Notes under the pieces: model-generated
What the model saw: only the letters and a program-made list of their open reading frames with translations
Told to the model about the DNA's origin: nothing
The model's database searches: none
Assembly (NCBI RefSeq): GCF_001681715.1
Contig: NZ_LNWY01000005.1
Location: 310,001 to 374,000 of the forward strand
Direction: 5' to 3'
Origin: Tritonibacter mobilis
GTDB lineage: Bacteria; Pseudomonadota; Alphaproteobacteria; Rhodobacterales; Rhodobacteraceae
Length of the DNA stretch: 64,000 nucleotides
In this document: one piece after another, positions 1-64,000 of the stretch
How the letters are laid out: each line of letters starts with the position of its first letter
How positions within the stretch are numbered: the stretch's first letter is position 1
Program-made: the position numbers and the translations under genes

Positions 1-621
1 GAGCCGGAAAAAGGCCGTATTCTTATTGATGGCGCTGATGTTTCCGATGTCAGCCAGAACTCACTGCGTAGCCAGATCGGTATGGTCACGCAGGAAACAG
101 CGATGTTCAATCGCTCAGCGCTCGACAATATTCTCTATGGTCGTCCAGATGCCAGCCGTGATGCCATCATTGCGGCCGCGCGCGCAGCAGAAGCACATGA
201 GTTCATCATTGATCTTGAGGACGGGAAGGGGCGCACCGGGTATGAGGCCTACCTTGGTGAGCGCGGGGTGAAATTGTCCGGTGGGCAACGCCAGCGCATT
301 GCGCTTGCGCGTGCGATTTTAAAGGACGCGCCCATTCTGGTGCTGGATGAGGCTACCTCGGCCTTGGATTCTGAGGTAGAAGCGTCGATCCAATCAGCCC
401 TGACGCGGGTGATGGAGGGAAAAACCGTGCTTGCGATTGCACACCGGCTCTCAACGCTTGCAGAAATGGACCGGATTATCGTCATGGATCATGGTCGGAT
501 CATCGAGCAAGGCAGTCATGATGAGCTGCTAGAGCGCGACGGGCTTTATGCGCAGTTCTGGCACCGGCAGTCTGGTGGCTTCATTCGAACCGAGCAAGAC
601 ACCAGCGCCGCCGCAGAGTAA
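1..621 (+). CDS. ABC exporter ATP-binding domain, C-terminal fragment (5' end outside window)
   Basis: The reading frame is open from base 1, so the gene begins before the window; 206 codons remain. They cover a nucleotide-binding domain from just after the Walker A loop: Q-loop region GMVTQETAMFNRS, ABC signature LSGGQRQRIALARAIL, Walker B ILVLDEATSALDSE and H-loop IAHRLSTL. The order and sequence are typical of exporters in which a six-helix membrane domain is fused to the ATPase (MsbA/multidrug/lipid type), driving outward transport at the inner membrane. The membrane domain is not visible, so the substrate cannot be judged. The next gene follows after about 58 bp on the same strand. Confidence 0.9.
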   Translation, partial: EPEKGRILIDGADVSDVSQNSLRSQIGMVTQETAMFNRSALDNILYGRPDASRDAIIAAARAAEAHEFIIDLEDGKGRTGYEAYLGERGVKLSGGQRQRIALARAILKDAPILVLDEATSALDSEVEASIQSALTRVMEGKTVLAIAHRLSTLAEMDRIIVMDHGRIIEQGSHDELLERDGLYAQFWHRQSGGFIRTEQDTSAAAE

Positions 622-679
622 TTCGGATCCACGCGTTTTCTGGCTTTTGCCAATTCCGCTCTCGCGGTAATGCAGGCGC

Positions 680-1924
680 ATGACAGACGCAGCCAGAACC
701 AGAGCCACGATTGAACGTTTGGGACACCAGGGCGACGGGATCGCCTCGGGTCCTTTGTTTGCACCGCGCACCTTGCCCGGAGAGATCGTCACCGGTGTTG
801 TGCAGGGGCAATCCCTCACTGACATTAGAATTGAACATCCCTCAGAACATCGCGTTCAAGCGCCGTGTCGCCACTACAAATCTTGTGGTGGTTGCCAGCT
901 GCAGCACGTAAGCGATGATTTTGTGGCGCAGTGGAAGACGGATATCGTTCGAAACGCCCTGCTATCACGCGGGTTAGAGACTGAATTCAAGCCAATCTTG
1001 ACCTCACCGGCGCACTCCCGCAGGCGCGCGACGATTGCGGTTAAACGGACCAAGAAAGGTGCTATGGCAGGCTTTCACGGACGGGCCTCGGACGTCATCA
1101 CAGAGATACCCGATTGCCATCTTTTGGCTCCTGATCTGATAGCTGCGCTGCCTATGGCTGAGGATCTGGCGATTATTGGTGCCAGCCGCAAAGCCCCCTT
1201 GTCTGTGACGATCACGACTTCAGAGGTGGGGCTCGATGTGTTGGTTCGCAATGGCAAACCGCTCGATGGGCCGTTGCGCATTCAGTTGGCGCAGGCGGTG
1301 GAGCGCCACAAGCTGGCGCGGCTTACATGGGATGATGAACCTCTGGGCATGGAGCAGCCACCGACACAGCGGTTCGGCGTTGCGTGCGTTTGCCCTCCAC
1401 CCGGCGCATTCTTGCAAGCGACACCTGAAGGTGAGGCGGCGCTGGTATCAGCAGTGCGGGATGCCGTAGGCGGTGCCCGCCGCATCGTGGATCTTTTTGC
1501 CGGGGCCGGTACGTTTTCGCTGCCTTTGGCGACGGGTGCCGAGGTTCACGCGGTCGAAGGTGAGCGTGAAATGATGCAAGCGCTTGAGCAAGGTTGGCGT
1601 AAAGCGCAGGGTTTGAAAAAAGTCACCACTGAGACACGCGATCTGTTCCGTAACCCACTCCTTGTCGAGGATCTGCGCAAGTTTGGGCAGGTTTATGATG
1701 CTGTGGTGATTGATCCGCCACGCGCTGGCGCGGAGGCGCAAGTCCAGGAGTTGGCGAAAGCAAAGCTGCCCACTATCTCCTATGTGTCCTGTAACCCGAT
1801 CACCTTTGCCCGCGACGCCGAAGTGCTTGTTTCCGCTGGGTATAGATTGAATTGGGTGCAGGTCGTTGACCAGTTCCGTTGGTCATCGCATACGGAGCTT
1901 GCAGCGTCGTTGAGCCTGTCCTGA
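680..1924 (+). CDS. class I SAM-dependent rRNA (uracil-5-)-methyltransferase, TrmA/RlmD family
   Basis: 414 aa, the usual family length. Family members methylate C5 of a uridine in 23S rRNA (RlmC/RlmD) or tRNA (TrmA). The N-terminal third carries a cysteine cluster, CRHYKSCGGCQLQH near residues 55-70, typical of the [4Fe-4S] site of RlmD-type enzymes. The SAM fold shows VDLFAGAGTFSLPLA near 270. The catalytic part shows VIDPPRAGAEAQVQEL and YVSCNPITFARD, whose Cys is the nucleophile. An N-terminal TRAM-like segment is plausible (RATIERLGHQGDGIA). The ribosome-binding site before the ATG is weak. The exact target base cannot be told from sequence alone. Confidence 0.88.
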   Translation: MTDAARTRATIERLGHQGDGIASGPLFAPRTLPGEIVTGVVQGQSLTDIRIEHPSEHRVQAPCRHYKSCGGCQLQHVSDDFVAQWKTDIVRNALLSRGLETEFKPILTSPAHSRRRATIAVKRTKKGAMAGFHGRASDVITEIPDCHLLAPDLIAALPMAEDLAIIGASRKAPLSVTITTSEVGLDVLVRNGKPLDGPLRIQLAQAVERHKLARLTWDDEPLGMEQPPTQRFGVACVCPPPGAFLQATPEGEAALVSAVRDAVGGARRIVDLFAGAGTFSLPLATGAEVHAVEGEREMMQALEQGWRKAQGLKKVTTETRDLFRNPLLVEDLRKFGQVYDAVVIDPPRAGAEAQVQELAKAKLPTISYVSCNPITFARDAEVLVSAGYRLNWVQVVDQFRWSSHTELAASLSLS

Positions 1925-1951
1925 CCCCGAATCCTAAGGAGCGCCTTTTAA

Positions 1952-2737
1952 ATGATTGATCGAATGAAATCCGTATTGGACAGCGATGGGTTTAGCCGGT
2001 TCATCACCGCCGTCATCCTGCTGAATGCGGTGACATTGGGAATGGAAACTTCCGATACGATCATGGCGCGTGCTGGGGATCTGGTTTTGTTGATCGACAA
2101 GCTGTGTTTGATCATCTTTGTTCTGGAGATCGCGGCCAAACTGATCGTGCGGCGGTTGAGGTTTTTTGTAAACGGCTGGAATATATTCGATTTCCTGATC
2201 GTTGGCATTGCATTGGTGCCAGGTGCTCAGGGCTTTTCCGTGTTGCGGGCGCTGCGGATCTTGCGTGTTCTACGCGTGATCTCCGTCGCACCGCGCCTGC
2301 GCCGTGTGGTCGAAGGGTTCATCACCGCATTGCCCGGCATGGGGTCGGTGTTCCTGTTGATGGCGATCATTTTCTACATTGGCTCTGTCATGGCCACGAA
2401 ACTGTTTGGGGATAACTTCCCGGAATGGTTCGGCAGCCTCGCTCTCTCGGCCTACTCGCTGTTTCAGATTATGACGCTGGAGAGCTGGTCGATGGGGATC
2501 GTGCGGCCGGTGATGGATGTCTACCCCTACGCCTGGGCGTTCTTTGTACCATTTATCATGGTCACAACCTTTGCAGTGGTGAACCTGCTGGTGGGTCTGA
2601 TCGTGAATTCTATGCAGGATGCGCATTCTGAAGAAGAAGGCGAACGCACCGATGCCTATCGAGATCAGGTGCTGACACGTCTGGAAGCGATCGAAGCACG
2701 GATCGCGCGGCTTCAGGATGAAAAGACGCAAAAGTGA
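1952..2737 (+). CDS. bacterial voltage-gated sodium channel (NavBac / ion transport protein)
   Basis: 261 aa, one six-helix subunit; family members assemble as homotetramers in the inner membrane. The S4 voltage sensor is clear at about residues 95-120, with arginines every third residue (VLRALRILRVLRVI then APRLRRVV). The pore has selectivity filter TLESWS at residues 175-180, the same class as NaChBac TLESWAS, so Na+ selectivity is expected. S6 (about 195-220) is followed by an acidic linker and a short C-terminal heptad helix (VLTRLEAIEARIARLQDE), the usual tetramerising coiled coil. AAGGAG lies upstream of the ATG. Role by family: sodium influx linked to motility, pH or chemotaxis in marine bacteria. 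Confidence 0.93.
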   Translation: MIDRMKSVLDSDGFSRFITAVILLNAVTLGMETSDTIMARAGDLVLLIDKLCLIIFVLEIAAKLIVRRLRFFVNGWNIFDFLIVGIALVPGAQGFSVLRALRILRVLRVISVAPRLRRVVEGFITALPGMGSVFLLMAIIFYIGSVMATKLFGDNFPEWFGSLALSAYSLFQIMTLESWSMGIVRPVMDVYPYAWAFFVPFIMVTTFAVVNLLVGLIVNSMQDAHSEEEGERTDAYRDQVLTRLEAIEARIARLQDEKTQK

Positions 2738-2813
2738 TTATCTTTTCTTAACCAAGTTTGATGTATTATTAAGCCAAGAGCACAAAACAAAAACGAGCGG
2801 ACAGATCAAAACC

Positions 2814-3329
2814 ATGCACAGGCGTACATTCGGGGCAGGTATACTTGCCACCCTCGGAGCAGCAGGATGTTCTAGCGGCCCAAATATTCGGCGTTACAAC
2901 GGCCCTCCGGTCACTTCCATTGTGATCAATAAAGGCAGCCGCAGGATGTATTTGTTGAATGAAACTAAGGTTCTAAAAGAATATGAGGTCGGGCTGGGCT
3001 TTGCTCCGGTTGGCCACAAACAAATCGAAGGTGACGGCCGCACGCCGGAGGGGACGTATCGTATTGACCGCCGTAACCCTCGCAGCCAATTCTACCTTTC
3101 GCTTGGAATTTCATATCCCAATGCTGCTGACCGGGCATATGCCAGCTCACTTGGTGCAAGTCCGGGCGGTGATATCTTCATCCATGGTGAGCCCAATGAT
3201 CGCGCTGACCGACGCCGGGCGGCGCGCACGCAAGATTGGACAGCGGGCTGCATTGCGGTGAGCAATGAAGAGATCGAAGAGATCTGGTCCATGGTGAATG
3301 ACGGCACAACCATCACTCTGCGCCCCTGA
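2814..3329 (+). CDS. L,D-transpeptidase (YkuD domain), lipoprotein-like
   Basis: 171 aa from the chosen ATG. An in-frame ATG 96 nt upstream would add a charged stretch overlapping the channel gene and bury the signal sequence. The start MHRRTFGAGILATLGAAGC has twin arginines, a hydrophobic stretch and a lipobox-like LGAAGC, so export and possibly lipid anchoring are expected. The YkuD domain has FIHGEPNDR (His) and DWTAGCIAVSNEEIEEIW, where Cys is the catalytic nucleophile of the S/T-x-GC motif. Such enzymes cross-link peptidoglycan (3-3 bonds) or attach proteins to it in the periplasm. A second YkuD gene lies about 0.8 kb away. Confidence 0.88.
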   Translation: MHRRTFGAGILATLGAAGCSSGPNIRRYNGPPVTSIVINKGSRRMYLLNETKVLKEYEVGLGFAPVGHKQIEGDGRTPEGTYRIDRRNPRSQFYLSLGISYPNAADRAYASSLGASPGGDIFIHGEPNDRADRRRAARTQDWTAGCIAVSNEEIEEIWSMVNDGTTITLRP

Positions 3330-3364
3330 GCCATTCTTCTCAGGCTCGCAACAGATTTGCAGAC

Positions 3365-3400
3365 CACAAAAAAGGCCGCGCTCATCTGAGTGCGGCCTTG
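3365..3400 (-). terminator. intrinsic terminator downstream of the CAP-domain gene
   Basis: An inverted repeat AAGGCCGC (3372-3379) / GCGGCCTT (3392-3399), extendable inward through GCTCA/TGAGT, is flanked on its left by a run of A. Read on the minus strand this is a GC-rich hairpin followed by a T run, so it should end the minus-strand transcript. It may also work weakly for the plus-strand L,D-transpeptidase. Confidence 0.8.
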
Positions 3401-3429
3401 ATTCTATGTCAGACATAAACGGCGTCTGA

Positions 3430-3924
3430 TCATTCTGCCATCAGCAGAGTCCACCAGATCTTACCATTGGATTCTTGGAACCACGAAAACCCCATGTTGC
3501 GCGCTTTGGCGTCCATAATCACAGAGCGGGTGCCCTTTTCTTCCATCCATGCAGTGAGAGTCTGTACTTCGTTCTCATATGTTTCTGCGATGTTCTCGCC
3601 GACCAAGGCACCGGAGTATCCAACCCGCGCCACACGATCGAGCGGCGAGGAGCCGTCAGAGCCAAAGTGCCAGGGGCGGTTTTGTACGGACATATCGCGG
3701 GAATGGGTCGCAGCGGCAGCGTTTAGTTTGCTGTCGAGCTGAACAGCCGGGTTTCCCGCAGCTTCGCGCAGAGCGTTTACAGAATCAAGCATGCGGAACT
3801 GCGTACGTTCCTCATTACGAATCTTATAGACACCGGTCCCGGTCGCGCTGCCATCGTTGCCAGTTGTACATGCCGCAAGGACAAAGCTCGTCAGTGTAGC
3901 CAGAAGCAGGAATACGCGTGTCAT
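3430..3924 (-). CDS. CAP-domain (SCP/PR-1-like) lipoprotein
   Basis: 164 aa from the ATG that gives a proper lipoprotein signal: MTRVFLLLATLTSFVLAAC, with lipobox VLAAC. A longer in-frame start would put the signal internally. The mature part is a single CAP domain: LNAAAATHSRDMSVQNRPWH, GENIAETY and a C-terminal WWTLLMAE strand. The conserved His in HSRDM and Glu in GENIA are present. Bacterial CAP proteins are envelope proteins of poorly known function. It is divergent from the downstream Tat-type L,D-transpeptidase, so an envelope role is plausible, but that is inference. Confidence 0.85.
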   Translation of the reverse strand: MTRVFLLLATLTSFVLAACTTGNDGSATGTGVYKIRNEERTQFRMLDSVNALREAAGNPAVQLDSKLNAAAATHSRDMSVQNRPWHFGSDGSSPLDRVARVGYSGALVGENIAETYENEVQTLTAWMEEKGTRSVIMDAKARNMGFSWFQESNGKIWWTLLMAE

Positions 3925-4091
3925 TCTAAACCCTAAAAGTGTTCGATCACAGCGTCCCATAGCTTTCCTGTGACTTATAGGCAAACCCGGCAGCTTCACT
4001 TTCACGAGATTTCAGGGGATTGAATTGCGACTGCGGCATTCCAGCCATAGACTGCTCCGCACCAGAGCCCTCAGCCAGAGAGAACTTTCTG

Positions 4092-4709
4092 ATGACACGC
4101 AAAATCACTTTTCTAACATCACGCCGGCAGTTTCTTGCCGGATCCGCATCCCTTCTGGCGACTCCGGCGCTGGCACAATCGCTGCCTGATGCCGAAGAGC
4201 CGGCCTTTGATCCGCTGCGCCCGCCGCCGGAACCAGAACCCAGCGTCAAGCGCAATATATCTTCGTTTCGCGCCAAGAGCTGGCGGCCTTATTTTGACAA
4301 TTTGCGCCGTGGGGCGATCCTTGTGGATATTGACAGCCGGGCGCTTCACTTCTGGTCCGAAGATCAGAGTGTTTACAAGTTATTCCCGTCTTCTGTACCT
4401 TTAAGTGACGATCTGACACGTCGCGGCCGTACCAAGATTGTGCGTAAGGTCGAAGGACCGGGATGGGCACCGACCCCCAACATGCGCAAGCGCAATCCTG
4501 AGTGGCCTGCGTATATTCCGCCGGGCCCGGATAACCCGCTTGGAACGCACGCGCTCTACCTGAGCTGGAAGTACTATCGAATCCACGGCACGCACGATAC
4601 GCGCAAAATTGGCCGCAAATCCTCTAACGGTTGCATCGGTCTCTACAACGAACACATCGCAGAGCTCTACAAACTCACCCGATCCGGCACACAGGTGTTG
4701 CTAATTTGA
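4092..4709 (+). CDS. L,D-transpeptidase (YkuD) with Tat signal
   Basis: 205 aa. The chosen ATG begins MTRKITFLTSRRQFLAGSAS, a twin-arginine signal (SRRQFLAG) followed by a hydrophobic segment and an ALAQ cleavage site. An upstream in-frame ATG adds 24 residues unlike a signal sequence. After a Pro-rich linker the YkuD domain shows RGAILVDIDSRALHFW, YRIHGTHDTRKIGR and KSSNGCIGLYNEHIAELY, with catalytic Cys in NGC and His in HGT. The function is peptidoglycan 3-3 cross-linking or protein attachment in the periplasm. It resembles ErfK/YbiS-type enzymes common in Rhodobacteraceae. Confidence 0.9.
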   Translation: MTRKITFLTSRRQFLAGSASLLATPALAQSLPDAEEPAFDPLRPPPEPEPSVKRNISSFRAKSWRPYFDNLRRGAILVDIDSRALHFWSEDQSVYKLFPSSVPLSDDLTRRGRTKIVRKVEGPGWAPTPNMRKRNPEWPAYIPPGPDNPLGTHALYLSWKYYRIHGTHDTRKIGRKSSNGCIGLYNEHIAELYKLTRSGTQVLLI

Positions 4710-4805
4710 CGACAACCGCTGCAAGCTGGATGAGAAGCATTTAACAAGCAATTGCAATCCGGTGGGAATCCCGCTTAGAAAAAACTCACGAGGTAAGTCT
4801 TGAGT

Positions 4806-4831
4806 GCGCACATCATATGTGTGCTGTGCGC
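4806..4831 (+). promoter_or_regulatory. small hairpin in the leader of the 60-aa exported protein
   Basis: GCGCACA (4806-4812) and TGTGCGC (4825-4831) form a 7-bp stem with a 12-nt AT-containing loop, just upstream of the CTGGAGG ribosome-binding site of the next small gene. Role unknown; it may stabilise the 5' end of the mRNA. Confidence 0.3.
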
Positions 4832-4848
4832 GTATCCTGGAGGTTAAT

Positions 4849-5031
4849 ATGAAAAAACTCGTTATTGCTGCCGCACTGGTCGCTGCCGCTTCCGCTGCAT
4901 CCGCTGGTAACCTGGCTGAGCCGATCGTTGAAGCACCGGTTATCGTAGAAGAAGCAACCGGTTCTTCTTCCGGCATCCTTCTGCCGCTGCTGCTGCTGGT
5001 CATCGTGGCCGCTGCTGCTGCAAGCAACTAA
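4849..5031 (+). CDS. small exported/membrane protein of unknown function (60 aa)
   Basis: A short gene with a strong ribosome-binding site (CCTGGAGG, suitably spaced) before the ATG and an intrinsic terminator right after it, which together support its reality. The product starts MKKLVIAAALVAAASAASAG, a Sec signal peptide with an AxA-type cleavage site. An acidic linker (EPIVEAPVIVEEATG) follows, then a C-terminal hydrophobic segment ILLPLLLLVIVAAAAA. The mature protein would be about 40 residues with one membrane helix. Codon usage is that of an abundant protein (repeated CTG, GCT, GTT). It converges with hemH. I do not recognise a function. Confidence 0.75.
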   Translation: MKKLVIAAALVAAASAASAGNLAEPIVEAPVIVEEATGSSSGILLPLLLLVIVAAAAASN

Positions 5032-5051
5032 TCGTTGCTCTAAAGAACAAG

Positions 5052-5083
5052 AAAGGCGGCTGGATCTCCAGCCGCCTTTTTTT
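5052..5083 (+). terminator. intrinsic terminator after the 60-aa gene
   Basis: AAGGCGGCTGG / CCAGCCGCCTT form an 11-bp perfect stem with loop ATCT, followed by seven T. It ends the plus-strand small gene and may also stop hemH transcription coming from the other side. Confidence 0.9.
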
Positions 5084-5122
5084 ATTGCTCGCTCGGGATA
5101 CCCTTGTTTCATACAGGGTAGC

Positions 5123-6184
5123 TCAGTCGAGCCAACCCTTGAGGTTATTGCGAATAACGCTCGACAGGGCGGAGATATGCACGTCGCTGTCATTGAGGCA
5201 GGGAATATAGGTGAAGTCTTCACCGCCCGCGTGCTCAAAGCTCTCGAAGATCTCCTCATTGATCTCTTCCAGCGTCTCGATGCAGTCCGCCGAGAAAGCC
5301 GGTGCGATCACTGCAATGTTCTTCTTGCCCTGTTTCGCCAGCTCCGCGACATGTTCGACCGTGTAGGGACGTAGCCACTCCTCAGGTCCGAAGACCGACT
5401 GAAATGTGGTTGTGATCTGTGATTCGTCCCAACCCAAACGCTCGCGCAGTAGTCGCGTCGTTTTTTGACACTGGCAGTGATAGGGATCGCCCTGCATCAG
5501 GTAGCGCTTGGGCATGCCATGGTAAGAGCAGACGAGAATGTCCGGCGTCTTTTCCATCTTGGCATAGGCGTCCTCGACCGACTTCGCCAGCGCGTCGATG
5601 TATTCGGGGTGGTCGAAATAGGGCTCGATCGTGCGTGCCGCTGGCTGCCAGGGCTGATCCATCAACACGCGGAAGAACTGGTCATTTGCGGTGGCCGAGG
5701 TCGCGCCAGCGTATTGCGGATAAAGCGGCACAAAGAGGATCTTGCGGCACCCGGCGGCGATCATCTTTTCGACCTTCGATTTGGTGGAAGGATTGCCGTA
5801 GCGCATACAGAAATCCACCATCACACGGTCGCCGTAGATCTCTTCCATCGCCTTTGCCATGGCGTTGGTCTGGTCCTTGGTGATCGTCATCAGCGGGCTT
5901 TCGCCCTTGTCGTGATTCCAGATCGACTTGTAGGCTTCACCAGAGGCGAAGGGGCGCTTGCTGAGAATGATCAGTTGCAACAGCGGCTGCCATTTCCACG
6001 ACGGATAATCGATCACCCGCTTGTCCGAGAGAAATTCGCTCAGATAACGGCGCATCGGCCAATAGCTGTAGTGATCCGGGGTTCCGAGATTTGCGAGCAG
6101 GATGCCGACCTTCTCCGCCTTGACCGGCGGATGATCCGCAGGGGCATTGTCAGGGCGGGTCGCAGTTGAGGTCGCATCCAGCAT
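5123..6184 (-). CDS. hemH: ferrochelatase
   Basis: 353 aa. It inserts Fe2+ into protoporphyrin IX, the last step of protoheme synthesis, at the inner face of the membrane. Visible family motifs are KVGILLANLGTPDHYSY near the N-terminus, VDFCMRYGNPS, LFVPLYPQYAGATSAT, LVCSYHGMPKRYL with the metal-binding His, GDPYHCQCQKTTRLL, and the C-terminal VIAPAFSADCIETLEEI. The ATG at 6184 was preferred because AGGA lies 9 nt upstream; a farther in-frame ATG adds ten residues without a clear ribosome-binding site. It stands alone, converging with the small exported protein gene. Confidence 0.96.
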   Translation of the reverse strand: MLDATSTATRPDNAPADHPPVKAEKVGILLANLGTPDHYSYWPMRRYLSEFLSDKRVIDYPSWKWQPLLQLIILSKRPFASGEAYKSIWNHDKGESPLMTITKDQTNAMAKAMEEIYGDRVMVDFCMRYGNPSTKSKVEKMIAAGCRKILFVPLYPQYAGATSATANDQFFRVLMDQPWQPAARTIEPYFDHPEYIDALAKSVEDAYAKMEKTPDILVCSYHGMPKRYLMQGDPYHCQCQKTTRLLRERLGWDESQITTTFQSVFGPEEWLRPYTVEHVAELAKQGKKNIAVIAPAFSADCIETLEEINEEIFESFEHAGGEDFTYIPCLNDSDVHISALSSVIRNNLKGWLD

Positions 6185-6294
6185 GGGCAAGGGTCCTGTG
6201 TGGTATGAAAACAAATAGTGTGTCGAGTGTTACGTCGATACGGCGGGAAAGGCCAATTGGATCATCTCACTGCGACCATTGGCTCAGGTTATCG

Positions 6295-7128
6295 TCAGCC
6301 CTCGGGCAGTTTGGTCTCCGGCACCTTCAGCGCATCCGCGAGACGTGCCTTGGCGGAACCGGGGCGCAGGGGTTGGGGCTGGCTGTCGGCTGGGGACCAA
6401 CCGGTGAGGCATACCAGTTCGAAGGTTGCGGCGAGCCGGCCGTCTTTTGCAGCGAAGTTCTGGGCGTAGATGTGATCGGCAAGCGTAAACACCGCACGGC
6501 GCGTGGGTTTGCGCAACCTCTGAGACATTGTGTTGGTTTCACCCATATCGCGCAAATCCTGCATCAGATGCGCAAGGTCGCGGTAATGAACTGTCAGGGG
6601 CACAAGATCTGCGACCGGGAGGGCAAATCCCGCCCTTTGCAAAAGAGCGCCGAGATCACGAATTTCGCCCATCGGTGCAACCCTCGGGGACAGGCCTCCG
6701 CTGACATAGGTCTCTGCCTCCGCAAGAGCGCTGCGCAATTCGTGCAGGGTTTGACCGCCAAGCGTTACAACCAGCAGCAATCCATCTTCTTGCAGCGCGC
6801 GTCGGCACTGGATCAACTGCCCCACCGGGTCATTGGCACAATGAAGCGCCATCACATGGATCACCAGATCATGCGCTTTTGGCTCCAGATCCAGAACATC
6901 GTCATCCGAGATGATCTTCGCGTCCGGCAGCAGGTCCGCCCAGGGCTCCGCAAAAGGCGCGATAATCGCGGGCTTGGTAAAGACTCTCTTAACCATGCTG
7001 AGCCGATCCTCGATCTCGTCTCTGGCTAAGTCGTGCAGAAACATCGCCTCCGGTTTGCGCCGGGCGCGACGCAATTGCAGTGCGTCACGGTCAAATATCT
7101 GGGGATGAGCCATCGGTTCTTTTGTCAT
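6295..7128 (-). CDS. SAM-dependent methyltransferase-like protein (BioC / NDUFAF5-like)
   Basis: 277 aa. The start PQIFDRDALQLRRARR followed by FLHDLARDEIEDRLSMV is characteristic of the NDUFAF5-like group of class I methyltransferase-fold proteins; the mitochondrial member modifies an arginine of complex I. The SAM core follows (DDVLDLEPKAHDLVIHVMALH, then LVVTLGGQTLHELRSALAEAE). The glycine-rich SAM loop is weak in this copy, so activity is uncertain. It is divergent from comF with only 11 bp between the start codons. A role in complex I assembly is inference from the family. Confidence 0.8.
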   Translation of the reverse strand: MTKEPMAHPQIFDRDALQLRRARRKPEAMFLHDLARDEIEDRLSMVKRVFTKPAIIAPFAEPWADLLPDAKIISDDDVLDLEPKAHDLVIHVMALHCANDPVGQLIQCRRALQEDGLLLVVTLGGQTLHELRSALAEAETYVSGGLSPRVAPMGEIRDLGALLQRAGFALPVADLVPLTVHYRDLAHLMQDLRDMGETNTMSQRLRKPTRRAVFTLADHIYAQNFAAKDGRLAATFELVCLTGWSPADSQPQPLRPGSAKARLADALKVPETKLPEG

Positions 7129-7129
7129 G

Positions 7130-7139
7130 AGGTGTACCT
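7130..7139. promoter_or_regulatory. shared palindromic Shine-Dalgarno for two divergent genes
   Basis: The 10-bp element AGGTGTACCT lies exactly between the divergent starts (ATG ending at 7128 on minus, ATG at 7140 on plus). It provides AGGT on both strands: GAGGTG before comF and AGGTACACC before the methyltransferase. With 11 bp between start codons, both promoters must lie inside the opposing coding region. Confidence 0.5.
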
Positions 7140-7871
7140 ATGACGTTGCGGGCACGGATTCAAACGGCAGTTTCACTGGTCTACCCCGCGCGCTGTTTGA
7201 ACTGCGGCGGGTTGGTCGAGAGCGATTTCGGCCTGTGTAGCGCCTGTTGGCGCGATACGACGTTTATTTCTGGGTTGGTCTGTGATTGCTGTGGTGTGCC
7301 GCTCCCGGGTGAGGCGGATGGGCAGAGCGTACATTGCGATGAGTGTTTGAGCAGCCCAAGAGACTGGGAGCAAGGGCGGGCTGCGATCATGTATGGCGGG
7401 CAGGGGCGGCGCTTGGTTCTCGCGCTCAAACACGGAGACAGAACGGATTTGGCGCGGCCTGCATCCGGTTGGATGGCACGTGCGGCACGCGATCTTCTTA
7501 GCCGCAGGCCGCTCCTGGTGCCGGTTCCCTTGCATTGGACACGACTTTTGCGGCGCCGGTATAATCAATCCGCATTACTGGCACAGGGGCTTGCGGCGCG
7601 TGAGGGCTGCGAATGTTGCCCTGATGCCCTAATCAGAGTCTCAAAAACGCCAATGTTGGAGGGGCGCAGCCGGGCAGAACGGATGACCCTTCTGGCCGAT
7701 GCAATCAGGCCAAACCCACGGATGAGTGAGCGACTGACCGGAAGGCAGGTGCTCTTGGTGGATGATGTGATGACCAGCGGGTCGACGCTTTCTGCCTGTG
7801 CGCGGGCGTGCATAGATGCGGGGGCAGCTGGCGTGAGCATTGTTGTCCTCGCGCGGGTCACGGCAGCGTGA
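7140..7871 (+). CDS. comF: ComF family phosphoribosyltransferase-like protein
   Basis: 243 aa, standard length. An N-terminal zinc-ribbon-like part has CLNCGGL, LCSACW, CDCCGVPLPG and HCDECL. The C-terminal type I PRTase fold ends with the PRPP-binding motif VLLVDDVMTSGSTLSACA. Family members are linked to DNA uptake, where ComF/GntX proteins act in competence or in stalled-fork rescue, but the substrate is not established. The start is supported by TGAGGTG upstream. The gene is followed by a glutaredoxin gene 71 bp away on the same strand. Confidence 0.9.
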   Translation: MTLRARIQTAVSLVYPARCLNCGGLVESDFGLCSACWRDTTFISGLVCDCCGVPLPGEADGQSVHCDECLSSPRDWEQGRAAIMYGGQGRRLVLALKHGDRTDLARPASGWMARAARDLLSRRPLLVPVPLHWTRLLRRRYNQSALLAQGLAAREGCECCPDALIRVSKTPMLEGRSRAERMTLLADAIRPNPRMSERLTGRQVLLVDDVMTSGSTLSACARACIDAGAAGVSIVVLARVTAA

Positions 7872-7942
7872 AAACTCTGGCAATGCTTGATAAAGGTGCC
7901 CACATCGCGCAAAACCCATGAGCAACGCCTACGGAGACCAAT

Positions 7943-8200
7943 ATGAAACCGGTCGAAATCTATACTTCTCCCCTTTGCGGTTTTTGCCACGCGGCAAAGC
8001 GCCTTTTGACTCAAAAGGGGGTGAGCTTTTCTGAAATTGATGTGCTGGCCGATCCTGATCGCAAATCGGAGATGATCCAGCGCGCCAACGGGGGCCGCAC
8101 GGTACCACAGATCTTTATCGGCGAGATCCACGTCGGAGGCTGTGACGAGCTTTATGCGCTGGATCGCGCAGGTAAGCTCGACCCGTTGTTGGCGGCCTAA
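7943..8200 (+). CDS. grxC: glutaredoxin 3
   Basis: 85 aa, one compact glutaredoxin domain. The active site is CGFC in VEIYTSPLCGFCHAAKRLL, and GGRTVPQIFIGEIHVGGCDEL carries the TVP cis-proline loop and the GG(C)D glutathione-binding motif. It is a glutathione-dependent dithiol/disulfide reductase in the cytoplasm. The gene starts an apparent operon with the nitrilase-family gene (4 bp downstream) and a MarR regulator. Confidence 0.93.
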   Translation: MKPVEIYTSPLCGFCHAAKRLLTQKGVSFSEIDVLADPDRKSEMIQRANGGRTVPQIFIGEIHVGGCDELYALDRAGKLDPLLAA

Positions 8201-8204
8201 GCTG

Positions 8205-9038
8205 ATGGTGCGAGCGGCCCTTTTGCAGATGTGCTCCTCTGATATGCCAGAGGAAAACCTCGCGACGGCGCGTGACATGATTGCGCGCGCCGTAACGGAG
8301 GGGGCGGAGTTTGTTCTCACGCCCGAGGTGACCAACTGCCTGTCCACCAGCCGCACACATCAGCGCGCCGTTTTGCACCTTGAAGACGATGATCCGACAC
8401 TTGCGGGGCTGCGTGACGCTGCTGCGCGCCATGGGATATGGCTCTCTATTGGGTCGATCGGGGTGAAAACTGAGGATGCGGATGGCCGTTTCGCCAATCG
8501 GCAGTTCCTGATCTCGCCCACGGGTGAAATCTCTGCACGTTACGACAAAATCCACATGTTTGATGTGGAGGTCACACCAGAGGAAACCTATCGCGAATCT
8601 GATGGCTATCGGCCCGGAACCCAGGCGGTGGTCGCCGATGCAGGCTTTGCCAAAATCGGCATGACCATCTGCTACGACGTTCGTTTCCCAGCGCTGCATC
8701 GCCGTCTTGCCAAGGGCGGTGCGGAGATTCTGACCGCGCCTGCCGCTTTTAGTCATGTCACAGGAGCTGCGCACTGGCACAGCCTGTTGCGCGCACGGGC
8801 GATTGAAACCGGCTGTTTCGTGCTGGCTGCGGCGCAGACCGGTGTTCATCCAACGAGCCGAGGCGCGCGCCGCCAAACTTACGGTCACTCCCTTGCAGTT
8901 GCGCCTTGGGGGGAAGTTTTGGCCGATGCAGGCACTGAAGTCGGCAACACCTACGTTGACCTTGATCTCGAAGCGGTGAAAAAGGCACGCAAACGCGTCC
9001 CTTCACTGAGCCATGACCGGGAGTTTGACGGACCCTGA
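8205..9038 (+). CDS. carbon-nitrogen hydrolase, Nit/omega-amidase family
   Basis: 277 aa from the ATG 4 bp after grxC. The catalytic triad of the nitrilase superfamily is visible: Glu in FVLTPEVTN, Lys in YDKIHMFDVEV, and Cys in GMTICYDVRFP. The IHMFDVEV and RYDKIH signature is that of Nit1/Nit2-type deaminated-glutathione amidases, which fits the adjacent glutaredoxin gene. The assignment to deaminated glutathione is family-based inference. Its stop overlaps the next start as TGATG, so it is translationally coupled to the MarR gene. Confidence 0.9.
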   Translation: MVRAALLQMCSSDMPEENLATARDMIARAVTEGAEFVLTPEVTNCLSTSRTHQRAVLHLEDDDPTLAGLRDAAARHGIWLSIGSIGVKTEDADGRFANRQFLISPTGEISARYDKIHMFDVEVTPEETYRESDGYRPGTQAVVADAGFAKIGMTICYDVRFPALHRRLAKGGAEILTAPAAFSHVTGAAHWHSLLRARAIETGCFVLAAAQTGVHPTSRGARRQTYGHSLAVAPWGEVLADAGTEVGNTYVDLDLEAVKKARKRVPSLSHDREFDGP

Positions 9039-9478
9039 TGGATGAGAATCATTCCCTTGCCATTTCGCTGTTCAGCGAAATTCTTATGGCGGACCAATTG
9101 GCCCGCGCCCGGCTGGGGAAAGCCTTGCCCAAGGGGATGGAACTGTCGCATTTTTCGGTGCTCAACCATCTCGCCCGAGCGGGGCTGGAGCGTTCTCCGG
9201 CGCAGCTGGCAAAGGCATTTCATGTCACGCGCGGCGCCATGACGAATACGATCAACAAGCTTGAGGTGGCAGGCTATGTGCATGTGCGCCCGGACTGGGA
9301 CGATGCGCGCCGCAAAATGGTTGCGATCAGCCCCGCAGGTCGCAAAGCGCGCGATGCGGCGCTGGCCTCAATCATTCCGATGATTTCCGAAGTGGTGACC
9401 GAACTGGGTGGAGACCGAGTGCGTGCGGCGCTTCCCATTTTGCGAGAATTTCGCGGAAAACTCGAAATCGAGGACTGA
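9038..9478 (+). CDS. MarR family transcriptional regulator
   Basis: 146 aa, winged helix-turn-helix of MarR type. LSHFSVLNHLARAG and SPAQLAKAFHVTRGAMTNTI form the recognition helix region, VHVRPDWDDARRKMVAIS the wing, and helices on both sides the dimer interface. The start codon overlaps the stop of the nitrilase gene, so it belongs to the grxC operon. The target and ligand are unknown. A downstream hairpin terminator closes the operon. Confidence 0.87.
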   Translation: MDENHSLAISLFSEILMADQLARARLGKALPKGMELSHFSVLNHLARAGLERSPAQLAKAFHVTRGAMTNTINKLEVAGYVHVRPDWDDARRKMVAISPAGRKARDAALASIIPMISEVVTELGGDRVRAALPILREFRGKLEIED

Positions 9479-9502
9479 TCTCATTTCATAACTCAAACGA
9501 AA

Positions 9503-9533
9503 AAGAGCGCTGGTTAATTCCAGCGCTCTTTTA
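9503..9533 (+). terminator. intrinsic terminator of the grxC-nitrilase-marR operon
   Basis: AAGAGCGCTGG / CCAGCGCTCTT form an 11-bp perfect stem with loop TTAATT, followed by a short T run. It lies about 25 bp after the marR stop. Confidence 0.88.
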
Positions 9534-9776
9534 AATTGGTGGGGCCGTGAGTGGTGTGAGTGCGTCCCCAATTACACGCTTCGCGACATGCTCATCACGT
9601 GTGGAGCGTCGTACCGAGCCAAAGTGGAAACGTGTTGATATCCACAATAATTCAGGTGCGCAGTTCCACACAACGGTGCGATGGGATGCGTAAGTATACT
9701 AAAGTATATGAGCGCAAATCACGCAAGCCGCAGAATGAGTTTTTCACCATATATCGTTGCAGCTTTATTGAGACGG
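9534..9776. other. intergenic region between convergent operons, no gene seen
   Basis: About 240 bp between the marR terminator and the ubiG stop. No convincing reading frame or RNA. One small perfect palindrome, TATACT-AA-AGTATA, lies at 9695-9708 and could be a protein-binding site, but no promoter context supports that. Confidence 0.5.
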
Positions 9777-10520
9777 CTACGATTTTGTGCTTGCCGTTAC
9801 GTAATTCACGCTGAGATCACGATCAGATATCGACCATTTCCACAGGATTGGATTGAAGACGAAACCCTTGCGGTCCACGGGATTAAGGCCTGCGTTTTGC
9901 AACAGTTCAAACAACTCATCCGGTGTAATGAATTTCGACCATTCATGCGTGCCACGCGGTAGCCAGCGCATGACAACCTCTGCTCCGAAAATTGCCATGG
10001 CGTAGCTCTTTGGGTTGCGATTGATCGTAGAGCAAATTTGCAATCCCCCCGATTTCAGCAGCTGCGCAGTCGCTGTCAAATAGCTGAGCGGATCAGCCAC
10101 ATGTTCGACCACTTCCATGTTGAGCACCACGTCAAAGGCCTCTCCGGCGTCTGCAAGAGCCTCGGCAGTGGTGTGGCGATAGTCGATTTTGAGCCCGGAC
10201 TGTTCTGCATGGATTCGGGCTACGGGCAAGTTACCTTCTGCCGCGTCCGCGCCGACGACTTCAGCGCCAAGGCGGGCCATTGGTTCGCTCAACAGGCCAC
10301 CACCGCACCCGATGTCGAGAATTCTCAAGCCAACAAACGGAGCATTCGTGGTCAGATCACGGTCAAACTCTCCGGCGATCTGACGTGTAATATAGTCGAG
10401 ACGGCAGGGGTTTAGCATGTGCAGGGGCTTGAACTTTCCGTTCGGATCCCACCATTCAGCCGCCATCGCCTCGAATTTGGCGATTTCGGAGGGGTCAACC
10501 GTGGACTGTTGCGCTTGCAT
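9777..10520 (-). CDS. ubiG: ubiquinone biosynthesis O-methyltransferase UbiG
   Basis: 247 aa, normal length. It methylates the ring hydroxyls in both O-methylation steps of ubiquinone synthesis. The N-terminal signature [17 protein letters not shown] is diagnostic of UbiG/Coq3. The SAM motif I is [18 protein letters not shown] with the acidic end AEVVGAD, followed by [16 protein letters not shown] and the C-terminal [12 protein letters not shown]. It acts at the membrane face in the cytoplasm. The ATG follows GGAGACAGGA upstream. It is divergent from pip. Confidence 0.96.
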
Positions 10521-10571
10521 TCCTGTCTCCGTGTGTTTTCTTGTGAGTTCAGAGGATAATTTAGGTCAGTA

Positions 10572-11552
10572 ATGGACAAATACCCGGATCAAAAGCGCGC
10601 AGTGCAGTTTCTCTATCCGCCGATCGAACCCTACGATCAGCGGATGCTGGACGTGGGGCAAGGGCACCGGATTTACATGGAGCAATGTGGGAACCCCGAT
10701 GGGGTGCCGGTGATTGTCTGCCATGGAGGGCCCGGCGGCGGTACCAGCCCGGCAATGCGACGTTATTTTGATCCTAAGGTGTATCGTATTATTCTATTCG
10801 ACCAACGCGGATGTGGTCGCTCCCGACCTTATGCGTCCTGTGAGGATAATACGACATGGCATCTGGTCGCGGATATGGAGCAGATCCGCGAGCTATTGGA
10901 TATCGACTCGTGGATGCTCTTTGGCGGCAGTTGGGGGGCGACGCTGGCGCTCATTTACGCGCAGACACACCCTGACCGCACGACACAACTTATCCTGCGT
11001 GGGGTGTTCCTTATGACGCAGGCGGAGTTGGATTGGTTTTATGGCGGTGGCGCGGGTAAATTCTGGCCTGAAACATGGGCAAGATTTACCGATCTTGTAC
11101 CAGAGGATGAGCGGCACGATCTGATTGCAGCCTATCACAAACGCCTGTTTTCCGGGGATCGCGACGAAGAGATACGGTTTGGCAGGGCGTGGTCGGCGTG
11201 GGAGAATGCGCTGGCGTCTGTGTATTCAAACGGTGTTTCGGGTGAGAGCCCCGGAGATTACGCACGCGCATTCGCAAGATTGGAGAATCATTATTTCTCT
11301 AACGCCGGCTTTTTGCATATGGATGGCCAGATCCTCGCCAATATGGGGCGTATTGCCCATATTCCCGGTGTGATCGTTCAGGGGCGCTATGACATGATTT
11401 GCCCTCCGGAAGCGGCACACAGCATCCATCAGGAATGGCCGAATTCCGACCTGATCATGGTACGAAATGCCGGGCATGCGCTCTCCGAGCCGGGGATCAG
11501 CGCGGCACTTGTTCGGTGCATGGATCAGCTGGCAGAGGATTTGGTGGTATGA
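10572..11552 (+). CDS. pip: prolyl (proline) iminopeptidase
   Basis: 326 aa, peptidase family S33, alpha/beta hydrolase fold. It removes N-terminal proline from peptides in the cytoplasm. Visible are the oxyanion region VIVCHGGPGGGTSPAMRR, DQRGCGRS, the nucleophile elbow GGSWGATLALIYAQTHP, the cap (TDLVPEDERHDLI), the late Asp region QGRYDMICPP and the His in RNAGHALSEPG. It overlaps the next gene by 4 bp (ATGA), so the two are translationally coupled. Confidence 0.95.
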   Translation: MDKYPDQKRAVQFLYPPIEPYDQRMLDVGQGHRIYMEQCGNPDGVPVIVCHGGPGGGTSPAMRRYFDPKVYRIILFDQRGCGRSRPYASCEDNTTWHLVADMEQIRELLDIDSWMLFGGSWGATLALIYAQTHPDRTTQLILRGVFLMTQAELDWFYGGGAGKFWPETWARFTDLVPEDERHDLIAAYHKRLFSGDRDEEIRFGRAWSAWENALASVYSNGVSGESPGDYARAFARLENHYFSNAGFLHMDGQILANMGRIAHIPGVIVQGRYDMICPPEAAHSIHQEWPNSDLIMVRNAGHALSEPGISAALVRCMDQLAEDLVV

Positions 11553-12400
11553 AGCGGCTTGATCGTCGTGCGCTTTTTGCCAGTGGTGCGGCTGCTGCCT
11601 TGCTGGCAGCAACGGGTGCGGGGATGGAGCAGACGCCGCGTCGTGGGGGGACGTTGCGTGTCGCGGTTCCGCGCGAGGGTGCGTTTCTGGCGCGTGTTGC
11701 GCGCGCTACCGTTTATGACCAGCTCACCGAAGTGGCTCCGGATGGGGTGCTGAGAGGGGAACTCGCGACCGGTTGGCGCAGCGATGAGACCGCGCGCCGC
11801 TGGGAGTTTCGTCTGCGTCAGGAGGTATCATTCCACGATGGGCGGTTGATGACCGGGGCAGATGTTATCGCGTCAATCGAGGCGCATCTGCTCACTGGTG
11901 AATTGCAAATTGCGGGGCTGCGCAGTCTTGATCTTTCTTCAACGGGCGATGTTGTGTTTGATCTTGCAGACGGGAGTCCGCATCTACCGTATCGATTGGC
12001 GGATACTGGCTTGGTGATCGCGCCGGACGGCGACATCTGTGCTGCTCTCGCAGATTTGAACGGGACGGGACTTTATCGGGTGGATCGTGCGCAGGACGAG
12101 CGCCATTTTCGTGCCCGTCGGGCTGACGACAATTACCGATCAGAGATTGCAGGCTGGTTAGATGCGCTGGATTTGATCGTGATCCCAGACCCCTCTGTTC
12201 GGGCAGAAGCGCTGCGCGACGGGTTTGTTGATGTGGCCGCCCTGCCAGTGACGAAGGGTTTGCAGGGACAGTTCCATTTCCACCCTTCTGATGATGATGT
12301 GGCCCTGGCTGCGGCGAAACATGTGGGTTTGCCGCCGCGCATTTCTGCCCGAGCACCGCTGGATGAGTATCGCATTGCGGAACGGTGGTGGTTGGCCTGA
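11549..12400 (+). CDS. short ABC-transporter solute-binding protein, family 5-like, Tat-type signal
   Basis: 283 aa; full family-5 peptide/nickel-binding proteins have about 500, so this looks like the first part only. The signal is KRLDRRALFASGAAAALLAATG, with a twin-arginine-like RR. Then come RRGGTLRVAVPREG, VYDQLTEVAPDGVLRGELATGW, WEFRLRQEVSFHDGRLMTGADVI and NGTGLYRV, all N-terminal-lobe features of SBP_bac_5. The frame is intact, without an obvious frameshift, and ends with ERWWLA. No permease or ATPase gene is near. It overlaps pip (ATGA). It may be a repurposed binding protein or an old truncation. Confidence 0.75.
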   Translation: MKRLDRRALFASGAAAALLAATGAGMEQTPRRGGTLRVAVPREGAFLARVARATVYDQLTEVAPDGVLRGELATGWRSDETARRWEFRLRQEVSFHDGRLMTGADVIASIEAHLLTGELQIAGLRSLDLSSTGDVVFDLADGSPHLPYRLADTGLVIAPDGDICAALADLNGTGLYRVDRAQDERHFRARRADDNYRSEIAGWLDALDLIVIPDPSVRAEALRDGFVDVAALPVTKGLQGQFHFHPSDDDVALAAAKHVGLPPRISARAPLDEYRIAERWWLA

Positions 12401-12502
12401 TTCGGGGCTGGTGTGGATGGGGCGATGCAGGTGTATGGCGTAAAATCGACCCCCGCCCCAACGCAGTGATCCGCCGGAACAATTCGGCAGGGAAGGCGCA
12501 TC

Positions 12503-12637
12503 AGGAGGAAACACTTGCCAAACGGTGCGCACGCGCGTATATCCACGCTCAACAGCGGCGCGTCGGGCTCTGGTCCTGAGGCACCTTTGATTGATTTCGA
12601 CGGGCCGCGGGCCCGTTTTTTTGTGTTTGGAGGTCTG
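12503..12637 (+). promoter_or_regulatory. rimP-nusA operon leader: strong Shine-Dalgarno, in-frame TTG start and terminator hairpin
   Basis: AGGAGG at 12503-12508 stands 6 nt before TTG at 12515. The frame opened by this TTG runs without a stop for 41 codons straight into the rimP ATG at 12638. Inside it sits a hairpin with a T run (12600-12622). So either RimP has a 41-residue N-terminal extension with no resemblance to the family, or a leader is translated through the terminator. Between the T run and the rimP ATG there is no room for a promoter, so rimP mRNA must pass this hairpin. Confidence 0.5.
12600..12622 (+). terminator. intrinsic-terminator-like hairpin in front of rimP
   Basis: ACGGGC (12600-12605) / GCCCGT (12611-12616) with loop CGCGG, followed by a run of seven T. 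It could end transcription from the pip/solute-binding-protein genes. It also sits in the path of any transcript reaching rimP, so it may act as an attenuator. Confidence 0.65.
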
Positions 12638-13249
12638 ATGACCAACGACCTGATAGCCAAAGCCGCGATTGACCGCCGCCTAGCCGAGATCATCACTCCG
12701 GTGATTGAGGATCTGGGCTATGAGCTGGTCCGTATTCGGTTGATGTCTGGCAAAGCCACGACACTGCAGATCATGGCGGATCGTCCCGATGGCGGGATCG
12801 AGGTGGATGATTGCGCTGCGATCTCTAACGCTGTGAGCGCGACGCTCGATGTCGAAGACCCGATCCTTGATGCCTACACGCTTGAGGTTTCCAGTCCTGG
12901 AATCGACCGTCCTTTGACGCGTCTCAAGGACTTCGACATGTTCGAAGGCTACGAGGCAAAACTGGAAACCGCTGATCTGATTGATGGCCGCCGTCGCTTT
13001 AAGGGTGAACTGGCAGGTATTGAGGACGACGAGGTCCTGATCAACATCGAGGAACACGGTGAGACCGTGACCATCGGTTTGAAATTCGACTGGCTGAGTG
13101 ATGCAAAGCTGGTTTTGACCGACGACCTTATCAAGGAAATGCTGCGCCAGCGTAAGGCCGCTGGTGTTCTGAACGAAGACGCCTTTGACGACATCGAGAC
13201 CGAAGGGTCCGCAGAAGGGACCGCAGGGTCCGAAGAGGAGAACAAGTAA
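12638..13249 (+). CDS. rimP: ribosome maturation factor RimP
   Basis: 203 aa from the ATG preceded by TTGGAGG. It is needed for 30S subunit maturation. Visible are the N-terminal domain with [18 protein letters not shown] and [18 protein letters not shown], the [20 protein letters not shown] motif region, and a C-terminal SH3-like domain ([23 protein letters not shown]). A C-terminal acidic tail rich in Glu/Gly follows. The stop overlaps the nusA ATG by one base (TAATG). An alternative TTG start in the same frame 123 nt upstream is discussed separately. Confidence 0.95.
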
Positions 13250-14865
13250 TGGCTATCACCTCTGCAAACCAGCTGGAGCTGTTGCAAACCGCCGAGGCCG
13301 TGGCACGTGAAAAGATGATCGACCCCAATCTGGTGGTCGAAGCGATGGAAGAATCCCTCGCCCGTGCCGCAAAGAGCCGCTACGGCAGCGAGATGGACAT
13401 TCGTGTCTCCATCGACCGCAAAACCGGCAAGGCGACCTTCACCCGTGTGCGTACCGTGGTTGAGGACGAGGAACTGGAAAACTACCAGTCCGAACTGACC
13501 GTGGCGCAAGCCAAGCAATATATGGAGAGCCCCTCCGTCGGCGATACCATCGTTGATGAGGTTCCCCCGGTTGAAATGGGCCGGATCGCAGCACAATCGG
13601 CCAAGCAGGTTATTCTGCAGAAGGTACGCGAAGCTGAGCGCGATCGTCAGTACGAAGAGTTCAAGGACCGCAACGGCACCATCATCAACGGCGTCGTCAA
13701 GCGCGAGGAATACGGCAACGTCATCGTCGATATCGGTTCCGGCGAAGGCATCCTGCGTCGCAACGAGAAAATCGGCCGCGAAAGCTATCGCCCCAACGAC
13801 CGTATCCGCTGCTTCATCAAGGATGTGCGTCGCGAACCGCGCGGCCCGCAGATCTTCCTCAGCCGCACCGCGCCGGAATTCATGGCCGAGCTATTTAAGA
13901 TGGAAGTGCCGGAAATCTATGACGGCATCATTGAGATCAAGGCCGTGGCCCGTGATCCCGGTTCGCGCGCAAAAATCGCCGTTGTGTCTTATGACAACTC
14001 GATTGACCCGGTCGGTGCCTGTGTGGGTATGCGCGGCTCTCGTGTGCAGGCGGTTGTGAACGAACTGCAGGGTGAGAAGATCGACATCATTCCGTGGAAC
14101 GAAGATCAGCCAACCTTCCTTGTGAACGCGCTGCAACCTGCAGAAGTGTCCAAGGTGGTTCTGGACGAAGAAGCGGGCAAAATCGAGGTGGTGGTACCGG
14201 ACGAGCAGCTGTCGCTCGCCATTGGCCGCCGCGGTCAGAACGTGCGTCTGGCGTCTCAGCTGACGAATCTCGATATCGACATCATGACGGAAGAGGAAGA
14301 ATCCGCACGCCGTCAGAAAGAATTCGAGGCGCGCACCGCGCTGTTTATGGAAACCCTCGACCTGGACGAGTTCTTCGCCCAACTTCTGGTCTCTGAAGGT
14401 TTCACCAACCTCGAAGAGGTTGCCTATGTGGAGCTTGACGAACTTCTGGTCATCGACGGTGTCGATGAAGGCACCGCAGAAGAGCTTCAGGCGCGGGCCC
14501 GTGACTACCTCGAAGCGCAAGCCAAGGCGGCGCTCGACAACGCGCGCAGCATGGGCGCCGAGGACAGCCTTATTGACTTTGAGGGCCTGACACCCCAGAT
14601 GGTGGAAGCACTCGCGAAGGACGATGTGAAATCGCTTGAGGACTTCGCAACTTGCGCCGACTGGGAACTGGCGGGGGGCTGGACCACTGTCAATGGCGAG
14701 CGTGTGAAGGACGAAGGTATTCTCGAACCCTTCGATATGAGCCTTGAAGAGGCGCAAAATCTAGTGATGACGGCACGCATCATGCTCGGCTGGGTGGACC
14801 CGGCAGAACTTGAATCCGATGCCGAAGATCTCGAGGAAGAAGCCGAAGGAGAAGCGGAAGCCTGA
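13249..14865 (+). CDS. nusA: transcription termination/antitermination factor NusA
   Basis: 538 aa, full length for alphaproteobacteria. NusA binds RNA polymerase and modulates pausing, termination and antitermination. Domains in order: N-terminal polymerase-binding domain (LLQTAEAVAREKMIDPNLV); S1 (GTIINGVVKREEYGNVIVD, about 140-200); KH1 (PVGACVGMRGSRVQAVVNEL); KH2 (SLAIGRRGQNVRLASQLT); then helix-hairpin-helix acidic repeats (VIDGVDEGTAEELQARA) and an acidic tail. It overlaps rimP and is followed by ylxR 28 bp later, the usual order. NusA autoregulation of this operon is known in E. coli; the leader here would allow something similar, but that is inference. Confidence 0.98.
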   Translation: MAITSANQLELLQTAEAVAREKMIDPNLVVEAMEESLARAAKSRYGSEMDIRVSIDRKTGKATFTRVRTVVEDEELENYQSELTVAQAKQYMESPSVGDTIVDEVPPVEMGRIAAQSAKQVILQKVREAERDRQYEEFKDRNGTIINGVVKREEYGNVIVDIGSGEGILRRNEKIGRESYRPNDRIRCFIKDVRREPRGPQIFLSRTAPEFMAELFKMEVPEIYDGIIEIKAVARDPGSRAKIAVVSYDNSIDPVGACVGMRGSRVQAVVNELQGEKIDIIPWNEDQPTFLVNALQPAEVSKVVLDEEAGKIEVVVPDEQLSLAIGRRGQNVRLASQLTNLDIDIMTEEEESARRQKEFEARTALFMETLDLDEFFAQLLVSEGFTNLEEVAYVELDELLVIDGVDEGTAEELQARARDYLEAQAKAALDNARSMGAEDSLIDFEGLTPQMVEALAKDDVKSLEDFATCADWELAGGWTTVNGERVKDEGILEPFDMSLEEAQNLVMTARIMLGWVDPAELESDAEDLEEEAEGEAEA

Positions 14866-14893
14866 CCGGCTTCCCTGCTCTGAGGAGATGTGA

Positions 14894-15511
14894 ATGACCC
14901 GTGGTGGTGCAGAAAAATCCCGTGCTGACGGGCCAGAACGGAAATGTCTCGCTACCGGCGAGACACAGCCCAAGGCCGGGCTGATCCGTTTTGTGCTGGG
15001 GCCTGATAATCAGGTCTATCCCGATGTAATGGGAAAGCTGCCGGGGCGTGGAGTCTATGTCTCCGCCACCAAGGCGGCGCTGGAACAAGCGGTAAAGAAG
15101 AAAATCTTTGCACGCGGGTTCAAGTCGCAGGTGACGGTTCAGGATGGTCTGGTCGACGAAGTGGAGCGGCTAGTGCTGCGCCGGTTGGTTGACCTGATCA
15201 GCCTTGCCCGCAAGTCGGGAGATGCCGTGGGTGGTTACGAGAAGGTCAAGGATTGGTTGGACAAAGAAGAGGCCCGGGTTCTGATCCAAGCCTCAGACGG
15301 GTCCGGGCGAGGGAAGTCAAAACTGAGCACGCCGCACCGCGGCAAATACATCGGATGCATGACGGCAGACGAGCTTGGGATGGCTTTTGGGCGTGAAACT
15401 GTCATACATGCCGCGCTCGCCTCTGGTGGACTCAGCCAACGTGTTGTAGAGGAAGCCCAGCGATTGCAGGGTTTGCGCGAAAAGGGCGGCATCGGCCGCA
15501 CGGAAGGATAA
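14894..15511 (+). CDS. RNA-binding protein: YlxR (DUF448) fused to an L7Ae-like domain
   Basis: 205 aa. The N-terminal half is Ylx[21 protein letters not shown] and [19 protein letters not shown] carry the conserved Arg/Cys and GRGVY features. The second half is an L7Ae/L30e-like RNA-binding domain ([51 protein letters not shown]). This fusion is common in alphaproteobacteria between nusA and infB. YlxR-type proteins bind nucleic acid and may influence transcription or RNase P; the exact role is open. A GAGGAG ribosome-binding site precedes the ATG. infB follows after 8 bp. Confidence 0.92.
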
Positions 15512-15519
15512 AGAGCTTT

Positions 15520-18033
15520 ATGAGCGATAGTGACGGCAAAAAGACATTGGGTCTTCGTGGTAGCGGGTCTCGACCCGGCAATGTGAAACAGAGCTTTAGC
15601 CACGGTCGGACCAAGAATGTTGTGGTGGAAACCAAGCGTAAGCGCGTGGTTGTCCCCAAGCCGGGCGCAGGCAAAGGCGGCGCCGGTGGCGTTGCTGCCG
15701 GCGATGCTTCGCGGCGCCCTGCTGGTATTTCTGATGCGGAAATGGACCGCCGCCTGAAGGCACTTCAGGCAGCGAAGGCGCGCGAGGCCGACGAGGCCGC
15801 ACAGCGTGAGGCCGAAGAGAAGGCCCGCGCCGAAGAGCGTGAGCGCCGCCGTGCCGAACAAGAGGCCAAAGAGCGCGAACAGCGCGAGGCCGAAGAAAAG
15901 GCACGCCAAAAGGCCGAGGAAGAAGAGCGCAAACGTCAGGAAGAAGCAGAAGCCGCCAAAAAGCGCGCTGCTGCCGACAAAGCTGCCGCTGCTGCGCCCA
16001 AAGCGGACGCAGGCGCCGCGCCTGCTGCGCGCCCTGCACCCGGTGGCGGTGCACCGAAACCTGCGGTAGGCTCTCGCAAGGCAGAGCGCGAGCGCGAAGA
16101 GCGTGGTCGTGGTGCCAAAGGCCGTAACGACGGTGGACGCCGTTCTGGTAAACTGACCCTCAGCCAAGCAACTGGTGGGGAAGGTGGACGCCAGCGCTCC
16201 GTTGCATCCATGAAGCGCAAGCAAGAGCGCGCCCGTCAGAAAGCCATGGGTCAGGTTGAGCGCGAAAAGATCATTCGCGACGTGCAACTGCCCGAAGCCA
16301 TTGTGGTCTCCGAATTGGCAAACCGCATGGCAGAGCGTGTGGCTGACGTGGTGAAGTCGCTCATGAACATGGGCATGATGGTTACGCAGAACCAAACCAT
16401 CGATGCTGACACCGCTGAGTTGATCATCGAAGAGTTTGGCCACAAGGTCGTTCGCGTTTCCGATGCTGACGTCGAGGACGTTATTAAAGTCGTCGAAGAC
16501 AAAGAAGAAGATCTGCAATCGCGTCCTCCGGTCATCACCATCATGGGTCACGTTGACCATGGTAAGACCTCGCTTCTCGATGCAATTCGTGACGCAAAGG
16601 TTGTTGCAGGCGAAGCAGGCGGCATCACGCAGCACATCGGGGCCTATCAGGTCAAAACCGAAAGTGGCGCGGTTCTGTCGTTCCTTGATACACCTGGCCA
16701 CGCGGCCTTCACCTCCATGCGCTCCCGTGGTGCGCAGGTGACGGATATCGTGGTTCTTGTGGTCGCTGCCGATGATTCGGTCATGCCGCAAACCGTCGAG
16801 GCGATTAACCACGCCAAGGCTGCTGGTGTTCCGATGATCGTCGCGATCAACAAAGTCGACAAACCTGCTGCGGACCCGAACAAGGTGCGCGCAGAGCTGC
16901 TGCAGCACGAGGTTATCGTTGAGGCGATGTCCGGTGAGGTTCAGGACGTAGAAGTCTCTGCCCACACTGGCCAAGGCTTGGATGAGTTGCTCGAAGCGAT
17001 TGCGCTGCAGGCAGAAATTCTCGAACTGAAAGCTAACCCGAACCGTGCGGCACAGGGTGCAGTGATCGAAGCACAGCTCGACGTGGGCCGTGGTCCGGTT
17101 GCAACCGTTTTGGTTCAGACCGGTACACTTCGTCAGGGCGACATCTTCGTTGTGGGTGAGCAGTACGGTAAGGTCCGTGCGCTGATCAACGACAAGGGCG
17201 AGCGCGTTCAGGAAGCAGGACCTTCGGTTCCGGTCGAGGTTCTGGGTCTCAATGGTACGCCGGAGGCGGGTGACGTTCTGAACGTGACCGAGACCGAAGC
17301 TCAGGCGCGCGAGATTGCCGAGTACCGTGAACATGCGGCCAAGGAAAAACGCGCTGCTGCTGGTGCGGCGACCACGCTCGAACAGCTGATGCAGAAGGCC
17401 AAGGATGACGAAAGCGTCTCCGAGTTGCCGATCCTTGTGAAAGCTGACGTGCAGGGCTCCGCCGAGGCCATCGTCCAGGCGATGGAAAAAATCGGCAACG
17501 ACGAGGTTCGCGTGCGCGTTCTGCACTCCGGTGTGGGCGCCATCACCGAGACCGACATCGGCCTCGCCGAAGCGTCTGGCGCGCCGGTCATGGGCTTTAA
17601 CGTCCGTGCCAATGCGTCCGCGCGCAACACCGCCAACCAAAAAGGCGTGGAGATCCGGTATTACTCGGTGATCTATGATCTTGTGGATGACGTCAAAGCG
17701 GCTGCTTCCGGTCTGCTCTCGGCAGAGATCAAAGAGAACTTCATCGGGTATGCCGAGATCAAGGACGTCTTCAAAGTGTCCAACGTCGGCAAAGTTGCTG
17801 GCTGTCTGGTCACCGAAGGTGTGGCACGCCGCTCCGCCGGTGTCCGTTTGCTGCGCGACAACGTGGTGATCCACGAAGGCACGCTGAAAACCCTGAAGCG
17901 CTTCAAAGACGAAGTATCCGAGGTTCAGTCGGGTCAGGAATGCGGTATGGCATTCGAGAACTACGATGATATCCGTCCGAAAGATGTCATCGAGATCTTC
18001 GAGCGCGAGGAAGTTACCCGCACCCTCGACTGA
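15520..18033 (+). CDS. infB: translation initiation factor IF-2
   Basis: 837 aa. A GTPase that brings initiator tRNA to the 30S subunit. The N-terminus has an IF2-associated helix ([20 protein letters not shown]) and a long Ala/Glu/Arg-rich coiled region at about residues 80-160. The G domain starts near 342: G1 [13 protein letters not shown]2 with [11 protein letters not shown]3 [12 protein letters not shown] near 389, G4 [10 protein letters not shown] near 444. Domains II-IV follow ([49 protein letters not shown]-like end). It ends the rimP-nusA-ylxR-infB operon. Confidence 0.98.
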
Positions 18034-18055
18034 TCGTGATATCAGATCAAATATC

Positions 18056-18087
18056 AAAGCCCCGGTCCGAAATGGCCGGGGCTTTTT
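18056..18087 (+). terminator. intrinsic terminator of the infB operon
   Basis: AAAGCCCCGG / CCGGGGCTTT with loop TCCGAAATGG-type sequence, followed by five T, about 25 bp after the infB stop. Confidence 0.92.
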
Positions 18088-18492
18088 CGTTGCAAAACCT
18101 ACTCTTAATCAGATCGCTGCCTCTGAGGTGATGTCTTGATTCTAAGGCGGTACAATAAAAAAACCGAAGACGATGCTGCCAGCCTCGCCTTCGGTTGTGA
18201 GTTTACATTCCCGGTATTGGAGCTGCCGTAGCCTTTGCGCCGGGAACGTCTGTATTGTCTGCCCTGACAACACATCTGCTGATAGATTGTCCCGCGAGTA
18301 GCGGTGAACGAGGTGTTCTGACACGTATCCGATGTCAAACCATAAGGTGCTGCCACATGAGTTCGGATATCTAAACCTTTGAGGTTGTTCTGTTCTGAGT
18401 GATCCTGCCATCCCGATGAAAACACGTTCAGGTTGCCGGAAAATGGTTAACAAAAGGTTTCGATAGGCACTGGGCGCATCTACATATAGAAA
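18088..18492. other. gene-poor interval between infB and mutT; possible minus-strand small RNA
   Basis: About 400 bp without a convincing protein gene; two minus-strand frames of about 100 codons have unlikely compositions and no ribosome-binding sites. A minus-strand terminator at 18157-18195 has no gene of its own in front of it, because mutT already has one at 18490-18522. This leaves room for a non-coding transcript between them. The region also contains GTTAACCATTTTC (minus strand, near 18440-18455), a half-site-like sequence for CtrA. No tmRNA, 6S or RNase P signature was recognised. Confidence 0.35.
18157..18195 (-). terminator. orphan minus-strand intrinsic terminator
   Basis: ACCGAAG (18163-18169) / CTTCGGT (18189-18195) with further CGA/TCG pairing inside. 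A run of seven A on the left becomes a T run when read on the minus strand. The transcript it should terminate is not obvious. Confidence 0.6.
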
Positions 18493-18522
18493 ACCCCAGA
18501 CCTAACCTAATAGATCTGGGGT
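18490..18522 (-). terminator. terminator downstream of mutT
   Basis: ACCCCAGA (18493-18500) / TCTGGGGT (18515-18522), with AAAA on the left giving a short T run on the minus strand. It lies 30 bp past the mutT stop. Confidence 0.65.
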
Positions 18523-18552
18523 CGTATTGATGAATTAACGATCTCAGCGGCT

Positions 18553-18963
18553 TTAGAGCCAGTCTCGTAGAATTGGGATCAGTGGAATGTCCGCGGGGGG
18601 CATCGGATAGTCCCGCAACTCTTGCGGACGGGCCCATTTCAGCACCTGACCTTCGCGTGCCTGCGGAATGCCTTCCCATTTTCGGCATGCGAAGAGTGGC
18701 ATCAACAAGTGGAACTTCTCATAAGAGTGGCTCGCAAAGGTTAGTGGGGCAAGGCAGCTGGACCAGGTGTTGATACCAAGCTCTTCCTGTAGCTCGCGAA
18801 TCAAGGCGACTTCAGGGGTCTCTCCTTCCTCGACTTTGCCACCGGGAAACTCCCACAGCCCCGCCATGGATTTGCCTTCTGGGCGCTGTGCGAGAAGGAT
18901 ACGGCCCTCAATATCAATGAGCGCCACCGCAGAGACCAGAACGACCTTTTTCTGTTCGCTCAT
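18553..18963 (-). CDS. mutT: 8-oxo-dGTP diphosphatase MutT (Nudix)
   Basis: 136 aa, single Nudix domain. The Nudix box is complete: GGKVEEGETPEVALIRELQE followed by ELGI (GX5EX7REUXEEXGU). The C-terminal half has the HLLMPLFACRKWEG strand and WARPQELRDYPMPPADIPLI, typical of MutT. It hydrolyses 8-oxo-dGTP to keep oxidised guanine out of DNA. The start overlaps the argJ stop by 4 bp (ATGA), so it is translated as the second gene of an argJ-mutT operon. Confidence 0.93.
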   Translation of the reverse strand: MSEQKKVVLVSAVALIDIEGRILLAQRPEGKSMAGLWEFPGGKVEEGETPEVALIRELQEELGINTWSSCLAPLTFASHSYEKFHLLMPLFACRKWEGIPQAREGQVLKWARPQELRDYPMPPADIPLIPILRDWL

Positions 18964-20186
18964 GACCGATAGTCCGCATTGATGGTGATGTACTGATGGG
19001 TTAGATCGCAGGTCCAGATGGTTGCACTTCCGTCACCTAGCCCAAGATCTACTTTCAGCGTTATCTCTTCTTTCTTCATTTCTGCCGCGCCCAGTTCTTC
19101 TTTGTAAGAAGGGGCGACCCAACCTTTTTCAGCCACGAGAACATCACCAAAAGAGATCGATAGCAGATCGCGGTCTGCCTTGGCGCCGGATTTCCCAATC
19201 GCCATGACGACGCGGCCCCAGTTGGGGTCTTCGCCCGCGATCGCGGTTTTCACCAGCGGAGAGTTTGCGATAGCCAGACCGTGGATCTTGGCGTCGGCAT
19301 CGCTTGCGGCACCTGTGATCTGGATTTCAACGAATTTGGTCGCACCCTCGCCGTCGCGCACCACCTGATGGGCCAGATCCAGCATGACGCCTCGCAAGGC
19401 CTCAGCAAAGGCAGGGTGATCGGTGGCATCCACGCCCGAAGCTCCTGTTGCGCAGAGCATCAGGCTATCGGATGTTGAGGTATCGCTGTCGACGGTGATG
19501 CAGTTGAAGGAGGTATCGTTCTCTGCGGACAGCAGGGCCTGAAGCCTGCCCTGATCATAGGCTGCATCGGTGAAGATATAGACCAGCATCGTGGCCATAT
19601 CCGGAGCGATCATGCCCGATCCTTTGGCGATCCCTGCGATTTGAACGGGCGTGCCGTCGATATCGACAGTCGCAGCAGACCCTTTGGGGAAGGTGTCCGT
19701 GGTCATGATTGCCTCGGCGGCGTCTTTCATTGCCGAGGCAGACAGAGCACCATTCAACTCGTCCAGTTTGGACAGGATACGGTCATGGGGCAGGGGTTCA
19801 CCGATCACACCGGTTGAGGCGGTAAACACGCGATTCTGCGGCAATCCGGTTTTATCGGCAACAGCGGCAGTGATCTCCGCAACCGAGGTCTGACCGTAGT
19901 GGCCGGTGAAGGCGTTGGAGTTGCCGGAGTTGACCAAAATGGCAGCACCTTGCTCGGTGTTGCTGCCAAGCTTGGCCTGACAGTCCAGAACTGGAGCCGA
20001 GCGCGTTGCGGAGCGGGTGAAGACACCGGCGACCGAAGTACCGGGGTCCATCACCGCCAACATGACATCCGTTCGGCCCTGATAACGCACCCCGGCTGCG
20101 GTGGAGGCGAAACGCAGACCACCGATTTCCGGCAGAGCGGGAAAAGTGGCGGGGGCAAGCGGAGAGCGGGGCAGGGTTTTTGCCAT
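18960..20186 (-). CDS. argJ: bifunctional glutamate N-acetyltransferase / amino-acid acetyltransferase ArgJ
   Basis: 408 aa. It transfers the acetyl group from N-acetylornithine to glutamate (cyclic arginine pathway) and may also use acetyl-CoA. The proprotein cleaves itself before the Thr of the ATML motif, seen here as KGSGMIAPDMATMLVYIFTD near residue 190; this Thr is the nucleophile. Other family marks are VFTRSATRSAPV, ILVNSGNSNAFTG, TVDSDTSTSDS and GEDPNWGRVVMAIG. It lies between a parvulin gene upstream and mutT downstream. Confidence 0.97.
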   Translation of the reverse strand: MAKTLPRSPLAPATFPALPEIGGLRFASTAAGVRYQGRTDVMLAVMDPGTSVAGVFTRSATRSAPVLDCQAKLGSNTEQGAAILVNSGNSNAFTGHYGQTSVAEITAAVADKTGLPQNRVFTASTGVIGEPLPHDRILSKLDELNGALSASAMKDAAEAIMTTDTFPKGSAATVDIDGTPVQIAGIAKGSGMIAPDMATMLVYIFTDAAYDQGRLQALLSAENDTSFNCITVDSDTSTSDSLMLCATGASGVDATDHPAFAEALRGVMLDLAHQVVRDGEGATKFVEIQITGAASDADAKIHGLAIANSPLVKTAIAGEDPNWGRVVMAIGKSGAKADRDLLSISFGDVLVAEKGWVAPSYKEELGAAEMKKEEITLKVDLGLGDGSATIWTCDLTHQYITINADYRS

Positions 20187-20217
20187 TTTGGTCTTCCAGT
20201 TTGAAAATGATGTGAGA

Positions 20218-21069
20218 TCAGTTCTCGATCAGGCTCATGTCGCGCAGAACCGAAGGCTCGAGATTTTCGATTTCAGGCCGGTCAATCGTCGCGCTGGCGG
20301 TCAGCTGATTGATTCGATCCTCGACTGCTTGCTGTGCCAGTTCAAGGCCGATCTCTTCGCGGACGTCTTCATAATCCGGGGCTTCCAGTTTGCGGCGGTC
20401 ATTCAGCTTGATGATGTGCCAGCCGAATTGGGTCTGCACGGGCTCGGAGACCTCACCCGGACGCATCTCGGCGACAGCGGCTTCAAACTCCGGCACCATG
20501 CGACCATTTTCAAACCAACCAAGCTCACCGCCGTTGGGGCCACTTGGTCCGGTGGAGGATTCTTTGGCCAATGCCGCAAAATCCGCACCTGCATCAAGTT
20601 GCTCTTTGATGTTGACGGCATCTTCTTCGCTTTCCAGCAAGATATGAGAGGCGTTGAACTCGTCGCCGCCATCATCGCTGCTGTAGCGCGCATCATAGGC
20701 ATCGCGGATCGCGTCTTCGGTCTGAGCATCCTCCATCACGGATTCGATGACATCGGACGCCAGCAGAGACCGCTCCTCGTGTTCGACCGACAGGCGCACG
20801 TACTCTGGGGTGTCGCCATGCAGCTGCTGCTTGAGCACGGTTTGTTGAATCAGCTGGTCCAGCAGCGCCTTGAACAACAGATCATCCGGCAGGCTTTGGT
20901 ACTGGGCGGGCAGTTTGGCGCGTGCGACGATCATATTTCCAACAGTGATCTCTTCACCGTTGATCTTTGCGACCACCGTATTGGCATTCAGTTCGGCATA
21001 TGCAGGTGCCGCGAGGCCGAAAGCAGCCGCAAATGCGACGCTCCGCAAAAAAGTGAGACCTTTGCGCAT
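20218..21069 (-). CDS. periplasmic peptidyl-prolyl cis-trans isomerase (PpiC/parvulin)
   Basis: 283 aa. Signal peptide RSVAFAAAFGLAAPAYA. A SurA/PrsA-like N-terminal helical part (VVAKINGEEITVGNMIVARA, LLDQLIQQTVLKQQL) precedes the parvulin domain: ASHILLESEEDA, FAALAKESSTGPSG, GGELGWFENGRMVPEFE and VQTQFGWHIIKLND. It should assist folding of exported or outer-membrane proteins. It is divergent from secA, an export-related neighbour, and is followed by argJ after about 30 bp. Confidence 0.92.
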   Translation of the reverse strand: MRKGLTFLRSVAFAAAFGLAAPAYAELNANTVVAKINGEEITVGNMIVARAKLPAQYQSLPDDLLFKALLDQLIQQTVLKQQLHGDTPEYVRLSVEHEERSLLASDVIESVMEDAQTEDAIRDAYDARYSSDDGGDEFNASHILLESEEDAVNIKEQLDAGADFAALAKESSTGPSGPNGGELGWFENGRMVPEFEAAVAEMRPGEVSEPVQTQFGWHIIKLNDRRKLEAPDYEDVREEIGLELAQQAVEDRINQLTASATIDRPEIENLEPSVLRDMSLIEN

Positions 21070-21108
21070 GGAAACCTTCCTATATTCCTGCCACGGCGGG
21101 TCGTGGCG

Positions 21109-21137
21109 TTGACACTTATTTTCCTGCCCCTTACATC
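21109..21137 (+). promoter_or_regulatory. candidate sigma-70 promoter of secA
   Basis: TTGACA (21109-21114), a 17-bp spacer, then TACATC (21132-21137), in the 177-bp gap between the divergent parvulin and secA genes. The -35 is perfect and the -10 is moderate. It leaves a leader of about 100 nt before the secA ATG. Confidence 0.45.
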
Positions 21138-21246
21138 GCCATAGGGCCTGCGGCAGGACCGTCTTTCCACCTTTGTTTATGGGTTGCGAACACGGCGGGC
21201 AAGCCTGCCGCTAAACAAGGCCGTGAACAGGACTTTTGGAGCGCAC

Positions 21247-23940
21247 ATGCTGGGTATCGGAACTCTCGCCAAAAAGGTCTTCGGCACGCCGAACGACCGC
21301 AAAATCAAGGCGACACGGCCGCTGATTGCAAAAATCAACGCGCTGGAGCCTGAGTTCGAGGCGCTGAGCGACCAGGGGATAAAGGACAAGACCGAAGACC
21401 TGCGCAAGCGGGCTCTTGCTGGTGAAAGCCTTGATGATCTTCTGCCCGAAGCATTCGCCAATGTTCGCGAAGCCGCGCGTCGTGCTTTGGGTCTTCGCGC
21501 GTTTGACACCCAGTTGATGGGCGGAACGTTCCTTCATCAAGGTAACATTTCCGAGATGAAGACCGGTGAAGGTAAAACCCTTGTGGCGACCTTCCCTGCG
21601 TATCTGAACGCACTCACGGGTAAGGGTGTGCATGTTGTTACGGTGAACGAATATCTCGCCAAGCGTGACAGCGAGTGGATGAGCAAGGTGTTTGAGGCGC
21701 TGGGGATGACCACTGGCGTGATCTATTCCAATCAGCCCGAGGCGGAAAAGATGGCCGCCTATGAGTGTGACGTCACTTACGCCACCAACAACGAGCTGGG
21801 CTTTGACTATCTGCGCGATAACATGAAGCCTTCGCTGGATCAGGTTTTCCAAAAGCAGCACAACTTTGCCATCGTGGATGAGGTCGACTCGATCCTGATC
21901 GACGAAGCACGCACCCCTTTGATCATCTCTGGTCCCGCCGAAGATCGGTCCGAACTCTATGACACCATCGACAAGCTGATTCCGACGCTTGACGAAGAGC
22001 ATTATGAGATCGACGAGAAAACCCGTGGTGTGACCTTTACCGAAGAAGGCAATGAGTTCCTTGAGGACTCGCTTCTTAAGGCCGGTTTGCTTGAGGAAGG
22101 TGCGAGTCTTTATGACCCGGAAAGCACCACCGTGGTGCACCACGTCAACCAAGCACTGCGTGCGCACAAGCTGTTCCAGCGCGATAAGGACTATATCGTG
22201 CGCGACGGCAATGTGGTGCTGATTGACGAGTTTACGGGCCGAATGATGCCGGGGCGCCGCCTGTCGGAAGGCCTGCATCAGGCGATCGAAGCCAAAGAAG
22301 GCACAACGATCCAGCCTGAAAACACCACACTGGCCTCGGTCACGTTCCAGAACTACTTCCGTCTTTATAACAAACTCTCGGGCATGACCGGTACGGCCAT
22401 GACCGAAGCTGAAGAATTTGCCGAGATTTATGGCCTTGGCGTGGTTGAAGTTCCGACCAATCGGCCAATTGCCCGCGTGGACGAGGACGATCAGGTCTAC
22501 CGCACGGCCAACGAAAAATATGCGGCAATGATTGCAGAAACCAAGGTTGCACATGAAAAGGGTCAGCCGGTTCTGCTCGGGACAACCTCAATTGAGAAAT
22601 CCGAGCTGCTGAGCCATTTGCTGCAGCAGGAGGGGATCGAACACAACGTCCTCAACGCGCGCCACCACGAGCAAGAAGCCAAGATCGTTGCCGACGCAGG
22701 CCGCTTGGGCGCCGTGACCATCGCCACCAATATGGCCGGTCGAGGCACGGATATTCAGCTCGGTGGCAACATCGACCTGAAGGTGATGGAAGCGCTTGAG
22801 GCCAACCCGGACGCTGATCCCGCTGCGTTGCGCGCAGAAGAAGAAGCCAAGCACGCCGAGGAAAAACAAAAGGTGCTTGATGCTGGTGGCTTGTATGTGA
22901 TGGCCTCTGAGCGCCATGAAAGCCGCCGTATCGACAACCAGCTGCGGGGCCGCTCCGGTCGTCAGGGTGATCCGGGCCGCACCAGCTTCTACCTCAGCCT
23001 CGAAGATGACCTGATGCGTATCTTTGGGTCTGAGCGTCTGGACAAGCTGCTCTCGGGGCTTGGTATGAAAGAAGGCGAGGCGATTATCCACCCGTGGGTG
23101 AACAAATCGCTGGAACGCGCACAGGCCAAGGTAGAAGGCCGCAACTTTGACATGCGCAAGAACGTGCTGAAGTTCGACGATGTGATGAATGACCAGCGGA
23201 AGGTGGTTTTTGCACAGCGCCGTGAAATCATGGCGTCTGATGACACGCATGAGATTGTCACGGACATGCGCCATGAGGTGATCGACGATCTGATCGACCT
23301 CTACATGCCGCCCAAGACCTACGCCGACCAGTGGGATACCAAAGGCCTGCAAGAGGATGTGCGCGATAAGCTCAGCATCGACGTTCCTGTGGTCGAGTGG
23401 GCCGCAGAGGAAGGGGTCGATGACGAGCAAATCCGCGAGCGTCTCATCGAGGCTTCTGACAAGCTTATGGCCGAAAAGGTGGAAGCGTTTGGTCAGGAAG
23501 GTATGAGCAACATCGAAAAGCAGGTGTTGTTGCAATCCATTGATGCCAAATGGCGCGAACACCTTCTGACGCTGGAGCACCTGCGTTCTGTTGTGGGGTT
23601 CCGTGGATATGCGCAACGTGACCCGCTCAACGAGTATAAGAACGAGAGCTTCCAGCTGTTTGAATCCATGCTCGATTCACTGCGCGAAACGGTGACGCAG
23701 CAGTTGTCCCGTGTGCGCCCGCTCAGCGAAGAAGAGCAGCGCGAGATGATGATGCAAATGGCCGCCCGTCAGGCTGGGATGCAACAAGCCGCAGCGCCCG
23801 CCACTGCAGACGCCGCAGAAGAACCGCTTGCGGGTTTTGTCGAAGACGACCCCTCAACTTGGGGTAACCCCTCGCGCAATGACAAATGCCCCTGCGGATC
23901 TGGGAAAAAGTTTAAACATTGCCACGGTCGGCTGGGTTGA
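21247..23940 (+). CDS. secA: preprotein translocase ATPase SecA
   Basis: 897 aa. The motor of the Sec pathway, pushing unfolded proteins through SecYEG. The start [19 protein letters not shown] matches the family; a longer frame lacks similarity. Visible are Walker [22 protein letters not shown]-like [16 protein letters not shown], the preprotein cross-linking domain, the second helicase domain with [15 protein letters not shown] and [11 protein letters not shown], the scaffold helix and a C-terminal zinc motif [14 protein letters not shown] for SecB/ribosome binding. It is preceded by a probable promoter and followed by a long hairpin. Confidence 0.98.
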
Positions 23941-23977
23941 TGCGCAATCGGGCGGTCTAACTGCCCAAAACTATTAA

Positions 23978-24023
23978 AGACTGTGGCAAAGGTCGTGTTT
24001 CCTCCCGGCCTTTGCCACAGTCT
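23978..24023 (+). terminator. long hairpin after secA without a T run
   Basis: AGACTGTGGCAAAGG (23978-23992) pairs perfectly with CCTTTGCCACAGTCT (24009-24023), extendable by three more pairs toward the loop. The stem is 15-18 bp, but it is followed by GGCCCCC, not by T. It may protect mRNA ends or separate secA expression from the next gene. Classical termination is uncertain. Confidence 0.5.
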
Positions 24024-24075
24024 GGCCCCCTTCCCGAGATACGAATCCTTAACCTTTTGGGGTAAGGAGGGTGTA

Positions 24076-24981
24076 ATGGGTATCCGAGTTACAGGTCTTA
24101 TTGCTGCGGCCACTGTCGTCTGTGCCTTGGGCACAGGCGTGTATATGCAGCGTACGGCCGACATGCAGCGATCGCCGGCGTCCAGTGCGGCGCTCGATCA
24201 GCCCGCACCTCTGCCAACAGAGCCTGAAACCGGAAAACTTGTGTTTCAGGATGTGGCCTATACGTCCGCACGCACAGACACACGCACGCCACGACAGCCG
24301 TTGCGCGATGTCGACACATCACTGCTGCAATGTGCAAGTGACCTAAAACTCACGCCAATGCCCAATGCGTTGTTGCGCATCGAAATCTCCGCCCCCTGCC
24401 GGGGTGGCGAGCGATTTACACTTCATCATAGCGGCGTGATGGTGACCCAATCTCTGGATGCTGCGGGTGAATTCAGCGGTGTGTTGCCTGCGCTGGCAGC
24501 GCGCGCTGTCGTCATTGCAGATTTTGCGTCGGGTCAAGATTTGGAGGCCGTTGCAAAGGTGAGCGATCTCGACAGTGTCGAGCGTGTCGTCATGCAATGG
24601 CAAGGCGACAGCGGGCTTGAACTGCATGCGCTGGAGTTTGGCGCAACCTATGGGAGCGCTGGACATGTGTGGAAAGGTTCTGAACCGGGGCAAGGTGCAG
24701 GGCAGGTTCTGTTTCTAGGCGATCCAGCGCAGGTCGCCGCACGACTGCTGCAAGTCTACACGCTCCCTAAGAACAGCGGTTATGGCGTGGTCAACATTTC
24801 TGTCGAGGCAGAGATCACAAGCGACAATTGTGATCAGGTCGTCGCCGCGCAATTGGTTGAACGCCGTGATGACAGGTTGCGGACACGCGATCTTGTGCTG
24901 AACATCCCGGAATGTTCTGCAACAGGTGACTTTCTGGTGTTGAATAATCTGGTAGAAAGCCTGAAAATCGCCTCCAACTAA
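24076..24981 (+). CDS. exported protein of unknown function downstream of secA
   Basis: 301 aa. The ATG is preceded by GGTAAGGAGG, which decides the start. The N-terminus GLIAAATVVCALGTGVYMQ is a signal anchor or signal peptide, followed by a low-complexity Pro-rich linker (about residues 30-70). The remainder looks like a beta-rich extracytoplasmic domain with four cysteines (LLQCASDL, SAPCRGG, DNCDQV, PECSAT) that could form two disulfides. No family is recognised. Close homologues in related genomes are often labelled just as translocase because of the neighbouring secA. Its gene is 23 bp from the PBP-OmpA fusion gene, likely the same operon. Confidence 0.7.
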   Translation: MGIRVTGLIAAATVVCALGTGVYMQRTADMQRSPASSAALDQPAPLPTEPETGKLVFQDVAYTSARTDTRTPRQPLRDVDTSLLQCASDLKLTPMPNALLRIEISAPCRGGERFTLHHSGVMVTQSLDAAGEFSGVLPALAARAVVIADFASGQDLEAVAKVSDLDSVERVVMQWQGDSGLELHALEFGATYGSAGHVWKGSEPGQGAGQVLFLGDPAQVAARLLQVYTLPKNSGYGVVNISVEAEITSDNCDQVVAAQLVERRDDRLRTRDLVLNIPECSATGDFLVLNNLVESLKIASN

Positions 24982-25004
24982 CTGGGGCGACACCGGGATT
25001 TCTC

Positions 25005-26558
25005 ATGAGCTATTATCGTGCGGCGGTTTGCGCCGCACTCTGCTTTTTCAGCGCAAGCGTTCCGGCTTTCGGACAGGATGTAACGCTGTCATCGCCCGAT
25101 GGTGCCATCGAGGTGAGCGGAGATTTATTGGGATTTGATGGTGAATTTTACCGTGTCGAAACGCAATTTGGCGAGTTGACCGTGGATGGCTCCGGGGTGC
25201 GCTGCGACGGGCCCGGTTGCCCCAGCCTCTCGGATTTCGTCGCCGAGATTACCCTGTCTGGCTCTTCTACCATGGCAGAGGTTTTGCTGCCTGCGCTTAT
25301 CGAAGGTTTTGCGCTGCGCAACGGGTTCCAGACCGCCAGAGAGCAACTTGACCCGCGCCAGTTCGAATATACCCTGTCGCGCGAGGGCCATGTGGCAGGG
25401 CGGTTTGCCTTTCACGTCAGCAATACGGACGAAGGGTTTGCCGACGTTTTGGCCAACCAAGCCGATATCGTGATGGCCTTGCGCGAAATTCGCGAGGCGG
25501 AGCATCTGCTCGCATCCGAGGCAGGCCTTGGCGATATGTCGCTCTCTAATCGGGGACGGGTACTTGCGCTGGACGCGATGGTTCCGGTTGTGGCGCCTTC
25601 CAATCCGGTGCGGCGTATTTCCTTGCCGCAGCTTGCGGATATCTACGCGGGCAAGATCACCAACTGGCAAGAACTGGGTGGCGCGGATGCACCCATTTCC
25701 ACACATTTGCCCGTCGCCGGGGCAGGACTTGCGCAAGCGGTTGAGGATAAGCTGTTGTCGCCTGCCGGGCTGACGCTTGCCAATACTATCCGGCGTCATG
25801 ATCGTGGCAGTACATTGGTGCGCACCGTCGCCACTGATCCTTTTGCTATTGGCATTGCGAGTTTTGCGGAAACGGGCCAGACGCGGATGCTGACTCTTAC
25901 AGGGACCTGTGGGTTCTCACTTTCGGCGGCCCGCCGCAGCATTAAAACCGAAGACTATCCTTTGACCGCGCCAATGTTTCTCTATCTGCCTGCACATCGT
26001 CTGCCGCGTATTGCACGGGATTTTCTAACCTATGTGCGGGGTCCTGCCGCGCAAATTGTCATTCGCAGAGCCGGGTTCGTGGATCAGGCACCGGAGTATA
26101 TTCCCATGCGCATGCAGGGAGAGCGCCTCAGCAATGCGATTAAATCCGCGGGTGACGACATCCCCTTGGGGGAGTTGAAGCGAATGATCTCAGGGCTTGA
26201 TGGTTTGCAGCGATTGACGACGTCGTTTCGGTTTGAGGCCGGCTCGTCCCGCCCTGATGCGCAATCTCGAAACAACATCGATCTGATCGCGCGTGAATTG
26301 GAGGCCGGAGTGTATGACGGCAAGCGCATGGTGTTTGTGGGGTTCTCTGACGGGGAAGGCCCAGCAGAAGGCAACCGTGCGATTGCATTGAAACGGGCCG
26401 AGTCTGTGCGTCGTGCGGTGGAGCGCGCGGCCGAAACTGCAAACCTTGATCGCATAACGATAGAAACGGCGGCTTATGGCGAAGCGTTGCCCATCGCGTG
26501 CGATGACAGCGCTTGGGGCCGTCAGGCCAACCGTCGCGTCGAAGTCTGGGTCAGGTAG
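25005..26558 (+). CDS. PstS-like substrate-binding domain fused to OmpA-like peptidoglycan-binding domain
   Basis: 517 aa. Signal peptide ending SASVPAFGQ. A small N-terminal module (DGAIEVSGDLLGFDGEFYRV) precedes a phosphate-binding-protein-like domain (ITLSGSSTMAEVLLPALIEG, LADIYAGKITNWQELGG, RHDRGSTLVRTVA), residues about 80-350. The C-terminal part is an OmpA domain (FRFEAGSSRPDAQSRNN, MVFVGFSDGEGPAEGNRAIA, WGRQANRRVEVWVR) that should bind peptidoglycan. It would be a periplasmic sensor or anchor and not a diffusible transport component; no pstCAB is nearby. The ligand is unknown. Confidence 0.85.
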   Translation: MSYYRAAVCAALCFFSASVPAFGQDVTLSSPDGAIEVSGDLLGFDGEFYRVETQFGELTVDGSGVRCDGPGCPSLSDFVAEITLSGSSTMAEVLLPALIEGFALRNGFQTAREQLDPRQFEYTLSREGHVAGRFAFHVSNTDEGFADVLANQADIVMALREIREAEHLLASEAGLGDMSLSNRGRVLALDAMVPVVAPSNPVRRISLPQLADIYAGKITNWQELGGADAPISTHLPVAGAGLAQAVEDKLLSPAGLTLANTIRRHDRGSTLVRTVATDPFAIGIASFAETGQTRMLTLTGTCGFSLSAARRSIKTEDYPLTAPMFLYLPAHRLPRIARDFLTYVRGPAAQIVIRRAGFVDQAPEYIPMRMQGERLSNAIKSAGDDIPLGELKRMISGLDGLQRLTTSFRFEAGSSRPDAQSRNNIDLIARELEAGVYDGKRMVFVGFSDGEGPAEGNRAIALKRAESVRRAVERAAETANLDRITIETAAYGEALPIACDDSAWGRQANRRVEVWVR

Positions 26559-26560
26559 AG

Positions 26561-27856
26561 GTGGCGCGCGCCCTCGTTCTTGGGGCCTATGGGCTGATTG
26601 GGTCGGCTTGCGCACGTGCACTTGTGGATGCGGGGTTTGATGTCACTGGCTTGGGGCGTTCAAGCCAGGCAGCACAGCGGTCCAGCTTGCCTGTGGATTG
26701 GGTTATCCGCGATATTGCGCAGCTAACGATTGTCGAATGGCAGGACCTTTTGGAGGGATGCGATGTCGTAGTGAACGCAGCTGGGGCATTGCAGGATGGT
26801 GCGCGGGATCGCCTAGAAGCCATTCATGTCACAGCGTTGAAGGCGCTGACCCGAGCGGCCGAGACGATGCCTCTGCGAGTGGTGCAAATCTCAGCCGCTG
26901 GCGTGGCGGAGGATGCCTCGACAGAGTTTTTCCGAAGTAAGGCACGTGGCGACGCAGTGATCAAACGCGGCCTCTCCGATTGGGTCATTCTGCGCCCGAC
27001 ATTGGTATTGGCGCCCGAGGCCTATGGTGGCACGGCGTTGTTGCGCGCGGCGGCGGCCATACCTTTGGTACAGCCCAAGGTGCTGCCGGATGCGATGATC
27101 CAGACGGTCTCGATCGAGGATGTGGCCTCGGCGGTGGTGAGAGCCGCCCGGAAAGAGATCGCAGCCGCAACCATTTTGGATTTGACGGAGGAGGGCACAC
27201 AGAGCCTTGCAACGCTAACCGAGACCATGCGGGACTGGCTCGGGGTATCGCCCCCGATCTTCAGTCCGACCCTACCGGACTGGGCGCTGCGGGCCATGTC
27301 ATCCTTAGCGGATTTGCTTGGGCAGTTGGGGTGGCGATCGCCACTGCGTCGCTCTGCCGTTCAGGTGTTGCGCGATGGGGTTCGCGGCGATCCCTCGAAC
27401 TGGGTGGCCACTGGCGGTTCCCCTTGCATGTCGCTGCACGAAACCCTGTCGCGCATGCCCGCAACCCGTCAGGATCACGTGTTCGCGCGGGTATATCTGG
27501 CGTTACCCCTCGCGATTGCGACGCTCTCTTTCTTTTGGGTTATATCTGGGCTGATCCCCTTTTTCGATCTCCCCGGAACGATTTCCATCCTTACTGACCG
27601 CAGTGCTCCTTCCTGGCTAAGCGCCCTCGCGGTGATTGGTGGGGCGGTACTCGACGTGGCATTGGGTATGGCAATCCTTTGGCGGCGATGGGCGGCGCGT
27701 GCTGCCATGGGCATGATCGCCCTGTCAGCTGCCTATGTCTTGGGGAGCCTCATTACAGCACCAGACCTTTGGCTCGACCCGCTTGGTCCGATGGTCAAAG
27801 TCCTGCCTGGCATGATGCTTGCAGGCTTTGTTGCGCTGGTTTTGGAGGACAGATGA
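26561..27856 (+). CDS. SDR-type NAD(P)-binding protein with C-terminal DoxX-like membrane domain
   Basis: 431 aa from GTG at 26561, two bases after the previous stop, with GGTAGAGG as ribosome-binding region; a longer frame would overlap the OmpA gene. The N-terminal extended SDR/NmrA-like fold has ALVLGAYGLIGSACARALVD, VVNAAGALQDGA, VVQISAAGVAEDAS and ILRPTLVLAPEAYGG. From about residue 310 there are four hydrophobic segments (VYLALPLAIATLSFFWVI, LAVIGGAVLDVALGMAI, AAYVLGSLI, LPGMMLAGFVALV) resembling DoxX_3. It is probably an inner-membrane oxidoreductase of unknown substrate, coupled to the DUF2269 gene by ATGA overlap. Confidence 0.85.
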   Translation: MARALVLGAYGLIGSACARALVDAGFDVTGLGRSSQAAQRSSLPVDWVIRDIAQLTIVEWQDLLEGCDVVVNAAGALQDGARDRLEAIHVTALKALTRAAETMPLRVVQISAAGVAEDASTEFFRSKARGDAVIKRGLSDWVILRPTLVLAPEAYGGTALLRAAAAIPLVQPKVLPDAMIQTVSIEDVASAVVRAARKEIAAATILDLTEEGTQSLATLTETMRDWLGVSPPIFSPTLPDWALRAMSSLADLLGQLGWRSPLRRSAVQVLRDGVRGDPSNWVATGGSPCMSLHETLSRMPATRQDHVFARVYLALPLAIATLSFFWVISGLIPFFDLPGTISILTDRSAPSWLSALAVIGGAVLDVALGMAILWRRWAARAAMGMIALSAAYVLGSLITAPDLWLDPLGPMVKVLPGMMLAGFVALVLEDR

Positions 27857-28320
27857 TCTACGAGTTGCTGCTGTTCCTGCACGTGCTTGGCGCCACAGTT
27901 CTGTTGGGCACCGGAGCAGGTATCGCCTTTTTTATGGTGATGTCACATCAAAGCAAGGATGCACGGCTGATCGCGCATGTCTCCGGTATCGTGGTCATTG
28001 CAGATACGGTGTTCACAGCAACGGCGGCGATTGCACAACCTGTTACCGGCTATCTGCTGGTACGAGAGGTTGGCTGGCCCCTGACAGAGGGCTGGGTCGC
28101 AGCCTCGCTTGGTCTGTATGTTTTTGTCGGATGCTTCTGGCTGCCGGTGGTCTGGATGCAACTGCGCATGCGCAATCTTGCACGCGCGGCGCGTGACAAT
28201 TCAGAACCACTTCCGGCAGCCTATTTCAGGCTCTATCGCTGGTGGTTTGCCTTTGGATTTCCGGCATTTGCTGCGGTGCTCGCCATTGTCTGGCTGATGC
28301 TGACAAAGCCTGTGTATTAG
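27853..28320 (+). CDS. DUF2269 family integral membrane protein
   Basis: 155 aa with four predicted membrane helices: YELLLFLHVLGATVLLGTGA, IVVIADTVFTATAAIAQPV, LGLYVFVGCFWLPVVW and FGFPAFAAVLAIVWLML. The HVLGA and GTGAG start and the membrane histidine fit DUF2269, small proteins found next to SDR-DoxX proteins. The start codon overlaps the SDR stop (ATGA), giving a two-gene unit. Function unknown; a redox partner or subunit of the SDR-DoxX protein is plausible but inferred. It converges with dxs. Confidence 0.82.
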   Translation: MIYELLLFLHVLGATVLLGTGAGIAFFMVMSHQSKDARLIAHVSGIVVIADTVFTATAAIAQPVTGYLLVREVGWPLTEGWVAASLGLYVFVGCFWLPVVWMQLRMRNLARAARDNSEPLPAAYFRLYRWWFAFGFPAFAAVLAIVWLMLTKPVY

Positions 28321-28337
28321 GTACAGGGCACACGCAG

Positions 28338-30266
28338 TTAGGCGCGTCGTTCATCGAGGCGCGCAACGCCCAGAACATCCAACACTTTGGCTTCGATATG
28401 TTCCGCGTTCATCGCGGCATTGTCGTACATATCTTTGGGGCTTGCCTGATCGATAAAGGTATCGGGCAGCACCATGGAGCGGAACTTCAGGCCCTCGTCA
28501 AACACGCCTTCATCAGAAAGCAACTGTGCCACATGAGAACCAAAACCACCGACCGCGCCTTCTTCGACCGTGATGAGAGCCTCGTGCTCGGCTGCTAGGT
28601 TCAAAATCATGTCGCGGTCTAGCGGTTTGGCAAAGCGCGCGTCGGCAATGGTCGGCGTGATGCCACGGGCCGCGAGTGCCTCGGCGGCTTTGCGCACTTC
28701 GCCAAGGCGGGTGCCAAAGGACAAGAGCGCAACGCGTTTACCGTTCTGAATCATCCGACCCTTGCCGATTTCCAATATCTCAGGCTGGTCTGGCATCTCT
28801 ACGCCTTCGCCTTCGCCACGGGGGTAGCGGAATGCGATGGGGCCGTCGTCATAGGCGGCGGCGGTTGCAACCATGTGCTTTAGCTCGGCTTCGTCTGCCG
28901 CGGCCATAACCACCATGCCGGGCAGGTTCGCCATAAACCCAATGTCAAACGCCCCTGCATGGGTGGCCCCATCGGCCCCGACCAAACCTGCACGGTCGAT
29001 CGCAAAACGCACAGGCAGACGCTGGATCGCAACGTCATGCACGACCTGATCGTAGCCGCGCTGCAGGAAGGTCGAATACATCGCACAGAACGGCTTCATC
29101 CCGCCCGCCGCCAGCGCGGCGGCAAAGGTCACGCCGTGCTGTTCTGCAATGCCCACGTCAAAGGTGCGTGAGGGATAGCGCTCCGCCATCAAGTTGAGGC
29201 CGGTGCCATCGGGCATCGCAGCGGTAACGGCGCAGATTTTGGAGTCCTGTGCGGCCAGTTCCGCCAGTGTTTTGCCAAAGATCGACGTGTAGGAAGGTGC
29301 GTTGGAGGGCGCTTTTTTCTGCTCCCCTGTCACCATGTCGAACTTTGCCGTCGCATGGCCTTTGTCGCGCGCCACTTCCGCCGGGCGGTAGCCTTTGCCC
29401 TTTTTGGTAACCGCGTGAATCAGGATCGGCCCGTTTGCGCGCGCTTTGACGGTGCGCAGAACCGGCAGAAGCTGGTCCATATCGTGACCATCAATGGGAC
29501 CAATATAGGAAAATCCCAGCGATTCGAACAAAGTACCGCCCATGGCCATGCCCTTCAGCATGTCCTTGGCGCGTTTGGCACCCTCGCGGAAAGGTTCCGG
29601 CAACAAAGACACCGCGCCCTTGGCTGCAGCTTTAAGGTCGTGAAACGGTGCCTCGGTATAAAGGCGGCTGAGATATGAAGAGAGCGCACCAACCGGTGGC
29701 GCAATCGACATCTCGTTGTCGTTGAGGATTACGATTAGCCGCTTGCCAAGGTGGCCCGCGTTATTCATCGCCTCAAACGCCATCCCCGCGCTCATGGCGC
29801 CATCGCCGATCACCGCAATCGCGTCGCCAAGTCCCTCTTCGGTGACGCCACCCAGATCACGGGCGACGGAAAACCCGAGCGCGGCAGAGATGGACGTGGA
29901 ACTATGCGCCGCACCAAAGGGATCAAAGGCACTCTCGGAGCGTTTGGTAAAGCCCGAAAGACCGTCCTTCATCCGCAGGGTGCGGATACGGTCACGACGC
30001 CCGGTCAGGATCTTGTGCGGATAGCACTGATGCGAGACGTCCCAGATCACCTTGTCTTTGGGCGTATCAAACACCGCATGAAGCGCCACTGTCAGTTCCA
30101 CAACGCCAAGGCCAGCCCCCAGATGTCCACCGGTGACGGAGACGGCAGAGATAGTCTCTTGCCGCAACTCATGCGCGACTTGCTCCAACTGCGCGTCAGA
30201 GAGACGTTTCAGATCCGCAGGCGATGCGATCTGATCAAGGAGCGGGGTCTGTGGCCGGTCGGTCAT
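28338..30266 (-). CDS. dxs: 1-deoxy-D-xylulose-5-phosphate synthase
   Basis: 642 aa. A thiamine-diphosphate enzyme joining pyruvate and glyceraldehyde 3-phosphate, the first step of the MEP isoprenoid pathway. Visible are [36 protein letters not shown], ThDP motif [20 protein letters not shown] ending in LNDNEMSI, central [18 protein letters not shown], and [19 protein letters not shown]. It is the last gene of the HDAC-xseB-ispA-dxs unit, 28 bp after ispA; pairing of ispA, xseB and dxs is common in proteobacteria. Confidence 0.98.
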
Positions 30267-30294
30267 GTGGGTCGTGGCTCCTTCGGGGCGCGAT

Positions 30295-31158
30295 TTAGCT
30301 GTCGCGCGAGATAACGAAGCGGGCGGCGTCCTTCAAGGTATCGCCTGCCGCGCCATATGGGGCAAGGGCAGCACAAGCCTGATCGGCCAGTTCCTGCGCG
30401 CGGCGTTTTGCGCCCTCCAGCCTAAGGAGCGACACGAAGGTGGCTTTGCCTGCGTCTTCGTCCTTGCGCACGGCTTTGCCTACGGTTGCAGCATCGCCCT
30501 CTATATCCAAGATGTCGTCGGCGATCTGAAAAGCCAGTCCCAATGCTTGGGCATAGTGACGCAGCGGTGCGGGGTCCGCACCTGCCAGCCGCGCACCGGC
30601 ACAGGCGGACCATTCGATCAGGCAGCCGGTCTTGCGCGCCTGAAGGGTGGTAATTTGTTCAAGTGTCAGCGGTGCCTCAGCCGTTTCTGCGGCGATGTCC
30701 AGCATCTGTCCGGAAACCATGCCGTCCTTGCCCGCAGCCTCTGCCATTGTGCGAATGAGGCTTATCGCATGGGGGCCGACTTCCTCACGCGCGAGGAGTT
30801 CGAACGCCTGTGTTTGCAGGCTATCGCCTGCCAGCACAGCGGTAGCTTCGTCCCACTTGCGATGCAAGGTGGGCCGGCCTCTGCGCAAATCATCATCGTC
30901 CATACAGGGCAGGTCATCATGCACCAGCGAGTAGGCGTGGATGCATTCAATTGCCAGCGCCGCCTCAAGTGCGGCCGTCTCGGGGACATCATGCAGCCGT
31001 GCGCTCTCGAGAACGAGGAAGCCACGCAGCATCTTGCCGCCACGCAAGGCATAAAGCATCGCTTGATGCAGCAGATCTGTCTGCGGCAAGCGGTGTTCCA
31101 TATGGATGGATATTCTCGTCTGCGCTTGCAATAGCGCAGCGGTAAACCCTGCCGTCAT
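30295..31158 (-). CDS. ispA: geranyl/farnesyl diphosphate synthase
   Basis: 287 aa. It condenses IPP with DMAPP and GPP to make farnesyl diphosphate for quinones, carotenoids and undecaprenyl phosphate. First Asp-rich motif [19 protein letters not shown] (DDx4D class with an insertion, as in bacterial FPPS); second motif [31 protein letters not shown] is the IPP-binding Lys/Arg region. It lies 6 bp after xseB and 28 bp before dxs, so it is co-transcribed. Confidence 0.96.
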
Positions 31159-31164
31159 CTGATC

Positions 31165-31410
31165 TTATCCCGCGTCGAGCGGTTGAGTGCCGGATGGCTG
31201 ACCATTTGCGTCAAGCGTGATCGCGGCGACCTTCTCTTCGGCGCGCTTCAGCTCGTCCTCGCACCGCTTTTTGAGTGCAGCACCACGTTCGTAGAGCGCA
31301 ATGGACGCATCCAGAGCCACGTCACCGCGCTCCAGCTGATCGACGACGCGTTCCAACTCCTTCATCGCAGTTTCAAAGCTCATCTCTTCGACGGGGGTCT
31401 CGGTTGTCAT
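31165..31410 (-). CDS. xseB: exodeoxyribonuclease VII small subunit
   Basis: 81 aa, a typical length. SFETAMKELERVVDQLERGD and LDASIALYERGAALKKRCED are the conserved helical XseB core; the C-terminus is variable. With XseA (not in this window) it degrades single-stranded DNA. Its ATG overlaps the HDAC stop (ATGA), and it is followed immediately by ispA, the widely conserved xseB-ispA-dxs order. Confidence 0.95.
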   Translation of the reverse strand: MTTETPVEEMSFETAMKELERVVDQLERGDVALDASIALYERGAALKKRCEDELKRAEEKVAAITLDANGQPSGTQPLDAG

Positions 31411-32333
31411 GTCGCGGCCTTTATCAATTCTTCCACATGCGCCTTGGCGGCGTCGGCTAGCGCGTTCAGATCATATCCGCCTTCCAAAGTCGAGACGATA
31501 CGACCTTGGCACAGCTCTTGAGCAAGCGCGCAAAGTTCTGCGGTGAGCCAACGAAAATCGTCTGTTTCCCAGTTAAGCTGTGCCAGCGAATCGTCTTTAT
31601 GCGCATCAAATCCGGCCGACAGAATGATAAGTTCTGGTTTGAACGCTCTCAGACGAGGAAAGGCCTGCTCAGTGTAAGCGTTTCTCATTGTCGCGCCGGT
31701 GCTTTCGGGCGGCAGCGGTAGGTTCATAACATTGCCGTAAGCACCGTCTTCTTCCGCATGCCCACTACCGGGCCAAAGCGGCATTTGTTGTGAACTGATG
31801 GCCAATGCCCGCCGCTCATCCCAGAGCAGGTCTTGTGTGCCGTTGCCGTGATGTACGTCGAAATCCACCACTGCGACCCGGCGTAGATTATGGTGGTCAA
31901 GCGCGTGTTTCGCCGCCAGCGCTGCGTTGCCCAACAGGCAAAACCCCATTGGTGTATCCGTTTCTGCGTGATGACCGGGCGGTCGCGTCGCGCAAAAGGC
32001 GTTACGGACCTCGCCGGATAAAACCAGATCTACCGCACGGACTACCGCGCCTGCCGCGCGAAAGGCCGCATCCAGTGTCCCGGGCGACATCCATGTGTCC
32101 GCGTCGAGCTCTTTGCGGCCCTCGCTAGGCAAGGTGCGGCGAAGGTCTGCAAGGTAACTTGCAGGATGGATGCGCAAGATATCGTCTTCGGCCGCCATCG
32201 GTGCAGACACGCGTTTCAGGTCGAGCGCTTCAAGCGCGTGTAGCACATGTACCAATCGAGCGATCTGTTCTGGATGACCGGGCGGTGTCTCGTGAGTGAG
32301 ACAATCCGCGTGGGTTATGAATGCGGTGGCCAT
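31407..32333 (-). CDS. histone deacetylase family protein (acetoin utilization / acetylpolyamine amidohydrolase-like)
   Basis: 308 aa, a zinc amidohydrolase fold of the HDAC superfamily. Key residues: His-Glu region RPPGHHAETDTPMGFCLLGN with the catalytic His pair, VVDFDVHHGNGTQDLLW with zinc-binding Asp and His, and LSAGFDAHKDDSLAQLNW with another zinc ligand. Bacterial members deacetylate small molecules, polyamines or proteins; the substrate here is unknown. The ATG is preceded by AAAGGAGAG. It heads the xseB-ispA-dxs operon by a 4-bp overlap, a frequent arrangement in alphaproteobacteria. Confidence 0.9.
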   Translation of the reverse strand: MATAFITHADCLTHETPPGHPEQIARLVHVLHALEALDLKRVSAPMAAEDDILRIHPASYLADLRRTLPSEGRKELDADTWMSPGTLDAAFRAAGAVVRAVDLVLSGEVRNAFCATRPPGHHAETDTPMGFCLLGNAALAAKHALDHHNLRRVAVVDFDVHHGNGTQDLLWDERRALAISSQQMPLWPGSGHAEEDGAYGNVMNLPLPPESTGATMRNAYTEQAFPRLRAFKPELIILSAGFDAHKDDSLAQLNWETDDFRWLTAELCALAQELCQGRIVSTLEGGYDLNALADAAKAHVEELIKAAT

Positions 32334-32454
32334 GACATCTCTCCTTTGTTGGAGGGGCGATCTCCCGCCACTGGGCGCATTTCAAGGGGGATGCCGTTAA
32401 AGCTCCTTCAGACTGCATAAGGCAAGATCAAGACAGCTTAGGTCCCGATCTACC

Positions 32455-33156
32455 TCAGTCCGGTGCCAGCATATAACCTGCACCGCGCACGGTTTGCAGG
32501 TATTGTGGCTGCTTTGGGTTCGGCTCGATTTTGCGCCGCAGCCGCGTGATTTGAACATCGACCGCACGCTCCTGCGCTTGGCCTCGGTCACGCCCCAGAT
32601 CCTCAACCAGCTTGGCGCGGCTTACTGCTTCACCGGGTTGCGAGGAAAATATCTTCATCAATTGAACCTCGGTGGAGGTGAGCCGGATCAGATCCTCGCC
32701 CTGCCACATCTCGCCTCGGTCAATATCATACCGGATAGCACCCAATTGCAGGAATTTCGGGGTGATATCTTCGGGCTGACTCTCGGGCATGCGCCTCAGG
32801 ATTGCATTGATACGGAGCAGGAGTTCTTTGGGCTCAAAGGGTTTTGGCAAATAATCATCCGCGCCAGCCTCAAGCCCTTTAATCCGATCATCCGTCTCGC
32901 CACGTGCGGTCAGCAACAGGATCGGTGTCGTCATCGTTTCGCGCAGCGCGGCGGTGAGGGATAGCCCATCCTCACCCGGCATCATCACATCCAACACGAT
33001 CAGATCAAAATCCAACCCGGAAAGCACCCGCCTTGCATGTGCCGCATCGCGCGCGGCAGTCACTAGAAACCCGGCCCGGATCAGGAATTTTTTCAAAAGA
33101 TCGCGGATGCGTTCGTCATCATCGACGATCAGAAGATGCAGATCATTATGGTTCAT
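32455..33156 (-). CDS. petR: OmpR-family response regulator, PetR-like
   Basis: 233 aa. Receiver domain with LLIVDDDERIRDLLKKFL, phospho-Asp in VLDVMMPGEDGLSL, Thr/Ser in LLTARGETDDRI and Lys in DDYLPKPFEPKELL. The winged-helix DNA-binding domain follows (LIRLTSTEVQLMKIFSSQPG, AQERAVDVQITRLRRKIE, RGAGYML). It overlaps the upstream MarR gene by 4 bp. The MarR-OmpR pair without a histidine kinase matches PetP-PetR of Rhodobacter capsulatus, needed there for cytochrome bc1 synthesis; that identity is inferred from order and family, and petABC is not next to it here. Confidence 0.85.
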   Translation of the reverse strand: MNHNDLHLLIVDDDERIRDLLKKFLIRAGFLVTAARDAAHARRVLSGLDFDLIVLDVMMPGEDGLSLTAALRETMTTPILLLTARGETDDRIKGLEAGADDYLPKPFEPKELLLRINAILRRMPESQPEDITPKFLQLGAIRYDIDRGEMWQGEDLIRLTSTEVQLMKIFSSQPGEAVSRAKLVEDLGRDRGQAQERAVDVQITRLRRKIEPNPKQPQYLQTVRGAGYMLAPD

Positions 33157-33665
33157 TGTGACCTCTCCCGCAGATCGGCATAGGCACGACGCATGTCCGC
33201 ATCCATCATGGCTTCGAGTACTTTTTTAAACCCTTGAACGGCTTCTGGACCCGCTTGTTTGTAAGCGGCCCGCATACGCACGCGCTGGGCGTCGGAGAGA
33301 CGTTGCTCCAGATCCACTCCGCGTTCTGTCAGATATAGATTGCGTTCCCGTTTATCGAGCGTTCCAACCCGGCTGTCGACCAGTCCATCCTCAACCAACG
33401 CACGAAGCACGCGGTTCAGGGATTGTTTGGTGACCCCAAGGATGCTGAGGAGATTGTTGACCGTCGTGCCCGGAGAGCGGTTGATAAAATGCAGTGCCCG
33501 GTGATGCGCCCGCCCGTAGGCCAGATCTGCGAGGATACGGTCAGGGTCAGCAGTAAAGCCCTGATAGGCAAAGAACATCGCCTCAATCCCTTGGCGCAAC
33601 TGCTCATCTGTCAGAAACAGGAGGCTCTCACCGCCAAACCCTGCTCCGGAACGCCCGTCAGACAT
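33153..33665 (-). CDS. petP: MarR-family regulator, PetP-like
   Basis: 170 aa, MarR winged helix: TVNNLLSILGVTKQSLNRVL is the recognition helix, LVDSRVGTLDKRERNLYLT the wing, and the C-terminal helices continue to a basic end. It has an N-terminal extension with SGAGFGGESLLFLTDEQLRQ. It is translationally coupled to the OmpR regulator gene, which is why PetP is the likely identity. AAAGGAGAGG precedes the ATG. A CRP/FNR-like motif sits in the divergent region with ilvE. Confidence 0.8.
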   Translation of the reverse strand: MSDGRSGAGFGGESLLFLTDEQLRQGIEAMFFAYQGFTADPDRILADLAYGRAHHRALHFINRSPGTTVNNLLSILGVTKQSLNRVLRALVEDGLVDSRVGTLDKRERNLYLTERGVDLEQRLSDAQRVRMRAAYKQAGPEAVQGFKKVLEAMMDADMRRAYADLRERSQ

Positions 33666-33759
33666 TATCGCCTCTCCTTTGTTTTGCGGGCCAGTTTATG
33701 TCAGCATTATTGACATTCCAAGACCCGAGATGTACCGAGTGACGAGTTTGGCGCAATTA

Positions 33760-33775
33760 TGTGAATGAAATCACG
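33760..33775. promoter_or_regulatory. candidate CRP/FNR-family operator between petP-like gene and ilvE
   Basis: TGTGA-N6-TCACG fits the CRP half-site pattern (TGTGA-N6-TCACA). It is itself flanked by an outer inverted repeat GCGCAA (33751-33756) / TTGCGC (33781-33786). It lies 51 bp before the ilvE ATG and 95 bp from the divergent start. Matching regulator not identified. Confidence 0.4.
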
Positions 33776-33825
33776 TTATGTTGCGCAATAACCGAAAATA
33801 ATACGGCGCTGAAAAGGAATGCGGA

Positions 33826-34692
33826 ATGGCTGGATATGATGACCGCGAAGGTCTGATCTGGATGGATGGCGAATTGGTGAACTGGCGCGATGCCAAGGTC
33901 CACATCCTGACGCATGCAATGCATTATGCTTCCTCTGTGTTTGAAGGTGAACGCGCCTACAATGGCAAGATCTTCAAAAGCCGCGCGCATTCCGAACGCC
34001 TGATTGCGTCAGCAGAGGCGCTGGATATGCCGATGCCTTACTCGGTGGATGATATCGAGAAAGCCAAGGAAGAGACCTTGAAAGCATCGGGTCTTCAGGA
34101 TGCCTATGTGCGCGCCGTCGTCTGGCGTGGTTCGGGTGAGGACATGGGCGTTGCGTCAGCGAAAAACCCGGTCCGGATGGCGGTCGCTGTCTGGGGGTGG
34201 GGAGCCTATTACGGCGATGCCAAAATGCAGGGAGCAAAGCTCGATATCGCGGAGTTCAAACGCCCCTCTCCTGAAACTATCCCGGTGCATGCCAAGGCGG
34301 CGGGTCTTTACATGATCTGCACGATCTCCAAGCACAAAGCAGAAGCCAAAGGCTGCTCTGACGCGTTGTTTATGGACTATCGCGGCTATGTCGCCGAGGC
34401 GACTGGGGCGAATATCTTCTTCGTAAAAGATGGCGAGGTACATACGCCGAAACCGGATTGCTTCCTCAACGGTATCACCCGACAAACTGTGATCCAGATG
34501 CTCAAGGAAAAGGGCATCACCGTACATGAGCGCCATATCATGCCCGAAGAAATGGATGGATTTGAACAGTGCTGGCTGACCGGTACTGCCGCCGAAGTGA
34601 CACCTGTGGGTGAAATCGGCCCCTATAAATTCGAGGTTGGCCAGATGACCCGTGAAATTGCCAAGGAATACGAGGCGCTGGTCCGCAGCTGA
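33826..34692 (+). CDS. ilvE: branched-chain amino acid aminotransferase
   Basis: 288 aa, PLP fold type IV. It transaminates leucine, isoleucine and valine. Visible are HAMHYASSVFEGERAY at the start, the PLP Lys region HAKAAGLYMICTISKHKAEA, DALFMDYRGYVAEATGANIF, NGITRQTVIQMLKEKGI and ECWLTGTAAEVTPVGEIG-like sequence (here QCWLTGTAAEVTPVGEIG). The ATG follows AAAGGAATGCGG. A single gene, closed by a terminator right after the stop and divergent from petP-like. Confidence 0.95.
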   Translation: MAGYDDREGLIWMDGELVNWRDAKVHILTHAMHYASSVFEGERAYNGKIFKSRAHSERLIASAEALDMPMPYSVDDIEKAKEETLKASGLQDAYVRAVVWRGSGEDMGVASAKNPVRMAVAVWGWGAYYGDAKMQGAKLDIAEFKRPSPETIPVHAKAAGLYMICTISKHKAEAKGCSDALFMDYRGYVAEATGANIFFVKDGEVHTPKPDCFLNGITRQTVIQMLKEKGITVHERHIMPEEMDGFEQCWLTGTAAEVTPVGEIGPYKFEVGQMTREIAKEYEALVRS

Positions 34693-34715
34693 CACAATTC
34701 TGGCTATTAAAATGC

Positions 34716-34746
34716 AAAAGCGCGGGACAGATGCCCCGCGCTTTTT
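34716..34746 (+). terminator. intrinsic terminator of ilvE
   Basis: AAAAGCGCGGG / CCCCGCGCTTTT with loop ACAGATG, followed by T, 24 bp after the stop. Confidence 0.9.
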
Positions 34747-34871
34747 CTGTACGAGCACCTCCGGTGCCGTTGGGCGCTTGTCGCCCCTTCAGCTTTTCTC
34801 AAATATCTCGGAGCGCGAGGCAGAGCTTCGCATCTCTGATCAAACCAGTGCGCCGCAGGCGCTCCGCTGGA

Positions 34872-35300
34872 TCACGCGATTTCTGTAGTGACGTCGACGT
34901 TGCCCCGCACAGAATTGGAATAGGGGCAGATTTTATGTCCGGCTTCAGTCAGGCGCTCGGCGGCCTCTTTGTCCACACCGGGAAGTGTCACTTTCAAGTG
35001 GACCTTGAGGCCAAAGCCACCAGCTTCACGCGGGCCAATTCCAACTGCGGTTTCGACTTCGACGTTGTCCGGAACTTTCGGTAGGCTATCGTCTTGGGTT
35101 GTCGCAAACTTCATCGCGCCGATGTAGCAGGCGGAATACCCGGCGGCAAAGAGTTGCTCTGGGTTGTAGCCTTTGCCATCGCCTCCCATTTCTGTGGGCG
35201 GGGCGAGATCAAGAACTAGATCGGTGCCAGCTACTTTGGCTTGACCATCGCGGCCTCCGGTGGCGGAGGCATGGGCGGTGTAAACGGGGGATACGGACAT
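34872..35300 (-). CDS. ohr: organic hydroperoxide resistance protein Ohr
   Basis: 142 aa, Ohr/OsmC fold. It is a thiol peroxidase that reduces organic hydroperoxides using lipoyl groups. Both catalytic cysteines are present: LFAAGYSACYIGAMKF and GHKICPYSNSVRGNVDV. The N-terminal VYTAHASATGGRDGQ is also characteristic. It is divergent from an OhrR-type MarR gene with a palindrome between them, the classical OhrR-Ohr circuit. Short gene with a terminator-rich flank on the ilvE side. Confidence 0.96.
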   Translation of the reverse strand: MSVSPVYTAHASATGGRDGQAKVAGTDLVLDLAPPTEMGGDGKGYNPEQLFAAGYSACYIGAMKFATTQDDSLPKVPDNVEVETAVGIGPREAGGFGLKVHLKVTLPGVDKEAAERLTEAGHKICPYSNSVRGNVDVTTEIA

Positions 35301-35326
35301 GTTCGGCTCCTTTTGTCGTGGGCGAT

Positions 35327-35344
35327 TATATCGTGTGCGATATA
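35327..35344. promoter_or_regulatory. OhrR operator palindrome
   Basis: TATATCG-TGTG-CGATATA is an 18-bp inverted repeat with perfect 7-bp arms, 27 bp upstream of the ohr start and 66 bp from ohrR. A second related cluster, CGATTGCATCG, is at about 35378-35388 nearer ohrR. Both share ATCG/CGAT half-sites. OhrR sites in other bacteria are AT-rich palindromes placed similarly. Confidence 0.6.
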
Positions 35345-35409
35345 CTTGGGTGCCCCAAGCAGAAAGTCAACCGCTTGCGATTGCATCGTGCGAGATCTAA
35401 ATTTCCCAC

Positions 35410-35841
35410 ATGGATAGACCTTTGAAAATCGATGAGCTTTTGTGCTTCTCCGTTTATTCGGTGAACCATGCGATCTCGCGCCTCTATCGTCCGCTGCTGG
35501 CCCCGTTGGGGCTGACCTATCCACAATATCTAGTACTGGTCGCGCTGTGGGACAGGGACCACCGTCGGGTCAGCGATCTGGGAGCAGAGTTGCAACTGGA
35601 TACGAATACACTGACCCCGTTGCTCAAACGTATGGAGACTGCCGGACTGCTCACACGCCAGCGCAACCCAGAAGATGAACGCAGCCTGATTGTAACGCTC
35701 ACAGAAAACGGGCGAGTGTTGGAGCATAAAGCTACTGAGCTTACGGCATGTGTGTTGGAGGCAATGGGAGGGGATATTGAGGAACTCTCGGCTTTGCGCG
35801 ATCAACTGCACGCACTGCGCGACAAGCTGGAGCAAAGGTAA
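35410..35841 (+). CDS. ohrR: OhrR, MarR-family organic peroxide sensor
   Basis: 143 aa. DELLCFSVYSVNHAISRLYR carries the conserved N-terminal Cys of OhrR, whose oxidation releases DNA. HTH region: RVSDLGAELQLDTNTLTPLL; wing: LTRQRNPEDERSLIVTL. It should repress ohr and itself in the absence of organic hydroperoxides. Divergent from ohr, with the palindromic operator between. It ends 6 bp before the stop of the DMT gene, a convergent arrangement. Confidence 0.93.
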   Translation: MDRPLKIDELLCFSVYSVNHAISRLYRPLLAPLGLTYPQYLVLVALWDRDHRRVSDLGAELQLDTNTLTPLLKRMETAGLLTRQRNPEDERSLIVTLTENGRVLEHKATELTACVLEAMGGDIEELSALRDQLHALRDKLEQR

Positions 35842-35847
35842 CCTGAC

Positions 35848-36789
35848 TCATCCGCCCTTTGGATCAGTCAGTGGCTTGGCTTTGCCTCGGTCCAGTCCCA
35901 AACGGCTCTCACGCCAGATTACGATGCCATTTGCCACAATGACCAGCGCTGCACCTGCCAGCATCACCGCGGATGGCCATTCTGCGAACCAAATGTAGCC
36001 AATCACCAGCGCAAACAACATCGACACGTAGTCATAAGGGGCCAGCAGCGATGCAGGTGCAAACCGATAGGACGAGGTGATCAGGATCTGGGCAACTGCA
36101 CCAATAAAGCCAGTACTGATCAGCAGCAGCAACAAGGGGGTATCGGGCATGATCCAGCCAAAGGGCAAGGTAAGAAGCGACAACAGTGAAGCGGTCACAG
36201 AGAAGTAAAAGACAATCGCCGCGGTTTCCTCGCTCTGTACCATTTTCCGGATGTGGATTTGTACAAACCCGCGCAAGGCAGCGGCCGTCAGGACCAGCAT
36301 CGCTCCGATGAAGGCCGTATCCTGAAACGCCTCAGATCCCCCAAGTCGGGGAGAAAGCATGATCACTACGCCGACAAGCCCGATGGCGACGGCGCTGATG
36401 CGAATGATGCGAATACGCTCCCCGAGCAGCAACGCCGCCAGCACCAGCGTAAAGATTGGGGTGGCATAACCCAGAGCCGTAACCTCTGGCAGTGGCAGGA
36501 TGGCCAGGGCTGCAAAATTCAGACCCATTGCAGAGGTCCCCACTAAGCCACGCCAAAAATGAAGCATCGGGCTTTTGGTGCGCAATCCGGCTGGTAGATC
36601 GCCACGTAGGGCAAGCCACACAAGGATTACAGGCAGCACGAAAAAAGATCGAAAAAACACGGCCTGACCCGTGGGAACAGTCTGTGTGATCTCTTTGATC
36701 AAACCCGACATGATGGTGAAAAGCCCAATGGCGGTCACTTTCAGGGTGATCGCCAAAAGTGGTCGATGCGATGTTAAGCTTTTTACCAT
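35848..36789 (-). CDS. DMT-family (EamA) transporter
   Basis: 313 aa with ten hydrophobic segments in two EamA repeats, e.g. AITLKVTAIGLFTIMSGL, ALAILPLPEVTALGYATPIF, and TGFIGAVAQILITSSYRF with LAPYDYVSMLFALVIGYIWF. Members export metabolites, amino acids or purines; substrate unknown. The start ATG follows a 14-bp GC-rich hairpin whose 3' arm contains the only ribosome-binding-like AGGG. It sits convergent with ohrR. Confidence 0.9.
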   Translation of the reverse strand: MVKSLTSHRPLLAITLKVTAIGLFTIMSGLIKEITQTVPTGQAVFFRSFFVLPVILVWLALRGDLPAGLRTKSPMLHFWRGLVGTSAMGLNFAALAILPLPEVTALGYATPIFTLVLAALLLGERIRIIRISAVAIGLVGVVIMLSPRLGGSEAFQDTAFIGAMLVLTAAALRGFVQIHIRKMVQSEETAAIVFYFSVTASLLSLLTLPFGWIMPDTPLLLLLISTGFIGAVAQILITSSYRFAPASLLAPYDYVSMLFALVIGYIWFAEWPSAVMLAGAALVIVANGIVIWRESRLGLDRGKAKPLTDPKGG

Positions 36790-36795
36790 GAGCGG

Positions 36796-36835
36796 ACCCT
36801 GCGCGCTTGTCCGATGAATGGCAAGCGCGCAGGGT
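36796..36835 (-). promoter_or_regulatory. 14-bp perfect hairpin over the DMT transporter ribosome-binding site
   Basis: ACCCTGCGCGCTTG (36796-36809) and CAAGCGCGCAGGGT (36822-36835) pair perfectly around a 12-nt loop. On the minus strand the hairpin ends 6 nt before the DMT ATG and buries the AGGG that would serve as Shine-Dalgarno. No T run follows, so a pure terminator for the upstream CDF gene is less likely. It may do both jobs. Confidence 0.5.
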
Positions 36836-36875
36836 TGAACTGGTACATTATTTACTGGTCAACAATTCGGCTAGG

Positions 36876-37538
36876 TCAGTGCGCGTGACCGTGGTCATGG
36901 GCGTGGTCATCTTGCGCGGCCTTGGCCTTACCATCGCGCCACTCTGCAAGAGCTTGGCGCAGGATCTGGAAAGCGGAACTCAGGAACAAACCGGCCATGA
37001 TGCCCGCAACGATCAGATCGGGCCAACCTGTTGCGGTGCCCCAGACGCCGAGGGCCGCGATCATCACTGCCACGTTTCCAACCGCATCATTGCGCGAACA
37101 CAGCCAGACCGAACGTACGTTCGCATCGCCATCTTTATAGGCGGCCAGCAATGCCACCGACAAAAGGTTCGCGGCGAGCGCCATGAAGCCGATATAGCCC
37201 ATGACTTGCGCCTCCGGGACGCCAACGACGAAAACTTTCCAAACAGTAGAGCCAAAGACCCAGCTCCCCATCAGCAAGAGGCTTACGCCCTTACCAATTG
37301 CCGCCATTGACCGTGCGCGCAGGCTGGCACCGATTACCGCCAGTGAAATCCCGTAAGTGAGCGCATCACCCAGAAAGTCCAGGGCGTCAGCCTTCAGTGC
37401 TTGGCTATTGGCGGCCTGACCGGCTGCCATTTCAACGAAGAACATCGCCGCGTTGATTACGATTACAGCCCAGAGACGACGCTTGTATTCGCGTGATACG
37501 CCGTCAAACTGAGCGTTGTGGTTGCAACATCCTGCCAT
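36876..37538 (-). CDS. cation diffusion facilitator (Zn/Co/Cd efflux) transporter
   Basis: 220 aa. CDF six-helix protein: VIVINAAMFFVEMAAG, SQALKADALDFLGDALTYG (the metal site HxxxD/DxxxD region, here with Asp pairs), SVWLCSRNDAVGNVAVMIAA (second site), and a C-terminal His-rich tail DDHAHDHGHAH. N-terminus GCCNHN adds possible metal ligands. It is shorter than CDFs with a cytoplasmic domain. It should expel a divalent metal across the inner membrane in exchange for protons. Divergent from a MerR regulator gene with a matching operator. Confidence 0.88.
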   Translation of the reverse strand: MAGCCNHNAQFDGVSREYKRRLWAVIVINAAMFFVEMAAGQAANSQALKADALDFLGDALTYGISLAVIGASLRARSMAAIGKGVSLLLMGSWVFGSTVWKVFVVGVPEAQVMGYIGFMALAANLLSVALLAAYKDGDANVRSVWLCSRNDAVGNVAVMIAALGVWGTATGWPDLIVAGIMAGLFLSSAFQILRQALAEWRDGKAKAAQDDHAHDHGHAH

Positions 37539-37581
37539 GGGTCAGGTCCTTTGCTCTTGTCCTTGATCTCGATTCGGTATG

Positions 37582-37612
37582 AACCTAATTGCTCTAGCCA
37601 CTAGAGGTTCAA
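37582..37612 (-). promoter_or_regulatory. MerR-type promoter with 19-bp spacer for the CDF gene
   Basis: On the minus strand, -35 TTGAAC (37612-37607) and -10 TAGGTT (37587-37582) are 19 bp apart. The spacer holds a perfect palindrome CTCTAG-TGG-CTAGAG (37606-37592). Long spacers with a dyad are the hallmark of promoters activated by MerR-family proteins. Confidence 0.75.
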
Positions 37613-37624
37613 GAGGGGATTTCG

Positions 37625-38041
37625 ATGTATTCTATCGGCGCACTGTCAAAGGCCACCGGGGTCAAGGTTCCAACCATTCGCTATTACGAAGAAATCGGCC
37701 TGATTGATCATGCGACGCGCAATGCAGGTAATCAGCGGCGGTATGATCAAGCAGGGCTAGAGCGGCTCGGCTTTATCAAACATGCTCGTGATCTTGGCTT
37801 CGCGCTTGAAGAAATCAAAGACCTCATGGCGCTCAACGGTGAGTTGGGGCAGGACTGTCATGCGGCCGATATTATTGCGAAGGCGCAGTTGGAAAAGGTC
37901 CGCGCACGGATTTCACGCCTCCAGCAGCTTGAGGCTGAACTGGAAAGGATCACCCACCTGTGTGAAGGCGGTAGCGGCGGGACGTGCAAGGTGTTGGGAG
38001 CGTTGGGCGATCACAGCCTGTGCATCGGCGATCACGATTGA
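37625..38041 (+). CDS. MerR-family metal-responsive regulator (ZntR/CadR-like)
   Basis: 138 aa. HTH: YSIGALSKATGVKVPTIRYY and EEIGLIDHATRNAGNQRRYD; coiled-coil dimer helix: ADIIAKAQLEKVRARISRLQQ. Metal ligands: Cys in QDCHAADI and C-terminal HLCEGGSGGTCKVLG plus SLCIGDHD, as in Zn/Cd/Pb sensors. It should twist the 19-bp-spacer promoter of the divergent CDF gene when metal binds. The metal is not certain; ZntR-like is favoured over CueR because of the long cysteine-rich tail. Confidence 0.88.
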   Translation: MYSIGALSKATGVKVPTIRYYEEIGLIDHATRNAGNQRRYDQAGLERLGFIKHARDLGFALEEIKDLMALNGELGQDCHAADIIAKAQLEKVRARISRLQQLEAELERITHLCEGGSGGTCKVLGALGDHSLCIGDHD

Positions 38042-38057
38042 TCGAATTCAACCGCCC

Positions 38058-38951
38058 TTAGACACCGGGCGGATCTGCAGGGGGGATGAACTTCTCCATG
38101 TCCTCGGCAGCCAGAACCGCCTGAAGACCGCTGCGATAGTCTGGATATAGCAGATCGACGCCTAAGTCTTCTTTGATCCTGTCATTGCGCACGCGTTTGT
38201 TTTCGCCGTAAAAACTGCGGGCCATCGGGCTCATGCCCGCTTCATCAAATGGCACCTCTGAGGGGATTGGCAGCCCCAACAGTTCGGCGGCATATCCCAA
38301 AACGTCTTGTGGGGGGGCTGGTTCATCATCACAGACATTGTAGATCGCCCCCGGGTCAGGATGAGCGATGGATGCCTTTAGAACCTGTGCGATATCATCC
38401 ACATGGGCGCGCGAAAACACCTGACCGGGTTTGACGATGCGACGAGCCTTGCCTGCCATGAGTTTCGCAAATGGACCACGACCAGGCCCATAGATCCCCG
38501 CGAGGCGGAAAATATGAAGTGGTAGCTTTGGCACCGCCGACCAGTCATTTTCCGCCTGCACGCGCCAATCTCCACGCTGACTTGATGGTGTGGCGGGAGT
38601 GGCTTCATCCACCCACCCCCCATCGTGGTCACCGTAGACAGCGGTGGTTGACAGATACCCCACCCACTCCAGCGAAGGCAGCGCGGCAATTTGTGTACCC
38701 AGCGCATTCAGCACCGGATCGCCAGCCTCGGACGGGCTAATTGACAAGAGGATATGAGTGACGTTTTGCAGTGGGAGGTCATCTCCCGGCCATGTGACCA
38801 ACTCCACATTCGCGTCATCGCTATGGTCAGGGGTGTCACGGGTTGTACCGATGATATGCCACTCATTGCGCGGCAGAATTTTTGCCAACGCGCGGGCGGT
38901 ATAGCCATATCCAAAGCAGAGAAGCGTTTTGAGAGTGGTGTCCTGAGTCAT
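38058..38951 (-). CDS. extended SDR / NAD-dependent epimerase-like protein (YeeZ-like)
   Basis: 297 aa from the ATG that starts MTQDTTLKTLLCFGYGYTAR; longer frames add a region with no homology. Rossmann motif LCFGYGYTARALAKIL, then ISPSEAGDPVLNAL, SLEWVGYLSTTAVYGDHDGG with the active-site Tyr, FRLAGIYGPGRGPF, and SRAHVDDIAQVLKASI. It resembles E. coli YeeZ. Substrate unknown. Converges with the MerR gene (16 bp apart). Confidence 0.85.
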   Translation of the reverse strand: MTQDTTLKTLLCFGYGYTARALAKILPRNEWHIIGTTRDTPDHSDDANVELVTWPGDDLPLQNVTHILLSISPSEAGDPVLNALGTQIAALPSLEWVGYLSTTAVYGDHDGGWVDEATPATPSSQRGDWRVQAENDWSAVPKLPLHIFRLAGIYGPGRGPFAKLMAGKARRIVKPGQVFSRAHVDDIAQVLKASIAHPDPGAIYNVCDDEPAPPQDVLGYAAELLGLPIPSEVPFDEAGMSPMARSFYGENKRVRNDRIKEDLGVDLLYPDYRSGLQAVLAAEDMEKFIPPADPPGV

Positions 38952-39088
38952 GAGGCAGACCATGCGGGCGGGCGCAGGCAGATGCAAGCAACTGCCGGTA
39001 GTCATTGGGTATGATCCGCTCTACTACGTTCGAACCATTGCGCCTGACAAGGGCGCAACTCAGACGCGTAGCAAAGAGGAGAACATAA

Positions 39089-39370
39089 ATGTTGACGTCC
39101 GAAAGTCAGTTCGAGACCGCCAAAGCCAGCCAGTATCTGCAGCAATTGTGCAAACATTTCGCGCATAAGGTCGAGGCGTCATGTGACGCTCATTCCGGCA
39201 AGGTCGCGTTTCCCTGTGGCACGGCAACCTTCGCTGCCAGCGACGATGTCTTGGTTATGACTGTGGTGGCAGAAGATCGGGCGGGATTAGAGCAATCCAA
39301 AGAGATCATCGAAAGCCATCTGATCCGTTTTGCCTTCCGCGATAAACTAGAGCGCCTTGACTGGGCCTGA
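39089..39370 (+). CDS. DUF2218 family protein
   Basis: 93 aa, one DUF2218 domain: SQYLQQLCKHFAHKVEASCD and GKVAFPCGTATFAASDD, then HLIRFAFRDKLERLDW. The family is found repeatedly next to iron-siderophore transport genes, as here, with a siderophore importer 130 bp downstream. The conserved H(F)AHK and Cys positions could be ligands for metal or chelator; no function is established. A GAGGAG ribosome-binding site precedes the ATG. Confidence 0.88.
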   Translation: MLTSESQFETAKASQYLQQLCKHFAHKVEASCDAHSGKVAFPCGTATFAASDDVLVMTVVAEDRAGLEQSKEIIESHLIRFAFRDKLERLDWA

Positions 39371-39500
39371 AATCTAACTTTCCGAATTGACCATGGCTCT
39401 TCTGTGTGAGCTATGGCAGTTAATCAATGCCAGCAATTGCACAAGCAACAGCCAGCGAGACCGATCCCTCAAAACCATCAAAAGACCCGGAGTCTTTTCT

Positions 39501-40397
39501 ATGTTTCGATCACTCGCCTGTGCCTCCGCACTGTTTCTTGCAGTGCCTGCTTTTGCTGCGGAGACTGTTTCCGTCGACACCTACCGCGGTGTTGTAGATG
39601 TCCCCGCCAATCCTGAAAAAATCGCCGTTTTTGATATCGCCGCTGTGGACACGTTGTCTGCGCTGGGCGTCGACGTAAGCGGCGCGCCGCAGAACCTTTA
39701 TGTGGACTACCTCCAAAGCGTTGCGGACAAAGCCGAAGATCTGGGCACCCTGTTTGAGCCTGATATTGAGGCCGTACATGCACTGCAGCCCGATTTGATC
39801 ATCGTGGGCGGACGCAGTTCTGATCAGGTTGATACGATGCGTGAACTGGCTCCAGCCATTGACATGACCATTTGGGAAGATGTCGTTGGACAAGGGTTGG
39901 CGCGCTTGGAAACCTACGGCAAGATCTTTGGTCGCGAAGACAAGGCGGCCGAATTGCGCGCGGATTTTGATGCGCAGCTAAAGAGCGCCCGTGCCGCGGT
40001 GGCGGATAAGGGGACGGCTCTGATCATCCTGACCAACGGTCCGAAAATTTCGGCTTATGGCAAGGCGGGCCGGTTTGGCTGGGTGCATTCCACACTAGAC
40101 CTGCCAGAAGCAGCGGCGGAGATCAGCGATTCCACACATGGTGAAAGCATCTCTTTTGAATTTATCCAGACCGTAAACCCGGACTGGTTGATTGTGATCG
40201 ACCGTCTCGCTGCGATTGGTCAGCCGGGCGAGAATGCGAAAACCACGCTCGACAACACGTTGATGCACGAAACCAAAGCGTGGAAGAACGATCAGGTCGT
40301 CTACCTCAACGCATCAGATATCTACATCTCCGGCGGCGGCATTCAGTCGATGATGCGCACGCTTTCGGATATTGAGGCCGGTTTCAACGGAAACTGA
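39501..40397 (+). CDS. siderophore ABC transporter, periplasmic binding protein (YclQ/CeuA/FatB-like)
   Basis: 298 aa from MFRSLACASALFLAVPAFAAE, a Sec signal peptide; the upstream in-frame extension lacks a signal. Class III binding-protein fold with two Rossmann-like lobes: VPANPEKIAVFDIAAVDTL, VDYLQSVADKAEDLGTLFEP, ALQPDLIIVGGRSSDQ and FIQTVNPDWLIVIDRLAAIG. The sequence resembles catecholate siderophore binders of the YclQ/CeuA group. It is the first gene of a complete importer with two permeases and an ATPase. Confidence 0.9.
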   Translation: MFRSLACASALFLAVPAFAAETVSVDTYRGVVDVPANPEKIAVFDIAAVDTLSALGVDVSGAPQNLYVDYLQSVADKAEDLGTLFEPDIEAVHALQPDLIIVGGRSSDQVDTMRELAPAIDMTIWEDVVGQGLARLETYGKIFGREDKAAELRADFDAQLKSARAAVADKGTALIILTNGPKISAYGKAGRFGWVHSTLDLPEAAAEISDSTHGESISFEFIQTVNPDWLIVIDRLAAIGQPGENAKTTLDNTLMHETKAWKNDQVVYLNASDIYISGGGIQSMMRTLSDIEAGFNGN

Positions 40398-40403
40398 TCT
40401 CTG

Positions 40404-41354
40404 ATGTCGCGCACTGCCTTGGGTGTTCTGGCCCTCAGCCTCTTGTTCGTTGGGTCGCTCTTTGTTGGAGCGACCCCTCTTTCGCCGATGGACGTTACGA
40501 CGCCGGAGGCGAGGGCCTTAATCTGGGACAGTCGCCTGCCGCGCGCATTTGCGGTGGTCCTGACCGGTGCGTCGCTGGCGATTGCCGGTCAGATCATGCA
40601 ACTCATCGCGCGCAACAGATTTGTGGAGCCGATGACCGCCGGCACCGGTCAAAGCGCGATGCTCGGACTGTTGGTCGTTTCCGTCTGTCTGCCGGCCGCC
40701 TCCGTTGGGCTCAAGATGGCGCTCTCGGCCTTTGCTGCCCTGATCGGGAGCATCGGTTTTTTTGCGATCACCCGCCGCTTGCCGCCAGAGGAGCCGCTTT
40801 TGGTGCCGCTCGTGGGTATCGTCTATGGCGGTGTGATTGGCTCGGCTGCCGTCTACATCGGTTTTCAACTTGATATGTTGCAATATATTGACATTTGGCT
40901 GACCGGTGAGTTCTCCGGCACCATGCGTGGGCGATACGAATTGCTGTGGATTGCAGGTCTTGCGGCCGTGCTGAGTTATCTGGTGGCGGATCAGTTTTCC
41001 ATTCTTGGCCTCGGGGAAACGGTGAGCCTCAACCTCGGCCTCAACTACCGTCAGGTCGTCCTGAGCGGTCTGGTAGTGATTTCAGTGGTGACGGGCCTCA
41101 CCGTGGTGACAGTGGGCGCGATTCCCTTTATCGGGCTGGTGGTGCCAAATCTTGTCAGCCGCCTCGTCGGTGACAATCTGCGCCGCAGCCTGCCGCTGAC
41201 GGCAATGGCGGGTGCAGGTTTGGTCCTGGCTTCGGATATCTTTGCACGCCTTGTGGTGCATCCGTTCGAGGTGCCCGTGGCGACCGTCATCGGCATTATC
41301 GGCGCGGCTGTCTTCCTGTGGATGCTTTACGGCAGAGCGCAGCATGTATCGTAA
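40404..41354 (+). CDS. siderophore ABC transporter permease (FecCD family, YclN-like)
   Basis: 316 aa, about nine membrane helices of the FecCD type. FVEPMTAGTGQSAMLGLLV and GGVIGSAAVYIGFQLDMLQY, LGLNYRQVVLSGLVVISVV and GAIPFIGLVVPNLVSRLVGD (coupling region for the ATPase) are visible. Six bp after the binding-protein stop; it overlaps the next permease gene by 11 bp. With that gene it forms a heterodimeric channel, as in YclN-YclO. Confidence 0.92.
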   Translation: MSRTALGVLALSLLFVGSLFVGATPLSPMDVTTPEARALIWDSRLPRAFAVVLTGASLAIAGQIMQLIARNRFVEPMTAGTGQSAMLGLLVVSVCLPAASVGLKMALSAFAALIGSIGFFAITRRLPPEEPLLVPLVGIVYGGVIGSAAVYIGFQLDMLQYIDIWLTGEFSGTMRGRYELLWIAGLAAVLSYLVADQFSILGLGETVSLNLGLNYRQVVLSGLVVISVVTGLTVVTVGAIPFIGLVVPNLVSRLVGDNLRRSLPLTAMAGAGLVLASDIFARLVVHPFEVPVATVIGIIGAAVFLWMLYGRAQHVS

Positions 41355-42288
41355 TCGCCTGCTGTTACTCACGCTCGCCCTCTTGGCCTGCGCACTCGCC
41401 TATCTGTTCACTGGCGTGAAGGGGAGCCTTGAGTTTGCGCTGATGTTTCGCGGCAAAAAACTCGCGGCATTATTGTTGATTGGCGCAGCGCAGGCGGTGG
41501 CGGCGGTGATGTTTCAGACCATTTCCGGCAATCGCATCCTGACACCTGCGATCATGGGGTTTGATGCGCTTTACGTTCTGATCCTGACAGCTGCGGTGGT
41601 TGCACTGGGCGCACCTGCCTATCAACAGCTCGATCCGGGGCTATTGATGCTGACCAATGCGACGTTGATGTGCGCGGCGGCGGTGATGCTCTTTGGCCTG
41701 TTGTTGCGCAAAGGGCAGGGCGACCTGATGCGCATGCTTCTGACCGGGGTGGTCTTGGCGGTCATGCTGCGTTCTATCACTGGCCTCTTGCAGCGTGTGA
41801 TCGACCCAAGTGAATACGCGGTGGTACAAGCGGCCTCTTTTGCGCGGTTCTCGCGGGCCGAAACGGATCTGCTGGGCGTCTCCGCTCTCCTCTGCTGTGG
41901 AGCGCTGGGATTGGCGTGGCGTATGCGGCACCGGTTGGATGTGTTGGCACTCGGACCGGTGGCATCAACCTCGCTGGGGGAGCCACCACTTCGCGGGCAG
42001 CGCAGGGCGCTCTTGCTGATTTCAGTTCTGGTTGCGGTCTCGACCGCATTAGTCGGTCCGGTGGCCTTCTTTGGTCTTTTGGTTTCTGCGCTGACCTATC
42101 TGGTTCTGCCAACCTATCGCCATGCGATCCTGCTTCCGGGTAGTGCGCTGATTTCCGGCGTGATCCTTGTTGGCGGCCAATGGGCGCTGGAGCGTGTCTT
42201 TGCCTTTACCACCCCGCTCAGTGTCGTGGTCGAATTCCTTGGTGGGGTGGTGTTCCTGCTGTTGTTGATGAAAGGACTGAAACGATGA
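41344..42288 (+). CDS. siderophore ABC transporter permease (FecCD family, YclO-like)
   Basis: 314 aa. It begins inside the end of the first permease gene. FecCD-type helices: MFRGKKLAALLLIGAAQAVA, SGNRILTPAIMGFDALYVLI, VVQAASFARFSRAETDLLGV and VGPVAFFGLLVSALTYLVLP, the coupling motif. It shares the operon with the binding protein and ATPase and overlaps the ATPase start (ATGA). The second half of the YclNO-like heterodimer. Confidence 0.92.
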   Translation: MYRNRLLLLTLALLACALAYLFTGVKGSLEFALMFRGKKLAALLLIGAAQAVAAVMFQTISGNRILTPAIMGFDALYVLILTAAVVALGAPAYQQLDPGLLMLTNATLMCAAAVMLFGLLLRKGQGDLMRMLLTGVVLAVMLRSITGLLQRVIDPSEYAVVQAASFARFSRAETDLLGVSALLCCGALGLAWRMRHRLDVLALGPVASTSLGEPPLRGQRRALLLISVLVAVSTALVGPVAFFGLLVSALTYLVLPTYRHAILLPGSALISGVILVGGQWALERVFAFTTPLSVVVEFLGGVVFLLLLMKGLKR

Positions 42289-43037
42289 TCGAGGTCCAGA
42301 ACCTGTCCCATGATATCCACGGTGCACCGATCCTCAGGGATATTTCTGTCACTGTCCCCAAAGGTGGCGTGACCGCGCTTGTTGGTCCCAATGGTGCGGG
42401 AAAATCCACGCTGCTGTCACTCATGGCGCGATTAATACCCCGACAACAGGGGCGTATCACGGTGGATGAGCTTGTCGTGGGCGAAAGCGATGACAAGGAT
42501 TTGGCAAGGCGCCTCGCGATCTTGCCGCAAACGGTTCACGCCGCAAGCCGTTTGACAGTGCGCGATTTGGTTGGCTTTGGCCGGTATCCCTATCACAGGG
42601 GACGCCCAACGCCTGATGACCGCGCGATGGTTGAGGACGGTATGCGCCTCTTTGATCTGTTGCCGCTGGCGGAGCGGTCGCTTGATACGTTGTCCGGTGG
42701 GCAACGACAGCGCGCGTTTGTGGCGATGACCTATGTGCAGGATACGGATTATTTGTTGCTGGATGAGCCGTTGAACAATCTTGATTTGGCAGCCTCGCGC
42801 GCGCTGATGGCCCGCCTCAGAGATCTGGCAGACAATAAGGACCGCACGGTTATCATCGTGCTGCATGACATCAATTTTGCCACCGCCTATGCCGACCGTG
42901 TTCTGGTGATGAAGGAGGGGCGCCTTTGTGCAGATGGTGCACCGCAGGATGTGATTACCGAAACGCTGATCCAGAGCGTCTTTGAAACCGACGCGCCATT
43001 ACGCACGGTTGAGGGTCGTCCGGTCGTGATGGTCTGA
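42285..43037 (+). CDS. siderophore ABC transporter ATPase (YclP-like)
   Basis: 250 aa. Walker A LVGPNGAGKSTLLSLMARLI, signature TLSGGQRQRAFVAMTYVQD, Walker B YLLLDEPLNNLDLAASRALM, H-loop VLHDINFATAYADRV. Iron-chelate ATPase family, energising the two permeases at the inner-membrane inner face. It is the last gene of the siderophore operon; the cobalamin riboswitch begins 53 bp after the stop. Confidence 0.94.
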   Translation: MIEVQNLSHDIHGAPILRDISVTVPKGGVTALVGPNGAGKSTLLSLMARLIPRQQGRITVDELVVGESDDKDLARRLAILPQTVHAASRLTVRDLVGFGRYPYHRGRPTPDDRAMVEDGMRLFDLLPLAERSLDTLSGGQRQRAFVAMTYVQDTDYLLLDEPLNNLDLAASRALMARLRDLADNKDRTVIIVLHDINFATAYADRVLVMKEGRLCADGAPQDVITETLIQSVFETDAPLRTVEGRPVVMV

Positions 43038-43090
43038 TCCGGCTCTTCCCTGTCGCTTGACACAGGCCGTCTCACTGACGCAAGAGAGTA

Positions 43091-43280
43091 GCGATGGTTC
43101 CCCGACGCCTAAGGCAAGTGGGATGAAAAGGGAATTCGGTGAGGAGGAGCCAAAGGGCGCCAAATCCGAAACTGCCCCCGCAACTGTAAGCGGCAAGTGC
43201 CCCGTCACACACCACTGATCCAAATGGGTCGGGAAGGGACGGACGCGCAACGCCCCGCAAGTCAGGAGACCTGCCATCGC
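43091..43280 (+). ncRNA. cobalamin (adenosylcobalamin) riboswitch
   Basis: All conserved parts are visible in order. P1 5' arm GCGATGG (43091-43097) pairs with CCATCGC (43274-43280). GGTTCCC follows, then GGGAATTCGGTG at about 43129, the core CCGAAACTGCCCCCGCAACT at about 43168 with GTAAGCGG, a P6-P11-type CCACTG...GGGAAGG segment, and the B12 box AAGTCAGGAGACCTGCC (43259-43275). It precedes a ferredoxin-like gene and BtuFCD-type importer genes, a typical target. Binding of coenzyme B12 should lower expression. Confidence 0.95.
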
Positions 43281-43359
43281 GATGTATAAACCAAGCGGGC
43301 GGTGGGCCTGCGGAGGACGCGATGCCAGATGTGATGTATCTGATGGACTGCAGTTGCCT

Positions 43360-43376
43360 GCCTCCCGTTGGGAGGC
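43360..43376 (+). promoter_or_regulatory. ribosome-binding-site hairpin, likely riboswitch expression platform
   Basis: GCCTCCC-GTT-GGGAGGC is a perfect 7-bp hairpin. Its 3' arm GGGAGGC is the Shine-Dalgarno of the ATG at 43381. It lies 80 nt after the aptamer. Folding would block translation of the first gene in the operon, which suits a translational B12 off-switch. Confidence 0.6.
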
Positions 43377-43380
43377 TGGA

Positions 43381-44100
43381 ATGCACGTTTATCTCTACCT
43401 GATTTCAGCGACTTATGTGAGCGCAAAGCGTTCCGCAGCACTCGCCCGCGGGCTTGAGGCCGCCGCTCCTGTTCCCGCCATGGCCATTCGACTGGAGGCA
43501 GAGGGACAGGGTCTGTGGGCTGCGCTTGATGCACTCCTCGTGCGGGGGGCCAGCCGCATTGACTTGCGCCCGGTCGGAATGCCGTTTTCACAATCGCTGG
43601 AGAAATGGCTGCCCAGTGCAGCAGGTGCATGGCTTGCCCAGCAATCGGGCTCAACACCGGAGTTGTTTTTTGCCAGCAGCCCAGAACACGACGCGGCCAC
43701 CGTGCGCGCTATTGCGCGGGCTGAGGTATCCCTGCGCCGGATTGGTGAAAAACCTGCGGGTGAGATGGGGAAGGGTTGGGATTTGCCGCCCGCGCATCGG
43801 CACCACCTGCTGGTTTGCACAGGTCCGCGTTGCCATGTGAAAGATGCGCCCAACCTTGCTGATGCACTCAAGGTGGAAATTCGGCGCGCCGGGCTCAGTG
43901 ACAGCTGTTTGGTGAGCACCACCGGTTGCGTGTTTCCGTGTAACGCCGGACCGGTGATCGTGCATTACCCGCGCGGCGATTGGTATCGGGTGGCCGATCT
44001 CTCAGACATCCAGAGCTTTGTCGCGACCGTCCTCGCAAAGGGTGGCCGACTTGAACATCTTATTTTTCATCAAACGGGAGTGTCCCATGAACCTGCGTAA
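43381..44100 (+). CDS. thioredoxin-like [2Fe-2S] ferredoxin-domain protein with CbiX-like N-terminus, riboswitch-controlled
   Basis: 239 aa. The ATG was chosen for its GGGAGG ribosome-binding site; an ATG at 43282 directly after the aptamer has none. The C-terminal half is a thioredoxin-like ferredoxin: LLVCTGPRCHVKDAPNLA (Cys146, Cys151) and STTGCVFPCNAGPVIVHYPR (Cys183, Cys187). The N-terminal half (SATYVSAKRSAALARGLEA and following) resembles one half of a CbiX-type cobaltochelatase, but I am not sure. The riboswitch and the next genes point to cobalamin uptake or processing; the exact step is unknown. It overlaps the btuF-like gene by 14 bp. Confidence 0.8.
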   Translation: MHVYLYLISATYVSAKRSAALARGLEAAAPVPAMAIRLEAEGQGLWAALDALLVRGASRIDLRPVGMPFSQSLEKWLPSAAGAWLAQQSGSTPELFFASSPEHDAATVRAIARAEVSLRRIGEKPAGEMGKGWDLPPAHRHHLLVCTGPRCHVKDAPNLADALKVEIRRAGLSDSCLVSTTGCVFPCNAGPVIVHYPRGDWYRVADLSDIQSFVATVLAKGGRLEHLIFHQTGVSHEPA

Positions 44101-45019
44101 TTTGCTGCTGCCGCTCGTGTTGCTGGCCTCGGCGGCGCATGCCGATCCGGTCACCATCAAAAGCTGTGGGGTCTCACACACTTTTGAGACCCCACCGAGC
44201 CGCGCCATCACCCTCAATCAGCAGGCGACAGAAGTCATGCTGGCGTTGGGGTTGCAGGACGCGATGGTTGGCACCGCCTATATGGATGACGCCATCCCGG
44301 AACAATGGAAAGCCGCCTATGACACCGTGCCTGTGCTGGCTGAAAAATACCCTGCTGCTGAGGTGGTGTTGGCAAACGAGCCTGATTTCCTCTTTGCCGG
44401 ATTTGGTTCTGCTTTCTCTGAGGACAATCTCGGCGAGGCGACCAAATGGCATGACCTCGGCGTTGGCACCTATCTGGTGGATGCTTCATGCAAGGAAAAG
44501 CACCCCAAAGACGTGCCTCTGACTGTCGAGCCGATCTTCCACGATATTGAAACGGTTGGGAAACTCTTTGCAGTCGAAGATCGTGCAATAGATCTGGTGG
44601 GCACGCTCAAAGCCCGTCTGGACGCAGTGACGGCCGCGCCTGCGGGCGAAGGCCAATCCGCGTTTATCTACGACAGCGGCACCGATACGCCGTTCTCTAT
44701 CGGGTGTTGCGGCGGGCCTGCGCTTTTGTCTCAGCTCACGGGTCTCAAGAGCATCAGCAGCGATGTTCCGGGCACTTGGGTCGATCTGTCGTGGGAACGC
44801 GTTGTGGCCGTTGATCCCGATGTCATCCTGTTGATTGAGGCCGACTGGTCCACGGCTGCCGACAAGCGTGCCTACATGGAGGCGGACCCGGTGTTGAGCG
44901 AGTTGCGCGCTGTCAAAGAGGGTCGTTTTGTCACCGTGCCGTTTTCCGAAACGCTCTTGGGGATGCGATTTGCCGATGGTGTTGAAAACCTGAACGATCA
45001 GCTTGCAGGGCTGAAATAA
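44087..45019 (+). CDS. btuF: cobalamin/corrinoid ABC transporter, periplasmic binding protein (BtuF-like)
   Basis: 310 aa with signal peptide NLLLPLVLLASAAHAD. Class III binding-protein fold: ITLNQQATEVMLALGLQDAM, VLAEKYPAAEVVLANEPDFL, SIGCCGGPALLSQLTGLKSI and ERVVAVDPDVILLIEADW. ATEVMLALG is the BtuF-type signature also shared by other corrinoid and iron-complex binders. It lies downstream of the riboswitch, inside a BtuFCD operon, so corrinoid binding is the best call. Its start lies inside the end of the ferredoxin-like gene. Confidence 0.82.
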   Translation: MNLRNLLLPLVLLASAAHADPVTIKSCGVSHTFETPPSRAITLNQQATEVMLALGLQDAMVGTAYMDDAIPEQWKAAYDTVPVLAEKYPAAEVVLANEPDFLFAGFGSAFSEDNLGEATKWHDLGVGTYLVDASCKEKHPKDVPLTVEPIFHDIETVGKLFAVEDRAIDLVGTLKARLDAVTAAPAGEGQSAFIYDSGTDTPFSIGCCGGPALLSQLTGLKSISSDVPGTWVDLSWERVVAVDPDVILLIEADWSTAADKRAYMEADPVLSELRAVKEGRFVTVPFSETLLGMRFADGVENLNDQLAGLK

Positions 45020-46027
45020 GTGAGCCGAGGATCGCCGCTCTTGCTGCCACTCTCTGTTGCGGTGCTACTGCTCGCGATGGCGGCCGGTGTCCTGTGGGGC
45101 ACGGCTGAGATCACTTGGAGCGAACGGCTGGCGATCCTTTTGCGCAGCGAAGACGCGCCGCGCGGTTTGTCGATGATTGTCTGGCAGTGGCGCATCCCTC
45201 GGGTGCTTGCGGTGGGCATGATCGGTGCGGGGCTGACCCTTGCGGGTTTGTTGATGCAAACCGCGCTGCGCAACCCGATGGCTGACCCTTATCTCATGGG
45301 GGTGTCATCTGGCGCGTCTGCTGCTGCGGTTGGGGCGATCATTTGGTTTCCTGCCAGCGTTACACAGACGCTGGGCGTGCCGTTGATCGCGTTCCTTGGT
45401 GCGGCTGCGGCGTTTTTGCTAACCATGTCGCTATCGACGCGCCGTGGGCGATCCCTCGATCCTTTGGTGGTCATTCTTGCGGGCGTTGCGGTGTCGCTGA
45501 TGTTTCAGGCGCTCACTGCGTTTTTCCTGTATGTCGGCGATCCGCATGCCACCCGCAACGCCATGGGATGGCTGATGGGAACCGCCGCTGGCACCGATTG
45601 GCATGAACTTCCGCTGTTGCTTGCGATACTGGTGATCTCCCTGATTCTTGCCTTGCGAACGGCATCCAAGCTGGATGCGACCCTATTGGGGGACGAGCGT
45701 GCGCAATCTCTTGGGGTGAACGTAGGGCGCATCCGGGTATTGGTGTTCTTTGTCACCATTGCACTGACGGGTATCGCAGTTGCGATTGCGGGGATTGTGG
45801 GGTTTGTTGGTTTGATCTTGCCGCATATGGCGCGGCTGCTGGTGGGCGCGCGCCACCGGGTGCTGATCCCGCAGGCTGTGATCCTCGGGGCGATCACCTT
45901 GATCCTCGTGGATTTGGCTTGTCGGGTGCTCCTCGCGCCTGAGGAATTACCACTCGGGGTTCTGCTCGCATTGCTGGCTGCCCCGCCGTTCATCTATATC
46001 CTGAGGGGGATGGCGCGTGTCCGATGA
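45020..46027 (+). CDS. btuC: corrinoid ABC transporter permease (BtuC-like, FecCD family)
   Basis: 335 aa from GTG directly after the previous stop. FecCD permease with about ten helices: SMIVWQWRIPRVLAVGMIGA, GLLMQTALRNPMADPYLMGV with the conserved PLADP/PMADP and SSGASAAAVGA, LGVNVGRIRVLVFFVT, and VGFVGLILPHMARLLVGARH, which is the ATPase-coupling segment. Genes before and after are the binding protein and ATPase. Confidence 0.9.
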   Translation: MSRGSPLLLPLSVAVLLLAMAAGVLWGTAEITWSERLAILLRSEDAPRGLSMIVWQWRIPRVLAVGMIGAGLTLAGLLMQTALRNPMADPYLMGVSSGASAAAVGAIIWFPASVTQTLGVPLIAFLGAAAAFLLTMSLSTRRGRSLDPLVVILAGVAVSLMFQALTAFFLYVGDPHATRNAMGWLMGTAAGTDWHELPLLLAILVISLILALRTASKLDATLLGDERAQSLGVNVGRIRVLVFFVTIALTGIAVAIAGIVGFVGLILPHMARLLVGARHRVLIPQAVILGAITLILVDLACRVLLAPEELPLGVLLALLAAPPFIYILRGMARVR

Positions 46028-46799
46028 GCCAATACTCGAAATTTGTGATCTCTCGGTAGACGTGGGTGGGCAGCCCTATGTGCGGGATCTGTCGCTCCGG
46101 GTCAAACGCGGGCAATTCCACGGGCTGCTTGGTCCCAATGGCGCCGGTAAAACCACACTTCTGCGGGTTCTGTACCGTGCGCTGCGGCCTCAGGCGGGCG
46201 AGGTGCGTCTGCATGGCCGTGCGCAGTCCGAGTATAGCCCCATCGAATGGTCTCGGCATGTGGGGGCACTGGTGCAGGGTGGGGGGCTGCTCGCAGGTCT
46301 GACACCTGCTGATATCGTAGAGATCGGCCTGACAATGCGGGACATTCCTTGCGAAAAGCGCAGAGAAGCAACGCAGGATGCGCTGCAATTGGTTGGGCTT
46401 CAGGACAAGGCGAACCAAGACGCCGAGAGCCTCTCTGGCGGCGAGTTGCAGCGTTGCTATTTCGCTCAGCTGCTGGCCTGCGATCCTGAGGTCTATGTTC
46501 TGGACGAGCCGACCAACCATCTGGATTTGCACTACCAGCTCAGACTGCTGGATGAGGTCAGGCGGCGTGGGCGTACCGCGATCGTGTCATTTCATGATCT
46601 CGGGCTGGCGGCGCGCTATTGCGATACGGTGCATTTGATGCAGGAGGGTCGATTGGTGGCTGAAGGCATGCCGGAAGATGTACTCACCCGTGAGGTTCTC
46701 TATCACCACTATCGTGTTGACGGCGTACTAGAGGGTCACAGCCTTAAGTTAGAAGGGCCAGTTCTTGATAGAACCAGCCCTTTGCAAGCAGCGGAATGA
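46017..46799 (+). CDS. btuD: corrinoid ABC transporter ATPase (BtuD-like)
   Basis: 260 aa from GTG overlapping the permease end. Walker A LLGPNGAGKTTLLRVLYRAL, signature ESLSGGELQRCYFAQLLACD, Walker B VYVLDEPTNHLDLHYQL and H-loop VSFHDLGLAARY. It completes the BtuFCD importer. A hairpin AAGGGC (46753-46758) / GCCCTT (46777-46782) lies inside its 3' end and may serve as terminator, with the stop 17 bp later. It converges with the MCP gene 7 bp away. Confidence 0.9.
   Translation: MSDEPILEICDLSVDVGGQPYVRDLSLRVKRGQFHGLLGPNGAGKTTLLRVLYRALRPQAGEVRLHGRAQSEYSPIEWSRHVGALVQGGGLLAGLTPADIVEIGLTMRDIPCEKRREATQDALQLVGLQDKANQDAESLSGGELQRCYFAQLLACDPEVYVLDEPTNHLDLHYQLRLLDEVRRRGRTAIVSFHDLGLAARYCDTVHLMQEGRLVAEGMPEDVLTREVLYHHYRVDGVLEGHSLKLEGPVLDRTSPLQAAE
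46753..46785 (+). terminator. hairpin within the 3' end of the btuD coding region
   Basis: AAGGGC-CA-GTTCT-TGAT-AGAAC-CA-GCCCTT is an 11-bp stem with paired CA bulges, followed by TTTG. It encodes the last 15 residues of BtuD. It may terminate transcription before or at the stop, or only stabilise mRNA. Confidence 0.4.
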
Positions 46800-46806
46800 C
46801 GAGACC

Positions 46807-48981
46807 TCAGGCGACCATATGCCCCTCGCCGGGGGTGTCGTAAGCCTGATCCAGATTGGCGGAGTGGTTTGAACCCGTCTCGTCGATTTTGAACCGATTC
46901 ACCGATGCCACCAGCTTGGCCGCCTCATCGCGCAGCATTTGTGTTGATGCAGCGGTTTGTTCCAGCATGGCCGCGTTCTTCTGCGAGCTCTGATCCAGAT
47001 GCGTGACCGCACTGTTCACCTCAGTGAGGCTGCTGGATTGCTCAACATTTGCGGCACTGATTTGGTCGACCATTTTGACGATACTGGCGACACTCTCTTT
47101 GATTGCGCTTAGTTCACCACCTGTGCGGCTAACAAGTTCAACACCCTGAGTGACCTCGTTTGAGCTGTTTCGGATCAGCTCATTGATCTCTTGGGTGGCT
47201 GCCGCAGAACGTTGTGCGAGGGCGCGTACTTCGGATGCCACGACTGCGAAGCCTGCTCCAGCCTCGCCTGCACGAGCTGCTTCCACGCCAGCGTTCAGCG
47301 CCAGTAGATTGGTCTGAAACGATACACCCTCGATCAGATCTGTGATCTTGCTGATCGCTTCTGAGGCCTCGCGAATCCGGTTGATGGATGCGGTTGTTTC
47401 CTCGGCCACTCTCAGGGTGGAGTTGACCCGGTTCTGGGCGTCGCGCACGAAATCATAGGCTTGGCGAGAGTTGGATGCGGTGTCCTGCACAGAGTCGTTC
47501 AGCACCTGGATGGCCCCAGTGGTCTCTTCAAGCGATGCAGCGGTATCTTCACCACGTTTGGATGCATCAAATGTCGCTGCAGCGATTTCATTCGCGGTGT
47601 TGTTCAGCGTGATGCTGCTTTCGGCGAGTTGACGGATGACGTCAGTTTGCGTTTGGCTGAGCGTATCAACAGCCATAGCGATGTCTGCAAACACTCCGCG
47701 ATGAGTATCAGGCATCCGCACCGTGAGGTCGCCGCTTGCAAGTGCGTCAACGGTGAAACGGACGTCGGCGAGTCCATTCTCCACGACTGTTCCGATGGCA
47801 TTTACACCGTGACCCAACTCGGCAAACTCGCTGTCATCGTCCTCAACCGGGATGCGCAAGGAGAAATCCCCCTGTGCGCAGGCACTGATGACTTTGGTAA
47901 TCTCAACCGCAAAGCGCTCGCGTTCGATTTGCCCTTTGCGGAAGTTGTCGATGGCTGTGCTTACAGCCTGCACTTCGCTGATAGAAGACTGTGGGATTTC
48001 TACGTCGAATTTTCCCTCAAACATCTTATTCAGAACGTTCTGAATTCTCAGCAACGGTTTTGCGATTTTCTGAGCCAACGCGAAACCAAGGGCGATAAAT
48101 ACGAGAAGTCCGATACCCGCCATCAATGTCGAGCGCTGCATCAGCTCATCCTGTGCAACCTGAGCGTTGGATACGATGGTATCGCGGCGATCATGGATCA
48201 GGTTGAGCGTATCTGCGAGAATAGGTTCGGCAGTGGCGTAGCGCTCCGACATGACACCGGTTTGTTTGTCCAGCGCCATCGTTTCTTCGACAAAAGCAGC
48301 GAAGGTAACACGGTAGTGTTCCAGCAGCGCGTCTATCTCCGTCTGTTGGGCGGCACTATCATAATAGCTGTCTGGAAAAGCACGGAACTCTTCAACCCGT
48401 TTTTGCAGGCGATCCAGGTACTTTGTATTCTTGCGCATGATGAAGTCTTTCTCGTGCCGACGCATCATCAGCATCTTCACCTGCATTTCGGGGTAGGACG
48501 TCGCTTTCAGGCTCTCCTCGACGGAATGGACAGCACTGCGAAGTTCCCCCTGAAGGCCAACGGTTTCATCTAAACCAAGCGCCCTGGACGTTGCGACTAC
48601 ATCAGAAAAACTGCTGGCGTAGGATGCTACGGCATCTTGCAATAGATCAAGGTTGGAAGAGATGTCTTCCATACCAGCCAAATCCACAGTCTGTTTGCGG
48701 GCGGAGTCCATGGTGCTGTTGAGCTGAGTGACGACCTCTGCGTGCCGGTCGACATATTTGTCGTCGCGACGCAGGAGGAAATCTTTCTCCGCCCGACGCG
48801 CCTGAAGGAAGGCCAACTCGAGTTGAACCAACGTCGCGTCCAATTTCTCGACGCGCTCGACCTCAGCTTGAGAGGTGTCCCGCGCATCATGTGTATAGAA
48901 AGACAGCCCGACGAGCGCGCACATGCTAATGGCGGCCAAACCGACAATGGACAGAATTGCGGTACGGATTGAATATTTCAT
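46807..48981 (-). CDS. methyl-accepting chemotaxis protein with HBM-type sensor
   Basis: 724 aa. First membrane helix AILSIVGLAAISMCALVGLS; periplasmic sensor of about 250 residues with two copies of the EKDF motif (RRAEKDFLLRRDDKY near 62 and RRHEKDFIMRKNTKY near 175), the hallmark of a helical bimodular domain; second membrane helix STLMAGIGLLVFIALGFALA; HAMP region with IRIPVEDDDSEFAEL; then the signalling tip NLLALNAGVEAARAGEAGAG. HBM receptors bind organic acids. No NWETF-like C-terminal pentapeptide. Single gene near the flagellar block, convergent with btuD. Confidence 0.93.
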   Translation of the reverse strand: MKYSIRTAILSIVGLAAISMCALVGLSFYTHDARDTSQAEVERVEKLDATLVQLELAFLQARRAEKDFLLRRDDKYVDRHAEVVTQLNSTMDSARKQTVDLAGMEDISSNLDLLQDAVASYASSFSDVVATSRALGLDETVGLQGELRSAVHSVEESLKATSYPEMQVKMLMMRRHEKDFIMRKNTKYLDRLQKRVEEFRAFPDSYYDSAAQQTEIDALLEHYRVTFAAFVEETMALDKQTGVMSERYATAEPILADTLNLIHDRRDTIVSNAQVAQDELMQRSTLMAGIGLLVFIALGFALAQKIAKPLLRIQNVLNKMFEGKFDVEIPQSSISEVQAVSTAIDNFRKGQIERERFAVEITKVISACAQGDFSLRIPVEDDDSEFAELGHGVNAIGTVVENGLADVRFTVDALASGDLTVRMPDTHRGVFADIAMAVDTLSQTQTDVIRQLAESSITLNNTANEIAAATFDASKRGEDTAASLEETTGAIQVLNDSVQDTASNSRQAYDFVRDAQNRVNSTLRVAEETTASINRIREASEAISKITDLIEGVSFQTNLLALNAGVEAARAGEAGAGFAVVASEVRALAQRSAAATQEINELIRNSSNEVTQGVELVSRTGGELSAIKESVASIVKMVDQISAANVEQSSSLTEVNSAVTHLDQSSQKNAAMLEQTAASTQMLRDEAAKLVASVNRFKIDETGSNHSANLDQAYDTPGEGHMVA

Positions 48982-49483
48982 GGGCGAGGCGCCTCTTCTG
49001 AACAGTTCCTGAGGCTCGATGTTACACCAATTAAGTTAAGCCAATGTTCAGCGCATGTGCGCCATGCGGGTGGACTTTGGGTATAGCTCGCGCCTTCCGG
49101 GTATTTTGAGTTCTCGAAAGAACAGCGAGAGTGGAGACGCTCGACTAAAGATTGCTGATTTACGCAATTGGGTAGAGAGTTCTTAACTCTATGCTGGCAG
49201 GATCACTCTGTGGCAGGCCTCGAATGCTCTGGCATTCTTGATGGTGTTGCTGCTCGGTGGAACCGGCAAGGTTCAGAAGAACATCCTCCGCGAATCGTAT
49301 AGTGACCTACCGCCAATGCGCGGGCAAAGATGGCAGCAAGTTGCGCCTTTCTGTGCCCTGCCATATTTGGGTCACATTGCTGCCCGCAATGCGCCGCAAG
49401 TTCTCCCCCGAAAAGCCAGTATGGCCCTGATTTTGCCTTGAAAACCATAAGTTTAGACGTGTTACTCGGGTCAATTTTATCTG
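48982..49483. other. intergenic region between MCP and motB
   Basis: About 500 bp. A minus-strand frame (49203-49448, 81 codons) and a plus-strand frame opposite it both look like non-coding or degraded sequence; neither has a good ribosome-binding site or family. Leader DNA for the divergent MCP and motB genes is expected at the ends. The CtrA-type motif follows at 49484. Confidence 0.4.
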
Positions 49484-49498
49484 TTAAGACCTAGTTAA
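49484..49498. promoter_or_regulatory. CtrA-type binding motif upstream of motB
   Basis: TTAA-GACCTAG-TTAA matches the full CtrA consensus TTAA-N7-TTAA. It lies 50 bp before the motB ATG and is preceded by ATTTTATCTG, repeated before flgE. CtrA is a cell-cycle and motility response regulator of alphaproteobacteria that activates flagellar genes in the Roseobacter group. Confidence 0.75.
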
Positions 49499-49548
49499 GA
49501 AAGCCCTCTGTATCCCGGTTTTGGGTGAACAGAAAAGGTGGTGGGAAC

Positions 49549-50388
49549 ATGACTGCACAGAGCAACGAAGCTCCTATTATTATCAAGAAGGTGAAGAAGG
49601 GTGGCGGTGACGGCCATCACGGTGGCGCTTGGAAAGTGGCCTATGCCGACTTCGTGACTGCGATGATGGCCTTCTTCTTGTTGATGTGGCTGCTGAACGC
49701 CACAACCGAGAAGCAGCGTAAGGGGCTTGCAGACTACTTCTCGCCATCTATCCCGCTCAGCCGTGTCTCCGGTGGCGGCAACGGCGCGTTTCAGGGGGAC
49801 ACCATGTTCACCGAAGACGTGAAGCCGCAAAATGGGATCGGCGCGACCAAAGAGAATCCAACCGACGCCTCACGCTCGCAGGGCGATACCGGTGTCGCTG
49901 ACGACCAACAAAGTGATGAGGCGGAAGAGGCCAACTTCCTCAAGATCGAAGAAGCGTTGATGGGGCGTGGCGGTGAGAGCATGGTCAGCATTGATATGGC
50001 GCGCCATATCGTGACCCGTGTGACTGACGAGGGCCTGATCATCGAACTTTTCGAAACCGAAGATGCAAAGCTGTTTGAAAACGGTAGCGAACGCCCGACG
50101 ATCCTGATGCGAGATCTGTTGCGCATGGTTGCGCGGGTGACCGCATCGGTTGAGAACAACGTGGCGATTGGTGGTCATGTCGCCTCGACCCCGGTGGTGA
50201 TCGCCAATAACCCGGTTTGGGCACTGTCCCACGCCCGTGCGGATGCCACTCGTGAATTGCTGGAAACCGGCGGTATGCAGGCCAAGCGAATCTCTCGGGT
50301 AACAGGCTACGCGGATCGCGATCTTGCTTCCAAGAATCCCATGTCGGCGCGCAACAACCGCATCAATATCACGCTGCTGCGGAAATGA
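49549..50388 (+). CDS. motB: flagellar stator protein MotB
   Basis: 279 aa. KKVKKGGGDGHHGGAWKVAY then ADFVTAMMAFFLLMWLLNAT; the Asp in YADFVT is the proton- or ion-binding residue of the plug/TM helix. The C-terminal OmpA-like domain (NVAIGGHVASTPVVIANNPV, MSARNNRINITLL) binds peptidoglycan. The ATG is preceded by GGTGGTGGGA. It lies about 11 kb from motA, so the stator genes are split. A CtrA motif upstream marks its own promoter. Confidence 0.93.
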   Translation: MTAQSNEAPIIIKKVKKGGGDGHHGGAWKVAYADFVTAMMAFFLLMWLLNATTEKQRKGLADYFSPSIPLSRVSGGGNGAFQGDTMFTEDVKPQNGIGATKENPTDASRSQGDTGVADDQQSDEAEEANFLKIEEALMGRGGESMVSIDMARHIVTRVTDEGLIIELFETEDAKLFENGSERPTILMRDLLRMVARVTASVENNVAIGGHVASTPVVIANNPVWALSHARADATRELLETGGMQAKRISRVTGYADRDLASKNPMSARNNRINITLLRK

Positions 50389-50442
50389 TTGCGCCATAAA
50401 ACTAAGGCAAATGCGGCTGGCAGATAGATAGGATTTTATCTG

Positions 50443-50457
50443 TTAGCCGCACGTTAA
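50443..50457. promoter_or_regulatory. CtrA-type binding motif upstream of flgE
   Basis: TTAG-CCGCACG-TTAA, one base from the full consensus. It is preceded by ATTTTATCTG at 50433-50442, the same 10-mer found before the motB motif. It lies 61 bp before the flgE ATG. Confidence 0.65.
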
Positions 50458-50518
50458 GTACAAGCGCGGTAATCCTTTCAGCGAGAATAAATCAAGATGC
50501 AGCAGAAAGGCGTATCTA

Positions 50519-51787
50519 ATGACTATTTCCTCCTCGCTGAATGCTGGCGTAGCAGGGCTCGCCGCGAATTCCACTCGTTTGGCAGCCATTTCCGATAATA
50601 TCGCGAATGCTTCGACTGCTGGCTACAAGCGTGTGGTGACCTCATTTGAATCTATGGTCATTTCGCAAAATGGCGGTTCTTACGCCGCTGGCGGTGTATC
50701 TGTGAACAACACGCGTATGATTGATGAGCGCAGTTCGCTGATTTCCACCAGCAATGCCACCGACCTTGCGGTCGCAGGACGTGGCTTCCTCCCGGTCGCG
50801 AGCCTTGCAGAAGTTGATTCTGGCGGCGACCCCACCATGCTTCTCACCACCTCGGGTTCGTTCCGCACGAATGACGAAGGGTATCTGACGACCACGTCTG
50901 GTCTGGTGCTGCTGGGATGGCCAGCGAACGCGGACGGAACCATTCCCACGGTTGCTCGTGATACGGATGGGCCCTTGGAACCCGTTCGATTTGACACCTC
51001 TCAGCTGAGTGCGGCGCCCACCACCGCAGTAAGCCTTGGTGTGAACTTGCCCGCTGGTAGTGCCGTCGCGGGTGCGGCTGGTGACCCTGAAGAGAACGCC
51101 ATTCAATACTACGACAACCTTGGTGGTCAGCAGGAACTGGACATCGTCTATACTCCGACAGGTGCCAACGACAATGAGTGGACCATGACGCTTACCGATG
51201 GTGCGACAGGTACCGTTGTTGGCGAATACACTCTCACATTTGATGACTCAGCAACCGGCAAAGGCACGCTGGATACCGTCGCGACCACGACCGGTGGCGC
51301 GTATGATCCTGCCTCCGGCACGATCATCGTGACCACGGATAGCGGCCCAATAGAGATTGAGATTGGCGTGATGACGCAGCTCTCAAGCGCCTTCTCGGCT
51401 GCGACCATCGAGAAGGATGGCTATGAAGCCGCCAGCTTTGCCGGTGTCGAGGTAGATGAGGGTGGTTTTGTGCACGCCCTTTATGAAAACGGTAGCAGCC
51501 GTATCGTCTATCAAATTCCGCTGGCGGATATGCCTAACGCCAATGGAATGAAGTCGCTGGACAGCCAGACTTTCATGCCCTCCCCAGATAGCGGTGCGTA
51601 CTACCTGTGGGATGCGGGTGCTGGCCCGACTGGCGAGGTAGCGAGCTATCGTCAGGAAGAATCCGGCACGGATGTCGCGACTGAGCTGACCTCGATGATC
51701 CAGACGCAGCGCGCCTATTCCTCCAATGCGAAGGTCATCCAGACCGTGGATGAGATGCTTCAGGAAACCACCAACATCAAGCGCTGA
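50519..51787 (+). CDS. flgE: flagellar hook protein FlgE
   Basis: 422 aa. N-terminal SSLNAGVAGLAANSTRLAAI and SDNIANASTAGYKRVVTSFE are the hook/rod D0 motif. The middle is a Gly/Thr/Asp-rich variable D1-D2 part. The C-terminal helix has TELTSMIQTQRAYSSNAKVI then QTVDEMLQETTNI, matching the D0 C-terminus. It polymerises into the hook outside the cell and is exported through the flagellar T3SS. Its promoter carries a CtrA motif; flgK follows 51 bp downstream. Confidence 0.95.
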   Translation: MTISSSLNAGVAGLAANSTRLAAISDNIANASTAGYKRVVTSFESMVISQNGGSYAAGGVSVNNTRMIDERSSLISTSNATDLAVAGRGFLPVASLAEVDSGGDPTMLLTTSGSFRTNDEGYLTTTSGLVLLGWPANADGTIPTVARDTDGPLEPVRFDTSQLSAAPTTAVSLGVNLPAGSAVAGAAGDPEENAIQYYDNLGGQQELDIVYTPTGANDNEWTMTLTDGATGTVVGEYTLTFDDSATGKGTLDTVATTTGGAYDPASGTIIVTTDSGPIEIEIGVMTQLSSAFSAATIEKDGYEAASFAGVEVDEGGFVHALYENGSSRIVYQIPLADMPNANGMKSLDSQTFMPSPDSGAYYLWDAGAGPTGEVASYRQEESGTDVATELTSMIQTQRAYSSNAKVIQTVDEMLQETTNIKR

Positions 51788-51838
51788 TAAAATCAGCGCT
51801 TCGAACAGGTAAAACTTAGTCACAGAAGGTGATTTGGG

Positions 51839-53287
51839 ATGTCTCTATCGACTGCCCTCAGTAGTGCGATGACCGGTATCACGGCGGCCGGCAGGTCGAC
51901 GTCGGTGGTATCCGACAACCTCGCGAATGCCCTGACAGAGGGGTATTACCGCCGGACCCTGGACCTTAGCTCCAACGGTTCGGCAGGAGGCGTGCGGATC
52001 GGTTCCGTCCAGCGCATGATCGATCCCGCGATTCAAAAGAGCGTGCGATCTGCAGAGGCCAATTTTGCAGCAACCTCGGTCACGGCGGGATTTTATGCGC
52101 GCATCTCCGACCAGGTCGGTACAGTCAATGATGACTATTCGATCGCGCAGAGAATGACGGACATGGAAACGGCGCTGATCGAAGCAACGTCCTTGCCGGA
52201 TTCGGATGCGCGACTGAACGATTTGTCGATGCAGGCGGGCGAGTTGGCGATGTCCATTCGCAATGCTGCAGAAGGGGTGTCGACTCTGCGGAACAAAGCA
52301 GAGGATTCAATTGGAGCGCTTGTAGAAGGGCTTCAGACCAATCTGGAGACGCTCAACGACCTCAACAAAAAGATCTTGGCCGCAGAAATCCGTGGCCAGG
52401 ATCCCTCGGGCCTTGAAGATCAGCGTGATAACCTGATCAACGCCATCAACGAGGTGATCCCGGTACAGGTGCACAAGCGCGATAACAATCAAACCGCGCT
52501 CTACACCAACTCCGGCATCAAGCTCATTGACGGCGGATCGGTTGCAGAGTTTTCTTTCGACGAAACCCGTCTGGTCACCCCCTATATGTCTATCGACAAT
52601 GGGCAGCTGTCGGGGCTGGAAATCGATGGCAGGTCCATTGACACCTCCATCAACGGTAAGATCGGTGGCGGCAGCCTTGCTGCACAGTTCCATGTGCGTG
52701 ACGTCGCTTCTGTACAAGCTCAGGAAGATCTGGATACCATGGCGGCTGATTTGATTGGGCGCTTTCAGGATCCCGCCGTGGATCCGACCCTTGGTGCAAC
52801 AGATCCCGGTATCTTTACCGATGCGGGCGCTTTCTTTGATCCCGTCAACACATTGGGGGCCGCCAACCGGATTGAGCTCAATGAAGTGATCTCAATGAGC
52901 GGCAGCGCTGAGACCTGGCGTTTGCGTGATGGTCTCAATGCTACGGCGATTGGGGACCGCGGCGATACCACGATCCTCAACAACTATGCCGAGGCGATGG
53001 AAGCCACAAACACGATCACCTCCCCCGGTCTGGGGTCGGGTGATTACAGTGCCTATGCGATTGCAGCTAACCTGATGACCAATTTCACCCAGGAAAACAC
53101 CTGGGCGGAACAGGAACTGGCCTATTCCTCGGCGATTTACAGCGACATCCAGTCCCGTGAACTGGAACAAGGCGTCGATACCGATGCAGAGCTGCAAACG
53201 CTGATGATGATCGAAACGGTCTATGGTGCGAACGCCCGGATGCTTCAGGCGATTGATGAAATGATGCAGGAACTGATGAGGCTTTAA
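51839..53287 (+). CDS. flgK: hook-associated protein 1 FlgK
   Basis: 482 aa. N-terminal SSAMTGITAAGRSTSVVSDN and LANALTEGYYRRTLDL fit HAP1 D0. The long central part has INEVIPVQVHKRDNNQTALY. The C-terminal D0 has AEQELAYSSAIYSDIQSREL and LMMIETVYGANARMLQAIDE. It joins hook and filament. Between flgE and flgL, in the order seen in related bacteria; 3 bp precede flgL. Confidence 0.93.
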   Translation: MSLSTALSSAMTGITAAGRSTSVVSDNLANALTEGYYRRTLDLSSNGSAGGVRIGSVQRMIDPAIQKSVRSAEANFAATSVTAGFYARISDQVGTVNDDYSIAQRMTDMETALIEATSLPDSDARLNDLSMQAGELAMSIRNAAEGVSTLRNKAEDSIGALVEGLQTNLETLNDLNKKILAAEIRGQDPSGLEDQRDNLINAINEVIPVQVHKRDNNQTALYTNSGIKLIDGGSVAEFSFDETRLVTPYMSIDNGQLSGLEIDGRSIDTSINGKIGGGSLAAQFHVRDVASVQAQEDLDTMAADLIGRFQDPAVDPTLGATDPGIFTDAGAFFDPVNTLGAANRIELNEVISMSGSAETWRLRDGLNATAIGDRGDTTILNNYAEAMEATNTITSPGLGSGDYSAYAIAANLMTNFTQENTWAEQELAYSSAIYSDIQSRELEQGVDTDAELQTLMMIETVYGANARMLQAIDEMMQELMRL

Positions 53288-53290
53288 GCT

Positions 53291-54298
53291 ATGAATGTGC
53301 AATCCTTTGGAGACATGGCGCAATATCTCTTCCTGCGTCGCCGCTCGGTAGAGCTGAACAAAACGCTTGATACACTGACTCAGGAAATGAGTACTGGGAT
53401 CGCGTCCAATCTGCCGGAACGTCTGGGTGGTGATCTGGGCTTTGTGGTCGATCTTGAGCGTTCAATTTCAAAAATGGACAGCTATAAAGTGGCGGCACAG
53501 GAGGCAGGTCTTTTTGCCTCCACCGCACAAAGCTATCTTGAACGGATCAATGATAACGCATTGAACCTCGGCTCGGATATTCTGGCGCTGTCCAGTACCT
53601 CAAACGACACCACCACGCAGGAAATGGCAACGCAGTCAGCGAATTTCCTGACGGAAACGATCGCGAACCTGAACGGTAAGCTCTCTGGGCGTAGCCTTTT
53701 TGCGGGCACAGATACCAGTTCTACTCCGCTGGAAAGCGCAGATACCATGATGACTGCGCTCATCGCCGAAGTCGGCGCGCTTACGGATGTCGATGACATC
53801 GTCCAAGCCGTCGAGAACTGGTTCAACGATCCTGCCGGCTTTGATGCGATTATGTATAACGGCTCCACCAACAATATGAGCGCGGTGCGGATCGGAGCAA
53901 ACGAAGAGGTTAACTTTGCGCTGCGCGCCGATGATGACCGTCTAAAGCAAGCGATGCAGAGTTTCGCGCTCGGTGCGCTCGCGAGCTCGGACAACCTTTC
54001 TCATCTTTCAACTGTAGAGTCGTCTGCGTTGATCAAGCGAGCCGGGACAGAACTGATGAACGCGCAATCTGAACTGACGGATGTTCAGTCGGATCTCGGT
54101 TTCATCCAGGCGCGCATTGAGGAAACTCAGACCCGAAACACCGCGGCGCTCACCTCGATGGGGACCACTCTGAATGATCTGATCCTTGCTGACCCAGCCG
54201 AAACGGCCAGCCGGGTAGAAGAAGTGCAGTTCCAACTCGAAGCGCTCTATTCGATCACTGTGCGCTCCTCGCAACTCAATCTGTTGAACTACATGTAA
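53291..54298 (+). CDS. flgL: hook-filament junction protein FlgL (HAP3)
   Basis: 335 aa, flagellin-like. N-terminal FGDMAQYLFLRRRSVELNKT, then LTQEMSTGIASNLPERLGG; mid region LAGTDTSSTPL-like; C-terminal RVEEVQFQLEALYSITVRSS and QLNLLNYM, the flagellin-family end. It caps the hook to receive the filament. It overlaps flgI by one base (TAATG) and lies just after flgK. Confidence 0.88.
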   Translation: MNVQSFGDMAQYLFLRRRSVELNKTLDTLTQEMSTGIASNLPERLGGDLGFVVDLERSISKMDSYKVAAQEAGLFASTAQSYLERINDNALNLGSDILALSSTSNDTTTQEMATQSANFLTETIANLNGKLSGRSLFAGTDTSSTPLESADTMMTALIAEVGALTDVDDIVQAVENWFNDPAGFDAIMYNGSTNNMSAVRIGANEEVNFALRADDDRLKQAMQSFALGALASSDNLSHLSTVESSALIKRAGTELMNAQSELTDVQSDLGFIQARIEETQTRNTAALTSMGTTLNDLILADPAETASRVEEVQFQLEALYSITVRSSQLNLLNYM

Positions 54299-55401
54299 TG
54301 CGTAAGTTTCTTCATATCCTGATGACGTGCCTGTTGCTGCCGACGCTAGCGCAGGCCAATGCAATTCGCCTCAAGGATCTCGTCGAATTTGACGGGGTCC
54401 GGGGGAACGATCTGGTAGGCTATGGGCTTGTGGTCGGTCTAGACGGAACCGGGGATGGGCTTAGAAATTCACCCTTCACCGAAGAGATCATGGCCAACAT
54501 TCTGGAACGCCTCGGTGTCAACGTCAGCGGTGAGCAGTTTCGCCCCAAGAACGTTGCCGCAGTGTTTGTGACTGCGACGCTGCCTCCCTTTGCGCGCGTC
54601 GGTGGTACGATCGACGCTACGGTTTCAGCCATCGGTGATTCCAGCAGTCTTCTGGGCGGGACGCTCATTATGACGCCGCTGAACGCAGCCGATGGTCAGA
54701 TCTATGCTGTGGCACAAGGGACTATTCTCGCTGGTGGTGCCGTTGCGGAAGGCGAAGCCGCAACCGTGACGCAAGGAGTTCCGACTTCTGGCGTGATACC
54801 GTCGGGCGCACGCGTGGAGCGCGAGATCGACTTTGATCTGTCATCACTGAATTCCATGCGCCTTGCCCTTCGGGAGCCGGATTTCACCACAGCTGGCCGC
54901 ATTGAGCAGGCGATTAACAGCGAATTCGGTCGCAATGTCGCGGTCATGCGGGATTCTGGTACTGTTGAGGTCAATATCCAACGGACCAATGCGCGTTCCA
55001 CAGCCCACGCGGTGGGTCGAATGGAAAACGTGTTGGTGGAGCCGCAGCGCAAGGCCCGGGTTGTGGTGGATCAGCGTTCCGGAACCATTGTGATGGGCAG
55101 CGATGTACGTATCTCAAATGTGGCTGTTGCGCAGGGAAATCTGACCTTACGGGTCGAGGAAGCTCCGCTGGTGTCGCAACCAAACCCCTTTGCTGAAGGC
55201 GAAACCGTGGTGGTTCCCCGTACTGGTGCCGCCATCGAAGAAGAAGAAGGTGTTCAGCTGGCAGAAGTCCCGGAAACCACCTCATTATCTGAAGTCGTCG
55301 CAGGTCTGAACGCACTGGGTGTATCACCGCGTGACATGATCGACATCCTGAAGAGCCTCAAGGCCGCAGGGGCGCTGCATGCGGAGTTCGTCGTGCGTTG
55401 A
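54298..55401 (+). CDS. flgI: flagellar P-ring protein FlgI
   Basis: 367 aa. Signal peptide LHILMTCLLLPTLAQAN. Mature features: RLKDLVEFDGVRGNDLVGYG and LVVGLDGTGDGLRNSPFTEE, NVAAVFVTATLPPFARVGGT, and the C-terminal SLSEVVAGLNALGVSPRDMI. It forms the periplasmic P-ring around the rod. It overlaps flgL by one base and ends the flgEKLI operon, followed by a clear terminator. Confidence 0.96.
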   Translation: MRKFLHILMTCLLLPTLAQANAIRLKDLVEFDGVRGNDLVGYGLVVGLDGTGDGLRNSPFTEEIMANILERLGVNVSGEQFRPKNVAAVFVTATLPPFARVGGTIDATVSAIGDSSSLLGGTLIMTPLNAADGQIYAVAQGTILAGGAVAEGEAATVTQGVPTSGVIPSGARVEREIDFDLSSLNSMRLALREPDFTTAGRIEQAINSEFGRNVAVMRDSGTVEVNIQRTNARSTAHAVGRMENVLVEPQRKARVVVDQRSGTIVMGSDVRISNVAVAQGNLTLRVEEAPLVSQPNPFAEGETVVVPRTGAAIEEEEGVQLAEVPETTSLSEVVAGLNALGVSPRDMIDILKSLKAAGALHAEFVVR

Positions 55402-55425
55402 CCCGCTAACCACAGCCCCCTGACC

Positions 55426-55460
55426 AACACCCCGGGAGACCCGCCCGGGGTGTTCTTTTT
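55426..55460 (+). terminator. intrinsic terminator of the flgE-flgK-flgL-flgI operon
   Basis: AACACCCCGGG (55426-55436) / CCCGGGGTGTT (55444-55454) with loop AGACCCG, followed by C and five T. Confidence 0.92.
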
Positions 55461-55843
55461 GTGCCCGTGTTCGGGTATTTGCTCGTACTCAGGGCGAAGT
55501 CGATACCTCCGCAGCGCGGGGGAGCTGCCCACCCCTGATCTTCGGCCTCTACCGTCGATTGGTCGCGCTCTCAGGTCTGGCGCACCGATTGGGGCATCGC
55601 CTTGATGGTGTTCTGGGAGGGGTGTCCGGTTCCATACTGAATAAAACCACTGGGACAAGCGTACAGGGCCACCGCCGGAACGGTGTCGTGATCAGGTTTT
55701 GCATGAACCGATATGGATAGAGATACCTTACTCGCGCTTCCGAAGCTCTTTGTCGATAGATGGCGGGACACTGATGCAAGTCGTCAGCCTCGAATTGGCA
55801 CCGTTTGCGTACGTGTTCGCCTGAGGTCGTGCTGGAAACATGA
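55461..55843. other. intergenic region between convergent flagellar operons
   Basis: About 380 bp between the flgI and fliP terminators. Short minus-strand frames (for example 55571-55771 and 55549-55779) look non-coding or like decayed sequence. No ribosome-binding site or known domain. Confidence 0.4.
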
Positions 55844-55877
55844 AAAGCCCCGAACCGCTGAGCGGGCCGGGGCTTTG
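55844..55877 (-). terminator. intrinsic terminator after fliP
   Basis: AAAGCCCCG (55845-55853) / CGGGGCTTT (55869-55877). Read on the minus strand the hairpin is followed by TTTTC. It ends the fliF-fliH-fliN-fliP operon. Confidence 0.85.
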
Positions 55878-55900
55878 TAGGACTATATTTGCTGAATGCG

Positions 55901-56647
55901 CTAGGAGGGGTAGTAACTTCGCACCAGGGCGCTTGCGATCAGGCTCCAGCCATCGGCAACGACAAAGAACGCCAGTTTGAACGGCAATGATACCAGCGCC
56001 GGCGGCACCATCATCATCCCCATGGACATCAGCACTGCTGCCGTCACAAGATCGATCACCAAAAACGGTAGAAAGACCAAAAATCCGATCTCAAAAGCGC
56101 GGGTGATTTCCGACAGCATAAAGCTCGGTATCAGTACGGAGAGCGGTGATTCCGGCGAAGGGTCACTGCCTTGCGTTCCGGGGCGCAGATCTGCAATTGC
56201 ATAGTAGGTATCAGGGTCCAGTCGATTGGCCATAAATACCCTGAAAGGCTCGACGGCGCGTTCCAGTGCTGGCACAACCTCGAGCTCTTCGTCGATCAAA
56301 GGTGCAATGCCGGTGTCCCAAGCTTCGGTAAAGACGGGCTCCATGACGAAATAGGTCAGGAACATCGCGAGGCTGATCATCAGCATATTCGGTGGAGCCT
56401 GCTGCAAACCGATGGCCTGACGCAGGATCGACAGAACCGTAATCAGGAATGGAAAACAGGTGAGCATGACCAACAGGCCCGGCGCGACGCTGAGCACGGT
56501 GATCAATAAGATCAGCTGAATTGTACGGGCCGAGATTGATTGACCATCGGCGAGGTTGAGGCTCAATTCTTGCGCCAGCGCTACCTGCGGCTGCACCAAC
56601 AGTACAAAGACTGCCAGCGCGCCCAGAGCGAGAGTTTTCCGTATCAT
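55901..56647 (-). CDS. fliP: flagellar type III export protein FliP
   Basis: 248 aa with a signal peptide (LAVFVLLVQPQVALAQ) and membrane helices. ILLITVLSVAPGLLVMLTCF and PFLITVLSILRQAIGLQQAP then NMLMISLAMFLTYFVM, then LSVLIPSFMLSEITRAFEIG and the C-terminal FLPFLVIDLVTAAVLMSMGM with MMVPPALVSLPFKLAFFV. It is a core component of the export gate. Start overlaps fliN stop (ATGA). Last gene of the minus-strand operon. Confidence 0.97.
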   Translation of the reverse strand: MIRKTLALGALAVFVLLVQPQVALAQELSLNLADGQSISARTIQLILLITVLSVAPGLLVMLTCFPFLITVLSILRQAIGLQQAPPNMLMISLAMFLTYFVMEPVFTEAWDTGIAPLIDEELEVVPALERAVEPFRVFMANRLDPDTYYAIADLRPGTQGSDPSPESPLSVLIPSFMLSEITRAFEIGFLVFLPFLVIDLVTAAVLMSMGMMMVPPALVSLPFKLAFFVVADGWSLIASALVRSYYPS

Positions 56648-56940
56648 CCCAAACCGCTTTGCAGATCGGCGATTTCCGTCAGACGTACGGCCAATTGACC
56701 TGCCTGATCGCCTTCCATTTCTTCCAATTGTCCACGCGCCACGAGGCGGTCGCCGACATAGAGATCCACCGGATCCTCGACTTTCTTGTCGAGAGTGAGG
56801 ATCGCATTTTCGCCAAGGTTGACGAGATCTCGGATCAGCGGGCGGGCTTTGCCGACCGAAACAATCACCTCAACCGGCACTGAGACAAACGGGTTGCCAG
56901 CATCGGCCGATTTTGGGTTCAGTTCGCCAGTCTCATCCAT
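56644..56940 (-). CDS. fliN: flagellar motor switch protein FliN
   Basis: 98 aa from MDETGELNPKSADAGN; the longer frame has no ribosome-binding site. VSVPVEVIVSVGKARPLIRD, LGENAILTLDKKVEDPVDLY and GDRLVARGQLEEMEGDQAG are the SpoA/FliN core, with C-terminal LAVRLTEIADL. Part of the C-ring. Overlaps both fliH (8 bp) and fliP (4 bp), so the operon is tightly coupled. Confidence 0.94.
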   Translation of the reverse strand: MDETGELNPKSADAGNPFVSVPVEVIVSVGKARPLIRDLVNLGENAILTLDKKVEDPVDLYVGDRLVARGQLEEMEGDQAGQLAVRLTEIADLQSGLG

Positions 56941-57529
56941 AATGGCTGTCCTCTTTGAATTGATAGGAGAAGGCATCGATAGAATCGCGAATGGATTCGA
57001 TCAGGGCCTCAGAGTTGAGTTCACGTTCACTTTGGCCAACACGGAGTTGTGCCTGACCGGCGGAGAGATTTGCGTCTTCGCGCACCCGGACATTGAAGGT
57101 CGGATCTTCACCCAACAGAGCCCGGATAGCGTTGCCTTCTCCGGCAGCCGCCACGATTTCCATCGGTTCGTTGATCTGGCCTTTGGCCATCTCATTGAGG
57201 TGGTCAATCACATGGTGGCCGAACGTTGCAGCCATTGTGTCAGGTAGAATCACAGAGGTGAGGACCTTGAACATCGGATCGAGTGATTCCATCAGCTGAG
57301 ATTGCGCCTCATGGTAGGTGAAGCTTAGATCTTCGAGCGACGTAGCAAGAGTAGCGGAGACATGCGTTGTCTCCTTGTCTTTGGCTTCGATCGCGTCATC
57401 CCAACCTGCCGTATAACCTTTCTCGAAAGAGACTAGCTTGGCTTCTTCGACAATTTCCTCGGAAAAGCTGCTGACGGGTTCGACAGGAGTTTTAATGCCG
57501 AAATCTTCCAGAAGATGGGCAATTGTCAT
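56933..57529 (-). CDS. fliH: FliH-like flagellar export protein
   Basis: 198 aa. Recognised mainly by position between fliF and fliN. HLLEDFGIKTPVEPVSSFSE and VSFEKGYTAGWDDAIEAKDK resemble the N-terminal half of FliH; LSFTYHEAQSQLMESLDPMF and PDTMAATFGHHVIDHLNEMA, then ANLSAGQAQLRV, resemble its stalk and C-terminal part. FliH binds and restrains the FliI ATPase. The sequence is divergent, so confidence is only good. Its ATG overlaps the fliF stop by one base. Confidence 0.78.
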   Translation of the reverse strand: MTIAHLLEDFGIKTPVEPVSSFSEEIVEEAKLVSFEKGYTAGWDDAIEAKDKETTHVSATLATSLEDLSFTYHEAQSQLMESLDPMFKVLTSVILPDTMAATFGHHVIDHLNEMAKGQINEPMEIVAAAGEGNAIRALLGEDPTFNVRVREDANLSAGQAQLRVGQSERELNSEALIESIRDSIDAFSYQFKEDSHYG

Positions 57530-59205
57530 TACGCACGCTCCTCATTGTTTTCTTCCAGCCACCCGCGCAGAATCTGCACGGTTTCCTCTTGGCGTTCGCC
57601 GATCATGGAGCGCAGACGATCCACAGGGTCGTCGCTCATGCCACCGCCGCCGCCGAAGGTGGCGAGGCCGTCACCCATGCCGGGAAGCCCGCCCAAGGGT
57701 TGGAATTGCCCGTCACCGCCGCTGTCGATCTCGCCGTCCAGAGCGATATTCGAACCCAGATCAGGATTGGTCATAAAGCCCGCATCACCGCCTCCCATGT
57801 TGGGGAGTTCCGGCAAGCCACCAGCCGCCATTCCGTCGGGCGACGGCAGAGATTGCACCGAAGCGCCGTTACCTGCGAGAATCGGGCGCACGACAAAGAG
57901 GCCAAGGATCAGTGCAACGACAGCAAGCGCGGCCATTTGAATGATCGACATCACATCAAAGTAGAGATTGTCGAACATGGACGACGTAACGGCGGTTCCT
58001 TCTGGTTCCACGTTGGGCAGATCCATCGACTTCAGGGTGATGACGTCTCCGCGTTCAGCGTCAAAGCCAACCGCAGCAGAAATCAATTCGCGCAAAGCGT
58101 CGAGTTCTTCATCTGGTCGCGGTTCGAATGTGGCCTGACCATCAGCGGTTGGGGTCGTGACGCCGTTGATCAGCACCGCGACGGTGAGGCGCTTGATTGC
58201 TCCGGGACCGCGTACAATTTCTTTTTCGGTTTCAGAAATCTCATAGTTCACGCGTTCCCGTGTGGCATTGGTGTTAGCGCGAGACCCTTCTCCGTTGCCT
58301 GCATCACCATCAGGAATATTGGAGGCGACGGTGACCTCTCCTGCCTGATTCTGAGAGGAATCGGTACGTTCTTCGACATCGGTGCTGATGGCGACGCGGC
58401 TTTGCGGATCGACCAGTTTTTCTCGGATCGATTCGGTATCGGTGACTGTTTCAACGCTGATCTCAACCACAGCATTGCCGTGACCCACCCGCGCTTCGAC
58501 CAGTCGCAACACGCGCTCGCGCAGGGTTTGGGATCTGTCATCCGTGCCAGCGCCAGCTGCCGCAGCAGCCTCTGGGGAGCCGATCAGTGCACCATTGGCG
58601 TCGATTACGGCAACATTATCTACCGCAAGCCCGGCAACCGCCGAGGCGACAAGAAAGCGAATCGCGTTTGCTTGTGCCGGTGTAATTGGCGTGCCCATAG
58701 GTGTGACGGACACCGAGGCGGTGGGTTCAATTGTCCGTTGAAACGGATTGCTGCCAGTATTGGCAATATGTACCCGCGCCTGGCTGACATGCGGATTCGC
58801 TACAATAGTACGGGCCAGTTCGCCTTCTTTGGCGCGCCAGTAGGCAGCGTCAAACATTTGCGAAGTGGTTCCGAACCCGCTGAGCGAATCGAGCAGCTCG
58901 TACCCTTTGCCACCATTTGCAGGCAAACCTTGGCTCGCCAGCGTCATTCTCAATTCGTCACGCTTATTGGAGGGTACATAAATCGACCCGCCGCGCACTT
59001 CATAGTCGACACCGCTTTGTTCCAAAGCGCTGACCACATCTCCGGCCGAGCTGCTCTCCAGCCCAGCATATAGTAATTGCATGGATGGCTTATTCGCCAC
59101 CATGGACATGAGGAAGAAAGTAAAGATCACAGCGAGGGTCGCCCCGATCGCCATCATCCGCTTCCGCGTGTCCAAACCTGCCCAGACATTCTTGATCTGC
59201 TGCAC
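57529..59205 (-). CDS. fliF: flagellar MS-ring protein FliF
   Basis: 558 aa from GTG at 59205, chosen because CGGAGG stands 5 nt before it; a TTG start at 59244 with GGAG 7 nt upstream would add 13 residues and is a real alternative. TM1: MMAIGATLAVIFTFFLMSMV. Ring-building motifs: LLYAGLESSSAGDVVSALEQ, YVPSNKRDELRMTLASQGL, TVSVTP-like region (ASVSVTPMGTPITPAQANAI). C-terminal TM IIQMAALAVVALILGLFVVR, then the FliG-binding tail DDPVDRLRSMIGERQEETVQ. Divergent from fliL with a CtrA motif between. Confidence 0.95.
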   Translation of the reverse strand: MQQIKNVWAGLDTRKRMMAIGATLAVIFTFFLMSMVANKPSMQLLYAGLESSSAGDVVSALEQSGVDYEVRGGSIYVPSNKRDELRMTLASQGLPANGGKGYELLDSLSGFGTTSQMFDAAYWRAKEGELARTIVANPHVSQARVHIANTGSNPFQRTIEPTASVSVTPMGTPITPAQANAIRFLVASAVAGLAVDNVAVIDANGALIGSPEAAAAAGAGTDDRSQTLRERVLRLVEARVGHGNAVVEISVETVTDTESIREKLVDPQSRVAISTDVEERTDSSQNQAGEVTVASNIPDGDAGNGEGSRANTNATRERVNYEISETEKEIVRGPGAIKRLTVAVLINGVTTPTADGQATFEPRPDEELDALRELISAAVGFDAERGDVITLKSMDLPNVEPEGTAVTSSMFDNLYFDVMSIIQMAALAVVALILGLFVVRPILAGNGASVQSLPSPDGMAAGGLPELPNMGGGDAGFMTNPDLGSNIALDGEIDSGGDGQFQPLGGLPGMGDGLATFGGGGGMSDDPVDRLRSMIGERQEETVQILRGWLEENNEERA

Positions 59206-59263
59206 ATTAACCTCCGTCGCACCGGCGTTCTCTCCGGTCTGCAACCCTTTTCTCCGATTGGCC

Positions 59264-59278
59264 TTAACATTCGGTTAG
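59264..59278. promoter_or_regulatory. CtrA-type binding motif between fliF and fliL
   Basis: TTAA-CATTCGG-TTAG, one base from consensus. It sits in the gap between divergent fliF and fliL operons, 46 bp before the fliL ATG, so one site could serve both directions. Confidence 0.6.
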
Positions 59279-59324
59279 TTCCTGTCGGGTTATGAACGGG
59301 ATGCACGACGTTTTAGGGATAGCC

Positions 59325-59849
59325 ATGACAGACGCTGTAGCTGATGTAGAAACAGACGAACCGGCGAAGAAGAGTAAGATGCCCCTTATCATAGGGCTCG
59401 TACTTGGAATCGCTGGCGCAGGGGGCGGCTTCTTTGCCGTTCAGTCAGGCCTTCTTCCCTTTGGTAATAAGCCCGCGCCAGAAGTTGCGCAGGTTACCAA
59501 AGAGGCGCCAGAAGGCGTGGACAAGGGTGAGTCGGCGGAAGAGATCGCCAATCTTGCCTTTATTGAAATGGAACCGATTGTTGTCACACTGAACAGAGCC
59601 AGTGGCGTGCAACAACTTCGATTCCGTGCGCAACTCGAGGTCAACCAAGCCGATCAGGCTGAGGTTGAAACAGTCCTCCCCAGAGTTGTCGACGTTCTGA
59701 ACAGCTACCTGCGGGCGCTGGAGCTTGAGGATCTGACCGATCCGATGGCTCTGCCAAAACTGCGGGCACAGATGCTACGGCGGATCAACATCGTAACCGG
59801 ACAAGGTCGCGTGCGTGATTTGCTGATCATGGATTTCGTACTCAACTAG
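59325..59849 (+). CDS. fliL: flagellar basal-body-associated protein FliL
   Basis: 174 aa from the ATG after TTTAGGGATAGCC; two ATGs upstream lack a good ribosome-binding site. One TM segment PLIIGLVLGIAGAGGGFFAV, then a periplasmic domain with FIEMEPIVVTLN, QLRFRAQLEVNQADQAEVET, LPRVVDVLNSYLRALELEDL and QGRVRDLLIMDFVLN, typical of FliL. It is associated with the stator and motor function. It starts the fliL-DUF6468-motE-motA operon. Confidence 0.92.
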   Translation: MTDAVADVETDEPAKKSKMPLIIGLVLGIAGAGGGFFAVQSGLLPFGNKPAPEVAQVTKEAPEGVDKGESAEEIANLAFIEMEPIVVTLNRASGVQQLRFRAQLEVNQADQAEVETVLPRVVDVLNSYLRALELEDLTDPMALPKLRAQMLRRINIVTGQGRVRDLLIMDFVLN

Positions 59850-59858
59850 GAGGACAGG

Positions 59859-60326
59859 ATGGAACTTATCGCTGATATCCTGCTTGCGGCCGGAGCACTG
59901 GGTGCCGGGTTTTATTGCCTGGTGCTGTCGCGCCGACTGAAACGCTTCAACGATCTTGAAAAAGGGGTCGGAGGCGCGGTGGCAGTGCTCTCATCGCAAG
60001 TGGATGATCTGAACAAGTCGCTGGTCGCGGCGCGAAAAATGTCTGATGGCTCCAGTCAAGCGCTGGAACAGCTGACCGGACGCGCCGAATCGGTGGCCCA
60101 TAAGCTGGAGTTGATGATGGCGTCGATGCACGACATCGCACCTCAGCAAGAGGCACAGGCTCAACCCGAAGCGACCGAGGAAAATGATGCTCTCGCAGAG
60201 GCTTATGAAGCTGACGCACAGGCTGAAGTAACCGAAGACGTCGCTGAGCCCGAGCCACAGGAAGAAGCCAAGCCGGCAGGTCTGATGTTTGTGCGGCACA
60301 GCCGCAATCAAAACCGGGTGGCATGA
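59859..60326 (+). CDS. DUF6468-like flagellar-operon membrane protein
   Basis: 155 aa. N-terminal membrane anchor IADILLAAGALGAGFYCLVL, then RRLKRFNDLEKGVGGAVAVL and SSQVDDLNKSLVAARKMSD, a helical stretch, then an acidic low-complexity tail (EATEENDALAEAYEADAQAE). A family of alphaproteobacterial flagellar neighbours with no known role, usually between fliL and motE. It overlaps motE (ATGATG). Confidence 0.82.
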   Translation: MELIADILLAAGALGAGFYCLVLSRRLKRFNDLEKGVGGAVAVLSSQVDDLNKSLVAARKMSDGSSQALEQLTGRAESVAHKLELMMASMHDIAPQQEAQAQPEATEENDALAEAYEADAQAEVTEDVAEPEPQEEAKPAGLMFVRHSRNQNRVA

Positions 60327-60940
60327 TGGCGAAGGCAAATAAATCCCAAAAGATGGAGAAAGCCCGACGCGGCACACTGATGCTGTTGGCTCTTTTCCTG
60401 ATGGGGTCTGCGGTGGTTCGAATCGCCCTTGAGGCAGCGCCCGCAATCGCGCGCGAGGTTGCCGAAATCAAAGCAGGTGAGAACGACGAGGCGGCACCAT
60501 CCGCGCCGGGGCGCGCATCGGTTCCCGATTCGGCCGAAATGCAAGCCATGCTCACAGCTTTCAAGAAGCGTGAGGCCAATTTGGCTGAACGAGAGGCTGA
60601 GCTTGAAGACAGAATGAGAGCTTTGGAAATTGCTGATGAGGCAATCGACAAGAAGCTTCAGGACTTGCAACAAGCCGAGCAAAAGCTGCTTACCACACTC
60701 GCGTTGGCGGATGGTGCTGCGGAACAGGATGTGACCAAGCTCACCACCGTTTATGAACAGATGAAGCCCAAAGACGCCGCGGCTCTCTTTGAAGAGATGG
60801 ACCCGACCTTCGCGGCAGGTTTTCTCGCACGCATGAAGCCTGAGGCTGCTGCGGGTGTTATGGCGGGGCTTAGCCCAGAGGCAGCTTATACCATCAGTGT
60901 GGTGCTTGCCGGTCGAAATGGCGAGGTGCCCAAGGAGTAA
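60323..60940 (+). CDS. motE: MotE-family flagellar protein (FliG/MgtE N-terminal-like)
   Basis: 205 aa. N-terminal TM LMLLALFLMGSAVVRIALEA, a coiled coil (EANLAEREAELEDRMRALEI then QDLQQAEQKLLTTLALAD) and C-terminal YEQMKPKDAAALFEEMDPTF with AAGFLARMKPEAAAGVMAGL, the MgtE-N/FliG-like helical repeats of MotE. In Sinorhizobium MotE acts as a periplasmic chaperone for MotC. Here it sits before motA. An in-frame ATG one codon later is possible. Confidence 0.83.
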   Translation: MMAKANKSQKMEKARRGTLMLLALFLMGSAVVRIALEAAPAIAREVAEIKAGENDEAAPSAPGRASVPDSAEMQAMLTAFKKREANLAEREAELEDRMRALEIADEAIDKKLQDLQQAEQKLLTTLALADGAAEQDVTKLTTVYEQMKPKDAAALFEEMDPTFAAGFLARMKPEAAAGVMAGLSPEAAYTISVVLAGRNGEVPKE

Positions 60941-61014
60941 CTTGGGCCCTCACTCAGTCTTTTTTAACAAGACTATCCTACTCTTGAGCCAGTGACGGAA
61001 TTTGGAGCTTACCT

Positions 61015-61884
61015 ATGATCGGGATTGTAGGGATCATTGTGATCTTTGCCATGGTGTTTGGTGGTTATCTGCTGGCTGGCGGTAAACTGGGCATCATCAT
61101 TAAGTCACTGCCATTCGAAATGATGATGATTGGCGGTGCGGCTGTCGGGGCATTCCTGATCAGCAATGACATGGGCGGTGTTAAACACACGCTCAAAGAC
61201 ATGGGTAAGGTGTTTAAAGGCCCGAAATGGAAGCCTGACGACTACAAGGACCTTCTCTGCCTGCTCTTCGCGTTGATTCGTATTGCTCGGGCCAACCCGG
61301 TCGAAGTTGAACAACATATTGAAGACCCGGAAAATTCTACCGTTTTTGGAAAATACCCCAAAATTCTAGCGGACAAAGAAGCGATCAACCTGATCAGCGA
61401 TACAATGCGTTCCGCTTCAATGAACTACGACGATCCACATCAGGTTGAGGAAGTTCTGGAAAAACGCATCGAGGCCAACCTGCACCATGCGCTGCACTCT
61501 AGCCATGCGCTGCAGACCATGGCCGACGGCCTGCCTGCGCTCGGAATTGTTGCCGCCGTTTTGGGTGTTATCAAAACCATGGCGTCGATTGACCAACCTC
61601 CAGAGGTTTTGGGTAAGATGATCGGTGGTGCCTTGGTGGGGACCTTCCTTGGGGTGTTCCTGTCCTACGGTCTGGTGGCGCCGTTTGCGGGCAAAGTAAA
61701 ATCCGTTGTCGAAGAAGACGCGCATTTCTATCAGCTGATCCGCGAGGTTCTTGTGGCCAATCTCCACAACCATGCGGCAGCCATCTGTATCGAAGTGGGG
61801 CGTCAGAATACGCCTTCCCACATCCGGCCCGGGTTCTCCGAGCTGGAGGAAGCTTTGAATGAAGTGAAACAGGACGCAGCATGA
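61015..61884 (+). CDS. motA: flagellar stator protein MotA
   Basis: 289 aa. Four TM helices: MIGIVGIIVIFAMVFGGYLL, FEMMMIGGAAVGAFLISNDM, GLPALGIVAAVLGVIKTMAS and GKMIGGALVGTFLGVFLSYG. The cytoplasmic loop has LLFALIRIARANPVEVEQHI; Pro residues in the last two helices match the torque-generation Pro pair. It forms the ion channel with MotB, whose gene is 11 kb away. It is coupled to the next gene by ATGA overlap. Confidence 0.94.
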   Translation: MIGIVGIIVIFAMVFGGYLLAGGKLGIIIKSLPFEMMMIGGAAVGAFLISNDMGGVKHTLKDMGKVFKGPKWKPDDYKDLLCLLFALIRIARANPVEVEQHIEDPENSTVFGKYPKILADKEAINLISDTMRSASMNYDDPHQVEEVLEKRIEANLHHALHSSHALQTMADGLPALGIVAAVLGVIKTMASIDQPPEVLGKMIGGALVGTFLGVFLSYGLVAPFAGKVKSVVEEDAHFYQLIREVLVANLHNHAAAICIEVGRQNTPSHIRPGFSELEEALNEVKQDAA

Positions 61885-64000
61885 TTTCGCGAGCAATCGC
61901 ATTGACGACTGCAGTAGTGGTCGCCGGATATGCAGAAGCACAAACCATTGTGACACGCTCAGGAGAGCACGAGGATTTCACCCGATTGGTGATGCGCCTT
62001 CCTGAGGGTGTCGAGTGGTCACTGACCCAAAATGAGAACGTCGCAACGGTGAATGTCGGCTCTCCGACGGCGGTTTTTAATACACAAAGCGTATTTGACC
62101 TCATTCCAAGAACCCGCATTCAATCAGTTAGCCAGAACGGTCCAGGGCAGCCGCTCCGGATCGATTTGGGCTGTGAATGCAGCGTTGACTATTATCAGCA
62201 GTCTGATGGCTACCTTGTGATCGACGTGCGCGAGGGGCGTCCGCTGGCACTCGCCGCACCTGCTGACCGCAGCAGCCTGCCTCTGACGTTTCCCAGCAAC
62301 GGTGAGGGGCGAGAGTTCAATATCGACCCGCGTGACCTTGCGAGTGCGCGGGTTGCAATGGGGCTCGAAGATGCTGTTGAGCAGACATTTGGGTCTTCAA
62401 AACGCCAACCAGTTCACACCGGTCCTGTAGAGCTTCCACTGTTGTCAGATGATCGTCCTTCGATCAGGTCTGATCGCAAGCGCGAGGTGGCCGCCCCTGC
62501 GGACGTAAAAGACGAAGATGGTAAATCAGCGCCTGAGACACTGACGTCGGATGCAAGCCTGCTCATGGATCTTGAGGAAAACCAGCGCGCCGCGATGGTA
62601 AATGACACTGAGGCCCGTCTGCTGCAACAAATTGGGCGAGCGAGCAATCAGGGGCTATTGGAGCCGAGTGAACAACGGCAAGAAAATCTGCATCTTGATC
62701 CGTTGGGCAATGACAATCGCCCTCTCAACCCATTGGACAACATGTCTGTTACATCCGCGATTGACCGGGAAACGGGATTGTTTGCGGTGGGTGGCGACAG
62801 GGATGAGGCCGACTCGCATTGTATCCCCGACCGTGAACTTGCTGTTCACAAATGGGGCACTGATACACCTTTCTCAGAGCAAATTGGCACCTTACGAAAC
62901 GCGATGTTGGGTGAATTTGATCAGGTGGATCGTGACGCAACGCTCAAACTTGCGCGTACCTATCTTTACTTCGGTTTTGGCGCTGAGGCGGTTGCGATGT
63001 TGCACATGCTGCCTGAAAACAGCCTGAAGCCGCGCTCACGTGAAGTTATGACCACCTTGGCAAAGATCGTTGATGGAGGCGAGCTTCCGGTAAATACGGT
63101 CTTTTCCGGTCAGCAAACCTGTAATGGGAGCGTAGCTTTCTGGGCGGCCATGGCGGATGGGGTTGTTAAAAAAGGTGCAAATACGGATGCGATTCAGCAA
63201 GCGTTTGCACGTTTACCCGCCCATTTGCGTGTGCAACTTGGGGTGCGGATGAGTACATTGTTTGCCAAAGCGGGCGATCCTAGCGTCGCAAAGGCAACAT
63301 TGCGATCTGTTGATCGCACCGGGGTCGAGGGTATCCCCGATCGCAATCTGGCTGAAGCGGCGATTGCGGAACTTGATGGGGATACAGAAGCCGTAGCTCG
63401 CAACCTTACAAAAGAGGTTGCGGAGCAAAGTCAAAATACGCCGCGGGCCCTGATTGACTTGATTGAATTGAGCTATGCTGAACGGCGCGCACTGTCGCCG
63501 GATGTGCCAGACCTGACAGCGTCATATGAATTGGAGAACCGTGGGACGTCACTCGGGGCAGATCTGCGCAAAGCTGAGGTGATGGCTTTGGCACTCACCG
63601 GAAGTTTCGACGCAGCATTTCACAAAGCCACAAAGCTTGAAGAACGCGACGGCCCGACATCGCGAAACGCGGTGAACGCTCCGCTTATGACACTGCTCGC
63701 TGAAAATGCAGACGATGTAACATTCCTAAAGTACGCCCTTATCTTTGCAGAAGAAGCTGGCGCTACGCGTGCGGCGCAAGTCGGTGATCTCGTTGCTCGT
63801 CGACTGCTGGATCTGGGTTTTGCGGAGCAGGCTGAAATGCTTCTGCGCAAGATGAGCCTTGAGCCACAGAACCAAGAGCGTCGCATGATGAGTGCGGAGG
63901 CGCATTTGCAGCTGGACCAACCCCAACGCGCATTGGTTGAGCTAATGGGGCTAGAAGGTCAGCAGGCAGACCGCATGCGCGCTGAGGCGTTGTGGCGCAA
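61881..64000 (+). CDS. large exported protein of unknown function in the flagellar operon (3' end outside window)
   Basis: 706 codons, open to the right edge. The start ATG overlaps the motA stop (ATGA). Signal peptide AIALTTAVVVAGYAEAQT. Region A (about 20-115) has a beta-rich part with FTRLVMRLPEGVEWSL and two Cys (LGCECSVDYYQQSD). Region B (115-280) is low-complexity. Region C (from about 340) looks like helical TPR-like repeats (DATLKLARTYLYFGFGAEAV, VMALALTGSFDAAFHKATKL, AEMLLRKMSLEPQNQERRMM). No family recognised. By position next to motA and motE, a stator- or basal-body-associated periplasmic role (a MotC analogue) is possible, but this is inference. Confidence 0.8.
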   Translation, partial: MISRAIALTTAVVVAGYAEAQTIVTRSGEHEDFTRLVMRLPEGVEWSLTQNENVATVNVGSPTAVFNTQSVFDLIPRTRIQSVSQNGPGQPLRIDLGCECSVDYYQQSDGYLVIDVREGRPLALAAPADRSSLPLTFPSNGEGREFNIDPRDLASARVAMGLEDAVEQTFGSSKRQPVHTGPVELPLLSDDRPSIRSDRKREVAAPADVKDEDGKSAPETLTSDASLLMDLEENQRAAMVNDTEARLLQQIGRASNQGLLEPSEQRQENLHLDPLGNDNRPLNPLDNMSVTSAIDRETGLFAVGGDRDEADSHCIPDRELAVHKWGTDTPFSEQIGTLRNAMLGEFDQVDRDATLKLARTYLYFGFGAEAVAMLHMLPENSLKPRSREVMTTLAKIVDGGELPVNTVFSGQQTCNGSVAFWAAMADGVVKKGANTDAIQQAFARLPAHLRVQLGVRMSTLFAKAGDPSVAKATLRSVDRTGVEGIPDRNLAEAAIAELDGDTEAVARNLTKEVAEQSQNTPRALIDLIELSYAERRALSPDVPDLTASYELENRGTSLGADLRKAEVMALALTGSFDAAFHKATKLEERDGPTSRNAVNAPLMTLLAENADDVTFLKYALIFAEEAGATRAAQVGDLVARRLLDLGFAEQAEMLLRKMSLEPQNQERRMMSAEAHLQLDQPQRALVELMGLEGQQADRMRAEALWR

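Follow-up and report, generated by a model that had tools for sequence, protein, structure and literature searches.

A conserved rimP leader RNA with a probable 5′-end antiterminator upstream of the nusA operon in Tritonibacter mobilis and its relatives

The leaders of rimP-nusA-infB operons have been called the most ubiquitous transcription attenuator (PMC2965389). As defined by Naville and Gautheret in 2010, a rimP-leader consists of a GGGc...gCCC terminator with a U tract in the 5′ UTR of rimP-nusA-infB, located 4-130 nt before the gene, and its general form is reported to have no visible antiterminator (PMC2965389). Gammaproteobacterial rimP-leaders contain a tandem upstream terminator with an antiterminator (PMC2965389). 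The NusA of Bacillus subtilis is reported to limit its own synthesis by stimulating termination in its leader (Mondal 2016, cited in PMC12288461). In Escherichia coli, metY and the promoters P-1, P0 and P2 precede rimP in the metY-rimP-nusA-infB operon, and the terminators t1 and t2 lie upstream of rimP (PMC6511841). Our searches, which reached few subscription papers, found no publication on Rhodobacter rimP together with nusA and none on an alphaproteobacterial rimP leader RNA motif.

We analysed a stretch of 64,000 nt from Tritonibacter mobilis (the window) that carries this operon on its plus strand, with rimP (12638-13249; NF000932 RimP, 286.7 bits against a cut-off of 185), nusA (13249-14865; TIGR01953 NusA, 421.1 against 253.4), a gene for a YlxR-type RNA-binding protein (14894-15511; NF006622 above its cut-off, PF04296) and infB (15520-18033; TIGR00487 IF-2, 808.9 against 424.4). 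The encoded NusA has KH domains according to its Pfam match. Upstream of rimP and in the same direction are a prolyl aminopeptidase gene and a gene with a weak solute-binding-protein match that ends at 12400. Between these genes and rimP lies an intrinsic terminator of the rimP-leader type GGGC...GCCC, ACGGGCC-GCG-GGCCCGT followed by seven T (12600-12622, plus strand), and the Shine-Dalgarno sequence GGAGG of rimP was read from the sequence at 12629-12633.

The locus therefore has what defines a rimP-leader, namely a GGGc...gCCC stem with a U stretch in the 5′ UTR of rimP-nusA-infB, 15 nt before the gene, and it shares terminator type and position with the leaders of Naville and Gautheret (PMC2965389). 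Whereas no larger conserved element is reported by these authors for the general form, the window has a 72-nt leader whose 5′ strand is complementary to the terminator; the tandem upstream terminator of the gammaproteobacterial form was not seen in the window (PMC2965389). A terminator upstream of rimP is shared with E. coli, but one promoter and one short leader take the place of metY and the three promoters (PMC6511841). The B. subtilis nusA leader, likened here by description, likewise has an intrinsic operon-leader terminator at which premature termination limits NusA; dependence on NusA is reported for that leader and only inferred for ours (PMC12288461). The GGGC...GCCC terminator is thus known, and what would be new is a conserved leader with a probable 5′-end antiterminator.

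The original prediction started from an AGGAGG (12503-12508) and a TTG at 12515 that open a 41-codon frame in phase with the rimP ATG at 12638, with the seven-T terminator inside it, and proposed either that ribosomes on this frame melt the hairpin or that RimP carries 41 more residues than its counterparts in other bacteria. All of these sequence elements are present. We compared 104 upstream regions, from the genome itself, 16 loci of the same genus, 7 of the family and 80 further family loci that were taken among the matches listed, with the most divergent RimPs left out. In this comparison, the TTG forms the 5′ half of a predicted −35 box, TTGCCA (12515-12520; mostly TTGCAA or TTGCAG in relatives), which is followed after 17 nt by a −10 box, TATATC (12538-12543). 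TTGnnn with a −10-like box downstream was found in 102 of the 104 loci (L065 and L069 were ambiguous), and a 17-nt spacer, to which a small scoring bonus was given, scored best in all 104. None of the chosen −10 boxes has T at −7 (G in 57, C in 40 and A in 7; n=104); promoters with A, C or G at −7 have been described for Alphaproteobacteria, and CarD dependence has been proposed for them (PMC8407463). Because its pattern requires T at the last −10 base, an automated scan of the window sequence returned no promoter. Because the 5′ motif AACAGCGG begins 6-8 nt after the −10 box in 103 of the 104 loci, it is probably the first transcribed sequence, and we predict that the transcript starts at about 12551, 7 nt after the −10 box.

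Because the TTG lies upstream of the predicted start, it would be absent from the RNA of this promoter and could be transcribed only by read-through from further upstream. In the window, the AGGAGG-TTG and the open in-phase frame are what speaks for leader translation and, as regards the frame, for a longer RimP, but only 25 of the 104 loci have this frame open and in phase, about the chance level (approximately 21 expected if one in three of the 62 open frames is in phase). In L002, where RimP is 99% identical, the frame is closed and not in phase. In-frame start codons within the leader vary among loci, the exception being a GTG that precedes the ATG by 15 nt in the genus of the window, and the 104 loci contain no conserved translated leader frame over the terminator. 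Melting of the hairpin by ribosomes coming from the TTG is accordingly most improbable, the more so as this codon sits within a conserved −35 box. An extension of RimP by 41 residues was rejected as equally improbable: the frame is not kept in relatives, RimP_N begins at residue 59 of the long frame, the extension has no Pfam match and the alignment to the best NCBIfam RimP model begins at residue 2 of the ATG form. Other parts of the prediction held up better. The rimP/nusA/infB mRNA must read through the terminator, as had been stated, since the promoter is upstream of the terminator and the gap between terminator and gene (12-101 nt across the 104 loci) does not exceed 30 nt in 85 of them; control of the nusA operon by termination in its leader is also the best frame for this terminator. 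The comparison of the leader in relatives that the prediction had called for revealed a conserved 72-nt leader and no conserved leader peptide.

We built a covariance model, R1, from the 104 upstream regions; it spans 72 positions and matches the window at 12551-12622 (plus strand) with 74.4 bits, the single strong match in the genome (second best 17.5 bits). Promoter, 5′ motif, hairpin P1 and terminator occur in identical order in the 104 loci, the leader 5′ end, AACAGCGGC, is near-invariant, and the distance from the 5′ motif to the terminator is 49-51 nt in at least 70 of the 104. R1 matched 237 of 246 family genomes, 88 of which had contributed sequences to the model, and a RimP match was found in 242 of the 246; four of the nine genomes without an R1 match also lacked a RimP match. 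Among 80 named loci, 79 had an R1 match, and the exception, L169, has only 91 bases before its nusA match. Named loci with the NusA nearest to that of the window include Aestuariivita, Phaeobacter, Antarcticimicrobium, Tateyamaria and similar genera, and, judged from the named relatives, the family sharing this leader form is Rhodobacteraceae. A set of 292 RimP-encoding genomes from the order contained only the same family. A class-wide search of 289 genomes gave R1 matches at E <= 0.1 in 23, of which 5 belong to the family (E <= 1e-13) and the other 18, all weak, lie outside it (E 1.3e-4 to 0.1); among the loci fetched for these 18, RimP stood beside the R1 match only in L130 and L131.

The 72-nt leader folds slightly better than shuffled sequences (z −1.62, 12 of 200 as good), and the entire region 12403-12637 shows no such advantage (z −0.56). 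No riboswitch or T-box aptamer was found in the leader by Rfam searches of the window, of the leader region at E up to 10 and of 20 loci at E up to 1, of which 16 belong to the family and 4 to other families, the latter two giving nothing near a gathering score; sub-threshold matches such as SorX rest mainly on the terminator and were rejected. On its own, the motif AACAGCGGCG shows no enrichment in the genome, with 40 sites against 43 for the reversed pattern, and a 16S model, meant for a comparison with rRNA leaders, had no match in the 6 genomes searched.

The terminator was found in all 104 loci by a relaxed GGGC pattern and in 102 by a strict one. In the window, its hairpin spans 12599-12617 and its T run 12616-12622, with the first two T counted in the stem; it has a predicted energy of −13.4 kcal/mol (z −2.29, a value reached by 6 of 200 shuffles) and is the one terminator-like site in 12380-12700, where shuffles gave 0.2 +/- 0.5. 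The loop starts with CGC after GGGC in nearly all sequences and is otherwise variable, and GGCCGC is found in the terminator in 200 of 218 rows. For the loop control, we scanned the window and the 80 named loci and obtained 94 sites, which a filter divided into 70 rimP leaders and 24 others (19 distinct); the GGGCCGC sites among these 19 look like rimP leaders that escaped the filter, so that few control sites remain. A pattern search of 15 loci from other families of the class found a GGGC...GCCC terminator ahead of rimP in 4 (L223, L224, L235 and L236), and one is also present in L130 and L131; the 5′ motif was seen in none of these six.

Hairpin P1 (12560-12582, plus strand; arms GCGUCGGG and CCUGAGGC, with one G.G mismatch in the window) has two-sided changes in 8 of 8 pairs in the 104-locus alignment and again in 8 of 8 on 144 sequences, and the top three pairs in a scan of column pairs are P1 pairs. 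Taken together, P1 and the terminator have 90.5% of cells paired compared with 85.2% in shuffles (0/500), far above slid versions; on four measures none of 500 shuffles reached the observed value, and on the fifth 10 did. P1 is followed by ACCUUUGAU (12583-12591, plus strand), a degenerate form of the single-stranded CUCCACCGG of relatives; ACCG is found in 88 of the 104 leaders, and the window is an exception. For the tail, as we call the leader 5′ end ahead of P1, we counted pairing of its CGG with the CCG of CCACCG: 96.3% of cells are paired, with no two-sided change, which speaks neither for nor against this contact. The P1 loop often reads UCCAAAC or UCCACCC and is then followed by CUCCACCGG, resulting in a repeated UCCA motif that could be a protein-binding site or could pair with a UUGGA close to the ribosome-binding site of rimP.

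The proposed antiterminator strand is GCGGC at 12555-12559 (plus strand), where GCGG is kept in 204 of 218 rows, and its partner is GCCGC at 12604-12608 (plus strand), in the 5′ arm and loop of the terminator. When the RNA of the window is ended at 12608, the predicted fold pairs the two strands (z −2.71). We examined this pairing in 222 leaders from 217 genomes, five of which were entered twice (L065/L242, L024/L247, L069/L256, L095/L263 and L077/L347). With the RNA ended before the 3′ arm, the tail is predicted on the 5′ arm in 215 of the 222 leaders, compared with 428 of 1110 shuffled tails, and of 5000 shuffled 9-nt tails only 113 equalled the unshuffled one in pairing with the consensus terminator. 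Among 127 distinct combinations of tail and terminator, 9 keep four pairs only and 2 keep three only (L252 and L261, the tail of L261 being misplaced by the model). Swapping tails among the 127 weakened the mean from −12.16 to −11.77 (0/2000, z −5.4, uncorrected for relatedness); limited to the 21 variant combinations, the swap test was not significant (224/2000).

A fixed rule applied to the 217 genomes found 14 tails and 18 terminators changed and both sides changed in 5 genomes (p 0.003, uncorrected for relatedness and with 58 of the 222 leaders coming from genomes selected for their lower model scores, a choice that may in itself raise the frequency of double changes). In four of these five genomes, the pairing is re-made, as AACGGC with GCCGUU in L238, AGAGG with CCUCU in L241 and AACAG with CUGUU in L095 and L258, and L252 keeps three pairs only; the named locus L185 repeats the change of L238. 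The own arrangement of the five was matched in 2 of 120 permutations (uncorrected for relatedness), which is the lowest value attainable, since the parts compared do not differ between L095 and L258; it was 1/24 without L258 and 4/720 with L185 added. A hand count made before the fixed rule, with L260 (UUACGGC/GCCGUGA) included, gave 1/120, 2/720 and 4/5040. Tails with GCGA have a U directly after CCGC in 3 of 3 rows, compared with 38 of 197 others (p 0.008, uncorrected for relatedness), and a fourth GCGA tail, L206, agrees with this pattern. Column-wise covariation of the helix on 144 sequences was not significant, with one pair showing a two-sided change; 97.1% of its cells were paired compared with 96.7% in shuffles (10/500), and other measures gave 90 to 120 of 500. 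Near-invariance of the two strands, together with a register shift in some of the re-pairings, explains why almost no column covariation is seen. Together, these comparisons, all of them uncorrected for relatedness, give the pairing of 5′ end and terminator moderate support, and we regard it as likely. A longer antiterminator in the fold of the window, GUCG with CGAC, found no support (p 0.65, taking one per genus).

Our preferred reading, to which we give a probability of about 60%, is that the leader is a transcription attenuator of the rimP-leader kind with a 5′-end antiterminator, and that NusA is its most likely regulator. A sigma-70 promoter would start the 72-nt leader at about 12551, and the GCGGC of the tail would capture the GCCGC while RNA polymerase is making the 5′ arm of the terminator; P1, lying between the two strands, would shorten their distance and abut the tail helix. 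As long as the tail helix stands, the terminator could not fold from its loop and polymerase would read into rimP-nusA-infB. If the RNA 5′ end were occupied or the hairpin favoured, the terminator would fold and transcription would stop. Because several leaders, that of the window included, have a terminator loop of only three bases, pairing with the tail must open the top of the stem, and the two structures would be mutually exclusive. Because the tail is made first and the 5′ arm before the 3′ arm, the antiterminator would have a kinetic lead; because the terminator form is predicted at full length in 149 of 222 leaders, the tail helix must act kinetically or with help if antitermination occurs in the cell, as we infer. 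NusA, the product of the second gene, would favour the terminator and so close a negative feedback loop. It is the first candidate by analogy with the B. subtilis precedent and because it is encoded in the operon and has KH domains; RimP, cold-shock proteins or 5′-end processing are possible deciding factors.

A different use of the conserved elements would be that AACAGCGGC, CCACCGG and GGGCCGC are contact sites for NusA, RimP or another protein that promotes or blocks termination, with an incidental complementarity and no antiterminator helix. For the general rimP-leader, Naville and Gautheret inferred protein recognition from the conservation of its stem and from seeing no antiterminator (PMC2965389), and both the missing column covariation of the helix and the conservation of the P1 loop (often UCCAAAC) and of CCACCGG without a proven partner fit protein contacts. 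Paired changes in several lineages nevertheless re-make the complementarity, and few shuffled tails match the consensus terminator as well, so that we consider this explanation somewhat unlikely, although it is the strongest competitor of the antiterminator. The hairpin might also sense nothing and act simply as an insulator or partial terminator, reducing expression to a fixed extent and blocking upstream read-through. Such a role would suit a terminator that is present in every locus while the sequence upstream of the promoter differs; a passive terminator, however, needs no near-invariant 5′ end, covarying hairpin or near-invariant loop start, and the promoter lies upstream, so that the terminator acts on the transcripts of rimP itself. 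We judge an insulator to be clearly improbable.

The attenuator with a 5′-end antiterminator would provide a family-wide form, built of a 5′ strand, a hairpin and a terminator, in which control of the nusA operon can be tested by simple compensatory mutations, and R1 is an RNA model that marks this leader in nearly all of the family genomes searched. That the first nine transcript nucleotides themselves are the antiterminator, so that changes at the 5′ end set the amount of NusA and IF2 mRNA, is a more speculative and rather doubtful step; if true, the choice of start nucleotide, a 5′ cap or trimming, or a bound protein such as NusA would set this level, and the attenuator would be switched from the RNA 5′ end with no ribosome and no aptamer. 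For annotation, the −35 TTG should not be taken as a start codon.

Several leaders that R1 misses or finds in addition are of separate note. L358 and L359, both missed, have the same architecture by eye. L358 (G276) lacks the U run and has retained the 5′ motif, promoter and hairpin, with a tail, UAGCGGC, complementary to GCCGCUA; it may be a natural leader that has lost termination. The AT-rich L361 and L362 (G116 and G185), also missed, have a GGGC...GCCC-like terminator only and no 5′ motif. A laxer search gave an R1 match in G049 (E 0.0055), another of the genomes missed at first, and a second match at E <= 0.01 is present in each of G074, G146, G184, G190, G193, G200, G225 and G248. Elsewhere in the window, a cobalamin riboswitch at 43078-43292 (plus strand, 135.2 bits) is the sole Rfam match at gathering score.
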